Assembly (NCBI GenBank): GCA_021299875.1
Contig: JAJTEW010000005.1
Location: 1 to 64,000 of the forward strand
Length of the DNA stretch: 64,000 nucleotides
Origin: Comamonadaceae bacterium
GTDB taxonomy: Bacteria; Pseudomonadota; Gammaproteobacteria; Burkholderiales; Burkholderiaceae_C
Direction of reading: 5' to 3'
Shown here: one piece after another, positions 1 to 64,000 of the stretch
How positions within the stretch are numbered: the first letter of the stretch is position 1
How the letters are laid out: every line of letters begins with the position of its first letter
Translations under genes and position numbers: made by a program
Notes under the pieces: generated by a model
Database searches by the model: none
The model's input: the letters and a program-made list of their open reading frames with translations, nothing else
What the model was told of the DNA's origin: nothing

Positions 1-124
1 CTTGCTGGTCACCGCTCAATCAGCACTACCGCTGCGTATCTTTATAGCAGCCCGAGTCAGTTAAAGGCAGCTGTCGAGCTGGTTTGAGCGTTAGTTCGAA
101 TCCCTTTTAGACCGCCAAGACTAT

Positions 125-170
125 TTCGAACTGATTCCAAGTAGTTCGAACAGATTGCAATCCGTTAGGG
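125..170. repeat. Three 20-bp tandem units beginning TTCGAA/TTAGGG
   Basis: TTCGAA occurs at 125 and 145, and a degenerate unit starts at 165, so the period is exactly 20 bp. A further TTCGAA lies at 95. The same layout is found downstream of the second HTH gene. The units sit just past the 3' end of the HTH gene. They could be protein-binding iterons or a recombination site; nothing in the sequence decides between these. Confidence 0.6.
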
Positions 171-187
171 CCTCCTTGGGTGCGCTC

Positions 188-520
188 CTAGAACGTTTTC
201 CGGATCAGACAGGCTTCTTGATAGGCCTCAATGTCTTTGAGCCGGTACAAAACTTTCCCCACGATCTTCAAGTACTGCGGGCCCTCGCCGACGGTGCGCC
301 AGCGCTGAAGGCGTGCGACTGAACACACCCAGCGATCGGCGAGCATTATTTCGGTCAGTAGCTGGCGGGCAGGTTCGGCTGGGACCTCTGGAACCAACAT
401 TTGGGGCTCGAACTTGGGTTCGTTGGCTGCGGATTTGGCGATGCCACTGGACAGGGCGTCCAGAACGTCGCCCATTTTTTCAGCCAGTGGGTTCGAAGAT
501 GAGGTGTTGTTAGTAGCCAT
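188..520 (-). CDS. Small HTH protein of excisionase/AlpA type, copy 1
   Basis: This is a 110-residue protein. Residues about 58-100 (LADRWVCSVARLQRWR, then a wing with GPQYLKIVGKVLYRLKDIEAY) fit the MerR-like winged HTH found in excisionases and AlpA-type proteins. The first 50 residues are low in complexity and probably disordered. A clear AAGGAG ribosome site precedes the ATG. A second copy at 5288-5620 differs at nine residues, only one of them inside the HTH, so the DNA-binding part has been conserved. A role as recombination directionality factor or as repressor of the array is inference; no integrase is in the window. Confidence 0.7.
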   Translation of the reverse strand: MATNNTSSSNPLAEKMGDVLDALSSGIAKSAANEPKFEPQMLVPEVPAEPARQLLTEIMLADRWVCSVARLQRWRTVGEGPQYLKIVGKVLYRLKDIEAYQEACLIRKTF

Positions 521-537
521 GGACTTGCTCCTTGATG

Positions 538-562
538 CCTATATGCAGTGGTTTCATATAGG
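538..562. promoter_or_regulatory. Operator-like palindrome upstream of HTH gene copy 1
   Basis: CCTATATG-N9-CATATAGG is a perfect inverted repeat with 8-bp arms lying just upstream of the ribosome site of the HTH gene. It is preserved unchanged in the second copy. Its place and symmetry fit an autoregulatory operator. Binding by the adjacent HTH protein is an inference. Confidence 0.5.
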
Positions 563-666
563 TTCATACCGGTTGGCTGTGCTTTTTTCTCAGCGGGGTG
601 GATTGGTGCATCCCACGGGTAAGCATTAGCTTCTGACGATGTTTTGAATTGCTAACAAGTTCAGAT

Positions 667-1518
667 TTACTTATTCCAACCCCATCGTTCCATCTCACGT
701 CTATCACGTGCCATTTCGGCTTCAATAGAGTCTCTTGGCAACTGTCTGAGGCAATCCTCCATGGCTTGTGGATCGAGCTTTTCAGCCTTTGGTGGAGTTG
801 CCACCGTTTGTGGTGATTTGCCATCCCACGCAAACGGGTTTCGAAAAACAGGCGGATCCGGCAAGCAGTCATCTTTGTAACTCGGTGGACCGTCAGAAGC
901 AAACGGCGTGAACGAGATTGTTTTCTCAAAAATAAGCGGCTTTCCTGTTGGGGTCGGCGGCAGTGACGGCATGTTTTCAACCGCCTTGCGCGCCAGTTGC
1001 TCGGCCACTGCGGACGTCGTCCAAATGGTTTCCAACTTGGCCAGTGTCCCGTCGGGTGCAATTTCAATCCTGAAACGAACGTAACCTTGATCAGGCCCTT
1101 CGACAACAGTACCCATCATGCTGCGCACCTGTTGGCCCCAGTTGTACCGATAGCCTTTGCTGTTTTTGTTTGTGTAACTTCCCGCAAAAGCCCATTCTTC
1201 TGCTGTTGGCGCTGAAGGCGCTTCCATGGTGGCTGGCTCTTTGGCTGGCGGTGACCTGTCTGTCGACTCAGTGATTGGGGCAATGCCGAGTGCTGTTGGG
1301 TTTGGTGAATCGATCGCTGGCGAAAGTTCCTGGCTCCCCATGGGTAGGTCATCTTGCGGTGGTGGCAACACCTGCATGAAGACGATTCGACTTGGGGAAG
1401 ATTCTTTGTCGGCACTACGGAAGCCGAACTGATAACCGCTGACCAACGCCAAGACTGCAGCATGCAATGCCAAGCTGAACAAAACTGCAACGACGTTCGG
1501 GCGATCAACTGCCAGCAT
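667..1518 (-). CDS. TonB-like energy-transducer protein
   Basis: The protein has one N-terminal membrane helix (about residues 10-28, with the Ser/His pattern VLFSLALHAAV seen in TonB anchors), a long Pro/Ser/Glu-rich periplasmic linker, and a TonB-C-like domain at about residues 120-205 (GYVRFRIEIAPDGTL and ARKAVENMPSLP). About 80 further residues without a recognised fold follow. TonB proteins pass energy from ExbBD to outer-membrane receptors, but no exbB, exbD or receptor gene is nearby. An in-frame TTG lies three codons upstream; I prefer the ATG, though neither has a good ribosome site. Confidence in the TonB fold is moderate. Confidence 0.6.
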   Translation of the reverse strand: MLAVDRPNVVAVLFSLALHAAVLALVSGYQFGFRSADKESSPSRIVFMQVLPPPQDDLPMGSQELSPAIDSPNPTALGIAPITESTDRSPPAKEPATMEAPSAPTAEEWAFAGSYTNKNSKGYRYNWGQQVRSMMGTVVEGPDQGYVRFRIEIAPDGTLAKLETIWTTSAVAEQLARKAVENMPSLPPTPTGKPLIFEKTISFTPFASDGPPSYKDDCLPDPPVFRNPFAWDGKSPQTVATPPKAEKLDPQAMEDCLRQLPRDSIEAEMARDRREMERWGWNK

Positions 1519-1630
1519 GTGTTTCAAAAAACACTGTCTGGATCAAAAGACCATTCGTAAATTTCCATCCCCACGAGATCCCTAACTCGTAAAGTGCAAT
1601 TTCGACGAATGCTCCACAACAGCGACCACA

Positions 1631-2569
1631 TTACTCACGCTCGACCTCAAGGTAGGTGCGGCTGGCGTTTCCCGGGTGCAACTCAGCTGCGTTTGCCAGG
1701 TTCATGAAAGGCTTGACGTTGAATGACTTGACCGCTTCGCTAATGTCTACACCTTGCTCCACAGCGCGTTGCATGTGTGAACGCATGGCTTGCAAATAAT
1801 CGTGGCTTTGTGCCTTGGCTGTTTTGCTGTCAGTGATGCGCCCATGCCCTGGAACAATGCGTTTTGGATTCCATTGAGCCAAAGCGTTGAGGGCCTCTAC
1901 CCATGCCCGCGTGCTGCTCACAGGCAAAACTGATAGCAAACGGTCCACATAAACAATGTCACCCGAGAAAGCCACTTGGACGTGGGGCAGCCACACCATC
2001 AAGTCGCCAGGAGTGTGGCCACCCCCGCGATGGCGAAACTCGAAAACGGTACCGCCGAGCTCCAATCGCGCTTCAGGCCCCTGCAGCAGTCTGCTGGGAA
2101 AGCTCAGCTCCGTTCCATCTGCAGCAGGTCCCAGTAAGGTGCGAAGTGCAGCGAACTGATCGCCGCCGCGCGAGCGCATGTCCGGCACAGCTGCAGCGTG
2201 GGCAATCAACTCAGCCCCTTGTGCCTTGAAGTAGCCATTGCCCAGCCATCGATGATCCTGTCCGCCCGTGTTGATGACCCAGCGTACGGGCTGCTGTGTC
2301 ACTCGGCGCACTGCTTCGTGGATGGCACGAGCGGTTTGAAACGTCGAACCACTGTCAATCAGTACGGCACCGCCTGATGTAAGGACCAGCCCAAGGTTAG
2401 CATTCAGGCCCTGGTTGGCCACCGTTCGACCGCCGATATCGCCCACGTAAGCGTAAACGCCGTCCGCCACGGGCTCAAAGCGAACCTCCACAGCCGATGC
2501 CCACATCGTCTGGACTGCAAAAAAACTCACCAACAGCCGAGTCAAAACCCGGCGCGACATCATGAACAT
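1631..2569 (-). CDS. Metallo-beta-lactamase-fold hydrolase, exported
   Basis: A Sec signal peptide (RRVLTRLLVSFFAVQTMWASA) precedes an MBL fold. The HxHxDH metal motif reads NTGGQDHRWLGN, so two histidines are replaced by Gly and Gln while the Asp-His pair stays. Later ligand motifs are present (GGGHTPGD, FSGDIVYVD, VPGHGRI). The start chosen has GAGAG upstream and lies after the chrA stop; the longer reading frame would overlap chrA. The gene is last in a chrB-chrA-MBL operon. The family resembles the periplasmic zinc hydrolases annotated with quinoprotein relays; the substrate is unknown. Confidence 0.75.
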   Translation of the reverse strand: MFMMSRRVLTRLLVSFFAVQTMWASAVEVRFEPVADGVYAYVGDIGGRTVANQGLNANLGLVLTSGGAVLIDSGSTFQTARAIHEAVRRVTQQPVRWVINTGGQDHRWLGNGYFKAQGAELIAHAAAVPDMRSRGGDQFAALRTLLGPAADGTELSFPSRLLQGPEARLELGGTVFEFRHRGGGHTPGDLMVWLPHVQVAFSGDIVYVDRLLSVLPVSSTRAWVEALNALAQWNPKRIVPGHGRITDSKTAKAQSHDYLQAMRSHMQRAVEQGVDISEAVKSFNVKPFMNLANAAELHPGNASRTYLEVERE

Positions 2570-2609
2570 CTTTAACTCTCCATCACAAAATATCGATGAC
2601 CTGTATCCC

Positions 2610-3989
2610 TCAGCCCAGCAGGGGGAACAGCCAGGACACCGCCAAGCCAACCAGAGCACTACCTGTCAGCAGCGTCATGACGCCAACCTTGAAGCGAAAG
2701 AGCGCCACTGCAGCACCAGCGGCAATTAAAGCCGACATCAGATCGAACCTTCCCTCGAATCCTTGGGGCCAGAGGACATGGTGGGCAAAAAACATGGCCA
2801 GATTCAAGATCACGCCCACCACCGCCGCCGTGATCGCTGACAGGGGTGCGGTGAATCCCAGCTTACCGTGGGTGGCCTCGACCACCGGACCACCGGCCAA
2901 AATGAAGATGAATGAGGGCAGGAAGGTAAAAAAAGTCACCACGGTAGCGGCCAACGCCCCACCCAGAAACAGGGCGTCCGGGCCTGATACCTCTTTCAAC
3001 CAGCCACCCAGAAAGCCGACAAAGGCAACCACCATGATCAGCGGGCCCGGCGTTGTTTCGCCCAGGGCCAGGCCATCGATCATTTGCGGACCGCTAAGCC
3101 ACTGGTGGGTGTCGACTGCCCCTTGATAGACGTAGGGCAAGACGGCATAGGCTCCGCCGAAAGTCAGTAGTGCTGCTTTGGTGAAAAACCAGCCCATTTG
3201 CGTCAAAGTGCCCTCCAGGCCGTTGACCGCGATCAGTGTCACCATCGCCAGCAACCACAGCCCGAGACCTACAAGGAGAACTTTCAAAAGTCTGGCCCGA
3301 GAAAACTTTGCGTGCAAAGGTGTAGGCGTATGGTCGTCGATCAGTGCGGGGCCATAACTGGTTTTGTTTGAGCCATGTCCGCCGCCGAGAGTAAAAACAT
3401 CGGGCCAGCGTCGCGAGCCCAACCAACCGACCAAAGCAGCTGCGAGAACGATGGCTGGAAACGGTGTGTCAAATGCAAAAATCGCGATGAACGAAGCTGC
3501 GGCTATGGCCCACATCCAACGATTTTTCAACGCCCTTGTTCCAATGCGATGGGCGGCGTGCAGTACCAGCGCAGTCACTGCGGGCTTGAGTCCATAGAAG
3601 ATACCGGCTACCAGCGGAACGTCGCCAAAGCGCAGGTAAATCCAGCTCAGTGTGATCAGGATGAAAAGCGAGGGCAACACAAACAGTGCGCCAGCGACGA
3701 TACCGCCCCATGTACGGTGCATGAGCCAGCCGATATAGGTGGCAAGTTGCTGCGCCTCCGGGCCTGGGAGAAGCATGCAGTAGTTCAGTGCGTGCAAAAA
3801 ACGCTGCTCGCTGATCCAGCGCCTGCGCTCCACCAGCTCAGTGTGCATGATGGCAATCTGCCCGGCTGGGCCACCGAAGCTGACAAAGCCAAGCTTGAGC
3901 CAAAAACGAAAGGCCTCGCCAAAGCTCACCGGCGCGGGTGGCATATCGGGTTCGGTGGGAATTTTTGATGTGACGGGATCGAGGTTCAT
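2610..3989 (-). CDS. chrA: Chromate efflux transporter ChrA (two CHR domains)
   Basis: This 459-residue inner-membrane protein has two homologous CHR halves, as usual for long-chain ChrA. The N-terminal half carries [12 protein letters not shown] and [15 protein letters not shown]; the C-terminal half carries [14 protein letters not shown] and [16 protein letters not shown]. ChrA exports chromate using the proton gradient. Its start codon overlaps the chrB stop by four bases (ATGA), so the two are translationally coupled. About ten or more hydrophobic segments are visible. The assignment is firm. Confidence 0.95.
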
Positions 3990-4930
3990 TCAGATATTCC
4001 TGGGGCGGCATAGAGCGCATCAAAGACCAGGGCAGCTGCTTGAGCCAGAGCATCATCGTTGGTGTGGACCTCCCGCAGTCCTGCCAAAACGAGTTCCAGT
4101 CCAGCTGCCTCTGCAACGGGAATTCCGCCAACGTCCAGAAAATGAACAGCACGGGCAATTCGCTGCAGCTGCTGATCCGAATCCAATCCGAAGCTCGCCG
4201 CCAATACCTCAAAGCTCACGCGCGAGCCAATATGTGTGAATCGGGCACCGTCAAAGTCAAATCCCAAAACGCCGCGCGGTGGAGGTGTCGCACCCGCAGG
4301 GTCGGCAAGCCAAATAAAAGATGCTTCTGGGTCAATGAAGCGACGAATTAGCCAAGCGCAAGCCAGGCGATCTACCCAAGGGCGAGAACGTGTCGCCCAG
4401 CGCTTTCCCTTGAATTTGAGAGAGTCAAGGCGCGCGATGCCATGACTTGGCTGCGCCTTCGGCTCACCCTTTGAAAATCGAGTGTCAAGAGTTTGGCGCA
4501 AATCATCAAGTTCAGCTTGTGCCTGTTGGGCGGCAGCGCCAGGGTAGTAATCAAGACGGCGCAACACTTGCAGTGATTCTGTGACCCCCCGCCAGCGACG
4601 CCTAGCTTCAGTTTCGTCAAGTCCCGGGAGTAAGGCGTTCAGCGCCTCCACTTCAACATGCCATTCGGCATAAGATTTGGTGCGGTCAAACAAGGCTAGC
4701 ACTTCGGTGCGCATTGCTTCGTCATGAGTTGAAAGTTGCAGCACATGCGCCTGACCACCGTTCTCGCGTACCTCAGAAACTAGCGGATCGAACAATTCAG
4801 CGTGAGACTCAGGCAGCAAATAAACGCCATCACGCAATGAAGGGCACCCAAGAGTTTTGAGCGCACGCCAAATGCGCAGGCGAATTGCCTTCGGTTGCGT
4901 TGGCAGGGTGAGAAAAAGAGCGCTCCACAT
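3986..4930 (-). CDS. chrB: ChrB, chromate-responsive resistance protein
   Basis: This 314-residue protein has the ChrB N-terminal region ([23 protein letters not shown]) and the C-terminal ChrB domain ([21 protein letters not shown]). ChrB is known to act as a chromate-sensing regulator of chr operons and is needed for full resistance. It is the first gene of chrB-chrA-MBL. No Shine-Dalgarno sequence precedes the ATG. Instead TATACT lies nine bases upstream inside an imperfect palindrome, which suggests a leaderless transcript controlled through that palindrome. Confidence 0.93.
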
Positions 4931-4931
4931 A

Positions 4932-4979
4932 AGTTTGAAGTATATGCCTCAAACTTCGAGGTATACACATCAAAAAACT
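4932..4979. promoter_or_regulatory. Imperfect palindrome and -10 element upstream of chrB
   Basis: Arms of about 20 bases (AGTTTGAAGTATATGCCTC at 4932-4950 and its near complement at 4957-4979) are separated by six bases. On the minus strand the proximal arm contains TATACT, placed so that transcription would begin at or next to the chrB ATG. This fits an operator covering the promoter. Binding by ChrB itself is inferred from known ChrB autoregulation. Confidence 0.5.
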
Positions 4980-5111
4980 GGAGGTTAAATTAATAAACTT
5001 TTATTGGATGAGCAAACGTCCGCTTTGGGTCGAAAGGGCACAGTGGAGCGACCTATCAGCTTCAAATTCTGGATAACTTCAACACAGATGTTCTGAAAAC
5101 TCTTTTAACAA

Positions 5112-5195
5112 GAAGATGTCTCAACATTTAGAATGCAGACTTAAACCCCAAGTGCTTAATCGGCTTGTCCTTGGGAAACTTAGGCGGTTTGTGAT
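5112..5195 (-). repeat. R2 repeat, copy 1: fossil 3' end of a gene
   Basis: The 84 bases match 7821-7904 at 77 positions. Read on the minus strand they encode a C-terminal tail (KPPKFPKDKPIKHLGFKSAF followed by TAA), and the other copy keeps the same frame and stop. This suggests both derive from the end of one protein-coding gene whose upstream part is gone. I cannot name the parent protein. Confidence 0.6.
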
Positions 5196-5223
5196 GAAGC
5201 ATGTTCTGCTCCGCCAAGACTAT

Positions 5224-5269
5224 TTCGAACTGATTCCAATTCGTTCGAACAATTTACAACTCGTTCGGG
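5224..5269. repeat. 20-bp tandem units, second copy
   Basis: TTCGAA at 5224 and 5244 and TTCGGG at 5264 repeat the 20-bp period seen at 125-170. Unit sequences differ from copy 1 in the second half, while the TTCGAAC head and the spacing are kept. Confidence 0.55.
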
Positions 5270-5287
5270 GCCTCTTTGGGTACGCCC

Positions 5288-5620
5288 CTAGAGCACTTTC
5301 CGGATCAGACAGGCTTCTTCATAGGCCTCAATGTCTTTGAGCCGGTACAAAACTTTCCCCACGATTTTCAAGTACTGCGGCCCCTCGCCGACGGTGCGCC
5401 AGCGCTGAAGTCGCGCGACTGAACACACCCAGCGATCGGCGAGCATTATTTCGGTCAGGAGTTGACGGGTAGGTTCGGCCGGGACCTCTGCAACCAGGAG
5501 TTGGGGCTCGAACTTGGGTTCGTTGGCTGCGGTTTTGGCGATGCCGCTGGACAGGACGTCCAGCACGTCACCCATTTTTTCAGCCCGTGGGTTCGAAGAT
5601 GAGGTGTTGTTAGTAGCCAT
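5288..5620 (-). CDS. Small HTH protein of excisionase/AlpA type, copy 2
   Basis: Paralogue of the protein at 188-520, of the same 110-residue length, with nine substitutions. The HTH/wing region is unchanged apart from one Gln-to-Glu change near the end, and the other changes fall in the flexible N-terminal half or the last residues. The upstream ribosome site and palindrome are identical. Coding selection on both copies argues that they are expressed proteins. The function is inferred only from the HTH fold. Confidence 0.7.
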   Translation of the reverse strand: MATNNTSSSNPRAEKMGDVLDVLSSGIAKTAANEPKFEPQLLVAEVPAEPTRQLLTEIMLADRWVCSVARLQRWRTVGEGPQYLKIVGKVLYRLKDIEAYEEACLIRKVL

Positions 5621-5637
5621 GGCCTTGCTCCTTGATG

Positions 5638-5662
5638 CCTATATGCAGTGGTTTCATATAGG
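5638..5662. promoter_or_regulatory. Operator-like palindrome upstream of HTH gene copy 2
   Basis: Identical CCTATATG-N9-CATATAGG at the same distance from the start codon as in copy 1. Confidence 0.5.
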
Positions 5663-5770
5663 TTCATACCGGTTGGCTAGGTGTTTTTTCTCAGCGGGGG
5701 GGTTAGTGCATGCACGGGCAAGCATGGCCCTTGCAGTTTCGCAATCCGACCACACGTGGGACCAAGTGAC

Positions 5771-6259
5771 TCAGATTGCTATTCTTTGCACCGCTGACAA
5801 GTAATCTGCACCTCTGGCCTCAGCAAATAGGTCCAGCGTCAGAGTGAGTGCAGCCTGCAATACGAGCCCTACGCCAATGCCCGCTGCCATGTCGTGGCGC
5901 TGCAAAAAGGCAATCATCCCGACACCTATGATCAGCAGCAGCATTTCGATTCCTTTGTAGATCGAAAAGTTTTTCATGACGGTCTGCATGCGGGTGGTTT
6001 CCTCGGCTTTTAGTACCGAAGGGTTCAACTGCAACTGCGCGCTCAAGGTTGACACTTGCAAGTAGGTGCGGAGGTATACGGTGCCACCCACCACTATCTG
6101 CATCAAACCAATGACTACCAGCGGATAGGCCATAGACTTCAGGCGGTGCCCATTCACCCAGAGCCAGACGCTGATAGCTAAGGCCAGAAGGCCAACGGCA
6201 ATAAAAATCACGCTCTCTTGCTTCTCTGCGACGAAGTAGCTGTTCATGTTATCAATCAT
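5771..6259 (-). CDS. Four-helix membrane protein, function unknown
   Basis: This 162-residue protein has four hydrophobic segments, at about residues 16-35 (VIFIAVGLLALAISVWLWV), 44-64, 103-120 and 125-142. I do not recognise the family. It starts ten bases after the short-chain dehydrogenase stop on the same strand, so the two are probably co-transcribed from the MerR-type promoter at 7103-7133. An in-frame ATG four codons in is an alternative start; neither has a clear ribosome site. Confidence 0.6.
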   Translation of the reverse strand: MIDNMNSYFVAEKQESVIFIAVGLLALAISVWLWVNGHRLKSMAYPLVVIGLMQIVVGGTVYLRTYLQVSTLSAQLQLNPSVLKAEETTRMQTVMKNFSIYKGIEMLLLIIGVGMIAFLQRHDMAAGIGVGLVLQAALTLTLDLFAEARGADYLSAVQRIAI

Positions 6260-6269
6260 GGTGTTGGCT

Positions 6270-7067
6270 TTATGAGATGGGTCTGGTCAAAATTTTCACC
6301 ACCTTAGTGGCCAGATTTCGCGGCGTGAAACGCATGCTTTGGGCCATCGCCCAATTGACGAAGCCAGGGATGTAGACGCGCTGTCCGCGTTGCATGGCGC
6401 GGTAGCCCAATTCAGCAACTTCCTCAGACGTGGGCAGTTTCTTGCCTTTAATCAGGGCAGAGTTTCCAAGGTCAGCCTTGTCCTGAAAACCTGAAGCTGT
6501 TGGGCCGGGGCACAGTGCAGTGACAGTTACGCCTGTGTCTTCCAACTCCGATGCAATAGCTTCTGAAAAGCTAAGAACGAAAGATTTGGTGGCGTAGTAC
6601 ACCGCCATGTAGGGGCCTGGCTGAAAGGCCGCTGTGGAGGCTGTGTTGAGAATTTTGCCGCGTGTCGCCAAGAGATCTGGCAGGAAAAGCTTGGTCAATA
6701 CAACGACTGTGTTCATGTTGAGCTGCATCATGGCCAGCTCAGACATCAATGCAGAGTCTTTGAACTCGCCAAAGGCCCCGTATCCAGCGTTATTCACTAG
6801 CGCACTCAGAACGATACCCCGCGCTTTGATATCGGCATGCAAACCTGCGGCACCATCGTGGGTCTCCAAGTCCGCGGCAATGACAGTGACAGTAACCTTA
6901 TAAGTCCGTTGCAGCTCATCGGCCAAGGCCTGCATTTTGGCTACGCCTCGGGCTGCCAGCACGAGCTGATAGCCATCATGCGCAAATTGGTGGGCTAGCG
7001 CTTTGCCGATACCAGATGAAGCGCCAGTGATGAGCGCGGTTTTGTTGGATGTTGATAGTGTGGTCAA
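6270..7067 (-). CDS. Short-chain dehydrogenase/reductase
   Basis: This is a classical SDR of 265 residues. The cofactor motif GASSGIGKA is at about residues 15-23, NNAGYGAFG at about 91-99, and the catalytic Ser-Tyr-Lys are in STAAF...YYATKS. It oxidises or reduces an unidentified carbonyl with NAD(P). The frame opens with TTG, well placed seven bases after GGAG, with no better start. It is divergent from a merR gene and is preceded by a 19-bp-spacer promoter typical of MerR-activated genes, so the MerR protein probably induces it. Confidence 0.85.
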   Translation of the reverse strand: MTTLSTSNKTALITGASSGIGKALAHQFAHDGYQLVLAARGVAKMQALADELQRTYKVTVTVIAADLETHDGAAGLHADIKARGIVLSALVNNAGYGAFGEFKDSALMSELAMMQLNMNTVVVLTKLFLPDLLATRGKILNTASTAAFQPGPYMAVYYATKSFVLSFSEAIASELEDTGVTVTALCPGPTASGFQDKADLGNSALIKGKKLPTSEEVAELGYRAMQRGQRVYIPGFVNWAMAQSMRFTPRNLATKVVKILTRPIS

Positions 7068-7102
7068 GATTATTCTCCATAGTCGTTTTGTCGATTAGGA
7101 GA

Positions 7103-7133
7103 TTAAAAACCCGGTAGTACGGTGCCAGGTCAA
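7103..7133 (-). promoter_or_regulatory. MerR-type promoter toward the dehydrogenase
   Basis: On the minus strand, TTGACC and TTTTAA are separated by 19 bases. The spacer holds the dyad CCTGGCACC...ACTACCGGG. An overlong 19-bp spacer with a dyad is characteristic of promoters activated by MerR-family proteins. Confidence 0.65.
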
Positions 7134-7169
7134 GACATTTCTTTCCCTTGATTTGGTGAACACAAACAC

Positions 7170-7200
7170 TTGACCTGGTACCAAGGTACCGGGTTTAACA
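7170..7200 (+). promoter_or_regulatory. MerR-type promoter toward merR
   Basis: TTGACC-N19-TTAACA, with the spacer dyad CCTGGTACC-AA-GGTACCGGG. It matches the divergent promoter at 7103-7133 base for base over most of the element, so one regulator probably controls both. A leader of about 100 bases follows before the merR ATG. Confidence 0.65.
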
Positions 7201-7309
7201 TGCGCTGAGGCTATGTAGTCGTCCAAGCTACTCCGAACTTAACTTGGATTAACAGCCTTGACGCAGGCTCCAGGGGAACGCCCCAGCTCTCAGTCACCGG
7301 AAACAAACT

Positions 7310-7771
7310 ATGAAAAGCGTAATTACCGTAAAGGCATTCAAGACTTTGCAGACGACCAGCGCCTTGTGCAAGGCGGCCAACGTGACCCGTGGTCAATTGC
7401 GCTTGTATGAAGAAGAAGGGCTGATTGCACCTCAGAGCAGAACGGAAGCTGGCTATCGCCAATATGGCAGCGAAACGCTGGACCGGCTCAGGGTCATATT
7501 GCATCTGAAGGAACTCGGCCTCACGCTGGCCGAAATCGCACTCCTATTGTCTGATCGCGATCACGGCGTCCTCGATGAACAAGCGATACAGCAACTGGCG
7601 GGAGAGGTATTGTCGAAAATTGATGAACGCATTGCCGGTCTGCAAGTTATTCGAGGCTATATGGCTCCGGTTGCCATGGGTGACATGAGCGTGTTGCAGG
7701 ACGATGACTGCAACTTCGTCTTTGAATTCATGACCGCTCTGTCCGTCGAGAAAACCAAGCGCCGCGCCTGA
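7310..7771 (+). CDS. MerR-family transcriptional regulator
   Basis: This 153-residue protein has an N-terminal MerR winged HTH (SALCKAANVTRGQLRLYEEEGL, residues about 16-37, then GYRQYGSETLDRL), a coiled-coil dimerisation helix at about residues 90-115 and a short C-terminal effector region. Only two cysteines are seen, and no clustered Cys/His metal site, so a metal or redox cluster is not indicated and the inducer is likely organic. It is divergent from the dehydrogenase, with paired MerR-type promoters between them. Confidence 0.88.
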   Translation: MKSVITVKAFKTLQTTSALCKAANVTRGQLRLYEEEGLIAPQSRTEAGYRQYGSETLDRLRVILHLKELGLTLAEIALLLSDRDHGVLDEQAIQQLAGEVLSKIDERIAGLQVIRGYMAPVAMGDMSVLQDDDCNFVFEFMTALSVEKTKRRA

Positions 7772-7820
7772 ACCTGACGTTTAGGTAAGGTGTGTTTTAT
7801 CCAGACCGGCTACTCGAATT

Positions 7821-7904
7821 GAAGATGTCTCAACATTTAGAATGCTGACTTAGACCCCAAGTGCTTAATCGGCTGGTCCTTGGGGGATTTAGGCGGTTTG
7901 CGAT
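7821..7904 (-). repeat. R2 repeat, copy 2: fossil 3' end of a gene
   Basis: Matches 5112-5195 at 77 of 84 bases and keeps the minus-strand tail ending HLGSKSAF and a stop. It marks the right edge of the second module. Within it CCCCAAG and CTTGGGG form a dyad with a 17-base spacer. Confidence 0.6.
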
Positions 7905-7939
7905 CTGGTATCTTCTAGCCCGCCAGTGACCCAATAGAT

Positions 7940-7965
7940 ATGCGCCTTTCGGCGCATTTTTTATT
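7940..7965 (+). terminator. Rho-independent terminator
   Basis: ATGCGCC-TTTC-GGCGCAT followed by TTTTT. It lies about 170 bases after merR and just outside R2 copy 2, so it may end merR transcription or mark the border of the module. Confidence 0.75.
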
Positions 7966-8328
7966 TCTACCCCCCCACCCCAAATGCAAACAGGGACTGC
8001 TGTCTGCCCTTGCACTTTGATTCGTTGGTCCGATTGTCCTTCTGGACAAAAGCCACTACCCCTAATTTTTGGAAATGTGACGCGCATTGGTTGGCATATT
8101 GGCCGATTTAAGTAAGGGGTGCAAACGGTTAAAGAAGGCTAGGCGCACCACGTACTTCAGCCTGTCTAGACTGATCCTGTGTTGGCCGAGCCGTCAGGCG
8201 ATGACTTCAAACTGAGATGGAAACAGCAAACGCATTGTTCATTTATGTCAAGGTGGCGCAGTATTTGCTTGTGGATTGTATATTCCAACAGGGGCAACAA
8301 TTTGCCATAAGCAAACCTTCATCAACCA

Positions 8329-9735
8329 ATGATCAGTCTTCTTACCAACGTGCCCTCACAATCGGCACAAAGAGCCAGTAAAAGTGTAGATCGTCTGCAT
8401 GCGCAAGCCATGCAACGACTGTCGACCGGTTCAAGGGTCAATGCGGCGAAAGATGATGCAGCGGGTTTGGCGATTGGAAATCGCATGACCTCTACGGTCA
8501 ACACGGGTAACCAATTGATGAAGGGCATAGCCAATGGGCTGAGCTTGGTGCAGGTGGCTGAAGGCAGTTTGCAAAGCATCATTGGACTTTTACAACGCAT
8601 GCGCGAGTTGTCGGTGCAAGCGGTTAACGACACATTGACAGCTTCAGACCGATCTATGCTGAACCAAGAGTTTCAGTCCCTCAACGCTGAAATTGACCGC
8701 ATCAGCCTGAACACCCAGATTTTTGACCGCTACCCCTTGGCCCCCCCCAAAGAGATACCAGTTACAGACCCCACCCCAATTGGCGATACGCAGCCTATTG
8801 ATCAGATTTTGACCGCAGATGCCAAGAGTTTTCCTTCGGGTCTTAAATCGCTGGGCTATATCCCCAAAGGGTTTACTGACGTGACCTTGAATCTAGACTC
8901 GTTTGGCAATGACGATGACATCCAAATATTTTCGGCCGATGGGACGCATTTGTTGGGCACCCCTATTCTCACCAACACCGATCCTGTTTGGTCATCCAAA
9001 GGCATCACAAGCTCTGCGACTGCCAATAGCGAAATCATTAACACGGCCAATGCTTTTGATACTGGGGCCAGCTACGATGGCAGTGTGTTGTCGACTGCGA
9101 CTGCTTATGACATCAACACCCTTGCGAACACCAACGTTTACAAGGGCATGACGATCAAATTCAGTGGTGATGGTCACGCAAGCGGTCAATACCTTGAGAA
9201 GGTCACCATCGATGTGGTGACTGAAAATTTGGTGTTGATGGTGATTGGTAACGGTATTTTTAACGCCAGCGGCACTTGGACAGAACCACCCACAGTGGTT
9301 CCCTCCAGCGACCCCTTTAGTGAGGACACCAGCATTGTTTTGTCTGCCCCACTGGGTCAGTCCATCGAAACCCTGACGATCAAGGCTACGCCCTCCGATA
9401 CCACCTCGCTGGACACAGCCGACAGCCAGATTGCTACGGCCAGTGGTGCTACCGCAGCCATCGGCAAAATCGACCAAGCTATTCAAAAGCTCAATGAAAA
9501 TGCTGTGGGTTACGGTGCATTGGTATCTCGACTAACGAGCGCCGCAGACAATTTGTCGGTGATGGTTTTGCAAGCTGTGGCTTCCCGTTCAAGTATCATG
9601 GACGCCGACTATGCTTTAGAGGCTGCCAAATTGGCTGCGCAGCAAATTCTCAAAGATTCGAGCACCGCCGTGCTGGCACAAGCCAATGCCTTACCCAACA
9701 ACGTCTTGAGTTTGCTCGACCAGCAACTGGGGTGA
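8329..9735 (+). CDS. Flagellin-domain protein
   Basis: This 468-residue protein has the conserved flagellin N-terminal helical domain (residues about 15-135: RLSTGSRVNAAKDDAAGLAI, LQRMRELSVQAVN, LNQEFQSLNAEIDRIS) and C-terminal domain (about 395-468: ASRSSIMDADYALEAAKLAA, ending in VLSLLDQQLG). The middle 250 residues are a Thr/Ser/Asp-rich variable region. The signature resembles flagellin or the hook-filament junction protein FlgL; the ends favour flagellin. No other flagellar gene is nearby and no Shine-Dalgarno sequence is visible, so expression is uncertain. Confidence 0.85.
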   Translation: MISLLTNVPSQSAQRASKSVDRLHAQAMQRLSTGSRVNAAKDDAAGLAIGNRMTSTVNTGNQLMKGIANGLSLVQVAEGSLQSIIGLLQRMRELSVQAVNDTLTASDRSMLNQEFQSLNAEIDRISLNTQIFDRYPLAPPKEIPVTDPTPIGDTQPIDQILTADAKSFPSGLKSLGYIPKGFTDVTLNLDSFGNDDDIQIFSADGTHLLGTPILTNTDPVWSSKGITSSATANSEIINTANAFDTGASYDGSVLSTATAYDINTLANTNVYKGMTIKFSGDGHASGQYLEKVTIDVVTENLVLMVIGNGIFNASGTWTEPPTVVPSSDPFSEDTSIVLSAPLGQSIETLTIKATPSDTTSLDTADSQIATASGATAAIGKIDQAIQKLNENAVGYGALVSRLTSAADNLSVMVLQAVASRSSIMDADYALEAAKLAAQQILKDSSTAVLAQANALPNNVLSLLDQQLG

Positions 9736-9888
9736 TCCGCCCCACCGAACGTCTGAATTGAAGCGGCTAACCGGTCACGCAAGATCACGACTTAGCTGGG
9801 AATCGGCAAGAATTTGCCGGTGGCATGGCTTCCTCTCCGCCAAACCAAAGACCTCCAACCTGTCCAGCAGGCCGTGAGGCAACCTCAG

Positions 9889-9912
9889 GCCCCGCACCCC
9901 GCGGGGCTTTTT
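9889..9912 (+). terminator. Rho-independent terminator after flagellin
   Basis: GCCCCGC-ACCCC-GCGGGGC followed by TTTTT, about 150 bases after the flagellin stop. Confidence 0.85.
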
Positions 9913-10004
9913 GTTGGGGGCTCCTGATCAGGTGCCGCCCCATTGGCCATGCGTGAGCGGCGCATAACGCTGGCGGGGCATACAGGTCCCGCGGGTGAAG
10001 CTCA

Positions 10005-11183
10005 TCAGGCGAGAACGGGCAGACCCGTGAAGTTGTGCGCGAACACTGCACGCCCCTCGCGAGTACCGGTCATGTAGTTCAAATCTGCAAGCTGCATACG
10101 GCGATCGAACTCACTCTGCCCCGGAAATTGGTGGACCATCGTGCACAGGCCCGCTGAGAACCGCTGGACCAACCACATGCGTTCAAGACAAGTGTCGGCG
10201 TAGCGGTCTAGCCAGCGAGGATCATGGTGTTTGTAGTGTTCCACCAGCGAGCGACCAAGCACCTGGATGTCCGCCATCGCAGAATTCAAACCCTTGGCGC
10301 CTGTGGGGGGAACAATGTGGGCGGCATCGCCGGCCAGGAACAGGCGGCCAAAACGCATGGGTTCACAGATGAAGCTGCGCATGGCGGTGACGGCTTTTTG
10401 CGTGATGCGACCTTCGTTGATGGGGGGCTGCCCATCGACATCGAGCCGCTTGTGCAATGCCGCCCAGATGCGATCGTCTGACCAGTTGTCGGGGCTGTCG
10501 TCAGGTTCGCACTGCAAATACAAGCGGGTGACCTCGGGCGAACGAATGCTCATCATGGCGAAACCATCGGGATGACAACCCCAAGTGATGTCTTGAATGG
10601 CCGGTGGTGCGTCAGCCAAAATGCCCAGCCAAGCAAAGGGGTAAACACGGTCATAAAGCCGCAGCTTGTCGTCTGGGATGGCGCTGCGACTGATGCCCCG
10701 AAAGCCGTCGCATCCTGCAACGAAATCGCAGGACAATTCGAGTGGCTTGCCTTCGGACTCGAAATGGATGACGGGTCGACTGCCCTCTAGGCCTTGGATA
10801 TGCGTCACAGGTGCGTCATAGAAAATCTGGGCACCTGCCGCCTCGCGGACTCGCATCAGATCCGCCACCACTTCGTGCTGTGGATAGACCCAGGCGCTTT
10901 TACCGCCCGATGCCTCGTGGAAGTCCAGCCTGTGAGAGCGGTTGTTGAAGCGAAAATCCAGCGCGTGTTGTTCAAGCGCCATTCGGTCCATGCGCTCACC
11001 CAGGCCAAGCTCGCGCATCATCTCCACAGTACCCTGTTCGAGCACCCCGGCGCGGAGTCGGGAGCGCACGTGGTCTTTCTGCGCGCGTTCAATGATGACC
11101 GACTCGATACCCTCCAGATGCAGCAGGTGCGACAGCATCAACCCCGCGGGCCCAGCGCCAATGATGCCCACTTGTGTCCGCAT
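10005..11183 (-). CDS. pobA: 4-hydroxybenzoate 3-monooxygenase
   Basis: This 392-residue flavoprotein converts 4-hydroxybenzoate and NADPH to protocatechuate, feeding ring cleavage. It shows the FAD dinucleotide motif [16 protein letters not shown] at residues 6-21, [18 protein letters not shown], the DG motif CDGFRGISR and the second FAD motif [19 protein letters not shown]. The length is that of the PobA family. I use the ATG at 11183 rather than the TTG one codon earlier. No protocatechuate genes or PobR regulator are adjacent. Confidence 0.95.
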
Positions 11184-11186
11184 CAA

Positions 11187-11645
11187 GGGCAGTCCTCTAG
11201 GGTGAGCAACCCCATGCCGGCTGTCATCGAGGCGTGGTCATGGCGTTGATTTCTTTGAACGCTTTGGAAAACAATGCGGACCATCAGAGGCTTTCCAGGA
11301 CCTTGCGGTTTGCCAAAAATCTTTCAAAGGTTTTGCCGCGCATGCCGGGTTCAAATTGCTTGTGGTTGGCCTGTGTCATGGTCTGAGTATAGGACTGGGG
11401 GCAACGCTTGATCACTACAAGTCTCCTGTCGGCTTCTGCAATGACCCTGCTTCAATGCATGACTTGAATTTGTTGTTGTTTGGGGTCAGTTGTCATCGCA
11501 GCAGGCCATTTTGTGGACCACGGACAGGTCATGCACGCCAAGCCAGGGGCTTGTGAAGTGGTCCTCAGCCGTTTATGTTTGCTGGGCTGATTGGCTTGGG
11601 TGCTTTGCGAAGTGGGCGTGGGTGTGAAATCAATCATCACCCCAC
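11187..11645. other. Gene-poor stretch between pobA and a Bug receptor gene
   Basis: A 31-codon minus-strand ORF lies at 11284-11379; the remainder shows no ORF with a ribosome site and no clear terminator or promoter. Both neighbours are on the minus strand, so any promoter for pobA should lie here. Confidence 0.5.
11284..11379 (-). CDS. Possible small protein or gene remnant (31 aa)
   Basis: The ORF begins ATG and reads MTQANHKQFEPGMRGKTFER before a short basic tail and TGA. The composition is protein-like and charged, and it ends about 100 bases before pobA on the same strand. I recognise no family. It could be a leader peptide, a small protein or the start of a decayed gene. No strong ribosome site is visible. 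Confidence 0.25.
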   Translation of the reverse strand: MTQANHKQFEPGMRGKTFERFLANRKVLESL

Positions 11646-12644
11646 TCAATCCAGTTTGATGCCTGCCTTGGTGATGATGCTGCCCCATTTGCGCGTTTCG
11701 CTGTCAATGAATGTTTTGAAACTGGCGGCTGTTCCGCCGCCAATGATCAAGCCTTGTTTGATCATGTTTTGTCTGAATGCAGGCTCGGTCATGGCCGCAT
11801 TGATGTCGGCATTCAAGCGATTGACGACCTCTGCGGGTGTGCCGGTGGGGGCAAAAATACCATTCCAAGCCAAGGCATCAAAGCCTGGGAAGCCTGCTTC
11901 TGCCACGGTCGGCAAATCTGGGCGAGTGGGTAAACGTTGTTGGCTGGTGACGGCAATCAATTTAAGGCGACCACCTTGTACCAGGGACAGCAAGGCGGGC
12001 TCGACCGTCAACAGTGCCTGTGTTTCGTTTTGCGCCACAGAAAGTGCGGCGGGGGGCGAACCATTGAATGGAACATGAGTGGCTTCAAAACCTGCAGATG
12101 CCTTGAGCAACTCCATTGACAAGTGAGACGAACTGCCCAGCCCGACAGATGCATAGCTGACTTTGTCGCCTTGAGATTTAGACCAAGCAATGAACTCTCG
12201 CAAATTATTGGCTGGATGTGCAGCGGGCACGGCCAAAACATTGGGTTGTGAGCTGGTCAAAACAATAGGGATCAAATCCTTAGCGGGGTCATAAGGCATT
12301 TTTTTGAACATGAACGGGCCAAAAGCGATGGGGCCATTGAACCCAATGCCCAGTGTGTAGCCGTCGGCAGGGGCTTTGGCAACGATGTCCATGCCAATGG
12401 TGCCGCCAGCGCCGGGCTTGTTGTCAACGACCATCGGCTGACCCCAGCGCTTGGTCAGTGTCTCGCTCATGCCGCGCACAATGACGTCCAAAGAGCTGCC
12501 TGCTGGCGCTGGGACCACCACTTTCACTGGCTTGGTGGGCCAACTTTGGGCTGCTGCGGGCAGTGCGCCCAGACCCATCAAACACAGGCTTGCGGTGGCC
12601 ACAGTTGTTTGAACGAAGACGCGTCGTGTGTTGGACGATTTCAA
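11646..12644 (-). CDS. Bug-type (TTT) periplasmic solute receptor
   Basis: The start is a TTG eight bases after GGAG, giving 332 residues; the upstream ATG has no ribosome site. The N-terminus SSNTRRVFVQTT has a twin-arginine-like signal ending in AAAQS. The mature protein begins with the family hallmark WPTKPVKVVVPAPAG and carries GAGGTIGMDIVAKAPADGY. Bug receptors bind carboxylates or other organic anions and may work with TctAB permeases or as free sensors. No tctA or tctB is adjacent, so it is an orphan with unknown ligand. Confidence 0.88.
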   Translation of the reverse strand: MKSSNTRRVFVQTTVATASLCLMGLGALPAAAQSWPTKPVKVVVPAPAGSSLDVIVRGMSETLTKRWGQPMVVDNKPGAGGTIGMDIVAKAPADGYTLGIGFNGPIAFGPFMFKKMPYDPAKDLIPIVLTSSQPNVLAVPAAHPANNLREFIAWSKSQGDKVSYASVGLGSSSHLSMELLKASAGFEATHVPFNGSPPAALSVAQNETQALLTVEPALLSLVQGGRLKLIAVTSQQRLPTRPDLPTVAEAGFPGFDALAWNGIFAPTGTPAEVVNRLNADINAAMTEPAFRQNMIKQGLIIGGGTAASFKTFIDSETRKWGSIITKAGIKLD

Positions 12645-12911
12645 GATTTTCTCCTCTGGCGTTGAGAGTGGATGGCTGCCATCATGGTAAAGCACAATAA
12701 ACGGCAGGCGCTTTGAGTGGGTAAGATCGCAGCGTTGACATCCTCTGCGTCAAAGGGCCCAAATGACTGGGTTGGCTCAGAACCATTGAAAACCCGTTGC
12801 GCCTTGGTTTTTCGGTGGATTCCCATTCAACTTTCACGCCACGCCCTCAGGTGTTCCAGATCCGATCTGCATCTACACCGTGGCTCAACCCTCGTATTTT
12901 GAAGTGAAAAA

Positions 12912-13106
12912 ATGAAGATAAAGTTGAAAACCAGGATTCTGATTGTGGCCCTATTGGCGTTGCCTTTGTTGCAAGGCTGCACCGTGCTGGCCGTTGCGGA
13001 TGTCGCTGCGTCGACCGTGATTTATGGTGTCAAGACGGCCGTCAATGTGGTCGATGCGGTCACGCCGGACATCATCAACAGGGACAAAGACAAAAGCAAA
13101 AAGTAG
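12912..13106 (+). CDS. Small lipoprotein
   Basis: This 64-residue protein has a lysine-rich start, a hydrophobic segment and a lipobox (ALPLLQGC, Cys at residue 23), followed by a short Val/Ala-rich part and a lysine-rich tail (NRDKDKSKK). It is predicted to be lipid-anchored in the envelope. It is monocistronic and convergent with the tautomerase gene. The function is unknown; proteins of this size and shape are often annotated only as lipoproteins. Confidence 0.75.
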   Translation: MKIKLKTRILIVALLALPLLQGCTVLAVADVAASTVIYGVKTAVNVVDAVTPDIINRDKDKSKK

Positions 13107-13128
13107 GATGGAGGCTCTGGGGTCTGGT

Positions 13129-13686
13129 TCAGGCCTTGCGGTGCTCGGCCAAATCGTTCCACACATCTTGGCGGGTGATCAGGCCACCGCGCACCTCCAT
13201 GCGGTCGATGAACCGGATGCCCTCAAAAGACTCGCCATGCAGCCATGTGCCGTGCAGCGTGCCGTGACAAAAAACCACTGTCACATCGCCTTGCCAACTT
13301 TCTTCAAATTGTTCGTAATGCTTGCCAATGCGCGAGTAACGTTGTGCGGCCCAAGCGGTCAAATCTTGCAGCGTGTGCATGAGCACAGCACCTGGAAAAC
13401 ACATGCGAAAGTCGGGTGACAAATGGCTTTGCGCAAGGGCCAAGTCACCCGATTGCATGGCTTGCAAATAATCACGCACCACGTCAGAAGCCACCCGATG
13501 CGCTGCGCGGCCTTCGCTGAACACCTTGCCATCGCGGCGGTAGGTGCTGACCTCGTTGACAAACACCGTGGTCCCCGCTTCGGGGGTATCGATCACTGAG
13601 CGAACCGCCTGAGCCAGGCGATTGACCAAGCGGTGCTGGGTCTCTGCAGCGTAGCCCGGCAGCAGGGTGATCGAAACGACCGGCAT
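13129..13686 (-). CDS. Tautomerase-SnoaL-like fusion protein
   Basis: The first 60 residues resemble 4-oxalocrotonate tautomerase: Pro after the initiator Met (MPVVSITLLPG), the helix RLVNRLAQAVRSVI, and VNEVSTYRRDGK. Residues about 62-180 resemble a SnoaL/NTF2-like domain (VRDYLQAMQSGDLALAQSHL, FEGIRFIDRMEVRGGLITRQ). In the tautomerase family the N-terminal proline is the catalytic base. The gene follows the response regulator by six bases on the same strand and is probably in its operon. The substrate is unknown. Confidence 0.7.
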   Translation of the reverse strand: MPVVSITLLPGYAAETQHRLVNRLAQAVRSVIDTPEAGTTVFVNEVSTYRRDGKVFSEGRAAHRVASDVVRDYLQAMQSGDLALAQSHLSPDFRMCFPGAVLMHTLQDLTAWAAQRYSRIGKHYEQFEESWQGDVTVVFCHGTLHGTWLHGESFEGIRFIDRMEVRGGLITRQDVWNDLAEHRKA

Positions 13687-13692
13687 GACGCC

Positions 13693-14298
13693 TTAAATAC
13701 CCAGCCAGCCGTTGGTGCGTGCGAAGTGCAAGGCCTGAGTGCGGCTGTTAACGCCCAAGCGGCGGAACAGACGCCAAAAGTGCACCTTGACCGTGTGTTC
13801 ACTGATCTCAAGCTTTTCAGCAATGTCGCGGTTGGACAAGCCTTGGTCCAGCATCAGAATCAGCTGTTTTTGACGTTTGGACAATTTGGTCGGGCCCGAA
13901 GGTGTGGCCGCGTCTTCGGCAGCGGCATCTTCTTCAGTGACCAGCAAACTCCGCAGAGCCGCAATGATTTGTGCCGGGCTGTTGGACTTTTCGATGAAGG
14001 CATCGGCTCCGGCGTCCAGGCAGCGCTGTTCAAACTCGCTTGCACTGGCGCTGGTCACCACGGCCAGAGGCACATTGGGGAATTTGGCTTTGAGCACCTG
14101 GACCCCAGACATGCCCAAGGTGTCGGGCAGCTGCAAATCCAAGCAAAACAGCTCGGCAGCACCATTTTTTTCGACCGTCGACTCCACAACATTCAACTTG
14201 TGGACAGGGATGATCTTGAGACCGGGTTTCACACGGTGGACAAGCATCGTGAGCGCATCACGCATCAAGGGGTGGTCATCAATGACATAGACAGTCAT
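13693..14298 (-). CDS. NarL/LuxR-type response regulator
   Basis: This 201-residue protein has a receiver domain with acidic pair Asp7/Asp8, phospho-acceptor Asp54 (LFCLDLQLPD), and Lys104 (FIEKS), then a LuxR-type HTH at about residues 138-190 (LSKRQKQLILMLDQGLSNRD, SEHTVKVHFWRLFRRLGVN). No histidine kinase is adjacent, so it is an orphan. It is probably co-transcribed with the tautomerase fusion downstream. The region before its ATG is A/T-rich, consistent with a promoter. Confidence 0.92.
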   Translation of the reverse strand: MTVYVIDDHPLMRDALTMLVHRVKPGLKIIPVHKLNVVESTVEKNGAAELFCLDLQLPDTLGMSGVQVLKAKFPNVPLAVVTSASASEFEQRCLDAGADAFIEKSNSPAQIIAALRSLLVTEEDAAAEDAATPSGPTKLSKRQKQLILMLDQGLSNRDIAEKLEISEHTVKVHFWRLFRRLGVNSRTQALHFARTNGWLGI

Positions 14299-14383
14299 GT
14301 TTGGTTCTCGGTGTTGTACTAAAAATACAAGGATATCATTAACCTGACATTAATGAAATTCTTTTTTGTTGAAATCGACAAAT

Positions 14384-15703
14384 TCATTTTGACAAATTTT
14401 GATCCATCTGTTCGAAAAGTTGCAAATTTGCCACAACTGAAGCCAAAGAAGCTGACGCGACAGGTTCGAGACATGAAGCCAGTGCATGCAGTCCATCGGC
14501 CCCTTCGCCTTGAAGGCGTGAAATCGCTTGACCAGCTTCTTTGGGTGAAGCAAAGCCAAGACTTTGCAGCAAGGTCACCCCTTTGGCATCCACCAATTTG
14601 AAATAAAACAGACCGTCTTTTTCTCGGTATTGTTTGAAACTGGGCAGGGCGGTTTTGGCTTCTTTGGCCACCCCCGCCACCTGGCCCGATGACAGGGCGC
14701 GCAAGCCCACGGCATGGCGCAATTCACGCATGAAGGGCGTGGCCAGCTGGCGTGCTTTGTCGGCCCCCGCCAGCAAAATTTGGTCCATCTGAGCGGGGTG
14801 GTCGATCAAGCTTTGGTAGTGTTCGCGCATGGGCGCGATTTCGCGGTCGATGCGTTCGAAGAGCATTTGCTTGGCCTCGCCCCAGCCGATCCCTTCGGCA
14901 TAGTTGCGGGCCATGGCGGCGGTTTCTTCTGCGCTGGCAAAGGCCTGGTAAATCTGGAACAGGGCAGAACCTTCGGTGGCCTTGGGCTCGCCAGGGGCCT
15001 TGGAGTCGGTCACGATGCCTGCGATGTGCTTGCGGATTTGATTCGCAGGCGCAAACAGCGGGATGGTGTTGTCGTAGCTCTTGCTCATCTTGCGGCCGTC
15101 CAGGCCTGGCAACAGCGCCACGGATTCTTCGATCACGGCCTCCGGCAGCACGAAGTGTTCGCCATACAGATGGTTGAAGCTGGCCGCCATGTCGCGTGCC
15201 ATCTCAATGTGCTGAATCTGATCGCGGCCCACGGGCACTTTGTGGGCCTTGAACATCAAAATGTCAGCTCCCATCAGCACCGGGTACATGAACAGGCCAG
15301 CGCTCACGTCGCTGTCCGGGTCGTTGCCCGCGGCATTGTTTTTATCGACAGCCGCTTTGTAGGCGTGGGCGCGGTTGAGCACGCCCTTGCCGGTCACGCA
15401 GGTCAAGAGCCAGGTGAGCTCAGGGATTTCTGGGATGTCGGACTGGCGGTAAAAAGTGACTTTTTCTGGGTCCAGGCCCGAGGCGATCCAGCTGGCGGCG
15501 ATCTCCAGCGTGGAGCGCTGGATGCGGGCGGGCTCGTCGCACTTGATGAGCGCGTGGTAATCGGCCAAGAAGTAAAAACCATCGGTGCGGGTGTCACGGC
15601 TGGCTTGCACTGTGGGGCGGATCGCGCCCACGTAGTTGCCCAGGTGCGGGGTGCCCGTGGTGGTGATGCCAGTGAGAACGCGGGTGCGGGTGGGGGATGT
15701 CAT
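14384..15703 (-). CDS. trpS: Tryptophanyl-tRNA synthetase with C-terminal extension
   Basis: This class I synthetase charges tRNA-Trp. The HIGH-type motif is TPHLGNYVGAIRP (residues about 18-30) and the KMSKS motif is GRKMSKSYDNTIPL (about 198-211). At 439 residues it is about 100 longer than the usual bacterial enzyme. The extra C-terminus contains SFKQYREKDGLFYFKLVDAK and EAGQAISRLQ, resembling the small YegP/DUF1508 repeat. Such long forms are known to me from betaproteobacteria. It lies 31 bases after the M50 protease gene, probably in one transcript. Confidence 0.95.
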   Translation of the reverse strand: MTSPTRTRVLTGITTTGTPHLGNYVGAIRPTVQASRDTRTDGFYFLADYHALIKCDEPARIQRSTLEIAASWIASGLDPEKVTFYRQSDIPEIPELTWLLTCVTGKGVLNRAHAYKAAVDKNNAAGNDPDSDVSAGLFMYPVLMGADILMFKAHKVPVGRDQIQHIEMARDMAASFNHLYGEHFVLPEAVIEESVALLPGLDGRKMSKSYDNTIPLFAPANQIRKHIAGIVTDSKAPGEPKATEGSALFQIYQAFASAEETAAMARNYAEGIGWGEAKQMLFERIDREIAPMREHYQSLIDHPAQMDQILLAGADKARQLATPFMRELRHAVGLRALSSGQVAGVAKEAKTALPSFKQYREKDGLFYFKLVDAKGVTLLQSLGFASPKEAGQAISRLQGEGADGLHALASCLEPVASASLASVVANLQLFEQMDQNLSK

Positions 15704-15734
15704 AGGTTCAAAAACAGAAAAACCAAAAAGGGAA

Positions 15735-16397
15735 TCAGCGCAACAAGGCTGCCAGTGGGCTGAGGGTGAGTTTCAGAAAGTCAAAAGTCAGGCCCATGAG
15801 AGGCTGCATCCACCAAGCGCTGATGAGGCCGGTGAGGACCAGCGCCATCACAATGAAAAAGCCCCAGGGCTCTACACGGGACACCAGCACCGCCTGCCGC
15901 CAGGGCAGCACGCCCACCAAGATGCGTCCGCCGTCCAGCGGCGGCAATGGAAACAAATTGAAGGCGAACATGACCACATTGGTCAGCATGCCGGCTTTGC
16001 ACATGTCGATGAAAAACCGTTCGGTGATGCCGCTGCCACTCAGGATATAAAACAACACACCCCACATCAGGGCTTGAAACAGGTTGGCCCCAGGGCCTGC
16101 CAAGGCCACCCAGACCATGTCGCGTTTGGGGTGACGCAGCCGGTCAAAGCGCACCGGCACGGGCTTGGCGTAACCGAACAAAAACGCGCCGCTGGTGCTG
16201 AAATACAGCAGCAGGGGCAACAAGATGGTGCCCACCAGGTCGATGTGGGGAAAAGGGTTGAGGGTGACACGCCCCAGCACCGCGGCGGTGTTGTCGCCCA
16301 AGCGCAGCGCTGCGTAGCCGTGGGCCGCTTCGTGCAAGGTGATGGCAAAGATCACCGGCAAGGCATAGATCAGGACGGTTTGGATGAGGTCGGACAT
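15735..16397 (-). CDS. Site-2-protease family zinc metallopeptidase (M50)
   Basis: This 220-residue integral membrane peptidase has the zinc motif HEAAH (ITLHEAAHGYAALRLGD, residues about 20-36) in the first membrane helix and the third-ligand motif FNLFPLPPLDGGRILVG near residue 150. It is a compact form without a PDZ domain, unlike RseP. The start used has GGGG upstream; the longer frame adds 28 unlikely residues. It cleaves membrane-embedded substrates that cannot be named from the sequence. It is upstream of trpS on the same strand. Confidence 0.88.
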   Translation of the reverse strand: MSDLIQTVLIYALPVIFAITLHEAAHGYAALRLGDNTAAVLGRVTLNPFPHIDLVGTILLPLLLYFSTSGAFLFGYAKPVPVRFDRLRHPKRDMVWVALAGPGANLFQALMWGVLFYILSGSGITERFFIDMCKAGMLTNVVMFAFNLFPLPPLDGGRILVGVLPWRQAVLVSRVEPWGFFIVMALVLTGLISAWWMQPLMGLTFDFLKLTLSPLAALLR

Positions 16398-16516
16398 GTT
16401 GACCCCGATTGTCTCAGACCCGTCTGAGTGGTGTTGTGCACCCTTGGGCGCCCACACCAGAACAAAGCTGCGGCCAAACACAGAGCCCGCCGGGACAGAC
16501 GCCCGGCAGGCTCGGC

Positions 16517-17260
16517 TTAGTCAGGGATCGGTAAAAAGCGTTCCACCAGCAAGGACCAAAATGCGGCGCCAATGGCCACGTTTTTGTCGTTGAAGTCATA
16601 GCCTGGGTTGTGCACCATGCAGGCGCCGTGCCCCCCCTTGCCGTGCAAGGTGATGGTCACGTTGTCAGACGAGGCCATGGCCGCGCCATCGCGCAACACC
16701 AAATGGCCTTGTGGCTGCCCTGGCATGTTGTGCATGGCAAAGATGGCTTTGCAGGGGAACTGTTGGAACAGGCCGTCTTCCATCATCCTCTTGGCTCCGC
16801 CCAAGCCTTCTTCGGCGGGCTGGAAAATCAGGTTCACCGTGCCCGAAAACACCCCCTGTTGAGCGATGTGCTTGGCCGCAGCCAGCAGCATGGCGGTGTG
16901 ACCATCGTGACCGCATGCGTGCATGATGCCCACCTTGCAGCTGGCATAGGGCAGGCCGGTGGCCTCCTCAATGGGCAGGGCGTCCATGTCGGCACGGATG
17001 CCGATGCTTGGGGTGCCTGTGCCTTTTTTGAGCTGACCGACCAGACCGGTGCCGCCCAGGCCGCGTGTGACCTGGTAGCCCCAGCCGCTCAGTTGTTCGG
17101 CCACCAGGTCACTGGTGCGGTACTCCTTGTAGCCCATCTCGGGGTGCCGGTGGATGTCGCGGCGCACCGCGATGAATTCATCCGCCAAGACATGATGGGC
17201 TTGCAGTTTCTCGTGCACCAAAGGGTCCCTGGGCGCCTTCAGGGTGGCGGCCGTGTCCAT
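16517..17260 (-). pseudogene. M20D amidohydrolase with in-frame internal deletion
   Basis: The N-terminal 213 residues are a good M20 aminoacylase/hippurate-hydrolase (HRHPEMGYKEYRTS, MHACGHDGHTAMLLAAAK, FQPAEEGLGGAKRMM, AMHNMPGQPQGH). After GKGGHGA at residues 207-213 the protein jumps to CMVHNPGYDFND, which belongs at the extreme C-terminus of the family. About 140 residues, mainly the dimerisation domain, are missing, giving 247 instead of about 390. The likely metal ligands Cys116, His118, Glu151, His177 and His217 all remain and no frame is broken. The ATG overlaps the Bug receptor stop (TGATG). It is most likely non-functional, but a shortened active form is not excluded. Confidence 0.75.
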
Positions 17261-18237
17261 CACTGGGCTTGCAGATTGATCGACTTGGCAATCGCGCGGT
17301 AGCGCTCGATCTCGCTTTGGTAGATGCGTGCCAATTCGACCGGTGTGCGAGAGGGCAAGACCACGTTGCCGCTGCCCTCTAAAGCTTTGCGTGTCTCTGG
17401 TGCTTCAGCTGAAGCATAGAAAGCTTTGTTCAAGGTGTTGACCACAGCGTCGGGGGTATTGCGGTGCACTTGTACCCCCGCCCAAATGTCAAACTCCATG
17501 GCCTCGAGGCCCTTCATGGCGGCCATCGCCGGGAACTGCTTGAACAGGGGGTGTGGGGTTTTCGAGGTCACGGCCAGTCCTTGAATTTTCCCGTCGATCA
17601 GGGTTTGCGGAATAGAGCCGGCCATGGGCAAGAACGCCATGTCGATCTGCCCCCCCATCAGGTCGGTCAGCAAAGGGGCAATGCCTTTGTAGGGGACGTG
17701 CAGCATCTCCACCTTGGTCAGTTGCGAAAACTTTTCGCCAATCAGGTGGTAGAGCGATCCAGGGCCTACGCTGCCATAGCTCAGGGGCCTGTCTGCGCTT
17801 TTGCGTGCCAGAGCCAGAAGTTCGTCCACCGACTTGACGTTGAGCGAGTTGCGAACGGCCAAAACTGTGTTCGTTGTCGCGAATTGAGCGACCAGTTTGA
17901 AGTCTTCGGATTTGTACTTGACACCCTGAATGGCCATGGGTGCCAGGACCAATTCCATGGGGCTGCCCAAACTGAGGATGTAGCCGTCAGCTGGCGAACT
18001 GGCCACCTTGGTCAGCCCGATCGAGCCGCCAGCGCCGCCAATGTTTTCAATGATCAGGGTCTGGCCCAGTTTGGACGCGGCATCGGGCTGCACCCTGCGG
18101 GCAAAAAAGTCGGAAGGGCCGCCTGCCGGGTAGGGCACGACCAGGCTGATTGGCTTGACGGGATAGGTCTGCGCCATGGCGGAACTGAGCGCAACAGCGG
18201 CCACGAGCAGGGCGCCAAGAAGGGTTTTGATGTTCAT
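17260..18237 (-). CDS. Bug-type (TTT) periplasmic solute receptor
   Basis: This 325-residue protein has a Sec signal (NIKTLLGALLVAAVALSSAMA) followed by YPVKPISLVVPYPAGGPSDF and GGAGGSIGLTKVASSPADGY, hallmarks of Bug receptors. The ATG is preceded by AGGTGA; the longer frame is rejected. It is translationally coupled to the M20 hydrolase remnant, which hints at an N-acyl amino acid or amide ligand. It is divergent from a LysR gene with a dyad in between, so LysR control is likely. Confidence 0.88.
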   Translation of the reverse strand: MNIKTLLGALLVAAVALSSAMAQTYPVKPISLVVPYPAGGPSDFFARRVQPDAASKLGQTLIIENIGGAGGSIGLTKVASSPADGYILSLGSPMELVLAPMAIQGVKYKSEDFKLVAQFATTNTVLAVRNSLNVKSVDELLALARKSADRPLSYGSVGPGSLYHLIGEKFSQLTKVEMLHVPYKGIAPLLTDLMGGQIDMAFLPMAGSIPQTLIDGKIQGLAVTSKTPHPLFKQFPAMAAMKGLEAMEFDIWAGVQVHRNTPDAVVNTLNKAFYASAEAPETRKALEGSGNVVLPSRTPVELARIYQSEIERYRAIAKSINLQAQ

Positions 18238-18340
18238 GATGTCACCTGTGGGGTTTGAACTTTGAGGTCGCTTGGTTTGACCCTGTGTCCATGCTAAAAA
18301 TTTTGAATTCATGTGTCCAATGACTTATTTTCCTGATAAT

Positions 18341-18357
18341 CATTCGTAAAATGAATG
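18341..18357. promoter_or_regulatory. LysR-type operator candidate
   Basis: CATTC-N7-GAATG contains a T-N11-A core as bound by LysR proteins. It ends just before the lysR ATG, in the space shared with the divergent Bug receptor gene, so it could serve autoregulation and control of that operon. Confidence 0.45.
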
Positions 18358-18358
18358 C

Positions 18359-19264
18359 ATGAACCTCAGGCACCTTGAACACTGGCTGGCGCTGGCAGAC
18401 ACCGGCTCCTTCAGCCGCGCGGCAGAAAAACTGCACATCACCCAGTCCGCTTTGAGCCGAAGCATTCAAGCCCTGGAAGAGGATCTGGGTGGCCCCTTGG
18501 TGGACCGGGTGGGCAAAAAAAACGAACTCACACCTTTGGGCCGCTCCGTGCTGGAGCGGGCGCGGCGTATCGTGCACGAGGCCCAGGAGCTCAAACAAGG
18601 CGCTGCCTTGCTCAAGCAAGGCGGCTTGGGCGCCTTGCGTGTGGGGTTGGGGTCTGGCCCCGGCGCCATGCTGATGACGCCTTGGTTGGTTTACATGGCC
18701 CAGCACCACCCCACGGTGCAGGTCACGGTCTCGCGCGGGTCCACCGAACTGCAACTGACCCAATTGCGCGAGCGGCAACTCGATGCCCTGGTGGTGGACG
18801 TGCGGCGGGTCGAAGCCGCACCGGATTTGAAAATGACGCAGGTGGTCGAGATGCGGGCGTGCTTTGTGTGCCGCCAGGGCCACCCGTTGATGGAGCGCGC
18901 CGCCAAGGGCTTGCCTTTTGATGCCTTGCTTTCTTACCCCATCGCCTCCATTGAGCTGTCGCAAGAGGTGGCCCGTTTGCTGGTCGACCACTACGGCCCG
19001 CAGGCCAACCCGGCACAAATGACCACCTTGCAGTGCGAGGACATCGCCAGTTTGCTGGAGGTGGTGGGCCAGACCGATGCGATTTACTTAGGGATTGTGG
19101 GCGCTGCCCGAGAGGGCTTGGCCCAAGGTCGTTTGGTCGAGTTGCCCATGCAAATCCCCCTGAAAGGCCAGGCACGGCTGGCCCTGATCACCTTGGCGGG
19201 CCGCACCGAATTGCCCGTCATGTCGGTGTTTCGCGCGTTTGTGCAAAACCACTTGAGTGATTGA
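18359..19264 (+). CDS. LysR-family transcriptional regulator
   Basis: This 301-residue protein has the LysR winged HTH at residues 1-60 (LADTGSFSRAAEKLHITQSA, LSRSIQALEEDLG) and a C-terminal effector-binding domain (about 90-295). It is divergent from the Bug-M20 operon and followed 21 bases downstream by a TauE/SafE transporter gene, so it may control both. The effector is unknown. Confidence 0.92.
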   Translation: MNLRHLEHWLALADTGSFSRAAEKLHITQSALSRSIQALEEDLGGPLVDRVGKKNELTPLGRSVLERARRIVHEAQELKQGAALLKQGGLGALRVGLGSGPGAMLMTPWLVYMAQHHPTVQVTVSRGSTELQLTQLRERQLDALVVDVRRVEAAPDLKMTQVVEMRACFVCRQGHPLMERAAKGLPFDALLSYPIASIELSQEVARLLVDHYGPQANPAQMTTLQCEDIASLLEVVGQTDAIYLGIVGAAREGLAQGRLVELPMQIPLKGQARLALITLAGRTELPVMSVFRAFVQNHLSD

Positions 19265-19285
19265 AAAAACAACAAAGGAATCGGG

Positions 19286-20017
19286 ATGCAGGAATGGCTT
19301 TACCCCATGGGGGTGGTTTTGTTGGGTTACACCGTGCTGGGCCTCACAGGTTTTGGCTCGGCTTTGGTGGTGGTCCCCCTTTTGGCCTGGAACTGGCCCT
19401 TGCCCACCGTGGTGGCGCTGACATTGCTCATGGACGTACCCGCCTCGGCTTTTCACAGTGGCCTCAATTGGCGGCAGGTGCAGTGGCGCGAGCTGCGCCG
19501 CCTGCTGCCCGGCATGCTGGTGGGCACGGTGCTGGGCTTGTGGCTCATGCAGCACATGAACAGCCGCTGGCCTTTGTTGTTGCTGGGCTTGTACGTGGCG
19601 GGTGTGGGTTTGAATGCCTTGCGCGTCAGGACTGCGCCTTTGCAGCCGCCGGCCCCGGTCTGGGTGTATCCGGTGGGCGGGGCCGTTGGCCTGGTGGAAA
19701 TGCTGTTTGGCACGGCAGGCCCCTTGGTGGTGGCCTGGCTCAGCCGCCGAGTGGCCGATGTGCAGCAATTGCGCGCCAGCACGCCCATGGTCATTGCCAC
19801 GGCGGCAACCACGGTCTTGCTGGTCATGGCCTTGGACGGTCGCTTGTCCAGTGGCGAGTTGTGGCAGCGCTGGAGTGTGTTGATTGGCGTAGCTCTGATG
19901 GGCGTTTGGCTGGGCCACCGTGTGGCGCACCGGGTGCCCGTGGCGCGATTGCGCCAGATCATCTGCGCTTTGATGGTGGTCAGCGGTTTGATGCTGGCGC
20001 TGGGGGCTTTGAAGTAA
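19286..20017 (+). CDS. TauE/SafE-family anion exporter
   Basis: This 243-residue membrane protein has about seven to eight hydrophobic helices. The start GYTVLGLTGFGSALVVVPLL and the later GGAVGLVEMLFGTAGPLVV are the duplicated glycine-rich signature of TauE/SafE proteins, which export sulfite, sulfoacetate or other small organic anions. It lies directly downstream of the LysR gene, with AAAGGAA before the ATG. The substrate cannot be read from the sequence. Confidence 0.88.
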   Translation: MQEWLYPMGVVLLGYTVLGLTGFGSALVVVPLLAWNWPLPTVVALTLLMDVPASAFHSGLNWRQVQWRELRRLLPGMLVGTVLGLWLMQHMNSRWPLLLLGLYVAGVGLNALRVRTAPLQPPAPVWVYPVGGAVGLVEMLFGTAGPLVVAWLSRRVADVQQLRASTPMVIATAATTVLLVMALDGRLSSGELWQRWSVLIGVALMGVWLGHRVAHRVPVARLRQIICALMVVSGLMLALGALK

Positions 20018-20103
20018 AGGTTTTGCAGGTCGGCGCTTGCGCTGCGACGATGGTCCTTCACGGGGTTCTCAAAGTTGAATTGCCCAGCGACCTCTTGAGC
20101 CAC

Positions 20104-20126
20104 AAAAAAAGGGAGCCGTGGCTCCC
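20104..20126 (-). terminator. Rho-independent terminator of guaC
   Basis: On the minus strand GGGAGCC-AC-GGCTCCC is followed by seven T residues, 24 bases past the guaC stop. The plus-strand side lacks a T-run. Confidence 0.85.
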
Positions 20127-20149
20127 TTGGGTGTGAACGCGGAAATGGC

Positions 20150-21127
20150 TTACATCAACAGGTGTTCACCGGCGTTGTCACCACCCAGAGTGACATAGTT
20201 GACTTTGCGGATGTCCATCAGCTTGGTGCCGCCCGAATAGCTGATGGAGCTTTGCACGTCTTGCTCCATTTCAATCAGGGTGTTGGCCAGCTTGCCCTTG
20301 ATCGGCTCCAAAATGCGCTTGCCTTCCACGTGCTTGTATTCGCCTTTGTTGAAGTCAGAGGCCGAGCCGTAGTACTCCTTGAACATCTCGCCATCGACCT
20401 CGACGGTTTTGCCAGGCGACTCTTCGTGACCGGCAAACAATGAGCCGATCATCACCATGCTGGCGCCAAAGCGGATGCTCTTGGCAATGTCGCCGTGGCT
20501 GCGGATACCGCCATCGGCAATGATGGGCTTGGTCGCCACACGGGCGCACCACTTGAGCGCCGACAACTGCCAGCCGCCGGTGCCAAAACCCGTTTTCAGC
20601 TTGGTGATGCACACCTTGCCCGGGCCCACGCCCACTTTGGTGGCATCGGCACCCCAGTTTTCCAAATCGATCACGGCTTCCGGCGTGGCCACGTTGCCAG
20701 CGATGACGAAGCTCTTGGGCAATTTGCCCTTGATGTAGCCGATCATGTCGCGCACGCTGTCGGCGTGGCCGTGGGCGATGTCAATGGTGATGTACTCGGG
20801 CACCAGATTTTCAGTGGCCAGCTGGTCCACGGTGGCGCGGTCGGGGGCTTTGACGCCCAGCGAGATCGAGGCGTAAACACCCTTGGCGTGCATGTCGCGC
20901 ACAAACTGGACGTTGTCCAGATCAAAGCGGTGCATGACGTAAAAGTAATTGTTTTTGGCCATCCACAGGCAGATGCTTTCATCCACCACCGTCTTCATGT
21001 TGGCAGGCACCACCGGCAGTCGGAAGGTGCGGCTACCCAATGTGACGCTGGCGTCGCACTCAGAACGGCTTTCCACGCGGCACTTGCGAGGCAAAAGCAG
21101 AATGTTGTCGTAGTCAAAAATTTCCAT
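20150..21127 (-). CDS. guaC: GMP reductase
   Basis: This 325-residue TIM-barrel enzyme of the IMPDH/GMPR family reduces GMP to IMP with NADPH in purine salvage. The catalytic loop is [20 protein letters not shown] with the thioimidate Cys at about residue 175. [20 protein letters not shown] and [12 protein letters not shown] bind phosphate. The absence of CBS domains and the short length separate it from IMPDH. The start is the ATG preceding [15 protein letters not shown]; a longer open frame upstream reads through a different gene's strand and is discarded. Confidence 0.93.
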
Positions 21128-21288
21128 GAGAAAACCAAGCTCCAAAGAAGGATTCGTTGAAAAAACGAGTGAGCGCTTGGCTTGGCCGGTTTTTTTGACG
21201 TAAAAAAACCGGGCGCAAGAATCTTGGGCCCGGTGGCTGATTCTACCCGTGTTCAAACACCCTGCGAAGGCGCGTTTGGGTATCGATT

Positions 21289-22542
21289 TCAAGCGGCTTT
21301 GACTGCAGGTGGGGGCAGTGTCGGTTTGGTGGCCAGCATGAAGGCCAGCGAACCCAGGGCCGCCAGCAAGGCCAGCAGGCTGAAGCCCAACAGGTAATCC
21401 CCCGTCAAATCGGCCAAAACGCCCGCGATCATGGGCCCCGCAATTTGCCCCAACGCGATGATGGCCGCCGACAGGCCCAAAATCAGCCCGATCGCATGGC
21501 GCCCAAAGTAGTCGGCCCGGATGGCCTGCATGAAAGGGCCGCGCAGACCCCAAGCGATGCCATGGAACACCCCGAAAGCCACCAGCATGGCCATGTGGTT
21601 GGCGTAGGTCAGGCACAACATGCCGATGCCGTGGGCCAGCATGCACAGGGCGGAGACCTTTCTTTTGTCGAACCAGTCGCCCATGGTGGCCCCCATCAGC
21701 ACCCCGGCCAATTGCCCAAAGGTCATGATCAAAATCACCCAACTGGCGGTGGTGAACGAATAGCCCAAGCCTTCTTTCATGTGGCTGATGGCGTGCACAT
21801 TCACGGCCGACACCACCAGCAAGGCCAGGCCATGGCCAATGGCCAGCATCCAAAAAGCCCGGGTGCGCAGCGCTTGCGCCACGGTGAATTCAACCTGCAC
21901 GGGTGGCGCTGGAAGGCCTTGGGCCAGGTCGGCAGCGGCTTGCGCCGGGTGGATGCCGTCGACGTGTTCGCCATGGTCCTCGGGTCGGCGGCGGATGATG
22001 TTGGCCATGGGCAAGCCTGTCAGCAAAACCAGCAAGCCCGAGCCCGCAGCCGTGGCCCGCCACCCCCAGACCTGGATGGACCAGGCCATCAGCGGCACCG
22101 CCAGCCCTCCCATGGCCAGTCCTAGGCTCATGATGGACAAGGCGCGCGCCCGGAACTTCTCGAACCACTGCACCAGGGCCACCGACAACGGAAAGTAGCC
22201 TCCCAAGCTGGCACCCACGGCCATCAGGATGGCGCTGGCATAAAACGTGGCAACGCTGTCGACCTGACTGAGCAACAGCAAGCCGGCCGCAAACAGCGCC
22301 ATGCCCCAGCGGATCATTTTTTGCGGCCCCACCCGGTCCATCACCCAGCCCAGCACCGGACCGATGATGGCCGCCTCCACCGACTGCAACGCGGCAGCCC
22401 CGGACAAGGTGGTTTTGCTCCAACCCATTTCGTCTGACAGGACGGCGATGTAAAGGCCCAAAGCCTGCGTGAGAAAAGCCGCCAGCAAAAATTGGATGCC
22501 GCAAGCCGCGCCCACCATGCGCCAGCCGTAAAACACCCTCAT
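21289..22542 (-). CDS. MFS transporter (OFA-like)
   Basis: This 417-residue protein has about 12 membrane helices and the MFS loop motif [16 protein letters not shown]. The N-terminus [18 protein letters not shown] is typical of the oxalate/formate antiporter-like and monocarboxylate group. A hydrophilic central loop ([16 protein letters not shown], about residues 193-215) separates the halves. It probably moves an organic anion. It is monocistronic; no catabolic partner is adjacent. Confidence 0.88.
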
Positions 22543-22798
22543 GCCAAAGACTCCAGCAACAGTTCGCCCAGGTCCGCCAATGGGGGCATGGACTGTGGGG
22601 CAGGCCTAGGGTGCTGTTTCATAGGGCGCGCGGTTTGTGGGGAGTCATGGCAGAAAAGCCGATGTTGTCATACCAAGCCCGCTGCACATGTCCCTGACTG
22701 GACCGACTGTGGGGCAGCGTTGGCGCTGATGGGCACAGACCGGTGCTGCTCGTGCTGAAGCAGATCAAGCGCAGACGAACTTCCTACAATCTCTCTCT

Positions 22799-25201
<2,403 letters not shown>

Positions 25202-25226
25202 ACTTCTTTTTGCTTTGAAAGATCCC

Positions 25227-25703
25227 ATGAAAATCACCCCAAATACCGTTGTCACCATGCAATACAAGGTGACCAATGCCCAAGGCCAACTGCTGGACAA
25301 GGCCCAAGAGCCCACTTCTTATTTGCATGGCGGTTACGACAACACGTTTCCCAAAATCGAAGAAGCCCTCGAAGGCCAAGAGGTGGGGTTTGCCACCACC
25401 TTGAAGCTGGCCCCTGCCGACGCATTTGGCGAGCGTGATGAGAGTTTGGTGCAGACCATTCCCAAAAGTGAATTTCCACCAGGCGTCAAGGTGGGCGGTC
25501 AGTTGCGTGGCCGCACCCCAGACGGGCGCGAACAAGTGTTCAACGTGCTGAAAATCAAAGGCGACCACGTGATGCTCGATGGCAACCACCCGTGGGCGGG
25601 TCAGCACCTGACCCTGGCGCTCAAAGTGGTCGAGGTTCGGGCTGCCTCAGCCGATGAGGTGACGCACCGTCACGCCCATGGCGCACACGGCCACCAGCAC
25701 TGA
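25227..25703 (+). CDS. SlyD-like FKBP-type peptidyl-prolyl isomerase
   Basis: This 158-residue protein has a split FKBP domain (residues about 5-70 and 130-142, VVTMQYKVTNAQGQLLDK and LKVVEVRAA) with an insert-in-flap region around GGQLRGRTPDGREQVFNVLK and the typical DGNHPWAGQHLTLAL. The C-terminus is a short histidine-rich tail (HRHAHGAHGHQH), as in metal-binding SlyD. It assists folding and possibly nickel delivery. It follows uvrD by 25 bases and may be co-transcribed. Confidence 0.9.
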   Translation: MKITPNTVVTMQYKVTNAQGQLLDKAQEPTSYLHGGYDNTFPKIEEALEGQEVGFATTLKLAPADAFGERDESLVQTIPKSEFPPGVKVGGQLRGRTPDGREQVFNVLKIKGDHVMLDGNHPWAGQHLTLALKVVEVRAASADEVTHRHAHGAHGHQH

Positions 25704-25705
25704 TC

Positions 25706-26506
25706 TCAATCGGCGCTAGGCGGTGGCGCGCTGTGTTCGTCGTCCACGTCGGTTGAGAAACAGTCGCGCACCGAAAACAGCATCGAGGTGAAGAACATGC
25801 CCGCCACCATCAGTGCCATGGGCAAGAAAGCCGCCGTCATCAATTGAGGGTTGCCCATCAAGCTGGTGATCAGCAAGGCCAAAATGGCGCTGCCCATGAA
25901 AATCACACCCCAAACCATCACATAAACCGTGAAAGCCTTCAGGTTGCGCCAGCAAGCCATGAAGCTGAAAAACAAACTTTTGACCGCTGGCATGCCGTAC
26001 CAGTGCACCAAGGCGGGTGAATGCCAAAACATCATGGACAGGGGCACATAAAACAGCATGGACACCCACAAGGCGGTTTGAAACGAGTCGGTCGTGACCA
26101 CGTCGGGTGTCATTTTGGCGCCACCAAAATAGACTTTGGCAAAGGTGCCGCCATCGACCAAGGTGGACACCAGCATCACCGCCAAGAAAATCACCGCGTA
26201 CAAGCCGCCCAAATGGAACATGGTTTTGCGATGAGGCCCGGCCTTGAAGGCGGCAAACAAGACACCGGGCATGGGAAATTTGCCTTGGGAGGCGGTTTGT
26301 GTCGCCGCCATCATGCCCAGCGTCAGCCCTGGCAAAACGATGAGCGCCAAAGCGCTGCCCACAAAGGGCACGATCGAGACCACAGACACCGTGGTCATGA
26401 ACAAAAAGAAAAGACCCGTCATGGCCAAAGGTTGACGCCAAAAAGTGCGCAGGCCTTGTTTGGCCCATTTCAGGCCAGCGCTGGCAGGAACGATTTGCAG
26501 GTGCAT
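25706..26506 (-). CDS. BPSS1780-type integral membrane protein
   Basis: This 266-residue protein has five to six membrane helices. Its N-terminus LQIVPASAGLKWAKQGLRTF matches the BPSS1780-like family (uncharacterised, common in Burkholderiales). The C-terminus is hydrophilic and acidic (DVDDEHSAPPP). It lies six bases downstream of thrB on the same strand. The function is unknown. I use the ATG at 26506; the longer open frame runs antisense into thrB's end and is unlikely. Confidence 0.78.
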   Translation of the reverse strand: MHLQIVPASAGLKWAKQGLRTFWRQPLAMTGLFFLFMTTVSVVSIVPFVGSALALIVLPGLTLGMMAATQTASQGKFPMPGVLFAAFKAGPHRKTMFHLGGLYAVIFLAVMLVSTLVDGGTFAKVYFGGAKMTPDVVTTDSFQTALWVSMLFYVPLSMMFWHSPALVHWYGMPAVKSLFFSFMACWRNLKAFTVYVMVWGVIFMGSAILALLITSLMGNPQLMTAAFLPMALMVAGMFFTSMLFSVRDCFSTDVDDEHSAPPPSAD

Positions 26507-26511
26507 GGTGG

Positions 26512-27474
26512 TCAGATGGTGGCGTACAAGGTCACAGGATGGTGAATGCGGCTGTGCAAAACGCGCTCGAAATGGGTCGGGTCGTGCGGAATGAGCATGT
26601 TGGCTTCGCGGGGCAGATGGTAGTCCCACAGCCGCGAAATCCAAAACCGTAAAGCCCCGGCCCTTAGAAGGGCGGGCAATAAGGCACGTTCGGGCGCTGT
26701 CAAGGGCCGCTCCTGCCCGTAGGCTTGCAGCATGGCTCCGGCGCGTTCGGTGTCGTGTCGGCCTGTGCCCAAGTCGATGCACCAGTCGTTCAGGCACACG
26801 GCCAAGTCAAACAGCCAGGTGTCCACGCCTGCAAAGTAAAAGTCAAAAAAGCCAGTCAGTTGCTCGCCATCGAACATCACGTTGTCGCGGAACAGGTCGG
26901 CGTGCACCGGGCCACGGGGCAAGGCGGCATAGGCGGCACTGTCGGCGATGTGGTTTTGGTAAGCCAGTTCGCTGCGCAGCAAGGCGGCTTGCGCTTCGTG
27001 CAGATGGGGCAAGACCACCGGGGCTGTGTCGTTCCACCAGGGCAGGCCCCGCAAATTGGGCTGGCTGCGGTTGTAGTCGGCCCCCGCCAGGTGCATGCGC
27101 GCCAGCATTTGGCCTACTGCGGCGCAGTGCACGGCCTGTGGCTGCAATTGGCTTTTGCCCGTGAGTTTGTTGACCACGGCGGCAGGCTTGCCGTTCAAGG
27201 TGTGCAGCACATCGCCATCGCGGTTGGCAGCGGGGTCGGGCACCGGGATGCCACGGCCTGCCAAAAATTTCATCAACAGCAGGTAAAAGGGCAGTTGTTC
27301 GTGAGTCAGGCGCTCAAACAGGGTGAGCACGTACTCACCTTGGGTGGTGGTGGCGAAGTAATTGGTGTTTTCAATGCCACCTTCGATGCCGCGCAAAGCG
27401 GTGAGCTGGCCCAGGTTCAGGGTTTGCATCAGGTCGTTGGCCTGGGTTTCGGTGACTTCGGTGAATACCGCCAT
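26512..27474 (-). CDS. thrB: Homoserine kinase (CHK/APH fold)
   Basis: This 320-residue cytosolic kinase phosphorylates homoserine for threonine synthesis. It is the aminoglycoside-phosphotransferase-fold ThrB of proteobacteria, not the GHMP type. Motifs are EGGIENTNYFATTTQGEYVL (nucleotide-binding loop), the catalytic GPVHADLFRDNVMF and the metal-binding FFDFYFAGVDTWLFDLA. The start ATG matches the family N-terminus AVFTEVTETQANDLM. The upstream gap toward polA carries the hairpin pair. Confidence 0.93.
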   Translation of the reverse strand: MAVFTEVTETQANDLMQTLNLGQLTALRGIEGGIENTNYFATTTQGEYVLTLFERLTHEQLPFYLLLMKFLAGRGIPVPDPAANRDGDVLHTLNGKPAAVVNKLTGKSQLQPQAVHCAAVGQMLARMHLAGADYNRSQPNLRGLPWWNDTAPVVLPHLHEAQAALLRSELAYQNHIADSAAYAALPRGPVHADLFRDNVMFDGEQLTGFFDFYFAGVDTWLFDLAVCLNDWCIDLGTGRHDTERAGAMLQAYGQERPLTAPERALLPALLRAGALRFWISRLWDYHLPREANMLIPHDPTHFERVLHSRIHHPVTLYATI

Positions 27475-27552
27475 GGGATGAGGGTCAAACGCCAGGGGGA
27501 GCTGGCTTGGATAAGCAAAAGTGGATTGTAGAGGGCGAAAAGAGCCCAATGA

Positions 27553-27632
27553 CCCGCCAAGGGCTGACTGCGCTGGGCCGATGTGGCAAAGCGAAGCGCC
27601 TCTGAGGCCCAGCGCAGTCAGCTCTTGGCGGG
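27553..27632. repeat. Long hairpin 1 (27-bp stem, 26-base loop)
   Basis: The arm at 27553-27579 pairs with 27606-27632 over 27 positions with one mismatch. The loop at 27580-27605 starts GATGTGGCAAAGCGAAGCGC. The loop is the exact reverse complement of bases 27679-27704 in the loop of the next hairpin. Confidence 0.85.
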
Positions 27633-27651
27633 TCTGCCCGGGGCGCGGTGT

Positions 27652-27731
27652 GATGGTGTGCGGGGCCTGCGCCGAGGCTCAGAGGCGCTTCGCTTTGCCA
27701 CATCGCCTCAGCGCAGGCCCCGCACACCATC
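27652..27731. repeat. Long hairpin 2 (26-bp stem, loop complementary to hairpin 1)
   Basis: The arm at 27652-27677 pairs with 27706-27731 over 26 positions with one mismatch. The stem sequence is unrelated to that of hairpin 1, yet 26 loop bases match the reverse complement of the other loop perfectly. Confidence 0.85.
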
Positions 27732-27754
27732 TGGGATTTCGGCAAAGGTTATTT

Positions 27755-27774
27755 GCGCTTCGCTTTGCCACATC
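27755..27774. repeat. Third partial copy of the loop element
   Basis: GCGCTTCGCTTTGCCACATC repeats 20 bases of the hairpin 2 loop. The following bases up to about 27803 look like a decayed copy of the hairpin 2 right arm (CACAGGCCCTGCCCCCAATC against GCGCAGGCCCCGCACACCATC in part). Confidence 0.65.
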
Positions 27775-27843
27775 ACCCTGACACAGGCCCTGCCCCCAAT
27801 CCTTCTCGGTCACTTGGGTGTGAAGCCGGTACACAATCGAGGG

Positions 27844-30696
27844 ATGAGCGAAAACACCCCCGATACCACCCCCGACACATCCCAACCGACCCTCTTGCTG
27901 GTCGACGGCTCCAGTTACCTGTACCGCGCCTTTCACGCCATGCCTGACCTGCGGGCTGTGCCCGGTGACCCGACGAGTGCCGCCACAGGCGCCATTCGCG
28001 GCATGATCAACATGATGGAGCGGCTGCGCAAGGATGTGCCCGCCGTGTATGCCGCCTGCGTGTTCGATGCCAAAGGCCCGACGTTCCGTGACGCGTTGTA
28101 CCCCGAGTACAAAGCCAACCGCAGCCCCATGCCCGACGATTTGCGCAGTCAAATTGAGCCGATCCACGAACTGGTGCGCCTGATGGGCTGGACCGTGCTG
28201 GACGTGCCCGGCGTGGAAGCCGACGACGTGATTGCCACCTTGGCCCACACCGCTGCGCAACAGGGCATCGAGGTGACCGTGTCCAGTGGCGACAAAGACC
28301 TGAGCCAATTGGTGAATCCGCACATCACCATCATCGACACCATGAACGGCAAGGTGCGCGATGTGGCCGGTGTCACCGAAGAGTTTGGTGTGCCGCCCTC
28401 GCTCATGATCGACTACCAAACCTTGGTGGGCGATCCGGTCGACAACGTGCCGGGGGTGGCCAAAGTGGGTCCCAAGACCGCCGCCAAGTGGTTGCTCGAA
28501 TACGGCTCACTCGACAACCTCATGGCGCATGCCGACGAGATCAAAGGCGTGGCGGGCGAGAACTTGCGCCAGGCGGTGGACTGGCTGCCCAAAGGCCGTG
28601 CGCTGGTGACCATGAAGACCGACTGCGACCTGAGCGGCTGGGTGCCCGATTTGCCATCGCTTGCCAGCTTGCACCTGCACGAGCCCGACAAGGACAAGCT
28701 GCTGAATTTTTACCAGACCTATGGTTTCAAAGGGCTGGTGCAGTCGCTGGGTGGGGCCATGCCTGCACCGGTGGCCAAGGCCAAAACAGCCAAGCCCAAA
28801 GACACCGGCATGGGCGATTTGTTTGGCACAGTGGCTGACGACGAGCCCGCAGCAGCCCCCGAGCTCAACAGCGCCGCCAGCTCGGTGCAAGGCGAGCTGA
28901 AATACGACACGGTGCTCGATTGGGCCGCGTTCGACATCTGGCTCGCTCGGATAGAGCAAGCCCCACTCACCGCCATTGACACCGAAACCACCTCGCTCGA
29001 CGCCATGCGCGCCGACATCGTCGGTATCTCGCTGAGCGTGACGCCCGGCGAGGCCGCCTACATCCCGCTGGCCCACAACGGCCCGGATGCACCAGTGCAG
29101 ATGCCGCTGGCCGACGTGCTGGCCAAGCTCAAGCCTTGGCTCGAGAACCCCGCCCGCCACAAACTGGGCCAAAACATCAAATACGACCGCCATGTGTTCG
29201 CCAACCACGGCATCGAGGTGCAGGGTTACGCCCACGACACCATGCTGGAAAGCTATGTGCTCGAAGTGCACAAGCCGCATGGCCTCTCCAGCTTGGCCGA
29301 ACGCCATGTGGGCCGCCGAGGCGTGACCTACGAAGACCTGTGTGGCAAAGGGGCGCACCAGATTCCGTTTGCGCAGGTGGACGTGGACAAAGCGGCGCAT
29401 TATTCGTGCGAAGACTCGGACCAATGCTTGGACGTGCACTTGGCGCTGTGGCCGCAGATCCAGGCCCATGCGGGGCTGAAGTACGTGTATGAATTGGAAA
29501 TCGCGACCAGCGAAGCGCTTTACCGCATCGAACGCAATGGGGTGCTGATCGACGCGCCCACGCTGGCCGCACAAAGCCAGGCGCTGGGCGAGCGCATCGT
29601 GCAGCTCGAAACCGAGGCTTACGAGATCGCCGGCCAGCCCTTCAATTTGGCCAGCCCCAAGCAGTTGGGCGAGATCTTTTTTGACAAACTGGGCCTGCCC
29701 GTCATCAAGAAAACCGCCACCGGCGCGCGCAGCACCGACGAAGAGGTGCTGGAGAAACTGGCCGAAGACTACCCACTGCCCGCCCGCATTCTGGAGCACC
29801 GCAGTCTCTCCAAACTCAAAGGCACCTACACCGACAAACTGGCGCAACTGGCCTTGCCGCGCACCGGTCGCGTGCACACCCACTATGCGCAGGCGGTGGC
29901 CGTCACAGGCCGACTGTCCAGCAACGAGCCCAACTTGCAAAACATTCCGGTGCGCACCGCCGAAGGACGCAAGGTGCGCGAGGCCTTTGTGGCTTCGCCC
30001 GGATGCGTGATTGCCAGTGCCGATTACAGCCAAATCGAGCTGCGCATCATGGCGCACCTGAGCGACGACCCGGCTTTGCTCAAAGCCTTCCATGACGGCC
30101 TGGACGTGCACAAGGCCACAGCGGCCGAGGTGTTTGGCCTCACCCCCGACACCGTCAGCAGCGAGCAGCGCCGCTACGCCAAGACCATCAACTTTGGTCT
30201 GATCTACGGCATGAGCGCATTCGGTTTGGCCAAGGCGCTCTCCATCGACAACACGGCGGCCAAGAACTACATCACCCGCTACTTTGAGCGTTTTGCCGGG
30301 GTCAAGCACTACATGGACGCCACCCGTGAACAGGCCAAGGCGCTGGGCTATGTCGAAACCGTGTTCGGCCGCCGCCTGGTGCTGCCCGAGATCAACAGCC
30401 CCAATGGCCCACGCCGCGCTGGGGCCGAACGCGCCGCCATCAACGCGCCCATGCAGGGCACGGCGGCCGATTTGATCAAGCTGAGCATGGTCGCGGTGCA
30501 AAAAGCGCTGGACGAGCAAGGCAAGGCCACCCAAGTCATCATGCAGGTGCACGATGAACTGGTGTTTGAAGTCCCTGAATCAGAAGTTGAATGGGTGCGC
30601 ACCGAGGTGCCGCGCATCATGGCCAGTGTGGCCGACCTGAAGGTGCCGCTCTTAGCCGAAGTGGGCTTTGGCCCGAACTGGGAACAGGCGCACTGA
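27844..30696 (+). CDS. polA: DNA polymerase I
   Basis: This 950-residue enzyme has three domains: 5'-3' nuclease (residues about 12-300, LLVDGSSYLYRAFHAMP and GVEADDVIATLA), proofreading exonuclease with intact Asp-x-Glu (LTAIDTETTSLDAMRADIVG), and polymerase with motif A (ASADYSQIELRIMAHLSDD), motif B (RRYAKTINFGLIYGMSAFGL) and motif C (QVHDELVFEVPE). It fills gaps and removes RNA primers. The start is the ATG before SENTPDTTPD. It is convergent with the GST gene, with a gap of only three bases. Confidence 0.96.
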   Translation: MSENTPDTTPDTSQPTLLLVDGSSYLYRAFHAMPDLRAVPGDPTSAATGAIRGMINMMERLRKDVPAVYAACVFDAKGPTFRDALYPEYKANRSPMPDDLRSQIEPIHELVRLMGWTVLDVPGVEADDVIATLAHTAAQQGIEVTVSSGDKDLSQLVNPHITIIDTMNGKVRDVAGVTEEFGVPPSLMIDYQTLVGDPVDNVPGVAKVGPKTAAKWLLEYGSLDNLMAHADEIKGVAGENLRQAVDWLPKGRALVTMKTDCDLSGWVPDLPSLASLHLHEPDKDKLLNFYQTYGFKGLVQSLGGAMPAPVAKAKTAKPKDTGMGDLFGTVADDEPAAAPELNSAASSVQGELKYDTVLDWAAFDIWLARIEQAPLTAIDTETTSLDAMRADIVGISLSVTPGEAAYIPLAHNGPDAPVQMPLADVLAKLKPWLENPARHKLGQNIKYDRHVFANHGIEVQGYAHDTMLESYVLEVHKPHGLSSLAERHVGRRGVTYEDLCGKGAHQIPFAQVDVDKAAHYSCEDSDQCLDVHLALWPQIQAHAGLKYVYELEIATSEALYRIERNGVLIDAPTLAAQSQALGERIVQLETEAYEIAGQPFNLASPKQLGEIFFDKLGLPVIKKTATGARSTDEEVLEKLAEDYPLPARILEHRSLSKLKGTYTDKLAQLALPRTGRVHTHYAQAVAVTGRLSSNEPNLQNIPVRTAEGRKVREAFVASPGCVIASADYSQIELRIMAHLSDDPALLKAFHDGLDVHKATAAEVFGLTPDTVSSEQRRYAKTINFGLIYGMSAFGLAKALSIDNTAAKNYITRYFERFAGVKHYMDATREQAKALGYVETVFGRRLVLPEINSPNGPRRAGAERAAINAPMQGTAADLIKLSMVAVQKALDEQGKATQVIMQVHDELVFEVPESEVEWVRTEVPRIMASVADLKVPLLAEVGFGPNWEQAH

Positions 30697-30699
30697 GCG

Positions 30700-31338
30700 T
30701 CAAGCTGGCTGCCAGGGCGCGTGCTTGTGCATGATGGCTTCAAACAGCGCAGAGCCTTCAAACGCGGTCAGCCAAGCGACCAAGGCAGGCCAGGCCTGCG
30801 CCGCAAACCAGCCGGGGTCGGTGTGGGCGTATTGCCGCACAAAGGGGGCTATGGCTGCATCGGCCAAAGCGAATTGCTCGCCAGTCAAAAAAAGCTGTGC
30901 GCGAAGCCGTACATCCAGCTTGTGTAACCAAAGCGCCGCCGCATCGCGGTCAGCAACGCCGTTCTGCAACCCCGATCTGTTGGGGTATTTGTAGCGGTCC
31001 AGTTGCTGCTTGAAAGGTCCGTCGTTGTGCGCGATCAAATCCAGCGCATCGGCCATGTCCGCATCTGCGCTTGGCAACCAGCCCAGCGGGTCGTGCTGGC
31101 GCAGGGCCCATAGCATGATGTCCAGACTTTGTTCCAGCACCTTTTCACTGTCTGGGCCGCGCAGCCATAAAACCGGCACCGTCCCTTTGGGTGACAGGGC
31201 CAGCAGGTGGACCGGTTTGTGTTTCAAAACCACTTCTCGGTGTTCAAAATCGATGCCACTGACCTGCAGCGCCAAGCGCGCTCGCATGGCGTAAGGGCAA
31301 CGGCGAAACGAGTACAAAGCGGGCGGGGTATGGGGCAT
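30700..31338 (-). CDS. Glutathione S-transferase-like protein
   Basis: This 212-residue protein has an N-terminal thioredoxin-fold GST domain with LYSFRRCPYAMRARLALQVS (Cys14 in a CPYA motif) and SPKGTVPVLWL, then an all-helical C-terminal domain (LTGEQFALADAAIAPFVRQY). The active-site cysteine suggests an omega-like or glutaredoxin-like activity rather than conjugation. Substrate unknown. Confidence 0.85.
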   Translation of the reverse strand: MPHTPPALYSFRRCPYAMRARLALQVSGIDFEHREVVLKHKPVHLLALSPKGTVPVLWLRGPDSEKVLEQSLDIMLWALRQHDPLGWLPSADADMADALDLIAHNDGPFKQQLDRYKYPNRSGLQNGVADRDAAALWLHKLDVRLRAQLFLTGEQFALADAAIAPFVRQYAHTDPGWFAAQAWPALVAWLTAFEGSALFEAIMHKHAPWQPA

Positions 31339-31427
31339 GACGGCAGTTTAAATCGCCAACCGCGTGCAAACCATAGGCGCCTGTGTCAAGATCAGCGTCC
31401 TCTGATATCTGGACTTGGAGACCTGCC

Positions 31428-32324
31428 TTGAACAATGACCTGATGAACGATGCCCAAGCCCTTTTGGGAGGTCGGGTAGACGCCAGTGGCACCACCCGCC
31501 GAGTGGCCTTGAAAGCCGCATTGGGCGTGGGCTATGCCGCAGCGGCTGCCCCCATCATGGCCCAAACGGCCATCAAGACGCCCGCCACGGGCTTGGTGGC
31601 GGGAGAGGTGACCATTGACGTCAACGGTTTCAAGATGCCGGCTTACCGGGCTGCGCCGGCGGGCAAGACAGGCCTGCCGGTGGTCTTGGTGATCTCCGAG
31701 ATCTTTGGTGTGCACGAGTACATCGCCGACACCACGCACCGCCTTGCACAAGCGGGCTATTTGGCGATGGCCCCCGAGCTTTTTGTGCGTCAGGGGGATC
31801 CCAGTGAGTACGGTGAATTGGCCAAATTGCAGTCTGAAATCATCGCCAAAGTGCCCGATGCGCAAGTGATGGCAGATTTGGACGCTTGCGTGGCTTGGGC
31901 CGCGGCGAATGGTGGCAACACCGACAAGCTGGCCATCACGGGTTTTTGCTGGGGAGGACGCATCACATGGTTGTATGCGGCTCACCAGCCCAAGCTCAAA
32001 GCGGGCGTGGCGTGGTATGGCCGCTTGGTGGGCAATGTCACCCCCCAAACACCGCAGCACCCACTGGCATTGGCGGGCAGTTTGAAGGCGCCAGTGCTGG
32101 GTTTGTATGGCGGTGCAGACACAGGCATACCCCTGGATACGGTGGATAAAATGAAAGCCGAACTGGTCAAAGGGCCGGCACCTGCCAAGGCCAGTGAGTT
32201 TGTGGTTTATCCTGATGCGCCACATGCTTTTCATGCCGATTACCGTCCCAGCTACCGCAAGCCAGCAGCAGACGATGGGTGGCAGCGCATGTTGGCTTGG
32301 TTCAAACGCTTCGGTGTGGCGTGA
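31428..32324 (+). CDS. Dienelactone hydrolase family protein, exported
   Basis: A TTG start seven bases after GGAG gives 298 residues; the ATG five codons later is too far from any ribosome site. A twin-arginine signal (TTRRVALKAALGVGYAAAAA) ends near AQT. The alpha/beta hydrolase core has the nucleophile ITGFCWGGRITWLY (Cys), the Asp in YGGADTGIP and the His in DAPHAFHADYRPSY, the Cys-Asp-His triad of dienelactone hydrolases. Periplasmic location is unusual for a lactone-pathway enzyme, so a different ester may be the substrate. Confidence 0.87.
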   Translation: MNNDLMNDAQALLGGRVDASGTTRRVALKAALGVGYAAAAAPIMAQTAIKTPATGLVAGEVTIDVNGFKMPAYRAAPAGKTGLPVVLVISEIFGVHEYIADTTHRLAQAGYLAMAPELFVRQGDPSEYGELAKLQSEIIAKVPDAQVMADLDACVAWAAANGGNTDKLAITGFCWGGRITWLYAAHQPKLKAGVAWYGRLVGNVTPQTPQHPLALAGSLKAPVLGLYGGADTGIPLDTVDKMKAELVKGPAPAKASEFVVYPDAPHAFHADYRPSYRKPAADDGWQRMLAWFKRFGVA

Positions 32325-32340
32325 TGTGTGAATGCTGAAA

Positions 32341-32384
32341 ACGCCCTTCGGGGCGTGAGTTCTTTCAGACCGCCCATTGGGGCG
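32341..32384 (+). promoter_or_regulatory. Two consecutive GC hairpins upstream of the ZIP gene
   Basis: ACGCCC-TTCG-GGGCGT at 32341-32356 and CGCCC-ATTG-GGGCG at 32371-32384 precede the terminator at 32397. None of the first two has a proper T-run. Together with the next two hairpins they make a four-hairpin intergenic run that could modulate read-through into the metal transporter. Confidence 0.45.
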
Positions 32385-32396
32385 CGAGTTTGGTAA

Positions 32397-32422
32397 AACC
32401 GCCCATAGGGGCGGTTTGTTTT
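32397..32422 (+). terminator. Terminator-like hairpin between hydrolase and ZIP genes
   Basis: AACCGCCC-ATAG-GGGCGGTT followed by TGTTTT. It is 72 bases past the hydrolase stop and 25 before the ZIP start, so it could be a terminator or an attenuator. Confidence 0.65.
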
Positions 32423-32439
32423 GGGGTGCAGAGCACCCC
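32423..32439 (+). promoter_or_regulatory. Hairpin abutting the ZIP ribosome-binding region
   Basis: GGGGTGC-AGA-GCACCCC, a perfect 7-bp stem with a 3-base loop, ends seven bases before the ATG. It immediately precedes the GGGAAAC leader and may limit ribosome access. Regulation by metal is a guess. Confidence 0.4.
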
Positions 32440-32446
32440 GGGAAAC

Positions 32447-33274
32447 ATGATGACTTTATTGGCGATATTGGTGGGCACTTTGGTAGCCGGCATTGGCAGC
32501 GTTTGGGTGGCAGCTTGGCTGAGCTTTGGTGTTTTGAGCCGCTACACCCAGCACATGTTGAGTTTGGCCGCCGGGGCTTTGATGGCCACGTCTTTCCTGC
32601 ATTTGTTGCCAGAGGCTTTTGAAAGTGGCGTGGGCCCACACGAACTCTTTTTGACTTTGCTGGTGGGTTTGGTTTTTTTCTTTTTGCTCGACAAGGCCGA
32701 GTTGTGGCACCACGGACACGAGCATGGACATGGACATGGGCATGATCACGATCACGATCACGATCACGATCACGCTCACGCTCACGCTCACGGGCATCAC
32801 CACGGCCATTCAGAAACGCCAAAGGGCCAATGGGCCATATTGGCCGGGGACAGTGTGCATTGCTTTGGAGACGGCATTTTGATTGCCTCGGCCTTCATGG
32901 CCGACATGCACCTGGGCATGATCGCTGCGCTGGCGGTGTTGGCCCATGAAATTCCTCACCACATGGGCGACTTGGCCGTTTTGCGGCAGGGCAGCAGCAG
33001 CCGCCGTGCCGCCATCGTGAAGGTGTCGATGGCCGGCGCCATCACCGCTTTGGGTGGTGCTGTGGGCTATGTGCTGGTGGACGCCTTGCGCGAGGGCTTG
33101 CCCTTCTTTTTGGTGGTCGCCAGCAGCAGCTTTATTTATGTGGCTTTGGCCGACCTGATTCCGCAGCTGCAAAAGCGACTGTCAGCCCGCGAGACAGCGG
33201 CCCAGATCCTTTGGTTGGGCGTGGGCATCGGCATGGTGCTGCTGGTGAGTGCTTTGACAGGTCACCAGCACTGA
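32447..33274 (+). CDS. ZIP-family divalent metal transporter
   Basis: This 275-residue inner-membrane protein has about eight helices. The metal path is marked by HCFGDGILIASAFM and LAHEIPHHMGDLAVL (ZIP helices IV and V). Between the third and fourth helices lies a long histidine-rich cytoplasmic loop (GHEHGHGHGHDHDHDHDHD, residues about 88-123) of the kind thought to bind zinc. It probably takes up or exchanges Zn or a similar metal. The upstream region is a run of hairpins. Confidence 0.9.
   Translation: MMTLLAILVGTLVAGIGSVWVAAWLSFGVLSRYTQHMLSLAAGALMATSFLHLLPEAFESGVGPHELFLTLLVGLVFFFLLDKAELWHHGHEHGHGHGHDHDHDHDHDHAHAHAHGHHHGHSETPKGQWAILAGDSVHCFGDGILIASAFMADMHLGMIAALAVLAHEIPHHMGDLAVLRQGSSSRRAAIVKVSMAGAITALGGAVGYVLVDALREGLPFFLVVASSSFIYVALADLIPQLQKRLSARETAAQILWLGVGIGMVLLVSALTGHQH
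32744..32791 (+). repeat. In-frame 6-bp tandem repeats coding His-Asp/His-Ala
   Basis: Five GATCAC units followed by three GCTCAC units, in frame within the ZIP gene, encode the alternating His loop. Slippage here would change the number of metal-binding histidines in steps of two residues without a frameshift. Confidence 0.85.
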
Positions 33275-33276
33275 AC

Positions 33277-34134
33277 TTAGCCCTTGGCGCAGGGCAGTCC
33301 TGGTGTGTTGCACCACTCGCTCCAGCTGCCTGCATACAGGGCGGTGATGCCGAAACCGGCCATTTCCATGGCCATCAAATTGGGCACAGCCGTCACGCCA
33401 GAACCGCAGTGGTGCACCACGCTGCTGGGAGCTCGGCTGGCGAGCACTTGGGACCACTCGGCGCGCAGCAACTCTGGCGATTTGAAGCGACCGTCTGCGG
33501 TGAAGTTGTCGGTGTAAGGCCGGTTCAAGGCCCCGGGTATGTGGCCCGCGACCGGGTCGAGCGGCTCCATCTCTCCCCTGAAACGTGCCCCGGCGCGTGC
33601 ATCGATGATGGTTTGCTCGGGTCTGCCCAAGGCCGCTGACACCTCAGAAGTCAGCACCAACTGGCGCAGTGGTGCTTTCAATGCAAATGCCGCAGGCGCA
33701 GGGGGCGTGAAGGGGCCCGATTCGGTGGCCCCACCGGCGTCTTTCCAAGCTTGCAGACCGCCGTCGAGCACCGCCACAGCCTCGTGACCCAGCCATTTGA
33801 GCATCCACCACAAACGCCCACAGTAGGCGCTTTTGTTGCGGTCGTACACCACGATCTGCATGCCGTTGTGAATGCCCAGACTGCCCAGCCATTGGGCCAC
33901 GGCTTCACGCTGGGGCAGTGGGTGGCGTCCGCCATTCACGGCCAGGCTGTCCTCGTGTGTGCTCAGGTTCTGGTCCAGGTTGGCGGGCAAGGCGCCTGCG
34001 ATGCGCTCGTCAGCAAAAAAGCCACCCGCCAACTCAGGCTTCATCAGGTCAAAACTGCAGTCGAAAATGGCGCAGGGGGAGCCTTGCTCTCGCAGGGTTT
34101 GCAATTGGGGAGCGTTGATCAGCAGGGTGTACAT
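33277..34134 (-). CDS. sseA: 3-mercaptopyruvate/thiosulfate sulfurtransferase
   Basis: This 285-residue protein has two rhodanese domains. The catalytic domain holds HHCGSGVTAVPN (Cys near residue 240); the CGSGVTA loop is typical of mercaptopyruvate sulfurtransferases. The first domain is inactive but keeps the fold (QIVVYDRNKSAYCGRLWWML). The ATG six bases after GGAG is preferred to the TTG upstream. It transfers sulfur to thiols or cyanide in the cytosol. It is downstream of an EamA exporter gene on the same strand. Confidence 0.9.
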   Translation of the reverse strand: MYTLLINAPQLQTLREQGSPCAIFDCSFDLMKPELAGGFFADERIAGALPANLDQNLSTHEDSLAVNGGRHPLPQREAVAQWLGSLGIHNGMQIVVYDRNKSAYCGRLWWMLKWLGHEAVAVLDGGLQAWKDAGGATESGPFTPPAPAAFALKAPLRQLVLTSEVSAALGRPEQTIIDARAGARFRGEMEPLDPVAGHIPGALNRPYTDNFTADGRFKSPELLRAEWSQVLASRAPSSVVHHCGSGVTAVPNLMAMEMAGFGITALYAGSWSEWCNTPGLPCAKG

Positions 34135-34149
34135 GGTGGTCTCCAAGGG

Positions 34150-35037
34150 TCAGTGGTTTTCAGCCGGGGCGCTGGGCAGTGTACGGTTGCGCAGCACGGT
34201 GGAGGCGATGCCGCTGACCATGATGAGGGCCATGCCCAACCAGCCCATGAGCGGAATTTGGTCGCCAAACAGAATCAGGCCAAACAAAGCACCAAAGACG
34301 ATGCCCGAATACTGCAGGTTGGCCACCACCAAAGTCGAGCCCAGGCTGTAGGCCTTGGTCATGCACAACTGTCCCAGCGCGGCCAGCACACCAATGGGCA
34401 GCAACCACAACACGCTGGGCCATACCCAGGGGCTGACGCCGGTGACCAGCATCAAAGCGGCGCCCACCACCGCGGTGCCGACGGAGAAATAAAAGACAGT
34501 GCGGGCTTCGGGTTCGTTCAGTCGGCCCAAGGCGGCCACTTGAATGTAGGCCAGAGCAGCGATCAGGCCCGAGAGCAGGCCGACGATGCCGGCAAACAAC
34601 TGGTCTTGTTCGATGGTGGGTCGCAGCAACAAGATGACACCGCCAAAACCGGCGATCACCGTCAACACGATGGGCCCTTGCCGGGTGGCTTCTTGCAGTT
34701 TGCCCATGACCAGGGTGCCCCCCACCAGAAAAACCGCCACCCAGATGCCGCTCATGTAATTGAGCGTCACGGCGGTGGCCAGCGGCAAGTGGGCAATGGC
34801 ATAAAACCAGGCGGCCAGTGAGGTGACACCCACCACCGAACGCCAGACGTGCATCATGGGAATCGGCGTGCGCAAAGAGACACCTTGCAGCCTGCACAAA
34901 GTGGCCATGAAGAACACGCCGATCAGACCCCTGAAAAAAACCAGCTCGGAAGTTTGGAAGTGGGCCGATGCGAACTTGATGCAAACCCCCATCAGCGAGA
35001 AGAAAAGGGATGCCAGGATCATCCATGACGCTTGCAT
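34150..35037 (-). CDS. DMT/EamA-family transporter
   Basis: This 295-residue protein has ten predicted membrane helices in two EamA repeats (SLMGVCIKFASAHFQTSELV at the start of repeat one, and TKAYSLGSTLVVANLQYSG late in repeat two). Family members export amino acids or other metabolites. It lies 13 bases after the Rieske oxygenase stop and 15 bases before sseA, so the three genes probably form one operon. Confidence 0.88.
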   Translation of the reverse strand: MQASWMILASLFFSLMGVCIKFASAHFQTSELVFFRGLIGVFFMATLCRLQGVSLRTPIPMMHVWRSVVGVTSLAAWFYAIAHLPLATAVTLNYMSGIWVAVFLVGGTLVMGKLQEATRQGPIVLTVIAGFGGVILLLRPTIEQDQLFAGIVGLLSGLIAALAYIQVAALGRLNEPEARTVFYFSVGTAVVGAALMLVTGVSPWVWPSVLWLLPIGVLAALGQLCMTKAYSLGSTLVVANLQYSGIVFGALFGLILFGDQIPLMGWLGMALIMVSGIASTVLRNRTLPSAPAENH

Positions 35038-35050
35038 CGTCGCCTTCGTT

Positions 35051-36178
35051 TCAGGGCGCGCTCATCTGGCGGCGGTACCACTCGTGGAAGTGCTGCATGC
35101 CGTCTTCCATCGGGCTTTGGTAAGGGCCCACTTCGTTGTCACCACGCGCCAGCAGGGCTTTGCGGCCCGCATCCATGCGTTCGGCGATCTCGTCGTCTTC
35201 GATGCACGTTTCCATGTAGGCCGCCTGCTGGGCTTCGACGAATTCGCGCTCGAAGGCCACAATCTCTTCGGGGTAGTAAAACTCCACCATGTTCAGCGTC
35301 TTGTTCGGGCTGATCGGGTGCAGGGTAGACACCGTGAGCACATGCGGGTACCACTCCACCATGATGTGCGGGTAGTAAGTCAACCAAATCGCGCCGCGCT
35401 CGGGCAGTTGGCCATTGCGGTACCTGAGCAGCACCTCGTGCCACTTTTTGTAGGTCTCTGAGCCGGGTTTGCCAAAGCCGCCCGACACCCCCACGGTTTG
35501 CACCGAGTAGTGTTCCTTGAATTCCCAGCTCAGGTCGTCGCAGGTGACAAACTGGCCCAGCCCCGGGTGGAAAGGGCCGACGTGGTAGTCCTCCAGATAC
35601 ACCTCGATGAAGGTCTTCCAGTTGTAGTGGCACTCGTGCAGCTCCACCCGGTCGAGCGCGTAGCCGTCGAAATTGAGTTGCGACCTGGGGCCCATGCCCG
35701 CCAGATCGGCGGCGATGTCGCGGCCGTTGTCTTCAAAGAGCAGGCCATTCCATTCCTGCAATGGGTAGTTCTTCAGGTTCAGGCAGGGGTCTTGGGCAAA
35801 GTGGGGTGCGCCCAGCAACTGACCGTCTGGCGCATAGGTCCAGCGGTGCAAGGGGCAGACGATGTTGCCGCCTGCGCTGCCTTTTTGCTGGTTTTGCAAA
35901 TTGCCACGGCCGCTCAGCATGATGGCTTGGCGGTGGCGGCAGACATTGGAGACGAGTTCGACCCCGCCCTGGGCGTTGCGCACCAAAGCGCGGCCCTCGG
36001 CCTCGTGGGGCAGGGCGCAGTAGTCGCCCGGGTGGGGCACCGCCAGCTGGTGGCCCACATAGCGGGGTCCTTGCCGGAAAAGCGTGTTCAATTCGCGCTG
36101 AAACAGCGCCTCATCGAAATAAGCGGAAACTGGTAGTTGGCTTGCGGCCTGCTGCAGTTGAAGACTTAAATCAGACAT
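35051..36178 (-). CDS. Rieske-type aromatic-ring oxygenase, alpha subunit
   Basis: This 375-residue protein has a Rieske [2Fe-2S] domain with CRH (residues about 81-83) and CPLHRW (about 109-114), spaced 25 residues apart, a little longer than usual. The catalytic domain has the bridging Asp and mononuclear-iron ligands in VYLEDYHVGPFHPG. It resembles ring-hydroxylating and choline/carnitine-type oxygenases that run as homotrimers. No reductase is adjacent. The substrate is unknown. Confidence 0.87.
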   Translation of the reverse strand: MSDLSLQLQQAASQLPVSAYFDEALFQRELNTLFRQGPRYVGHQLAVPHPGDYCALPHEAEGRALVRNAQGGVELVSNVCRHRQAIMLSGRGNLQNQQKGSAGGNIVCPLHRWTYAPDGQLLGAPHFAQDPCLNLKNYPLQEWNGLLFEDNGRDIAADLAGMGPRSQLNFDGYALDRVELHECHYNWKTFIEVYLEDYHVGPFHPGLGQFVTCDDLSWEFKEHYSVQTVGVSGGFGKPGSETYKKWHEVLLRYRNGQLPERGAIWLTYYPHIMVEWYPHVLTVSTLHPISPNKTLNMVEFYYPEEIVAFEREFVEAQQAAYMETCIEDDEIAERMDAGRKALLARGDNEVGPYQSPMEDGMQHFHEWYRRQMSAP

Positions 36179-36464
36179 GGGTGACCTGACCTAGAGACTC
36201 CCCCTATGAAGGGGCAGGGACAAAGCGCTGAATTCAAGGAAAACGGCGCAAAAAAATGACAGGGAATCCCTGTCGATGAGCCGAGATTCTACCCCGGGCC
36301 GCGATCGTTGGACCGATGGACGCCCATCTTGGAAAGCACGTGGGCCCAGGCCGCCTCCAGCCAGACTGGCCAGCACCTGTGGCGTCTTGTGGAGTTGACA
36401 TGGCGAACTGTCAGCCAAGTCAAGGCTTAAGGCCTAAAATCTGGGTTTTTCTTCGGAACACCCC

Positions 36465-36719
36465 ATGCCCAAGGCCGCTTCCCTCGACACCGCCGACACC
36501 GCCACCGCACCCTTGCCGGTCAGTTACGAAGCGGCTTTGTCGGAATTGGAGACTTTGGTGGGTCAGCTCGAATCGGGGCAGATGCCCCTGGACCAGCTCC
36601 TGAGCGGTTACCAGCGTGGCGCGGCTTTGCTGGCCTTTTGCCGAGACAAACTCAAAGCCGTCGAGGACCAGATCCAGGTGCTGGATGGCGGACAACTCAA
36701 ACCCTGGAGCGGTGCATGA
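36465..36719 (+). CDS. xseB: Exodeoxyribonuclease VII small subunit
   Basis: This 84-residue protein has the XseB signature [20 protein letters not shown] and a second helix ending in the DQIQVL tail, with an Ala/Thr-rich N-terminus. With XseA it degrades single-stranded DNA in both directions. Its stop overlaps the ispA start (ATGA). The order xseB-ispA-dxs is the usual one in proteobacteria. Confidence 0.92.
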
Positions 36720-37618
36720 GCCTGGACTTGAAAGCCTGGATGCAACCGCATCTGGACCGCGTGGAACAAGCCTTGTCGTCCGGCATCGCCCGCCATTCAC
36801 CCGCCGATTTGGGTGCAGCCATGCGTTATGCCGTGCTTGATGGTGGCAAGCGGCTGCGGCCGTTGCTGGTGCTGGCTACGGCCGAAGCGGTGGGCGATGT
36901 GGTCAGCAGCCCCGCAGCCCTCCAGGCTGCCTGCGCCATCGAGTTGATCCACGCTTATTCCTTGGTGCACGACGACATGCCTTGCATGGACAACGACGTG
37001 CTCAGGCGTGGCAAACCCACGGTGCACGTGCAGTTTGGCGAAGCCCAGGCCTTGCTGGCGGGCGATGCCTTGCAAACCTTGGCTTTTGAATTTTTAACCC
37101 CCCAGGACGCCAGCGTGAGCGCTGCGGTGCAAGCCGCTTGTGTGGGTTTGTTGGCGCGGGCTTCGGGTTACCAAGGCATGGCCGGAGGCCAAGCCATTGA
37201 CCTGGCCAGCGTGGGCCAGCGCTTGACGGAAGACCAGCTGCGCCAGATGCACCGGCTCAAAACCGGGGCGCTGCTGCTGTGCAGCGTGCAGATGGGCGCG
37301 GCCTGTGTGCAGGGCGTGCCCGCCCCCGTTCAAGCGGCGCTCCTGCGCTTTGGTGAGGCCTTGGGCTTGGCCTTTCAGGTGGTGGACGATGTCCTGGATG
37401 TGACGGCCGATTCGGCCACGCTGGGCAAGACTGCAGGCAAGGATGAGGCCGCCGACAAACCCACGTATGTGGCCCTGATGGGGCTGGACGCGGCCAAAGC
37501 TTTTGCCGATGTCTTGGCTGCCCAGGCCATGCAGGCCTTGACCGATACCGGATTGCCCGATGACCGTTTGGCTGCGCTGCGTGCTCTGACCGCCATGGTG
37601 GTAGAAAGAAACAACTGA
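36716..37618 (+). CDS. ispA: Polyprenyl (farnesyl) diphosphate synthase
   Basis: This 300-residue trans-prenyltransferase condenses IPP with DMAPP/GPP. The first aspartate-rich motif is [20 protein letters not shown] and the second [26 protein letters not shown] and [10 protein letters not shown] are also present. The ATG at 36716 is chosen because it overlaps xseB and matches the family N-terminus. It supplies quinone and undecaprenyl precursors together with dxs. Confidence 0.94.
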
Positions 37619-37619
37619 C

Positions 37620-39467
37620 ATGACCGATTTGCTCAAAAATATCGACTCTCCCTCTGATCTGCGCCGTCTGCAGCGCACCGACCTGCCCCAATTGGCCGAA
37701 GAGCTGCGCCACTGCGTGCTGGACAACGTCTCCAAAACCGGCGGGCACCTCAGTTCCAACCTGGGCACCGTGGAGTTGACGGTGGCCCTGCACTATGTGT
37801 TCAACACCCCCGAAGACCGCATCGTTTGGGATGTGGGCCACCAGACCTACCCCCACAAAATCTTGACCGGGCGTCGTGAGCGCATGCCCACGCTGCGCCA
37901 GTTTGGCGGTTTGTCGGGTTTCCCGCGTCGTGACGAGAGCGAATACGACACTTTTGGCACGGCGCACTCGTCCACCAGCATTTCGGCCGCCTTGGGCATG
38001 GCCGTGGCCGCGCGCCAAAAAGGCGAGTCGCGCCATTCGATTGCCGTGATCGGCGATGGCGCTATGACCGCTGGCATGGCCTTTGAAGCCCTGAACAACG
38101 CGGGTGTCGAAGAGTGCAAGCTGCTGGTGATCCTGAACGACAACGACATGTCGATCAGCCCACCCGTGGGTGCGCTCAACCGCTATTTGGCCCAACTGAT
38201 GAGCGGGCGTTTTTATTCGGCAGCCAAAGCCGGGGCTAAAAATGTGCTCAAAAACGCACCGCCTCTGTTTGAGCTGGCCAAGCGCTTGGAAGAAACCGCC
38301 AAAGGCATGGTGGTGCCCGCCACTTTGTTTGAGAAGTTCGGCTTCAACTACATCGGCCCGATCGACGGGCACGACCTGGAGTCGCTGATCCCGACGCTGG
38401 AGAACATCAAAAACCTGGACGGCCCGCAGTTTTTGCATGTGGTGACCAAAAAAGGCCAAGGTTATGAAAAGGCCGAGGCCGACCCGGTGGCCTACCACGG
38501 CCCCGGCAAGTTCGACCCCAGCGTGGGCCTGGTGCCTGCGGCCACGCCCGCCAAAACCACCTTCACCCAGGTGTTTGGCCAGTGGCTGTGCGACATGGCC
38601 GACAAAGACATGCGTCTGGTGGGCATCACGCCCGCCATGCGCGAGGGCTCGGGCATGGTGGCTTTCCACCAGCGTTTCCCCAAACGCTACTACGACGTGG
38701 GCATCGCCGAGCAGCATGCCGTGACTTTTGCCGCAGGTATGGCCTGCGAAGGCCTGAAGCCCGTGGTGGCCATTTATTCCACCTTTTTGCAGCGCGGCTA
38801 CGACCAACTGATCCACGATGTGGCGCTGCAAAACCTGCCGGTGGTGTTTGCGCTGGACCGTGCGGGTTTGGTGGGGGCCGATGGCGCCACCCACGCCGGG
38901 GTCTATGACATCGCTTACATCCGCTGCATCCCCAACATGAGCCTGGCCTGCCCAGCCGATGAGCGCGAGTGCCGCCAGTTGCTCAGCACGGCCTACGCGC
39001 AAAACCACCCGGTGGTGGTGCGCTACCCACGTGGATCGGGTGTGGGTACCGAGCCAGGACGTGATTTGGACACCTTGCCTTTTGGCAAGGCCGAAGTGCG
39101 CCGCCAAGGCGAAAAAACAGCCATTTTGGCCTTTGGCACCTTGTTGGCCCCGGCTTTGCAGGCGGCTGAAAAGCTCAACGCCACGGTGGTCAACATGCGC
39201 TGGGTCAAGCCGCTCGATACGGAATTGTTGGCGCAAATGGCGCAGACCCATGAGCGCATCGTCACGGTGGAAGAGGGCTGCACCATGGGCGGCGCAGGCA
39301 GTGCCGTGGCCGAGGCTTTGCAGCAACTGCAGATCACCCGACCCGTGTTGCATTTGGGCTTGCCCGATGCCTTCATTGAACATGGCGACCCGGCCAAGTT
39401 GCTGGCCTTGCAAGGCTTGGACGCGGTGGGCATTGAGCAATCTGTGCGCCAACGTTGGGGTGATTGA
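37620..39467 (+). CDS. dxs: 1-deoxy-D-xylulose-5-phosphate synthase
   Basis: This 615-residue thiamine-diphosphate enzyme makes DXP from pyruvate and glyceraldehyde-3-phosphate, the first step of the MEP pathway. The TPP motif [18 protein letters not shown] is at about residues 143-160, the substrate-binding region [20 protein letters not shown] is near 40, and the transketolase Glu lies in [17 protein letters not shown]. It begins one base after the ispA stop, completing the xseB-ispA-dxs operon. Confidence 0.96.
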
Positions 39468-39658
39468 GCTGGCATTTTTAGCTGGTTTTGCCTGTATTTC
39501 TTGACAATGTTGGTGATGCCAAATGCCCTTTAAAATTAATGTTTTTAAAAAGGGTAAACCCGCACGTCTTTGAGAGATTTGAATTCCTACAATACGGCAT
39601 CCGACAATTCCAAAAATCCTGATCGTCGGGTGCATTTTTTTTCAACAAGGAGTCCTCC

Positions 39659-40738
39659 ATGGATCGTCGTTCCGTAATCAAAAACGCCGGTATTGCTGGC
39701 GTTTTGGCTGCAGGTGCTGCACCTGCAGTTCACGCTCAGGCCGCCATTCGCTGGCGTCTCGCTTCCAGTTTCCCCAAAGCCTTGGACACCATTTTCGGTT
39801 CCGCCGATGTGTTCGCGGCCCAAGTCAATGCCATGTCGGGTGGCAAATTTGTGGTCACCACCCACGCTGCTGGCGAGTTGATGCCTGCCTTTGGTGTGGT
39901 GGACGGCGTGCAGCAAGGCACCGTTGAAATCGCCCACACGGCCCCTTATTACTTTTTTGGCAAAGACGACACCTTCGCTCTGGGCACGGCCATTCCGTTT
40001 GGTCTGAACAGCCGACAACTCACTTCTTGGTTCTATGACGGCAACGGCATGAAGCTGTTCCGCGAGTTCTACGACAAGTACAACATCGTCAACTTCCCTG
40101 GCGGTAACACAGGCGCCCAAATGGGCGGCTGGTTCCGCAAGGAAATCAAGACCATGGCAGACATCAAGGGCCTGAAGTTCCGCGTCGGCGGTTTCGCTGG
40201 CAAGGTCATGACCCGCATGGGCGCTGTGCCCCAGAACATCCCCGGTGGTGAAATTTACCAAGCCCTGGAAAAAGGCACGATTGACGCTGTCGAGTGGGTC
40301 GGTCCCTACGACGACGAGAAGCTCGGCTTCCAAAAAGTGGCCAAGAATTACTACTACCCAGGCTTCTGGGAAGGTGGCGCACAGCTGGACTTCTTCATCA
40401 ACAAGGCGGCTTTCAACAGCCTGTCGGCTGAGAACAAGGCCATTGTGGAAGCAGCTGCTTCTTACGCGCACGTGAACATGCAGGCCAAATACGACAACCG
40501 CAACCCTGCGGCGCTCAAGCGCTTGGTGGCCGGTGGCGTCAAGCTCTTGCCTTTCCCCAAGGTGGTGATGGACGAGGCCTTCAAACAGTCCATGGGCCTG
40601 TACGAGGAGCTGCGCGAGTCCAACCCGAACTGGAAGAAGATCTACGACGACTACTCGGCTTTCCGCAAAGACCAAAACCAGTGGTTCCGTTTCACCGAAG
40701 CCACGTTCGATCGCTACATGCAAGCTGCCAAGCTGTAA
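39659..40738 (+). CDS. TRAP transporter receptor, TakP-like
   Basis: This 359-residue periplasmic receptor has a twin-arginine signal (MDRRSVIKNAGIAGVLAAGA, ending AHAQA). The mature protein begins with IRWRLASSFPKALDTIFG and contains GLKFRVGGFAGKVMTRMGAVP and GTIDAVEWVGPYDD, which match the DctP7/TakP group binding 2-oxo acids such as pyruvate, or similar monocarboxylates. A good AAGGAG precedes the ATG. The matching permease genes are at 42084-44482, beyond a terminator and a regulator gene. Confidence 0.9.
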   Translation: MDRRSVIKNAGIAGVLAAGAAPAVHAQAAIRWRLASSFPKALDTIFGSADVFAAQVNAMSGGKFVVTTHAAGELMPAFGVVDGVQQGTVEIAHTAPYYFFGKDDTFALGTAIPFGLNSRQLTSWFYDGNGMKLFREFYDKYNIVNFPGGNTGAQMGGWFRKEIKTMADIKGLKFRVGGFAGKVMTRMGAVPQNIPGGEIYQALEKGTIDAVEWVGPYDDEKLGFQKVAKNYYYPGFWEGGAQLDFFINKAAFNSLSAENKAIVEAAASYAHVNMQAKYDNRNPAALKRLVAGGVKLLPFPKVVMDEAFKQSMGLYEELRESNPNWKKIYDDYSAFRKDQNQWFRFTEATFDRYMQAAKL

Positions 40739-40755
40739 TCAGCGGGCATGCGACC

Positions 40756-40787
40756 ATGGAAAAAGGCCCTTCGGGGCCTTTTTCCAT
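40756..40787 (+). terminator. Strong rho-independent terminator after the TRAP receptor gene
   Basis: ATGGAAAAAGGCCC-TTCG-GGGCCTTTTTCCAT, a perfect 14-bp stem with an internal T-run, starts 18 bases after the receptor stop. It separates receptor transcripts from the downstream regulator and permease genes. Confidence 0.9.
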
Positions 40788-40830
40788 AGGGTTTCCACAT
40801 TTCGGGGCCCATCGTGCAAACTCGAGACCT

Positions 40831-41955
40831 ATGCAACACATCGAGCTTTCTTACCAATGGGCATCCCCGGGCGCTGAATCGGTGCGCAATCGCCAAAGTC
40901 CGCTGCGCAACCCGCTCATGGATTTGTTGCAAGCGGTGCGCGACGCCGGCTCCATTGGCGGCGCTGCCAAAGCCATGGGCTTGTCTTACCGCCATGTCTG
41001 GGGAGAACTCAAACGCTGGGAGCAAAGTTTGGGTCAAGCCCTGATTCTTTGGGAAAAGGGACAGGCGGCCAGGCTCACTGGTTTTGCCGACAAGTTGCTC
41101 TGGGCAGAGCGCCAGGCACAGGCCCGGCTGTTACCCCAGATCAGTGCCTTGCATGCCGACCTGGAAAGAACATTTGCGGTGGCTTTTGACCCGGCCCACT
41201 TGGCCCTGCCGATTTTTGCGAGTCATGACGCGGCCTTGGACTTGCTGCGCGAAGAGGCCGCATCCCAAGCTTTGCATCTGGACTTGCGCTTTTGTGGCAG
41301 CGTGGATGCGATCCGGGCCTTGAACGAGGGGCGATGCCATGTGGCGGGTTTCCATGCCCCTTGGCAACCTGATGCCGATTCCTTGGTCGCCCGCACTTAC
41401 AAGCCCTTGCTCCAAACAGGTCAGCACAAATTGATCGGTTTTGCCCAGCGATCGCAAGGGCTGATGGTCGCCAAGGGAAACCCCTTGGGCTTGCAGGATT
41501 GGGCCGATCTGTTTCAGGCGGGTGTGCGCTTTGTCAACCGCAGCCCCGGTACTGGGACCCGCTTGTTGCTGGACCAATCTTTGCAAGAAAGAGGCCTCTT
41601 GACCTCGGCTCTGAAGGGCTATGCGCATGAGGAAAACTCCCACGCCGCGGTAGCGGCCTGCATCGCTGCAGGTCAGGCCGATGTGGGTCTGGGCATCGCC
41701 CACGCCGCCCAGGCCCATGGCCTTGATTTTGTGCCCCTGCAGTCAGAGCATTATTGGCTGGTGTGCTTGGCCTCGGCACTCGACACACCACCCGTCGTGC
41801 AGCTGCGGCGCTTGCTGGGCAGTTCAGCCTGGCAAGCCAGGCTGCAGGGTCTGGGCGGGTACAGCCCGACACCCCAGACCGGTCAGGTGCAGTCTTTGCG
41901 CAGCATGCTGCCTTGGTGGCAATTCAGGTCTTCAAGGTCCGGCGGGGGGGCTTGA
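40831..41955 (+). CDS. ModE-type HTH regulator with PBP-like ligand domain
   Basis: This 374-residue protein has a ModE/LysR-like winged HTH (residues about 28-85: LLQAVRDAGSIGGAAKAMG, LSYRHVWGELKRWEQSLG) and a type 2 periplasmic-binding-like domain (about 115-330, FVNRSPGTGTRLLLDQSLQE, AAVAACIAAGQADVGLGIAH). Proteins with this layout often accompany molybdate, tungstate or formate dehydrogenase genes. The tungstate transporter and tungsten enzyme nearby make an oxyanion ligand plausible. It sits between the TRAP receptor and permease genes. The ligand is inferred. Confidence 0.8.
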   Translation: MQHIELSYQWASPGAESVRNRQSPLRNPLMDLLQAVRDAGSIGGAAKAMGLSYRHVWGELKRWEQSLGQALILWEKGQAARLTGFADKLLWAERQAQARLLPQISALHADLERTFAVAFDPAHLALPIFASHDAALDLLREEAASQALHLDLRFCGSVDAIRALNEGRCHVAGFHAPWQPDADSLVARTYKPLLQTGQHKLIGFAQRSQGLMVAKGNPLGLQDWADLFQAGVRFVNRSPGTGTRLLLDQSLQERGLLTSALKGYAHEENSHAAVAACIAAGQADVGLGIAHAAQAHGLDFVPLQSEHYWLVCLASALDTPPVVQLRRLLGSSAWQARLQGLGGYSPTPQTGQVQSLRSMLPWWQFRSSRSGGGA

Positions 41956-42083
41956 CGCGTATCGGCCTGACGGTTTGAACGGCCTTCATACCGAGCGTCA
42001 AAAATATCAATCTAAGTTTTTGGGGCTTGATCCCGGAACCTACCAACACAGACTTACAATCGCGCAAGTTTTTTGGAGTTCAC

Positions 42084-42683
42084 ATGTCATCTTTATTGAA
42101 ACTGTCAAGCGGCATCGACCGTTTGAACAAGGGGGTGGGCAAATTCACCACCTGGCTGATCTTGATCGTGACGCTCATCAGCGCCGGCAATGCCATTGTC
42201 CGCAAGGCTTTCAATGTCAGCTCGAACGGTCTGCTGGAAATTCAGTGGTATCTGTTTGCCGCCGTGTTTTTGTTGGGGGCAGGGTATGGCTTCCTCAAAA
42301 ATGCCCATGTGCGCATCGACTTCATCTCTGGCAAGTTGTCCGCCCGTGCCCGCAACTGGATCGATGTGGGCGGCATTGTTTTGGCCCTGTTCCCGTTTTG
42401 TTTCTTGTGCATTTACTTGTCCTGGCCTTTGTTTGTGCAGGCCTACAACAGCGGCGAGATGTCTTCCAACGCAGGCGGCCTGATCCGTTGGCCGGTGTAC
42501 GCCTTGGTGCCCCTGGGCTTTGGCTTGCTGATGCTGCAAGGCGTCTCCGAGTTGATCAAGCGCCTGTCTTTCTTGACCGGCACGGGTGAAGACCCCCTGT
42601 CTTCTGAAGACACCATGTCGGACGAAGAAAAAGAACTGCTGGAACTTGAAAAAATCGCGCTGCAAGCGCAGGGAGCACGTTGA
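42084..42683 (+). CDS. TRAP transporter small permease (DctQ-type)
   Basis: This 199-residue protein has four membrane helices (for instance TTWLILIVTLISAGNAIV and IQWYLFAAVFLLGAGYGFL) and the NAHVRIDFISGKLS signature of DctQ subunits. The C-terminus is an acidic cytoplasmic tail (EDTMSDEEKELLELEKI). TTTTTGGAG precedes the ATG. The stop overlaps the large permease start (TGATG). Confidence 0.9.
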   Translation: MSSLLKLSSGIDRLNKGVGKFTTWLILIVTLISAGNAIVRKAFNVSSNGLLEIQWYLFAAVFLLGAGYGFLKNAHVRIDFISGKLSARARNWIDVGGIVLALFPFCFLCIYLSWPLFVQAYNSGEMSSNAGGLIRWPVYALVPLGFGLLMLQGVSELIKRLSFLTGTGEDPLSSEDTMSDEEKELLELEKIALQAQGAR

Positions 42684-44482
42684 TGGAAGCGACTTTTTTG
42701 GCACAGAACTTTGTGCCCATCATGTTTGCCGGTTTGTTTGTGCTGCTGCTGACCGGTTTTCCGGTGGCTTTCGCGCTGGCCGCTTGCGGTTTGGGCTTTG
42801 GCTTCATTGGCATGGAGGCCGGGCTGTTCCCGCCCTCGTTGTTCCAGGCCTTGCCGTTGCGCATTTTCGGCATCATGCAAAACGACACTTTGCTGGCCAT
42901 CCCGTTTTTCACCTTCATGGGCATCATCTTGCAAAAATCCGGCATGGCCGAGGACTTGCTTGAGACGGTGGGTCAGGTGTTCGGTCCGGTTCGCGGTGGC
43001 GTGGCCATCGCGGTGATTTTGGTGGGGGCCTTGCTGGCAGCCACCACCGGCGTGGTGGCCGCAGCCGTGATTTCCATGGGCTTGATTTCCCTGCCCATCA
43101 TGTTGCGCTACGGCTACAGCCGTGTCATTGCCACTGGGACCATCACGGCCTCGGGCACCTTGGCGCAAGCCATCCCACCTTCTTTGGTGTTGATCGTGTT
43201 GGCCGACCAGTTGGGCCGTTCGGTGGGTGACATGTATGCCGGTGCTTTGGTGCCCGGTCTGTTGCTGGTGGGGTTGTACATCTTGTTCATTGTGGTGGTG
43301 GCGATTTTCAAGCCGGCCATGGTGCCCGCCCTGCCGCCTGAGGCCCGCATCTACCGTGAGCCCAATGGCAAATCAGGCCATGTGTCCTTGATGTTCCTGT
43401 TGATCGTGTGCACGGTGGTTGGTTTTGCATGGGCTTCGTCCCACGACGCCATCATGACCGCTTGGCTCGACCGCACGCAAGAGTCGCCCGGCGATGAAAT
43501 GGTCATCATGTCTTTGACCGTGGCGTCTTTGGTGGCTTTGGCCTTGGCCATCGTGAACCGGATCACCGGCATGGGCTTGTTGTCGCGCTTGGCTGAGCAA
43601 GTGACCTTTGTGCTGATGCCACCCCTGATCCTGATCTTTTTGGTCTTGGGGACCATCTTTTTGGGTGTCGCGACACCCACAGAAGGCGGTGCCATGGGGG
43701 CATTGGGTGCCTTGATTTTGGCGATCAGCCGTCAGCGTCTGGACAAGAAATTGATGAACCAAGCGCTGGAAAACACGGCCAAGCTGGCGTCGTTTGTGCT
43801 GTTCATTCTGATCGGCTCCACCGTCTTCAGCTTCACTTTCAACGCGGCCGATGGCCACATCTGGGTGGAACACTTGTTCTTGGACATGCCCGGTGGCGCG
43901 ATCGGTTTCCTGATTGTGGTGAACATCCTGATTTTCATCTTGGGTTGTTTCATCGATTTCTTTGAAATCGCCTTCATCGTGATCCCGATCCTGGCCCCCG
44001 TGGCCGAGAAGATCCTGCCCGGTTTGGTGCCGGGCATGACCGCCGACCAAGCCATGATCTGGTTTGGTGTGATCGTGGCGATGAACCTGCAAACCTCGTT
44101 CTTGACGCCGCCCTTTGGCTTTGCCCTGTTCTATTTGCGCAGCGTGGCACCCAAAAACGATTACAAGGACCGCATCACGGGTGAGAACATTCCCTCGGTC
44201 AAGACCTCTGAAATCTACAAAGGCTCGATCGCGTTCATTGTTTTGCAGTTGATCATGGTGGCGGCCATCATCGTCTTCCCCAACCTGGTGACAGGCGGCC
44301 TCAAGGAGGGTGTCAAGATCGACGCCGATGCCGCGTTTGAGCAAATGCTCGACCAAGCCGGCGAAGGCAGTGGCAAGGACGATGAAGTGAATTTGGATGA
44401 CATGAAGCCTGCGACAGATGAGTCGGCTGAACAGGACCCCGCCAAGGCCTTGGAAGCCGATATGAAGGCGAGCAAGAAGTAA
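42683..44482 (+). CDS. TRAP transporter large permease (DctM-type), long form
   Basis: This 599-residue membrane protein has the DctM signatures NDTLLAIPFFTFMGIILQKS, AIPPSLVLIVLADQLG and GVATPTEGGAMGALGALILA. It is longer than the common 430-residue form, with a central insertion (about residues 215-290) and a charged Asp/Glu/Lys tail of about 60 residues after the last helix. It forms the Na+-driven channel with DctQ. Long DctM forms usually pair with TakP-like receptors, which supports linking it to the gene at 39659. Confidence 0.9.
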   Translation: MEATFLAQNFVPIMFAGLFVLLLTGFPVAFALAACGLGFGFIGMEAGLFPPSLFQALPLRIFGIMQNDTLLAIPFFTFMGIILQKSGMAEDLLETVGQVFGPVRGGVAIAVILVGALLAATTGVVAAAVISMGLISLPIMLRYGYSRVIATGTITASGTLAQAIPPSLVLIVLADQLGRSVGDMYAGALVPGLLLVGLYILFIVVVAIFKPAMVPALPPEARIYREPNGKSGHVSLMFLLIVCTVVGFAWASSHDAIMTAWLDRTQESPGDEMVIMSLTVASLVALALAIVNRITGMGLLSRLAEQVTFVLMPPLILIFLVLGTIFLGVATPTEGGAMGALGALILAISRQRLDKKLMNQALENTAKLASFVLFILIGSTVFSFTFNAADGHIWVEHLFLDMPGGAIGFLIVVNILIFILGCFIDFFEIAFIVIPILAPVAEKILPGLVPGMTADQAMIWFGVIVAMNLQTSFLTPPFGFALFYLRSVAPKNDYKDRITGENIPSVKTSEIYKGSIAFIVLQLIMVAAIIVFPNLVTGGLKEGVKIDADAAFEQMLDQAGEGSGKDDEVNLDDMKPATDESAEQDPAKALEADMKASKK

Positions 44483-44501
44483 ATCCTGTCGCCCCACGAA
44501 G

Positions 44502-44524
44502 AGCCCGGTTCGCCGGGCTTTTTT
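44502..44524 (+). terminator. Rho-independent terminator after the TRAP permease
   Basis: AGCCCGG-TTCG-CCGGGCT followed by TTTTT, 20 bases after the stop. Confidence 0.9.
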
Positions 44525-44537
44525 CATGGTGATCGAC

Positions 44538-44557
44538 CTATGCAAACGGCTTCATAG
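44538..44557. promoter_or_regulatory. Inverted repeat upstream of tupB
   Basis: CTATG-N10-CATAG lies in the 87 bases between the TRAP terminator and the tupB ATG. It is the only symmetrical element I see there. The ModE-like regulator 2.6 kb upstream is a candidate binder; this is inference. Confidence 0.35.
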
Positions 44558-44611
44558 TGGACACCCCTCATGCCTGACTTGGGGCGTGTGCCTTAGCATC
44601 CACAGCGCTGT

Positions 44612-45355
44612 ATGAACACCTTCACCGACAGCGTCTTGACGGCGCTGAATCTCGTCACCTCTTTCGATCCTGCCCTGTGGGTGGTGGTGACCCGGTCGCT
44701 GGCTGTCAGCGCCACGGCCTGTTTGCTGGCCTATGGTGTGGGTGTGGTGCTGGGGGCATGGCTCGCGGTGTCGCAATTTCGTGGCCGGGGCGCGGTGTTG
44801 GTGGGCTTGAACACTTTGTTGGCCCTGCCCTCGGTGGTGGTGGGCTTGGTGGTGTATTTGCTGCTTTCGCGCACCGGGCCCTTGGGTTTTCTGGGCTGGA
44901 TGTTCAGTTTCAAGGCCATGGTGCTGGCCCAGTTCATTTTGGTCGTGCCTGTGGTCACAGCCCTCACCCGCCAGGTGGTCGAAGATGTGGAGCGCCAGCA
45001 CGGCGAACAATGGGCCTCTTTGGGCGCAGGCCCCTGGATGCGGGGTTTGCTCTTGGCCTGGGATGAGCGCTTGGCTTTGCTCATGATCGGCGTCACCGCC
45101 TTCGGCCGCGCCATCTCGGAGGTGGGTGCGGTCATGATTGTGGGCGGCAACATCGACGGCTTCACCCGCGTCATGACCACCGCCATTGCACTCGAGACCA
45201 GCAAGGGCGATTTGCCGCTGGCGCTGGGCCTGGGCATGGTCTTGCTGGCGGTGGTGCTGCTGCTCAATGCGCTGGTGGCGGGGCTGCGCCAGTGGGGTGA
45301 GCGGCGGTATGCAGGGCCCAAAACCGTCCAGGCTTTGGAAGGGTTGCGCTCATGA
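44612..45355 (+). CDS. tupB: Tungstate ABC transporter permease
   Basis: This 247-residue permease has about five to six membrane helices. It has the ABC-permease contact loop AISEVGAVMIVGGNIDGFTR near residues 168-187. Similarity to TupB-type tungstate permeases is supported by the TupC and TupA genes that follow with four-base overlaps. It imports tungstate with TupA and TupC. Confidence 0.88.
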   Translation: MNTFTDSVLTALNLVTSFDPALWVVVTRSLAVSATACLLAYGVGVVLGAWLAVSQFRGRGAVLVGLNTLLALPSVVVGLVVYLLLSRTGPLGFLGWMFSFKAMVLAQFILVVPVVTALTRQVVEDVERQHGEQWASLGAGPWMRGLLLAWDERLALLMIGVTAFGRAISEVGAVMIVGGNIDGFTRVMTTAIALETSKGDLPLALGLGMVLLAVVLLLNALVAGLRQWGERRYAGPKTVQALEGLRS

Positions 45356-46074
45356 TGGCGACTCAGATCGGTCTGGATGCGGTGAGCGTGCAACTGGGCG
45401 CTCAAGCAGCCTTGACGGGCGTGAGCTTGCGCATTGTGGCGGGTGAGCGCGTGGCGCTGGTGGGCGCCAATGGCTCGGGCAAAAGCACTTTGCTGCGCAC
45501 CTTGCATGCGCTGGTGCCACCCACGCAAGGGCAGGTGCTGCAAGCGCCGGGGGTGCGCCAGGCCATGCTGTTCCAAAGGCCGCATTTGTTGCGCCTGTCG
45601 GCATTGAACAACGTGGCGCTGGGCTTGTGGCTGGACCGCGCACGGGGCCTGTCTTGGGCCGCTGCCAAGGTGCTGGCGCTGCAGGCCTTGCAGCGCGTGG
45701 GTCTGCAGTCTGTGGCGAAGCAAAACGGCCGCCAGTTGTCGGGCGGGCAGCAGCAGCGCCTGGCCTTGGCCCGCGCCTGGGCACGGCAGCCCGATGTCTG
45801 GCTGCTGGACGAGCCCACGGCCAGTCTGGACCCGCATGCCAAACGCGAGGTCGAAGCCCTGATGGCCGATTTTGCGCGCAACCAAGAGCAAGCGCTGACC
45901 TTGGTCTGGGCCAGCCACAACCTGGGCCAGGTCAAGCGCCTGGCCACCCGCGTGGTGTATCTGGAAGGTGGCCGCATGCTGGCCGACCTGCCCGTGGCCG
46001 ATTTTTTCAACCCCGTTTTGCTGGCTGCGCACAGCCCTGCAGCCCATGCTTTTGTTCAAGGAGAACTTTCATGA
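45352..46074 (+). CDS. tupC: Tungstate ABC transporter ATPase
   Basis: This 240-residue ATP-binding subunit has Walker A VGANGSGKSTLL (about residues 38-49), Q-loop LFQRPHLLRLSALNN, signature LSGGQQQRLALARAWA, Walker B VWLLDEPTASLDP and H-loop VWASHN. It lacks the C-terminal TOBE domain usual in ModC, as in TupC. The start overlaps the tupB stop and its stop overlaps the tupA start (ATGA in both cases). Confidence 0.9.
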   Translation: MMATQIGLDAVSVQLGAQAALTGVSLRIVAGERVALVGANGSGKSTLLRTLHALVPPTQGQVLQAPGVRQAMLFQRPHLLRLSALNNVALGLWLDRARGLSWAAAKVLALQALQRVGLQSVAKQNGRQLSGGQQQRLALARAWARQPDVWLLDEPTASLDPHAKREVEALMADFARNQEQALTLVWASHNLGQVKRLATRVVYLEGGRMLADLPVADFFNPVLLAAHSPAAHAFVQGELS

Positions 46075-46886
46075 CCTTTCCATCTTCTATGACCCGTCGC
46101 GCCTTGGTGTGTGCGGTTTTGGCCACCACCTCGGTGTGGGCACACGCCCAGTCCATCGTGATGTCGTCCACCACCTCCACCGAGCAGTCGGGCTTGTTTG
46201 CGCACTTGCTGCCCGCCTTTAAAAAGGCCAGTGGCCTGGACGTGAAAGTGGTGGCGCTGGGCACAGGCCAGGCGCTGGACATGGCGCGCCGGGGTGATGC
46301 CGATGTGGTGTTTGTGCACGACCAGGTGGCCGAAGAAAAGTTTGTGGCCGATGGTTTTGGCATCAAGCGCTTGCCCGTGATGTACAACGACTTTGTGCTG
46401 ATCGGCCCCAAGGCTGACCCGGCTGCGACCCGCGGCAAAGACATTGTGTCGGCGCTGACCCGGCTGTCCAAAGCCAATGCAGCTTTTGTATCGCGGGGCG
46501 ACAAGAGCGGCACACACGCCGCCGAACTGCGTTACTGGAAAACGGCCAACCTGGAGACCGCCAAAGGTTCGGCTTACCGTGAGTGCGGCTGTGGCATGGG
46601 GCCAGCGCTCAACATGGCGGCTTCCACCGGGGCCTATGTGTTGGCCGACCGTGCCACTTGGCTCAACTTCAAAAACCGCGTCGATCTGGCCATTTTGGTG
46701 GAGGGCGACAACCGCTTGTTCAACCAATACGGCGTGATGGTGGTCAACCCCGCCAAGCATGCGCACGTCAAACAGGCCGATGCGCAGAAGTTTGTGGACT
46801 GGATCACCTCGGCCGCAGGGCAGAGCGTGATTGCCGATTACAAAATTGGCGGTGAACAGCTGTTTTTCCCGAACGCGGGGAAGTGA
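46071..46886 (+). CDS. tupA: Tungstate-binding periplasmic protein
   Basis: This 271-residue receptor has a Sec signal (MTRRALVCAVLATTSVWAHA) and the TupA hallmark SSTTSTEQSGLFAHLLPAF near the mature start; the Thr/Ser run binds the oxyanion. Further motifs are VVALGTGQALDMARRGDADV, SRGDKSGTHAAEL and GMGPALNMA. TupA proteins select tungstate over molybdate. AAGGAG precedes the ATG. It is convergent with the AcoR-like regulator, with a two-base gap. Confidence 0.92.
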   Translation: MTFPSSMTRRALVCAVLATTSVWAHAQSIVMSSTTSTEQSGLFAHLLPAFKKASGLDVKVVALGTGQALDMARRGDADVVFVHDQVAEEKFVADGFGIKRLPVMYNDFVLIGPKADPAATRGKDIVSALTRLSKANAAFVSRGDKSGTHAAELRYWKTANLETAKGSAYRECGCGMGPALNMAASTGAYVLADRATWLNFKNRVDLAILVEGDNRLFNQYGVMVVNPAKHAHVKQADAQKFVDWITSAAGQSVIADYKIGGEQLFFPNAGK

Positions 46887-46888
46887 GC

Positions 46889-48028
46889 TCAGGCTTGATC
46901 AGTTTTGGGCAGGTTGAGCTTGCGGTAAACCGTGGCACGGCTGATGCCCAAGCTGCGGGCGGCTTCAGCCACGTTGCCGCGAGCCTGGTTCACCGCCTCG
47001 CGGATCATCTCTGTTTGGACGTCCTTGAGCGGTTTGGGTGCGCTGTCTTGGGTAGGCCTTGGCCTTGCCGGCTGAGTTGCCGATTGGCCTGATGGCAAGG
47101 CCTGGGTCTGCAGGCGCAGGCCAGTCCACAGTGGCAGTTCCTGGTTGGCACTTTGGCGGCTGGCTGCATCGAACAGGCTTTCCCAGGACGAGGCAAACAC
47201 ATCGCTGGCGTGCACCGTCTGGCCGTGTGTGGCGATTGACAGGGACAGCATCTGGCGTGCGGTCGGATTGGCCCCTACGATGTGGCCGTCAGCGTCCAGT
47301 GTGAGCAAGCCGTCGCTGTCGTCGCCGGGTTGGTTGCCAGGCCAGTTCAGTCGCAAAACCAAGGCGTGTGCGGTGGACAGGAGCCAACTGTTTTCGATGC
47401 TGCGGGCCGAGCGGCGCACCAGGTGTTTGAGAGCAGGGCGTTCGGTGGTCTCGATGCCCGTCAGGTCCAGCATGCCGGCGCACAGGCCATCGGGACCAAA
47501 AACCGGTGCCCCGGCGCAGCTGTACACGCTGTTGTCTTTGAAAAAATGTTCCCCCCGGTGCAGCCAAACAGGCTGCAGTTCAGACAGCGCAGCACTGATG
47601 GCTGTGGTGCCCACGGCTTTTTCGGACAAGTCCACCCCCACACGGGCGATCACGTCGGCGCGGCGATCTTGCCGGTCCACTGGGCCGTGCACGTCCACCA
47701 CAATGCCCTCGGCATTGGTCAGGATGGCGAAAAAACGGATGTCGGCGATGGCACGTGCCAGCTCCACCAGCACCGGTTGGGCCGCCTGCACCAGAGGGCG
47801 GCTGGCTTCTTGCACCCGGCGCATCTGCTGAGCGGACACGGCATCAAAGCCGACCGCTTGGTTCGGTTGCAGTCCCATGGCGAGGCAGCGTTGCCAAGAC
47901 TGAGCGATCCCGGCAGACACGCCGGAGCCCCAGTCGGCCGATGAGAGGCTGTTCTGGCCCTGAAAAACCAGCTCACGGGCTTGAGCAATGCGCGCCTGTC
48001 GGTCGCTGCTGGGGGCAATCGTTGGCAT
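46889..48028 (-). CDS. AcoR-like regulator lacking the AAA+ domain
   Basis: This 379-residue protein begins like AcoR/DhaR activators (AQARELVFQ, SWQRCLAMGLQPNQAVGFD), has a GAF-like sensory domain (about residues 85-215, with FFKDNSVYSCAGAPVFGPDG), a PAS-like segment (LLTLDADGHIVGANPTARQM) and a C-terminal Fis-type HTH (MIREAVNQARGNVAEAARSL). The central AAA+ sigma-54 activation domain (GxxGxGKE and GAFTGA motifs) is absent, although there is no frameshift. It is therefore expected to act without sigma-54. It is divergent from the aldehyde oxidoreductase operon. Confidence 0.85.
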   Translation of the reverse strand: MPTIAPSSDRQARIAQARELVFQGQNSLSSADWGSGVSAGIAQSWQRCLAMGLQPNQAVGFDAVSAQQMRRVQEASRPLVQAAQPVLVELARAIADIRFFAILTNAEGIVVDVHGPVDRQDRRADVIARVGVDLSEKAVGTTAISAALSELQPVWLHRGEHFFKDNSVYSCAGAPVFGPDGLCAGMLDLTGIETTERPALKHLVRRSARSIENSWLLSTAHALVLRLNWPGNQPGDDSDGLLTLDADGHIVGANPTARQMLSLSIATHGQTVHASDVFASSWESLFDAASRQSANQELPLWTGLRLQTQALPSGQSATQPARPRPTQDSAPKPLKDVQTEMIREAVNQARGNVAEAARSLGISRATVYRKLNLPKTDQA

Positions 48029-48182
48029 GTCAGATGTGTATCAAGCTGAGAATTTGTGGGTGCCACCCTGTTGAACCTAGGGTTAATCCGAATCGATTGG
48101 TGGTTTTTAGCGCCAACAATGGCTATGCATTTTGATTCATAAGCGCGGGCTTGCAAAGTCCGACACCTCACAGGAGATCCCC
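48029..48182. promoter_or_regulatory. Divergent control region of the tungsten oxidoreductase operon
   Basis: Two short dyads are visible: GGGTG-C-CACCC at 48058-48068 and AACC-TAG-GGTT at 48074-48084. No -24/-12 element with GG-N10-GC spacing is found, in agreement with the missing AAA+ domain of the adjacent regulator. AGGAG precedes the first gene. Confidence 0.45.
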
Positions 48183-48659
48183 ATGCAGAAAGTCCTGCAC
48201 ATCAATCCGGACAAGTGTACCGGCTGCTTGCAGTGCGAAATGGCCTGTTCTTTCGAGAACTACGGCACATACGCCACCTCCAAGTCGCGCATTAAGGTGT
48301 TTGATTTCCATCACACCGGCAAAAAAGTGCCTTACACCTGCACCCAGTGCGACGAAGCCTGGTGCCTGCATGCCTGCCCTGTGGAAGCCATCACCGTGGA
48401 CAACGCCACGGGCGCCAAAGTGGTCAACGAGTCCACCTGCGTGGGCTGCAAGGTCTGCACCATCGCCTGCCCCTTCGGCACCATCAACTACGTGCAAGAA
48501 ACCGGCAAGGTGCAAAAGTGCGACCTGTGCGGTGGCGATCCGGCTTGCGCCGACGCCTGCCCCACCGGCGCCATCACATTCGTGGATGCCAACTGGACCG
48601 GCATCGACAAGATGAAGCAGTGGGCCGACAAGTTGGGCAATCAGCCCTCGGCCTCTTAA
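48183..48659 (+). CDS. aorA: Ferredoxin subunit with four [4Fe-4S] sites (AorA-like)
   Basis: This 158-residue iron-sulfur protein has sixteen cysteines in four sets, at residues 12/15/18/22, 53/56/61/65, 86/89/92/96 and 113/116/122/126, enough for four [4Fe-4S] clusters. It is expected to carry electrons from the tungsten subunit to the flavin subunit, as in the AorABC enzyme described from Aromatoleum aromaticum. The ATG after CAGGAGATCCCC is used; the longer frame lacks a ribosome site. It is the first gene of the operon. Confidence 0.9.
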   Translation: MQKVLHINPDKCTGCLQCEMACSFENYGTYATSKSRIKVFDFHHTGKKVPYTCTQCDEAWCLHACPVEAITVDNATGAKVVNESTCVGCKVCTIACPFGTINYVQETGKVQKCDLCGGDPACADACPTGAITFVDANWTGIDKMKQWADKLGNQPSAS

Positions 48660-48682
48660 ATCCCCCCACAAGGAGCATCAAC

Positions 48683-50530
48683 ATGTCTTGGGCTGGAAAA
48701 ATTCTCCGCGTCAACCTCACGGCTGGCACCGTCAAATCCGAACCGCTGAACATGGAGTGGGCCAAAGCCTACCTCGGCTCACGCGGTTTGGGCAGCAAAT
48801 ACCTGATCAGCGAAATCGACCCCAAAGTCGATCCTTTGTCGGCTGATAACAAAATCATCTGGGCCACAGGCCCCTTGACCGGCACCATGGCCTCCACTGG
48901 TGGCCGCTACACCGTCATCACCAAGAGCCCGCTGACCGGTGCGATTGCCTGCTCCAACTCGGGTGGCTATTGGGGCGCTGAGCTCAAAATGGCCGGTTGG
49001 GACATGGTCATTTTTGAGGGCGCCTCGTCCAAGCCGGTGTATTTGTACATCAACGATGACGAAGCCGAGTTGCGCGATGCGAGCCACCTCTGGGGCCAAA
49101 GCGTCTGGAAGACCGAAGAAATCCTTAAGTCCAGCTTGCAAGACCCGCTGCTGCGCATCTCGAGCATCGGCAAGGCCGGTGAAAACGGCGTGCTCTACGC
49201 CGCGGTGGTGAACGACCTGCACCGTGCGGCTGGCCGCTCGGGCGTGGGCACCGTCATGGGAAGCAAGAACCTCAAAGCCATCGCGGTTCGCGGCACCAAA
49301 GGCGTGGGCAACATGCAAAACCCCAAGGCCTTCATGGCTGCGGCCAAGGCGGCCAAAAAGGTGTTGGCCGACAACGCGGTGACAGGCCAGGGCTTGCCAG
49401 CCTATGGTACCCAGGTGCTGATGAACGTGATCAACGAAATCGGCGGCTTGCCCACACGCAACCACCGCGATGTGCAGTTTGAAGGCGCCAAAGACATCTC
49501 GGCCGAAGCCATGGTCACGCCCCGTGAGACCGATGGCAAAAAGCACCTGGTGACCAACCAAGCCTGCTTTGGTTGCACCATCGCTTGCGGCCGCATCAGC
49601 AAGATGGACGAAGGCCACTTCTCGGTTAAGAACAAGCCTGAGTATTGGGGCGCCAACGGTGGCCTCGAGTACGAAGCAGCTTGGGCGCTGGGCGCAGCCA
49701 ACGGTGTGAAAGACCTGGAAGCCCTGCAATACGCCAACATGATTTGCAACGAAGAAGGCTTTGACCCGATCAGCTTTGGCACCACCATTGGCGCCGTGAT
49801 GGAGCTGTACGAAATGGGTGTGCTGACCAAAGAGCAAATCGGTGTGGCAGCACCCTTTGGTTCGGCCGAAGCCTTGTGCGAGTTTGTCGACATGACCGCC
49901 AAGGGCATCGGTTTTGGTAAGGAAATTGGCATGGGCTCCAAGCGCCTGACCGCCAAATACGGCCACCCCGACCTGTCCATGAGCGTCAAGGGCCAAGAGT
50001 TCCCGGCCTACGACGGTCGCGTGATCCAAGGCATTGGCTTGGCTTATGCCACATCCAACCGGGGTGCTTGCCACCTGCGCGGCTACACCATCGCCTCTGA
50101 AGTGCTGGGCATCCCGGTCAAGACCGAGCCCACCGAACACGAAGGCAAGCCCGAATTGGTCAAGGCCTTCCAAGACGCGACAGCCGCCTTTGACTCGGCG
50201 GGCATTTGCGTCTTCACCAGCTTTGCCTGGACCCTGGCCGACGTGGCCCCTCAGGTGCAAGCCGCTTGTGGCGAAGAGTTCACCATGGAGCACTTGAACC
50301 ACATCGGCGAGCGCATCTGGAACATGGAGCGCGAGTTCAACAACGCCGCAGGCTTCACCAAGGCCGACGACAACCTGCCCAAGCGCCTGATGACCGAAGC
50401 CGCCAAAACCGGCCCCGGCAAAGGCATGGTCAGCAAGTTGGACGAAATGCTGCCCAAGTACTACGATGCCCGCGGCTGGGATGGCGAAGGCCGTCCGACA
50501 TCGGCCACCCGGGAACGTCTGGGTTTGTGA
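48683..50530 (+). CDS. aorB: Tungsten aldehyde:ferredoxin oxidoreductase subunit (AorB-like)
   Basis: This 615-residue catalytic subunit of the AOR family oxidises aldehydes to acids (and can reverse) at a tungsto-bispterin. The N-terminus WAGKILRVNLTAGTV, GPLTGTMASTGGRYTVITKS and GRSGVGTVMGSKNLKAI are family hallmarks. The [4Fe-4S] ligands are Cys295, Cys298, Cys302 (CFGCTIAC) and Cys509 (DSAGIC). GLEYEAAWALG and GACHLRG hold the conserved Glu and His near the metal. An adjoining tungstate transporter supports tungsten rather than molybdenum. Confidence 0.94.
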   Translation: MSWAGKILRVNLTAGTVKSEPLNMEWAKAYLGSRGLGSKYLISEIDPKVDPLSADNKIIWATGPLTGTMASTGGRYTVITKSPLTGAIACSNSGGYWGAELKMAGWDMVIFEGASSKPVYLYINDDEAELRDASHLWGQSVWKTEEILKSSLQDPLLRISSIGKAGENGVLYAAVVNDLHRAAGRSGVGTVMGSKNLKAIAVRGTKGVGNMQNPKAFMAAAKAAKKVLADNAVTGQGLPAYGTQVLMNVINEIGGLPTRNHRDVQFEGAKDISAEAMVTPRETDGKKHLVTNQACFGCTIACGRISKMDEGHFSVKNKPEYWGANGGLEYEAAWALGAANGVKDLEALQYANMICNEEGFDPISFGTTIGAVMELYEMGVLTKEQIGVAAPFGSAEALCEFVDMTAKGIGFGKEIGMGSKRLTAKYGHPDLSMSVKGQEFPAYDGRVIQGIGLAYATSNRGACHLRGYTIASEVLGIPVKTEPTEHEGKPELVKAFQDATAAFDSAGICVFTSFAWTLADVAPQVQAACGEEFTMEHLNHIGERIWNMEREFNNAAGFTKADDNLPKRLMTEAAKTGPGKGMVSKLDEMLPKYYDARGWDGEGRPTSATRERLGL

Positions 50531-50537
50531 GCTTGCC

Positions 50538-50595
50538 CCTGTAGGAGCGAGCGCCTGCTCGTGAAGCCTTCGCCGTAGGGGTGCGCTTCTACAGG
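50538..50595. repeat. REP-like palindromic element
   Basis: Outer arms CCTGTAGGAGCG (50538-50549) and CGCTTCTACAGG (50584-50595) pair with one mismatch; an inner GAGC-GCCT-GCTC is nested in it. The GTAGGAGCGAGC...GCTCG look resembles extragenic palindromes of gamma-proteobacteria. It separates aorB from aorC inside the operon. Confidence 0.6.
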
Positions 50596-50602
50596 AATCC
50601 AA

Positions 50603-50618
50603 GCGGCCTGCGGGCCGC
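50603..50618. repeat. Small GC hairpin before aorC
   Basis: GCGGCC-TGCG-GGCCGC, a perfect 6-bp stem without a T-run, directly after the REP-like element. It may stabilise the upstream mRNA segment or be part of the same repeat. Confidence 0.5.
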
Positions 50619-50641
50619 TGCCTGTTTCTGGAGTCTGATTC

Positions 50642-51982
50642 ATGACCCACCACGTCATTTTGGGCGCAGGCCCTGCCGGTGTCATCGCCGCCGAAACTCT
50701 GCGCAAACACGCCCCCAAAGACACCATCACCTTGATTGGGGATGAGCCTGATGCGCCTTATTCGCGCATGGCGATCCCGTACCTGTTGATCGGCAACATC
50801 GACGAGCGTGGCACTTACCTGCGCAAAAGCGACGCCCACTTTGACGATTTGCGCATCACGCAAGTCAAGGCCAAAGTGACCCGCGTCGATGCGGCGGGCA
50901 AAACCGTGCATCTGGATAACGGCCAGTCGATGGCTTTTGACAAGCTCTTGATCGCCACCGGCTCGCACCCCGTGCGACCACCGATTGCGGGCATGGACCT
51001 GCCCGGCGTGCACCCGTGCTGGACTTTGGAAGACGCCCGCGCCATCCAAGCGCTGGCCAAGCCCGGTGCCCGTGTGTTGCAAATGGGCGCAGGCTTCATT
51101 GGCTGCATCATCATGGAAGCGCTGGCGGCGCGTGGCGTCAAGCTCAGCGTGGTCGAAATGGGTGACCGCATGGTGCCCCGCATGATGGGCCCGGTGGCGG
51201 GCGGCATGATCCGCGACTGGTGCGAAGCCAAAGGCGTGCAGGTGTTCACCGGCACCAAGGTCGAAGCCATCAGCCGTGGCGCTGAAAAAGGTTTGCTCGG
51301 CAAGTTGGCTTCAGCGGTGGGCTTGGCCTCTGACGATGCCAGCGGCGCGCTGCAGGTGCGCCTGTCCAATGGCCAAACCGTCGAAGCCGATCTGGTCATC
51401 AGCGCCACCGGCGTGCGCCCGGCGATTGGCTTTTTGAAGGACAGCGGCATCACCTGCCTGCAAGGCGTGTTGACCGACCAGCACCTGCAAACCAATGTGC
51501 CCGGCATTTACGCGGCGGGCGACTGTGCCGAAGCCTTTGACATGGTCAGCGGCAAAACCATTGTCAGCGCCATCCAACCCAACGCCGCCGAGCAGGCCCG
51601 TGTGGCCGCGCTCAACATGCTGGGCCAAAAGACCGAGCTCAAAGGCGTCACGCAAATCAACGTGCTCGACACCCTGGGTTTGATCTCCACCAGTTTTGGC
51701 AATTGGGAGGGCGAGGCCGGTGGCCAATCGGCGGTGTTGACCGACAAAGCTGCGGGTCGTCACCTGAGCTTGCAGTTCAAGGACGATGTGATGGTCGGCT
51801 GCAACAGCGTGGGCTGGACCGAGCATGTGGGCGTGATGCGCGGCTTGGTGGAAGGCCAGGTGCATCTGGGTGACTGGAAAGACCGCCTGATGCACGACCC
51901 CACCAAACTGATGGACGCTTATCTGGACTGCGCCCAGGGCCAGGGGCGTTGGAGTGGTGCTGCCGATGCGCGTCGCCGATGA
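50642..51982 (+). CDS. aorC: FAD-dependent NAD(P) oxidoreductase subunit (AorC-like)
   Basis: This 446-residue pyridine-nucleotide-disulfide-type flavoprotein has the FAD motif VILGAGPAGVIAAETLRKH (residues 4-22), the NAD(P) motif VLQMGAGFIGCIIMEALAAR (about 144-163) and the second FAD motif GIYAAGDCAEAFD. It lacks a CxxxxC redox disulfide. In the known AorABC complex this subunit passes electrons to NAD. GGAG precedes the ATG. The 111-base gap after aorB holds a REP-like element. Confidence 0.88.
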   Translation: MTHHVILGAGPAGVIAAETLRKHAPKDTITLIGDEPDAPYSRMAIPYLLIGNIDERGTYLRKSDAHFDDLRITQVKAKVTRVDAAGKTVHLDNGQSMAFDKLLIATGSHPVRPPIAGMDLPGVHPCWTLEDARAIQALAKPGARVLQMGAGFIGCIIMEALAARGVKLSVVEMGDRMVPRMMGPVAGGMIRDWCEAKGVQVFTGTKVEAISRGAEKGLLGKLASAVGLASDDASGALQVRLSNGQTVEADLVISATGVRPAIGFLKDSGITCLQGVLTDQHLQTNVPGIYAAGDCAEAFDMVSGKTIVSAIQPNAAEQARVAALNMLGQKTELKGVTQINVLDTLGLISTSFGNWEGEAGGQSAVLTDKAAGRHLSLQFKDDVMVGCNSVGWTEHVGVMRGLVEGQVHLGDWKDRLMHDPTKLMDAYLDCAQGQGRWSGAADARRR

Positions 51983-51997
51983 AGTGACAATCTGCGC

Positions 51998-52252
51998 ATG
52001 AACATCACCTTCAAACTGTTTGCCACGCTCACTGACTATTTGCCCGCAGAGGCCCGTCGCAGCAACCAATTGACCTTGGACGTTGGGACTGACACCAGCA
52101 TCAGCCAAATCATTGAGCCCTATGGCATACCGCCCAAGCTTGTGCATCTGGTGCTGGTGAATGGCAAGTACATCAAGGCTGAAGACCGCGGCACGACCAC
52201 TTTGATCGAAGGCGATGTGCTGGCGATCTGGCCCCCCGTGGCGGGCGGTTGA
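51998..52252 (+). CDS. MoaD/ThiS-like sulfur carrier (AorD-like)
   Basis: This 84-residue ubiquitin-fold protein ends in Gly-Gly (WPPVAGG), the thiocarboxylate carrier end of MoaD and ThiS. FKLFATLTDYLP and EGDVLAIWPPVAGG are family hallmarks. Placed in a tungsten enzyme operon it probably serves dithiolene formation for a dedicated pterin cofactor. It follows aorC by 15 bases. Confidence 0.88.
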   Translation: MNITFKLFATLTDYLPAEARRSNQLTLDVGTDTSISQIIEPYGIPPKLVHLVLVNGKYIKAEDRGTTTLIEGDVLAIWPPVAGG

Positions 52253-52278
52253 GGTCAGCGCTCGTTGGTACTCACCTG

Positions 52279-52578
52279 ATGCAGTCCTACTACCCAGAGC
52301 GCTTCGAGCGCGACATGGGCACCAGCGAAACCGAATGGCTGACGGCCTTGCCCCGCGCCCTGGGCGAGCATGCCTTTGTGCTGGACACCGGCCAAGCACG
52401 CGTGCAAATCGATGACGGCCATCTGCTGCTGCAATGGCGCATCCTGCCCCCACGCGTGATTGCGCTGCTGCGCCTGCACCGGCTGGGCGTGTCTTTTGTG
52501 TTTGAGGGTGTGGAGGAAGATGCACGTCAACGCTTCATGAAGCGCTTTGATTTGACGATGCAGCGCGGTGGGGGGTGA
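52279..52578 (+). CDS. Small protein of unknown function at the end of the aor operon
   Basis: This 99-residue protein begins QSYYPERFERDMGTSETEWL and contains LLLQWRILPPRVIALLRLHR and a basic C-terminus (RQRFMKRFDLTMQRGGG). I do not recognise a family. It follows the MoaD-like gene by 26 bases; an alternative TTG start at 52249 would overlap its stop. Its position suggests a role in cofactor insertion or subunit assembly. It is the candidate counterpart of a fifth aor gene, but I cannot confirm homology. Confidence 0.65.
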   Translation: MQSYYPERFERDMGTSETEWLTALPRALGEHAFVLDTGQARVQIDDGHLLLQWRILPPRVIALLRLHRLGVSFVFEGVEEDARQRFMKRFDLTMQRGGG

Positions 52579-52749
52579 GAGGGCGAGTGGTTGTAACCGG
52601 CTGCTATCAGCCTGAAGATCTGACTTGATTGCCATGAGGTTTCAATCCTCTGGTCCAAGTGTCTCAATCTCCGAAGTAGCATGGGTTGGTCGCGATGGCC
52701 AAGATAAGTTTGAGTCGGTTGGCAAAAGAAATGCCCGTCAAAAAATTCG

Positions 52750-53667
52750 TCAGCCATCTTTCTTTTGTCTGGGCTTTTTCTGGTTAACGACCTCGAGTAA
52801 TAATTGCTCATAAAAGCATTGAGCCGCGGCCGAGAGGCTGTGGTTTTTCTTTTTCACCAAGTAAATGGGTCGAACGGCTCTTTTGTCCTTGATGCGAACA
52901 GCTGCGACATCCTTTCGCATGCACAAAGTCAAGGCAAATTGAGGGACGATGCTCAGGCCGAAGTCCCGCGCCACCAATCCACCCAAAGTGCCAAGCTGGG
53001 TGACTTCCAAGCCTGTGTCCACAACCCCTGCGATGCCAAGAAATGTTTGTACGTGCTGCCAAACACTTCCGGTGCGAATGGTGTGGATGAACGGCTGTTT
53101 CTTGAGATCTTTCAAAGCAATGGAGTCTTCGCCAGCGAAGGGGTGACTGCTGTGGCAGATCAAGAACATGGGTTCATTGAACAGTATTTTTGAATCCAGT
53201 TCTAACGGGTTTCCTGGTTGCGCGTTGATGGCAATATCAGCCTGATCTTGTCTGATGAATTCAATGCATTGGTCCGAAACCACGTCGAACAGCCTGAGTT
53301 CAATGTTCGGAAAGCGCAACTTGAACACAGCCATTCGCTCTGGCAACCAATTCGAAGCCATCGACGGAGGTGCCGCCAAACTGACCCGCCCTGCTTTCTT
53401 TTGCAAGCGATCTTCGATGTCATCCAAGGTTGAGCGCATCTCAGCCGCAATGCGGTTGGCGCCTTGAGAAAAGATTTCCCCCTCTGGTGTTAAAGAAACA
53501 TTCCTCGTGTCTCGGTCAAAAAGTTTGATGCCCAATTGCGCCTCCAAACGGCTGATGGACTGACTCAGAGCTGAAGGAGAAACATGACAGCGCTGGGCAG
53601 CCAGACCGAAGTGCCTCGTTTCTTCTAGGGCTAAAAAAGCATCGATCAATCGACCGGAAAGTTTCAT
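52750..53667 (-). CDS. LysR-family transcriptional regulator
   Basis: This 305-residue protein has the LysR HTH at residues 1-62 (LALEETRHFGLAAQRCHVSP, LSQSISRLEAQLG) and a substrate-binding effector domain ending in a lysine-rich tail (VNQKKPRQKKDG). It is divergent from the AtuA cluster, which it probably controls. The shared upstream region has ACCTTCA (53674) and TGAAGGT (53715) as an inverted pair. Confidence 0.92.
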   Translation of the reverse strand: MKLSGRLIDAFLALEETRHFGLAAQRCHVSPSALSQSISRLEAQLGIKLFDRDTRNVSLTPEGEIFSQGANRIAAEMRSTLDDIEDRLQKKAGRVSLAAPPSMASNWLPERMAVFKLRFPNIELRLFDVVSDQCIEFIRQDQADIAINAQPGNPLELDSKILFNEPMFLICHSSHPFAGEDSIALKDLKKQPFIHTIRTGSVWQHVQTFLGIAGVVDTGLEVTQLGTLGGLVARDFGLSIVPQFALTLCMRKDVAAVRIKDKRAVRPIYLVKKKNHSLSAAAQCFYEQLLLEVVNQKKPRQKKDG

Positions 53668-53673
53668 TAGGTA

Positions 53674-53721
53674 ACCTTCATAAATGTGCAGTTAATTTAA
53701 TTTTACAAATCAATTGAAGGT
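53674..53721. promoter_or_regulatory. Divergent LysR control region with inverted heptamers
   Basis: ACCTTCA at 53674-53680 and TGAAGGT at 53715-53721 flank an A/T-rich core (TTAATTTAATTTTACAAATC). This is a plausible pair of half sites around divergent promoters for the LysR gene and the AtuA gene. Confidence 0.4.
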
Positions 53722-53763
53722 CCGCAGAATGGCCCCATGGTTTTAAACCCTTCAGGAATTCGG

Positions 53764-55104
53764 ATGCAAACATTGGAAGTAGGTTGTGGTGCAGGTTTTT
53801 CAGGCGATCGTGTCGATGCGGCCGTTCCAGTGGTCAAGACACTCATTGCCAGGGGCGGCCCTGCTGCCTTGATGTTTGAAAATCTGGCCGAAAGAACTCT
53901 GGCCCACCAGCATCTCATTCGCCGAGCTAATCCCAGCCTTGGCTACGAACCTTTGCTCGAATTGGAACTTGGCCCCATCCTTGCTGATTGTTTAACGAAC
54001 AACATTCCCATCATCGGCAACTTCGGTGCAGCCAATCCGCAGGGTGCGGCCTTGTGCATCGTGCAATTGGCCGAAAAACTTGGCTTGCCAAAGCCTCGAA
54101 TTGCTGTTGTGATGGGCGATGACTTATCCAACCAGGAGGGGCGTACCCTGGTTAAACAGCATTTGAACAACGCGTTTGACGAGCGTCGTTTTGTCTGCGC
54201 AAACGCTTATTTGGGTGCGTTTGAAATAGCGCAAGCGCTCAAGCAAGGTGCTCAGATTGTGGTGACAGGCCGCGTAGCTGATCCTTCATTGTTGCTGGGA
54301 CCCGCCATTGCACACTATCAGTGGAGCGCCTCAGATTGGGACCAACTTGCCGGTGCCACCATGGCTGGACATTTGTTGGAGTGTGGGGCGCAAGTCAGTG
54401 GGGGGTACTTTGCTGATCCCGGAAAAAAAGAAGTTCCCGGTCTTGATGATGTCGGGTTTCCGATCGCAGAAATTTTTGAAGATGGTTCCTGTGTGATCAC
54501 AAAGGCTGATCACACAGGGGGTTTGGTCGACTGCCGTACCGTCAAAGAGCAACTCCTGTACGAAGTGCATGACCCTGCCGCATACATCACCCCCGATGTG
54601 GTGGCAGACATCACACAAGCCAAAGTAGAGCAACTGGGGCCTGACTGTGTTCGTCTCTCGGGTGTGAAGGGCCATGCTCGCACCGACACCCTCAAAGTAC
54701 TGGCCTATTTCGATGGCGGTTGGTTGGGCGAGGGTGAAATTTCTTACGCTGGTCCAAACGCAGAAGCAAGGGCAAGGCTGTCCATGGACGTCATGCAAAA
54801 GCGCATGGGTCGACACATGCCCCTTCGCTTTGATCTCATTGGTCTGAGCAGTATCTTGGGCGATGATGGTGGCAGTCTGTTGAACAATACGCCGGTGACT
54901 CATTCGAGAGATGTGCGTCTGAGGGTTGCAGCCAAACACGAATCATTGGCAAGCATTGAATTGCTCTTGCAAGAGCTGACCGCACTTTGGACAGGAGGCC
55001 CTGCTGGTGGTGGTGGCGTTCGGGTCAGCAAACGCCAAAGACTGTCCAACCTGGCCTGTTTGATTCCGCGCGAAAAAATTCCTGCGACCATTCACTTCAT
55101 TTGA
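53764..55104 (+). CDS. AtuA-family (DUF1446) protein
   Basis: This 446-residue protein has the AtuA N-terminal signature (VGCGAGFSGDRVDAAVPVV), NNIPIIGNFGAANPQGAALC, VVTGRVADPSLLLGPAIAHY, and DHTGGLVDCRTVKEQLLYEV. AtuA takes part in acyclic terpene (citronellol/geranyl) degradation in Pseudomonas, but most family members lie in other clusters and their reaction is unproven. The ATG at 53764, after AGGA, is preferred to the one nine codons upstream since the family starts just before GSGAGFSGDR. Confidence 0.88.
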   Translation: MQTLEVGCGAGFSGDRVDAAVPVVKTLIARGGPAALMFENLAERTLAHQHLIRRANPSLGYEPLLELELGPILADCLTNNIPIIGNFGAANPQGAALCIVQLAEKLGLPKPRIAVVMGDDLSNQEGRTLVKQHLNNAFDERRFVCANAYLGAFEIAQALKQGAQIVVTGRVADPSLLLGPAIAHYQWSASDWDQLAGATMAGHLLECGAQVSGGYFADPGKKEVPGLDDVGFPIAEIFEDGSCVITKADHTGGLVDCRTVKEQLLYEVHDPAAYITPDVVADITQAKVEQLGPDCVRLSGVKGHARTDTLKVLAYFDGGWLGEGEISYAGPNAEARARLSMDVMQKRMGRHMPLRFDLIGLSSILGDDGGSLLNNTPVTHSRDVRLRVAAKHESLASIELLLQELTALWTGGPAGGGGVRVSKRQRLSNLACLIPREKIPATIHFI

Positions 55105-55124
55105 CGACTTGTCAGCTTTGACCC

Positions 55125-55442
55125 ATGAACACTATTGCGCTTTACGACCTTGCTCACGCTCGAACCGGTGACAAAGGGAATCATGCCAACATCAGCCTGA
55201 TTGCCTACAAGAATGAAGACTATGCTTGGCTGGTCGATCAGGTCACGCCTGAAAGGGTCGCCGCGCATTTCGGTGCTCGCCGCCCGAGTGAAGTGCGCCG
55301 CTATCTTTTGCCCAACATCGCCGCCATGAATTTTGTGATGCATGACGTGTTGGATGGGGGGGTCAATGACTCACTCAACCTCGACATGCATGGCAAATCT
55401 TTATCGTTCCATCTGCTGACCCTCACCATTCAAAAACCTTGA
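55125..55442 (+). CDS. AtuA C-terminal-domain-like small protein
   Basis: This 105-residue protein starts with LYDLAHARTGDKGNHANISL, the signature of the small domain that is fused to the C-terminus of long AtuA proteins or encoded separately, as here. It follows the AtuA-family gene by 20 bases, so the two probably form one enzyme. The function remains unknown. Confidence 0.85.
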   Translation: MNTIALYDLAHARTGDKGNHANISLIAYKNEDYAWLVDQVTPERVAAHFGARRPSEVRRYLLPNIAAMNFVMHDVLDGGVNDSLNLDMHGKSLSFHLLTLTIQKP

Positions 55443-55473
55443 AATCCGTCATCAACAGCTATCAGGAGACATT

Positions 55474-56442
55474 ATGAAAACACGAATTTTCTTGAAAACC
55501 TTTGCGCTTAGCCTGGCTCTGCTGGGATGGTCGAGTGTCAGTTGGTCTCAAGCCTACCCCGCTAAACCTGTGAAATTTGTGGTGCCCTTCCCTGCAGGGA
55601 GCGCTACTGACCAAGCTGCCAGGCTGATGGCTCAGCAGATGCAGACACTGCTGGGCCAATCGTTCATCGTCGAGAACAAACCGGGTGCAGGAGGCTCGAT
55701 TGCCGCCATGGATGTCATCCGGTCTGCACCAGACGGCTACAACCTTTTGTTCTCCTCCAATTCAGCCGCTGCCTCCAACGTGGCCTTGCTGAAAAGCATA
55801 CCCTATGATCCACTCAAGGACTTCACGCCAATAGCTGCCGTTGGCGAAAACATGCTGGTTTTGATGGTGAAGACAGATCATCCCGCCAAGAATATTCAGG
55901 AATTCATCAGCTACGCGGCACAGCGACCCGGCAAAGTCAACGCGGGCTATGGCTCCTCGAGTTCGCAAGTGAGCATTGCCGTGCTCAACAAACTAGGCAA
56001 GATTGACACCATGGGCGTCGCCTATAAAGGCATTCCTTTGGCCATGAACGATGTGATGGCTGGTGTGGTGGATTACACCTTTGTGGATTTGGGCAATTCC
56101 ATGGCTCAGGCCAAAGGTGGCAAGTTGCGTCCTTTGGGCATTACAGCCCTCAAACGCTCGTCGCTGGTGCCCGACTGGCCTTCATTGGCTGAAAGCATGC
56201 CAGGCTTTGACATCACCGCTTGGTTTGCCTTGGTCGGCCCAGCCGGCATGCCCAAAGATGTGGTGGACAAACTGAATGCAAGCATAGGCCAAGCCTTGAA
56301 GTCAAAAGAGACACAAGACAAACTGGCGGGCATTGGCATTCAACCCATGATCATGTCACCCGACCAACTGAAAACATTCATGGGCAGCGAAGTCAGCAAA
56401 TGGGTTCGCTTGGTCAAAGAAGCCAACATTCAACCTGAGTGA
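55474..56442 (+). CDS. Bug-type (TTT) periplasmic solute receptor
   Basis: This 322-residue protein has a Sec signal (LKTFALSLALLGWSSVSWSQ) and then YPAKPVKFVVPFPAGSATDQ and GAGGSIAAMDVIRSAPDGY, Bug hallmarks. AGGAGACATT precedes the ATG. Within the AtuA cluster it is the likely binding protein for the carboxylic acid this pathway degrades, though no TctAB permease is present here. Confidence 0.9.
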   Translation: MKTRIFLKTFALSLALLGWSSVSWSQAYPAKPVKFVVPFPAGSATDQAARLMAQQMQTLLGQSFIVENKPGAGGSIAAMDVIRSAPDGYNLLFSSNSAAASNVALLKSIPYDPLKDFTPIAAVGENMLVLMVKTDHPAKNIQEFISYAAQRPGKVNAGYGSSSSQVSIAVLNKLGKIDTMGVAYKGIPLAMNDVMAGVVDYTFVDLGNSMAQAKGGKLRPLGITALKRSSLVPDWPSLAESMPGFDITAWFALVGPAGMPKDVVDKLNASIGQALKSKETQDKLAGIGIQPMIMSPDQLKTFMGSEVSKWVRLVKEANIQPE

Positions 56443-56446
56443 CCCC

Positions 56447-57199
56447 ATGAGCGACCCCAAAAACATTCTCATCACCGGCGCCAGTCGAGGTATTGGCCAA
56501 GCGATCGCACGCCAGGCAGCGCAGCAGGGATGGTCCATCGGGTTGAATTACAACCAGAGTCAAACCGAGGCCATGCGCTTGGCTGAAGAACTGCGGCAAA
56601 TGGGCGCCAAAGTGATTTGTTTACAAGCCGACGTCAGTCAACAATCCCATGTGAAGCGCATGTTCAATGAGTTCGATGAGGCACTGGGGCCCTTGCATGC
56701 GCTCATCAACAATGCCGGCATCCTCGCGAGCATCATGATCACCGAAGTGGATGAAACCAACGTCCATCGTCTGTACTCTGCCAACGTGTTCAGTGCCTAT
56801 TACTGTGCCCGTGAAGCCGTTCTTCGCATGTCAACCGCACATGGCGGCTCCGGTGGCGCTATCGTCAACATGTCGTCGGTCGCATCACGCCTTGGCGGCT
56901 TGGCAGGCGGAAGCGCCTACGCAGGCACCAAAGGGGCTCTGGACAGTTTCAACTTGGCTTTGGCCAAAGAAGTGGGCTCTCAAGGAATTCGAGTCAATGC
57001 GATCCGACCGGGTCTCATCGCCACGGAGATCCACAATGTTCATGGTGGCATTGATCAAATGAAAATCTTGGCGAAGACAGCAGTGCCAATGGGACGTTCA
57101 GGTACGGCGGAGGAAGTTGCCAAGGTGGCCATGTGGCTAGCCGGACCTGATGCCAGTTACGTGCACGGGAGCATTGTGGATGTCGCGGGTGGGCGTTAA
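56447..57199 (+). CDS. Short-chain dehydrogenase/reductase (FabG-like)
   Basis: This 250-residue classical SDR has cofactor motif TGASRGIGQAIA (about residues 9-20), NNAGI, and the Ser-Tyr-Lys set in MSSVASRLGG...YAGTKGAL. It begins four bases after the Bug stop and ends the cluster. It probably reduces or oxidises a 3-hydroxy/3-oxo intermediate of the AtuA pathway with NAD(P). Confidence 0.9.
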   Translation: MSDPKNILITGASRGIGQAIARQAAQQGWSIGLNYNQSQTEAMRLAEELRQMGAKVICLQADVSQQSHVKRMFNEFDEALGPLHALINNAGILASIMITEVDETNVHRLYSANVFSAYYCAREAVLRMSTAHGGSGGAIVNMSSVASRLGGLAGGSAYAGTKGALDSFNLALAKEVGSQGIRVNAIRPGLIATEIHNVHGGIDQMKILAKTAVPMGRSGTAEEVAKVAMWLAGPDASYVHGSIVDVAGGR

Positions 57200-57314
57200 C
57201 ATCTGATGACGTTTCACCATACAAGACCGAACCCTGAGCGCAAGCAAACCTTGAAAAGCGGACCGTCATCACCTTCAAGCGATCCATAGGTTTGCAAACG
57301 CGCACCTCACACGA

Positions 57315-57704
57315 TCACCGTGCCCAGAACATCGCCACAGTCTTGAGCCCCAGCATGGTGAGCATCAGTGAGCCGAACAGGTGAACACTTGCTGTGCCCG
57401 CAGCCAGGGTCAAGCGGCCTTGCTGGAGCATGGCGACAACCTCGGCTGAAAAGCTGGAAAAGGTGGTCAGTGCGCCTAAAAATCCCGTGACCAAGGCCAG
57501 TCGCCAGACCGGATCGAGCTCGGGCAATTGCTGAAAAATACCCACACACACGCCCACCAAGTAGCCGCCGATCAAATTGGCCGCCAAAGTCCCTAAGGGC
57601 AAAAGGTTGGCGCTGGCGGGGCCAGGGTTGAGCCACAGGCCCAACTGCCAGCGTAACAAGGCACCCACACAAGCTCCGATGCAAATGGCGATCACGGTGA
57701 GCAT
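57315..57704 (-). CDS. crcB: Fluoride channel CrcB/FluC
   Basis: This 129-residue protein has four membrane helices. It has the family motifs GACVGALLRWQLGLWLN, GTLAANLIGGYLVG and GFLGALTTFSSFS, with the Asn and Phe residues lining the fluoride pore. It exports fluoride as a dual-topology dimer. It lies downstream of rdgC; no fluoride riboswitch is apparent in the 33-base gap. Confidence 0.93.
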   Translation of the reverse strand: MLTVIAICIGACVGALLRWQLGLWLNPGPASANLLPLGTLAANLIGGYLVGVCVGIFQQLPELDPVWRLALVTGFLGALTTFSSFSAEVVAMLQQGRLTLAAGTASVHLFGSLMLTMLGLKTVAMFWAR

Positions 57705-57737
57705 GGTGAGGTGTTATTCCAATTGGGGTTGAGGGCG

Positions 57738-58676
57738 TTAAAAAGGCGGGTCTTCGCCGGCAGCCGCCGCGCCCAGTTGCATCTCGCCACCCAAGGCATC
57801 GATCAGGCTGTCGATCAGCGGCCCCAGCAAGCCCGTGGACAGGGCCACGTCGGCGTCAAAGCGGTCTTCGTTTTTGTCGGTGCCCGACTCGTCCATCACA
57901 CCGTCGAGGTATTGCACTTTTTTCAGCTGCAAGGTGTCGGTCAGCACAAAGGCCACGCGGCCGTCCCAACTCAGGGCCAGTTGGGTGGGCAGCTTGCCTT
58001 CCAGCACATGCTTGCGCACGTCGTCGTTGGCCAGGTGGTGGCGTGTGAAGCGCACGCTGGCCGCGTCTTCGCCGGTGGACTTGAGCACAGTTTCGCGCTC
58101 CACCGTCAAATCTGAGGGCCACTCGTCCGGGGTTTGAGCCAGCAGCCACTGGGTCATGGCCGCTTGGGGCGAGGTCACGGTCTGGATGAGCGAGACCGAC
58201 AAGCCGCCCATCACATTCATCAGCGCCGACATGACTTCGTCGGCCTTGCCCTGGCTGCCTGCGTTCAAGATCAGTCGGCGGTTTTCCAAGTCCATCCACA
58301 CCAGCACGGTGGACTGGCGGGCAAAGGCCTGCGGCAACAGCGACAGCAGCACGTTGTCCATCAGCTCGCGTTTTTCTTTTTTGCCGGGTTTGCGGCCGGT
58401 GGCTGCTTCGATTTCGGCGATGCGCTCATCGGCTTTGCGTCGCACCACGTTGCCGGGTACGGCCTTGGACTCGATCATGAGTTTCATGATCCATTGCCCC
58501 GAGACCGATTCGACCAGCGGCCCATGGGCCTCACCCCTTGGGGGCACCCATCCAATCGACTTGTCTTGGCTGGCGCCACATTCCACAAACTGCACCGGCT
58601 CCAGCGCCGCTTGCACATCGGCCAAAGTGGGCGCAAAGCCCTCGCCGATGCGGTAAACCATCACATTTTTGAACAC
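57738..58676 (-). CDS. rdgC: Recombination-associated protein RdgC
   Basis: This 312-residue protein has the RdgC hallmarks FKNVMVYRIG at the N-terminus, GWVPPRG, RKPGKKEKRELMDNVLLSLL and a C-terminal region with LALSWDGRVAFVLTDTLQLK. RdgC forms a ring on DNA and restrains RecA. The start is GTG six bases after AGGA; a TTG two codons upstream is less well placed. Confidence 0.93.
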   Translation of the reverse strand: MFKNVMVYRIGEGFAPTLADVQAALEPVQFVECGASQDKSIGWVPPRGEAHGPLVESVSGQWIMKLMIESKAVPGNVVRRKADERIAEIEAATGRKPGKKEKRELMDNVLLSLLPQAFARQSTVLVWMDLENRRLILNAGSQGKADEVMSALMNVMGGLSVSLIQTVTSPQAAMTQWLLAQTPDEWPSDLTVERETVLKSTGEDAASVRFTRHHLANDDVRKHVLEGKLPTQLALSWDGRVAFVLTDTLQLKKVQYLDGVMDESGTDKNEDRFDADVALSTGLLGPLIDSLIDALGGEMQLGAAAAGEDPPF

Positions 58677-58766
58677 AAACAATCCTTACTGCCCAAATGA
58701 ACAACCCGTCCTTTGGGGACGGGTTGAATCATAGGGGATGAATCGAGCCAGGGGCTCGGTGTTGCA

Positions 58767-60068
58767 TCAAAGCTTCATCTGAGTCGGCAGCCAAGTCACG
58801 ATGCCCGGCACAAAGTAAATGAGCAACACCGCACCCACCATGAGGAAGAACATGGGCATGGACACGCGGGCGATATAAGGCAGTTGCTTGCCCGTCATGC
58901 CCTGCAGCACAAACAGGTTGAATCCCACAGGCGGTGTGATCTGCGCCATCTCGACGACAAACACCACAAAGATGCCAAACCAGATCGGGTCAATGCCTGC
59001 TTTTTGGACTGTGGGCATCAAAACGCCCATGGTCAGCACCACCATCGAAATGCCATCGAGGAAACATCCTAAAAGGATGAAAAACACCATCAAGGCCATG
59101 ATCAGCGCAAAGGGACTGAGGCCCAGGCCACCAATCCATTCGGCCAAGTGGCGCGGCAGGCCGATGTAGCCCATGGACAAAGTCAAGAATGCGGCCCCAG
59201 CCAAGATCAGCGCGATCATGCAATACAACCGCGTGGCCCCCATCAAGGCCTCTTTGAACACCGACCAACTCATGGTGCCTTGAAGCGCAGACAAAATCAA
59301 AGATCCCACCACGCCCACTGCGGCAGCTTCGGTGGCCGTGGCAAAGCCGGTGTAAATCGAGCCCAAGACCGCCGCAATCAGCAAGACGACCGGAATCAGG
59401 CTGCTGGAAGCCTCCAGCTTTTGCATGAAACTCATCGGGGCGTCACGCGGCGGGATTTGGTCTGGATGGCGCAAGGACCAAAAAATGATGTAGCCCGAAA
59501 AAAGCCCGGCCAGCAGCAAACCGGGCAAGACCCCAGCGATGAAGAGCTGGGCAATCGATACATCGGCCGCCACGCCATAAACGATCATGATGATGGAGGG
59601 CGGGATGAGCAGGCCCAGCGTGCCCGAACCCGACAAAGTGCCGATGACCATGTTCTCGGGGTAGCCGCGTTTTTGCAACTCAGGCAGTGTCATTTTGCCG
59701 ATCGTGGCGCAAGTGGCTGCACTTGACCCTGAAACCGCCGCAAAGATGGCGCAGCCCACCACATTGGTGTGCAGCAAGCGCCCGGGCAGGGCCTGCATCC
59801 ATGGCGCCAGGCCCTTGAACATGTCTTGGCTCAGGCGTGTGCGAAACAGAATTTCCCCCATCCAGATGAACAGGGGCAAGGCCGTCAGTGTCCAGCTCGA
59901 AGCTGAGCCCCAGATGGTCATCGCCATGGCGTCACCCGCGGGTCTGGCGGAAAACAATTGCATGCCGACCCATGCCACGCCAGAGAGCGTGAGACCAATC
60001 CAAACCCCACTGCCCAAAATCAAAAACAGCGTCAGGACCAAGAGCCCTGTGATCATCATGTCATTCAT
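58767..60068 (-). CDS. TRAP transporter large permease (DctM-type)
   Basis: This 433-residue membrane protein has about twelve helices and the DctM signatures AVSGSSAATCATIGKMTLPE, SGTLGLLIPPSIIMIVYGV and TATEAAAVGVVGSLI. It forms the channel with the DctQ protein encoded six bases upstream. It is the third gene of a DctP-DctQ-DctM operon. Confidence 0.92.
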   Translation of the reverse strand: MNDMMITGLLVLTLFLILGSGVWIGLTLSGVAWVGMQLFSARPAGDAMAMTIWGSASSWTLTALPLFIWMGEILFRTRLSQDMFKGLAPWMQALPGRLLHTNVVGCAIFAAVSGSSAATCATIGKMTLPELQKRGYPENMVIGTLSGSGTLGLLIPPSIIMIVYGVAADVSIAQLFIAGVLPGLLLAGLFSGYIIFWSLRHPDQIPPRDAPMSFMQKLEASSSLIPVVLLIAAVLGSIYTGFATATEAAAVGVVGSLILSALQGTMSWSVFKEALMGATRLYCMIALILAGAAFLTLSMGYIGLPRHLAEWIGGLGLSPFALIMALMVFFILLGCFLDGISMVVLTMGVLMPTVQKAGIDPIWFGIFVVFVVEMAQITPPVGFNLFVLQGMTGKQLPYIARVSMPMFFLMVGAVLLIYFVPGIVTWLPTQMKL

Positions 60069-60074
60069 GGCAAG

Positions 60075-60584
60075 TCATTCGTTGCGCAGCATCTCGCCGC
60101 TTTCGGTGGCGGCGCGGCGACCTTGGATTTCAAGCACCAACTCGTCGACAAAGGCCACAGCAAAAATCACGGTGCCCAGCGCCATGACCAACTGTGGGAT
60201 CCACAAAGGTGTGGCGTCGTTGCCGGTCGAGATGTCATGAAACTCAATGGATTGCCAAACCAGGCGGCAACTGTAAAAAGCAAACAGACCGGCCAGCAGA
60301 CTGGCCAACAACAGGCTGAAAATTTCCACACCACGGCGCGCACTGCCCTTGAACAGGCTCAGCACCAGCGTGACGCGGATGTGTTCGCCCCGCTTCAAGG
60401 TGTGGGCCAACGCCAAAAATCCGGCACCTGCCATGAGGTAGCCGGCATACGCATCGGTGCCAGGCACATGCACATGAAACTGCCGGCTCAAGACGGACAG
60501 CAGCACCATGAACAGCAGGCCGCACATGCACAGCGCCGCCAAGGCGGCGCTGCTGTCATAAATGGCGTTGAGCAGTTTGCGCAT
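60075..60584 (-). CDS. TRAP transporter small permease (DctQ-type)
   Basis: This 169-residue protein has four membrane helices, with RQFHVHVPGTDAYAGYLMAG and TLKRGEHIRVTLVLSLFKG typical of DctQ. The start ATG lies four bases after the receptor stop; the longer frame overlaps the receptor gene and is rejected. Confidence 0.9.
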   Translation of the reverse strand: MRKLLNAIYDSSAALAALCMCGLLFMVLLSVLSRQFHVHVPGTDAYAGYLMAGAGFLALAHTLKRGEHIRVTLVLSLFKGSARRGVEIFSLLLASLLAGLFAFYSCRLVWQSIEFHDISTGNDATPLWIPQLVMALGTVIFAVAFVDELVLEIQGRRAATESGEMLRNE

Positions 60585-60588
60585 GCGA

Positions 60589-61563
60589 TCAGCGGTTGAA
60601 CGCGTCGACGATGGCTTTGCCTTCGGCACCGGACTTCTCAAGCCACTCTTTCATGATGGTGTCCCCCACTTTTTTCATGTCGGCCTTGAGTTGGGCCGAT
60701 GGAGGGGTGACCGTCATGCCATTGGCTTTGAGGGTTTCCAAGGTGGTGGTGTTGACCTTGCGTGATTCGGCCCAGCCCCGAGTCTCGGCCGCTGCTGCGG
60801 CTTTGATCAAAGCGTCCTGGGTGGGCTTGTCCAGTGCGTCAAAGGCTTTCTTGTTGGCGATCACTGCGTTCTTGGGCAGCCAAGCCTGGACGTCGTAGTA
60901 GAACTTGAGGTGCTCGAACAGCTTGCTGTCCACGCCCGTGGCGCCCGATGTCATGGTCGACTCGACCACGCCCGTGGCCAGGGCCTGCGAGAATTCGGCC
61001 GCTTGAACCGTCACAGGCTGGGCACCGATCAGTTCAGCGATCCTGGCGGTGGTGGGGCTGTAGGCACGCCACTTGATGCCCTTGAGGTCGGCGACGCTGT
61101 TGATCGGCTTCTTGCTGTAGATGCCCTGGGGTGGCCAAGCCACCGAGTACAGCAACATCATGCCCTGCTCGGCCAGTTTCTTTTCCAAAAGTGGCTTTTG
61201 GGCCTTGTAGAGCTTCATGGACTCGTCATAGCTGTCGGCCAAAAAAGGCAAGCCATCTGCGCCAAAGGGTTGCCACTCGTTCTGGAAGTTGACCAGCAAG
61301 ATTTCGCCCAGTTGGGCTTGACCCCCCTGCACCGCACGCTTGATCTCAGGGGCCTTGAACAGCGACGCGTTGGCATGCACCGTGATTTTGAGTTTGCCCG
61401 ATGTGGCCTTGTCCACATCGGCCGCAAACTGGGTCATGTTGACTGTGTGGAAATTGGTGGCCGGGTAGGCTGCGGGCAAGTCCCACTTGGTTTGGGCCGA
61501 CACGAAGCCGGAGACAGCGAGCAGACCAGCCAGCAGGCTGAGGTGAAGGGCGCGACGTTGCAT
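60589..61563 (-). CDS. TRAP transporter receptor (DctP-type)
   Basis: This 324-residue periplasmic receptor has a Sec signal (LHLSLLAGLLAVSGFVSAQ). The mature part starts TKWDLPAAYPATNFHTVNM and contains KWRAYSPTTARIAELIGAQP, with the Arg that usually contacts a substrate carboxylate. GGAG precedes the ATG. It is the first gene of the DctPQM operon, divergent from a MarR-like regulator and an oxoprolinase gene, which hints at a cyclic amide or dicarboxylic amino acid derivative as substrate. Confidence 0.9.
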   Translation of the reverse strand: MQRRALHLSLLAGLLAVSGFVSAQTKWDLPAAYPATNFHTVNMTQFAADVDKATSGKLKITVHANASLFKAPEIKRAVQGGQAQLGEILLVNFQNEWQPFGADGLPFLADSYDESMKLYKAQKPLLEKKLAEQGMMLLYSVAWPPQGIYSKKPINSVADLKGIKWRAYSPTTARIAELIGAQPVTVQAAEFSQALATGVVESTMTSGATGVDSKLFEHLKFYYDVQAWLPKNAVIANKKAFDALDKPTQDALIKAAAAAETRGWAESRKVNTTTLETLKANGMTVTPPSAQLKADMKKVGDTIMKEWLEKSGAEGKAIVDAFNR

Positions 61564-61768
61564 GAGAACTCCTGTGAAAGATGGGAATGAAAGGTTCACT
61601 GGGCAGTGCAAGAAAGGTGCCCGCTTCACGCGCGCATCGGGTGCATCTGTCAGTGGATCACTGTAGGCACCCTGATGACAATTCGTGCTCGGTGTTTTCC
61701 CTTAATGTCAACAAATTGTTGGCAAATTGTTGCTATTGGACATAGACTTTCTCATCTTTTTCAACGTG

Positions 61769-62329
61769 ATGGAATCCATGCCACGCAAAAATTCCCTCAG
61801 CATATCGGCGCCCTCCGCACCCCTTGTGACCAGTCCCATCGTGTCCTCGGCCCATCTGGTCTCGCCCGACAGCGCTGAGATGAGCGAGTTCGAGTTCGGC
61901 CTGATCGTGGCGGGCAACGCCTTTCACCGTTGGATCATCCACTGCATGGCCGCCGCCGGGCTGAAGGATTTGACGCCGCTGGATGTGCTGGTGCTGCACC
62001 ACGTCACGCACCGTGCGCGTGACAAGCGCCTGGCCGACATCTGCTTCATCATGAACATCGAAGACACGCATTTGGTGAATTACGCCCTGAAAAAACTGCA
62101 AGGGCTGGGCGTGGTGGTGTCACAAAAAAACGGCAAAGACGTGACCTATGCCGCAACTGAAGAGGGGCGCGCTTATGTGCAGCGCTACCGTGAGATCCGC
62201 GAGAGCTGCCTGATTGACGCCCTCAAAGCCGACGATGGATTGAACCGCGATATTGGTGAGTTGGCCCGGTTGTTGCGCGTGCTCTCGGGCATGTACGACC
62301 AGGCTGCGCGTGCTGCGGCTTCTTTGTGA
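61769..62329 (+). CDS. MarR-like winged-helix regulator
   Basis: This 186-residue protein has a flexible Ser/Pro-rich N-terminus and a winged HTH at about residues 55-145 (LKDLTPLDVLVLHHVTHRAR, ADICFIMNIEDTHLVNYALK, GKDVTYAATEEGRAYVQRYR), matching MarR/PadR-like regulators of catabolic genes. It is divergent from the TRAP operon and 35 bases upstream of the oxoprolinase gene, so it probably regulates both. The start is uncertain: ATGs at 61769 and 61778 are both possible. Confidence 0.82.
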   Translation: MESMPRKNSLSISAPSAPLVTSPIVSSAHLVSPDSAEMSEFEFGLIVAGNAFHRWIIHCMAAAGLKDLTPLDVLVLHHVTHRARDKRLADICFIMNIEDTHLVNYALKKLQGLGVVVSQKNGKDVTYAATEEGRAYVQRYREIRESCLIDALKADDGLNRDIGELARLLRVLSGMYDQAARAAASL

Positions 62330-62364
62330 ACTTGATGGATTGAATTCTGATTGTTGAGCGTCCT

Positions 62365-64000
62365 ATGACCGAATCCCCTATCACACCCGCTGGCAAAAAC
62401 CGTTGGCAGTTCTGGATCGACCGGGGCGGCACTTTCACCGACGTGGTCGGCAAGCGGCCCGATGGCACCTTGGTCACGCACAAGCTGCTGAGCGAAAACC
62501 CCGAGCAATACCGCGATGCGGCGGTGGCGGGCATCCGCCATTTGCTGGGCTTGAAGGCCAGCGCACCGGTCACGCCCGAGCAGGTCGAGTGCGTGAAGAT
62601 GGGCACCACGGTGGCCACCAATGCGCTGCTGGAGCGCAAAGGCGAAGCCACCCTGCTGGTGACCACGCAGGGCTTTGGCGATGCGTTGCGCATCGCTTAC
62701 CAAAACCGCCCGCGTTTGTTTGACCGCCAAATTGTGTTGCCCGAGTTGCTGTACAGCTCGGTGGTCGAGGCGCAAGAGCGCGTGACGGTGGATGGCGAGG
62801 TGTTGCAGCCGCTCGATGAGGTGCATTTGCGCACCCAATTGGTGAGTTTTTATGCGCAAGGCGTGCGCTCGGTGGCGGTGGTGTTCATGCACGGCTGGCG
62901 CCATACAGCACACGAGAAAGTGGCCGCGCGTTTGGCGCGTGAAGTGGGGTTCAAACAAATCAGTACCTCGCACCAGACCAGCCCGATGATGAAGCTGGTC
63001 AGCCGGGGTGACACCACGGTGGTCGATGCCTATTTGTCGCCCATCTTGCGCCGCTATGTGGACCAGGTGGCCAGCGAAATGCCGGGTGTAAAACTGATGT
63101 TCATGCAGTCTTCGGGCGGCCTCACCGACGCGCAGGTGTTTGCGGGCAAGGACGCCATCTTGAGCGGCCCTGCGGGCGGCATCGTGGGCATGGCGCGCAC
63201 GGCGCAGTTGGCGGGCCATGACAAGGTGATCGGCTTTGACATGGGCGGCACCTCCACCGATGTGTCGCACTTTGCCGGGCAGTTTGAGCGCGAGTTCGAA
63301 ACCCAGGTGGCCGGCGTGCGCATGCGTGCGCCCATGATGAGCATCCACACCGTGGCTGCGGGTGGTGGGTCTTTGCTGGCTTACGACGGTGCGCGTTTTC
63401 GGGTGGGGCCGCAAAGCGCCGGTGCCAACCCCGGCCCGGCCAGTTACCGCCGGGGCGGGCCGCTGGCCGTGACCGATGCCAACGTGATGGTGGGCAAGGT
63501 ACAGCCCCGGTTTTTCCCCTCGGTGTTTGGGCCGGAGGCGAACCAGCCGCTGGATGCCGAGGTGGTGTGCGGGCATTTTGCAAAACTGGCCGCGCAAACC
63601 GGCCGCGCTGCCGAAGACGTGGCGCACGGTTTCATCCAGATCGCGGTGCAGCAGATGGCCAATGCGATCAAGAAAATTTCGGTGGCACGCGGCTACGATG
63701 TGACGCGCTACACCCTGCAGTGCTTTGGCGGCGCAGGCGGGCAGCATGCTTGTTTGGTGGCCGATGCGCTGGGCATGTCACAGGTGATGGTGCACCCGCT
63801 GGCGGGTGTGCTCTCGGCCTATGGCATGGGCTTGGCCGACCAGAACGTGATGCGCGAAGAATCGATTGAGCAGCGCTTGGAGGCAGCCGCTATGCCTTTG
63901 ATGGCCGAGCGCTTGCAGGCATTGGGCGAGACCTCACGCCAGGCCTTGCTGGCCCAGATGGGGCAAAGCAGCGATGCCGCCAGTGCGCCACGCATCGAGC
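62365..64000 (+). CDS. 5-oxoprolinase/hydantoinase family protein, 3' end outside window
   Basis: The frame is open from the ATG to the window end (545 codons visible). It has FWIDRGGTFTDVVGKRPDG at the N-terminus, VKMGTTVATNALLERKGEAT, MQSSGGLTDAQVFAGKDAIL, SGPAGGIVGMART and GFDMGGTSTDVSHFAG, the ATP-binding and catalytic hallmarks of the HyuA half of 5-oxoprolinases and hydantoinases. The enzyme hydrolyses a cyclic amide with ATP. The IDRGGTFTD form favours the long, fused 5-oxoprolinase type (about 1200 residues). Its neighbours suggest uptake of the substrate by the TRAP system. Confidence 0.88.
   Translation, partial: MTESPITPAGKNRWQFWIDRGGTFTDVVGKRPDGTLVTHKLLSENPEQYRDAAVAGIRHLLGLKASAPVTPEQVECVKMGTTVATNALLERKGEATLLVTTQGFGDALRIAYQNRPRLFDRQIVLPELLYSSVVEAQERVTVDGEVLQPLDEVHLRTQLVSFYAQGVRSVAVVFMHGWRHTAHEKVAARLAREVGFKQISTSHQTSPMMKLVSRGDTTVVDAYLSPILRRYVDQVASEMPGVKLMFMQSSGGLTDAQVFAGKDAILSGPAGGIVGMARTAQLAGHDKVIGFDMGGTSTDVSHFAGQFEREFETQVAGVRMRAPMMSIHTVAAGGGSLLAYDGARFRVGPQSAGANPGPASYRRGGPLAVTDANVMVGKVQPRFFPSVFGPEANQPLDAEVVCGHFAKLAAQTGRAAEDVAHGFIQIAVQQMANAIKKISVARGYDVTRYTLQCFGGAGGQHACLVADALGMSQVMVHPLAGVLSAYGMGLADQNVMREESIEQRLEAAAMPLMAERLQALGETSRQALLAQMGQSSDAASAPRIE

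Follow-up and report, generated by a model that had tools for sequence, protein, structure and literature searches.

Tandem R1-cargo-R2 modules of Comamonadaceae as probable non-autonomous integrative cassettes of tRNA-Ser 3' ends

Introduction

In integrons, the gene for the integrase lies next to a primary site, and a one-way array of adaptive cassettes follows. The pdif modules of Acinetobacter plasmids are recombinase-free units with fixed ends, varying cargo and XerC/XerD-type sites. Additive flexible genomic islands of 'Ca. Methylopumilus' are described with recurring tRNA-Lys ends, the last 20 bp being repeated, a size of 330 bp-42 kb and cargo for metal resistance and transport (PMC10872708). 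Tycheposons are described as cargo elements of tRNA genes, 4-200 kb in size, with a tyrosine recombinase inside (PMC10872708). In Dehalococcoides, ssrA islands follow a single RNA gene in tandem and are flanked by repeated copies of the 3' end of that gene; an integration module with serine recombinases is described for 16 of these islands and is lacking in 15 (PMC3146451). CIMEs, finally, are characterised as decay products which lack integration and transfer genes, keep their attachment sites and are found in tandem at the target gene (PMC5704250).

In this study, we analysed a window of 64,000 nucleotides from a Comamonadaceae bacterium, in which a preliminary description had noticed two consecutive modules with a common head (R1), a common tail (R2) and different cargo. 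We propose, with a probability of about 0.78, that R1-cargo-R2 units are non-autonomous integrative cassettes, moved in trans by a tyrosine integrase at tRNA-Ser 3' ends. Tandem cis-mobilizable islands and 'additive' tRNA islands are similar, but the units described here are standardised and of cassette size.

Results

Anatomy of the array

The window holds two head-to-tail R1-cargo-R2 modules at 112-7925 (Table 1), which confirms the arrangement given in the preliminary description. The R1 copies are 91.3% identical over 515 bp (112-627 vs 5211-5725) and the R2 copies 85.7% over 105 bp (5112-5216 vs 7821-7925). The 29-bp start of R1, allowing up to three mismatches, is found twice in the window, both times exactly, while shuffles of the window gave an expectation of 0.00. 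The earlier starts of R2 at 5112 and 7821 stand; the 15-base gap assumed behind R2 closes, since R2 extends across it to 5216 and 7925 and ends in CCGCCA, a motif which also forms bases 1-6 of R1. Concerning the cargo, Pfam bears out the metallo-beta-lactamase fold, the chromate transporter, ChrB, the short-chain dehydrogenase and the MerR regulator, whereas the proteins called TonB-like and membrane protein have no Pfam match. The right flank of the window gave 0 matches at E<=1e-20 among 89 other genomes of the genus.

Table 1. Features of the array in the window
Feature	Position	Strand	Pfam or basis
C-terminal end of tyrosine recombinase, small catalytic-core-only kind, remainder off contig	1..87	+	
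Mimic of tRNA-Ser 3' end, TTCGAATCC-N8-CCGCCA, presumed attachment site beside integrase	95..117	+	
Module head R1, first copy, with CCGCCA core, repeats of TTCGAA and the excisionase-like gene plus its upstream region	112..627	+	
Excisionase-like helix-turn-helix protein, 110 aa, copy 1	188..520	-	
Cargo 1: 286-aa protein without Pfam match (earlier called TonB-like)	667..1527	-	
Cargo 1: metallo-beta-lactamase-fold protein	1631..2569	-	PF00753
Cargo 1: chromate transporter ChrA	2610..3989	-	PF02417
Cargo 1: ChrB	3986..4930	-	PF09828
R2 copy 1, module tail, ends in CCGCCA	5112..5216	+	
Joint CCGCCA, where R2 of module 1 overlaps the R1 of module 2	5211..5216	+	
R1 copy 2	5211..5725	+	
Excisionase-like protein, 110 aa, copy 2	5288..5620	-	
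Cargo 2: membrane protein, 162 aa, without Pfam match	5771..6259	-	
Cargo 2: short-chain dehydrogenase	6270..7067	-	PF00106
Cargo 2: MerR-family regulator	7310..7771	+	PF13411
R2 copy 2, ends in CCGCCA at 7920-7925	7821..7925	+	
Hairpin and T-run just past the final CCGCCA, similar to what follows occupied tRNA-Ser genes at other loci	7941..7967	+	by eye

An integrase and a tRNA-Ser mimic at the window edge

The preliminary description saw no transposase or integrase, a statement that does not hold: a tyrosine recombinase ends within the window, its C-terminus ..LAGHRSISTTAAYLYSSPSQLKAAVELV* being encoded by bases 1-87, and its gene is incomplete because the window begins at the contig edge. 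Likewise overlooked were the excisionase-like gene in R1, the identity of the joint with the CCGCCA of the tRNA-Ser 3' end and the fact that the integrase abuts the array. A complete relative is present at locus L136 of Limnohabitans strain Rim28, from which L068 comes as well; it has 190 aa, consists of the Phage_integrase domain alone and is 89% identical to the window recombinase over 28 residues.

Ahead of module 1, 23 bp (95-117) reproduce the 3' end of a tRNA-Ser gene, which the preliminary description had also missed. The pattern TTYGAATCC-N8-CCGCCA has four sites in the window's own genome, namely three tRNA-Ser genes and the mimic beside the window integrase; read backward as a control it has 0 sites in that genome, and none is expected by chance in the window. 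Behind the other small integrase gene of this genome (C15:182369), the 200 bp of sequence examined are free of a tRNA-Ser mimic, and most other small integrases examined likewise have none.

Modules begin at tRNA-Ser genes, at mimics or behind other modules

In a sample of 70 distinct R1 starts, mainly from Limnohabitans and other Comamonadaceae, the left neighbour of R1 is R2 in 34, a tRNA-Ser gene in 21, a tRNA-Ser mimic in eight and some other end in seven; the heads L129:876, L133:14546 and L134:8152 were reassigned by eye from the last class to R2. ARAGORN confirmed the tRNA-Ser gene at 21 of 21 heads (CGA 12, GCT 6, GGA 2, TGA 1), at L058 via its copy L036. A small integrase adjoins five of the eight mimics, and integrase, primary site and array occur together in the window and at L136, L143, L051 and L145. 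At the other three mimics no integrase match was found in the DNA examined, which at L074 comprises only about 600 bp upstream.

Insertion is precise at the 3' end of the tRNA gene and leaves the tRNA intact, as judged by ARAGORN at occupied loci and by one locus that is empty in relatives. By eye, all five tRNA-Ser loci examined have a terminator-like hairpin behind their last CCGCCA. At L147, the empty sites carry the same hairpin sequence directly 3' of the tRNA. CCGCCA is present at both module ends and the R1 and R2 halves are conserved, i.e. the flanking attachment sites are kept.

Within the genus, R1 is found in 28 of 90 genomes at E below 1e-9, the window's own genome included and G422, with a match of only 77 bp that may not count, among them; a raw count of 50 of 90 includes 22 genomes with only matches of about 37-49 bp and weak E-values. 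Modules are mostly 1-6 kb in size and chromosomal as far as seen. Thirty-eight were called, of which L129 (15.9 kb) probably hides a missed joint, L078 (635 bp) is doubtful and several represent the same cargo at different places. Cargo includes chromate and arsenate/arsenic resistance, TonB uptake, regulators, a PIN-domain protein and an RtcR-like regulator (68 cargo proteins scanned with Pfam, 25 of 57 and 25 of 59 families being listed). R1-variable cargo-R2 units, single and in arrays, are found across many genomes, which supports the earlier idea of a cassette-like element with fixed ends or a preferred joint. Plasmid relatives amounted to two records, both below 60% identity, and no phage relatives were found.

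The same cassette in different places and an empty site

From joint to joint, module 1 of the window is 99.43% identical over 5106 aligned positions to a module of Limnohabitans B9-3 (L048). The flanks of the two copies are 46% and 53% identical and hence unrelated (40 random pairs: mean 51.8%, highest 56.7%), and neighbouring core DNA of the two genomes shows 76.5, 73.3 and 66.8% identity in three aligned pieces. The L048 copy belongs to another GTDB genus and stands alone behind a tRNA-Ser gene, with no integrase HMM match in the 20 kb examined. A block of czc genes joined to CCGCCA follows an integrase-borne mimic in G416 and tRNA-Ser(CGA) in G000; the initial 697 bp of the two copies are 96.6% identical and the 1826 bp behind them 99.9%. 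Empty sites exist as well: the L147 site is contiguous in five relatives (84-98% identity; four of the five realigned).

The likeness of both R1 and R2 between the two window units could also be due to segmental duplication of one unit with later replacement of its cargo, the competing view of the preliminary description. This view is scarcely credible, given that both cargoes recur within these ends elsewhere, at further loci as well as in further genomes, that the same module is found at different places with sharp edges and that single modules stand behind tRNA-Ser genes.

A more serious alternative is that modules are taken up as DNA and exchanged mainly through homologous recombination at their repeated ends, R1 and R2, with site-specific events rare or long past. 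The histories of R1 and cargo do differ within the same chrBA module, the window and L048 copies having 27 differences in the 516 bp of R1 and a single one in the 4589 bp outside it. Moreover, the copy at L133 has a rearranged R1, and some same-cargo pairs lose homology before the right joint (L130/L057; L049 vs others). Against this stand the single modules exactly at the ends of tRNA-Ser genes of four isoacceptors and the tested locus that is empty in relatives; homologous recombination cannot make a first insertion, because it needs a resident R1 and R2. We regard it as an unlikely main route.

A constrained excisionase-like gene in R1

The open reading frame in R1 has a median dN/dS of 0.28 (28 ORFs, 378 pairs; four further ORFs of other lengths among the 32 distinct ones found were left out), and judged from these sequences the gene looks constrained. 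Two R1 genes contain a stop inside the aligned stretch, and in five modules R1 measures only 46-130 bp and the gene is missing. The best PHROG match of the protein is an excisionase/regulator (E 5.6e-6), a weak match; HTH_17 was matched below the cut-off and NCBIfam not at all. AlphaFold modelled the 110-aa protein with a mean pLDDT of 60.5. Distant relatives of the protein gave 0 integrase matches at 32 loci; these stand for about 25 separate places, the majority covered by only 1.5 kb on either side.

Candidate integrases

None of the 38 called modules matched an integrase HMM built from five seeds. The sensitivity of this HMM is limited, since two full-size integrases scored no better than 5e-4 to 8e-4, and its negatives are therefore soft. 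The L136 integrase has homologues (E<=1e-15) in 17 of the 28 R1-bearing genomes of the genus, but also in 21 of the 62 genomes without R1 (Fisher p 0.02, kinship and completeness ignored).

Another agent to be considered is the host XerC/XerD pair, in analogy to what has been proposed for pdif modules of Acinetobacter. In each of two module-bearing draft assemblies, G447 and G432, PF00589 has just two matches, in frames of 304-377 aa which by length resemble XerC/XerD and are none of the small type; this also weighs against the mechanism favoured below. The site itself, TTCGAA around CCGCCA, matches the tRNA-Ser end and has no apparent likeness to dif, and we consider a Xer mechanism very improbable.

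It is somewhat easier to imagine, though still rather doubtful, that the modules are decayed integrative elements which accreted at tRNA-Ser genes and can travel only when a neighbouring island takes them along. Tandem integrase-free elements at the end of a target gene have been described as CIMEs (PMC5704250), and the arrays of the window, L136 and L143 do adjoin an integrase. Such decay agrees poorly with standard ends around varying cargo, with the constraint on the R1 gene and with the solitary chrBA module at L048. An ancestral element having R1/R2 ends plus an integrase was not seen among the loci examined.

Discussion

In the cassette mechanism that we favour, a tyrosine integrase acting in trans would recombine the single joint R2-CCGCCA-R1 of a cassette, as present in a putative circle, with one of three partner sites: the 3' end of a tRNA-Ser gene, a tRNA-Ser-like site next to an integrase gene, or the joint of a cassette already in place. 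The products would be single insertions or arrays in head-to-tail order. R1 would contribute one half-site (CCGCCAAGACTATTTCGAAC and a further TTCGAA repeat) and usually the small excisionase-like gene, whose product may direct excision; R2 would contribute the other half-site. The small 190-aa integrases are candidate agents.

Among described systems, the modules share freshwater hosts, tRNA-end insertion and metal-resistance cargo with the Methylopumilus islands; unlike these, as described, they are standardised (R1, usually with the excisionase-like gene, R2 and a 6-bp joint; mostly 1-6 kb), use four tRNA-Ser isoacceptors and occur in more than one genus. Tandem placement behind an RNA gene is shared with the Dehalococcoides islands, but instead of the tmRNA gene and serine recombinases reported there we find tRNA-Ser, an adjacent tyrosine recombinase and no integrase match in called modules. 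This last point also separates them from tycheposons as characterised so far, with which they have cargo at tRNA genes and a tyrosine recombinase in common. With CIMEs as described they have in common integrase-free units (0 of 38 in a limited HMM test) with both attachment sites, in tandem, but their ends are uniform, their small R1 gene looks constrained and single modules stand alone in other genomes.

Like pdif modules they combine fixed ends and varying cargo with the lack of a recombinase, and they differ by tRNA-Ser sites and a location that is chromosomal as far as seen. The order of integrase, primary site and array is that of integrons, but tRNA-Ser genes precede 21 of the 70 heads, the integrase is a core-only protein of 190 aa, the sites are of tRNA-Ser type and most cassettes include an HTH gene. 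An IntI-type integrase was rejected: the L136 protein scores 41.3 bits on TIGR02249 integrase_gron (cut-off 265), the window copy comprising only 28 residues. For an attC-like hairpin at the joint the signal is weak, the one window joint folded giving z -1.2 on the + strand and -2.2 on the - strand, and by eye its CCAAG/CTTGG hairpin is not conserved in many R2 copies.

Possibly, though we hold this only tentatively, the modules form a distinct cassette system, an integrase-free pool across Comamonadaceae with a standard attachment end and mostly its own directionality gene, for which tRNA-Ser genes and integrase-borne copies of their ends would be interchangeable docking sites. If so, they would be an analogue of integrons that works on double-strand sites, the cassette carrying the control of excision and the platform the integrase. 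Should the small integrases be the agents, this would be a second solution to cassette capture, comparable with integrons. The units may offer single adaptive gene sets that lack an own integrase a route between freshwater bacteria, and R1 head plus R2 tail provide a search key for such cassettes in genomes and metagenomes.

As a side observation, viral contigs yielded two protein loci (L245 and L246), both by eye near lysozyme-like genes, and an exact head search of viral contigs matched the L246 contig again.

Array layout and module joints

The left end of the window is the edge of contig C15 and cuts a small tyrosine recombinase gene. A complete relative of this recombinase, found in locus L136, has 190 aa and only a Phage_integrase domain, and its gene ends about 25 bp upstream of a module head (R1). 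The motif TTYGAATCC-N8-CCGCCA occurs at four sites in the whole genome of the window and at none in the backward control. One site is 95-117; tRNA-Ser(CGA), (GGA) and (GCT) provide the remaining three with their 3' ends. Modules 1 and 2 are connected through CCGCCA, and a hairpin with a T-run lies downstream of the last CCGCCA. By eye, a terminator-like hairpin also opens the sequence behind the last CCGCCA in L048, L053, L058, L064 and L147, where modules are located behind tRNA-Ser.

Features of the window array and of collected loci
Feature	Position	Remark
Tyrosine recombinase C-terminus, last 28 residues	1-87	contig edge at base 1
TTCGAATCCCTTTTAGACCGCCA	95-117	between integrase stop and R1 of window
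Module 1		R1, 286-aa protein, MBL fold, ChrA, ChrB, R2
Module 2		R1, membrane protein, SDR, MerR, R2
Flagellin-like gene (from translation)	8329-9735	directly behind window array
R1 heads with other tRNA/tmRNA-like left ends	L128:19056, L069:1464, L089:10405, L090:8779, L132:10751	
L064 module	4457-10410	cargo includes RtcR-like CARF-AAA-HTH protein (PADLOC E 1.1e-183)
Genes similar to L064 cargo	L246:6695-8041	viperin-match protein (PADLOC pVip, E 3.8e-13) some kb off
Distant R1-protein relative	L040 (G264:C2), ~9505-10298	~300 bp behind tmRNA gene

Distribution and cargo

Scanning genome contigs with the aligned 110-aa R1 protein yielded 61 loci, mainly from Limnohabitans, other Comamonadaceae and metagenome bins of freshwater origin; they include three remote loci from Magnetococcales. 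Within the window's genus, 28 of 90 genomes, the window's own among them, contain R1 matches at E below 1e-9. At 70 distinct R1 junctions in the collected loci, the left neighbour is the module tail (R2) of a preceding module in 34, tRNA-Ser in 21 (CGA 12, GCT 6, GGA 2, TGA 1), a tRNA-Ser-3'-end-like site without tRNA gene (mimic) in eight and another end in seven. Eight R1 heads lie within 56 kb on G419 contig C17, and four modules follow one another in a row on G437 contig C41. At some R1 heads, about 50 bp left of the joint, TTCGAAT occurs together with a tRNA/tmRNA-type 3' end resembling CCACCA or CGCCATC; such left ends may be the tails of different element families. L245 and L246, IMG/VR contigs classed as viral, carry R1 modules beside lysozyme-like genes (identified by eye) and could be prophages sharing the site.

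Thirty-six of 38 called modules measure 1.0-6.0 kb, and none of the 38 was matched by a five-seed integrase HMM. Among the best 25 of 57 and best 25 of 59 Pfam families, cargo includes chromate transporter, ArsC, a molybdate transporter family and TonB receptors, as well as SDR, MerR, TetR and LysR regulators, glutathione transferases, a PIN domain and an RtcR-like CARF protein.

The same cargo in different places

The same cargo is found in differing contexts, with edges at the joint. Window module 1 and its L048 copy share 99.43% identity over 5106 aligned positions, with flanks at random-pair level; core DNA at the L048 insertion has 76.5, 73.3 and 66.8% identity to the window's genome in three aligned pieces. 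Since R1 holds 27 differences in 516 positions and the remainder one in 4589 bp, R1 seems to have been exchanged apart from the rest of the module, perhaps through homologous recombination. Further same-cargo pairs are window/L141 (SDR-MerR module, 96.4% over 2716 bp), L128/L051 (96.2% over 1273), L134/L142 (95.4% over 3884) and L130/L057 (92.3% over 2411). In the last, homology ends short of the right end, where identity is 57%; the right end of the L049 copy of SDR-MerR is also divergent (56-61%). Outside identities above random level (68.7-91.3%) belong to pairs in which each of the two neighbours is an R1 or R2, and to one further pair, L141/L147 (78% on its right side), whose members seem to have the locus in common.

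The tRNA-Ser(CGA) locus filled in G432 (L147) is contiguous in G406, G472, G468, G415 and G469; empty-site realignment covers the first four of these five.

Our searches of the open-licence literature (PMC) listed no description of an R1-cargo-R2 system. Among the systems compared, the nearest published ones are additive islands at tRNA-Lys in 'Ca. Methylopumilus' (PMC10872708), ssrA islands in Dehalococcoides (PMC3146451) and CIMEs (PMC5704250). The layout resembles that of integrons, but the small integrase fails the integron integrase model. We class the modules with the islands that attach at tRNA genes and depend on an integrase, as a new variety whose standard unit resembles a cassette.

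The R1 protein

The R1 protein matches HTH_17 under the cut-off and PHROG 66 'excisionase and transcriptional regulator' (5.6e-6); an NCBIfam search gave no match. Its gene has a median dN/dS of 0.28 and is dispensable in some modules, because five retain just 46-130 bp of R1. From family and place, our guess is a directionality factor. No integrase was matched near its distant relatives, whose loci are mostly short. The relative in L040 has the same orientation as R1 genes behind tRNA-Ser and perhaps represents a sister family using ssrA; the 10.5 kb that follow contain no direct repeat of at least 20 bp.

The small integrase

Of the eight mimic sites, five have a small integrase beside them, which points along the array in the window, in L136 and in L143 and is divergent in L051 and L145; the mimic is absent beside most other small integrases examined. 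G416 has such an integrase with a mimic site behind it, and there the mimic leads into a czc block and not into an R1. The window's genome carries the same czc block behind tRNA-Ser(CGA), with 96.6% identity over 697 bp from the tRNA-Ser-like motif and 99.9% over the next 1826 bp, and therefore the integrase-side site and the tRNA-Ser end behave as equivalents. Counting against a simple link, integrase homologues are present in 21 of 62 genomes that lack R1 as well as in 17 of the 28 that have it, and PF00589 has just two matches in each of G447 and G432, neither of the small type; for these reasons we only infer that the small integrase moves the modules. It may be transient in its host. A diverse small-integrase family (L155-L183) is present in 38 of 90 genomes of the genus at E<=1e-15, and by eye a TTGATTTCATTGA-like stretch lies upstream of several of its members.
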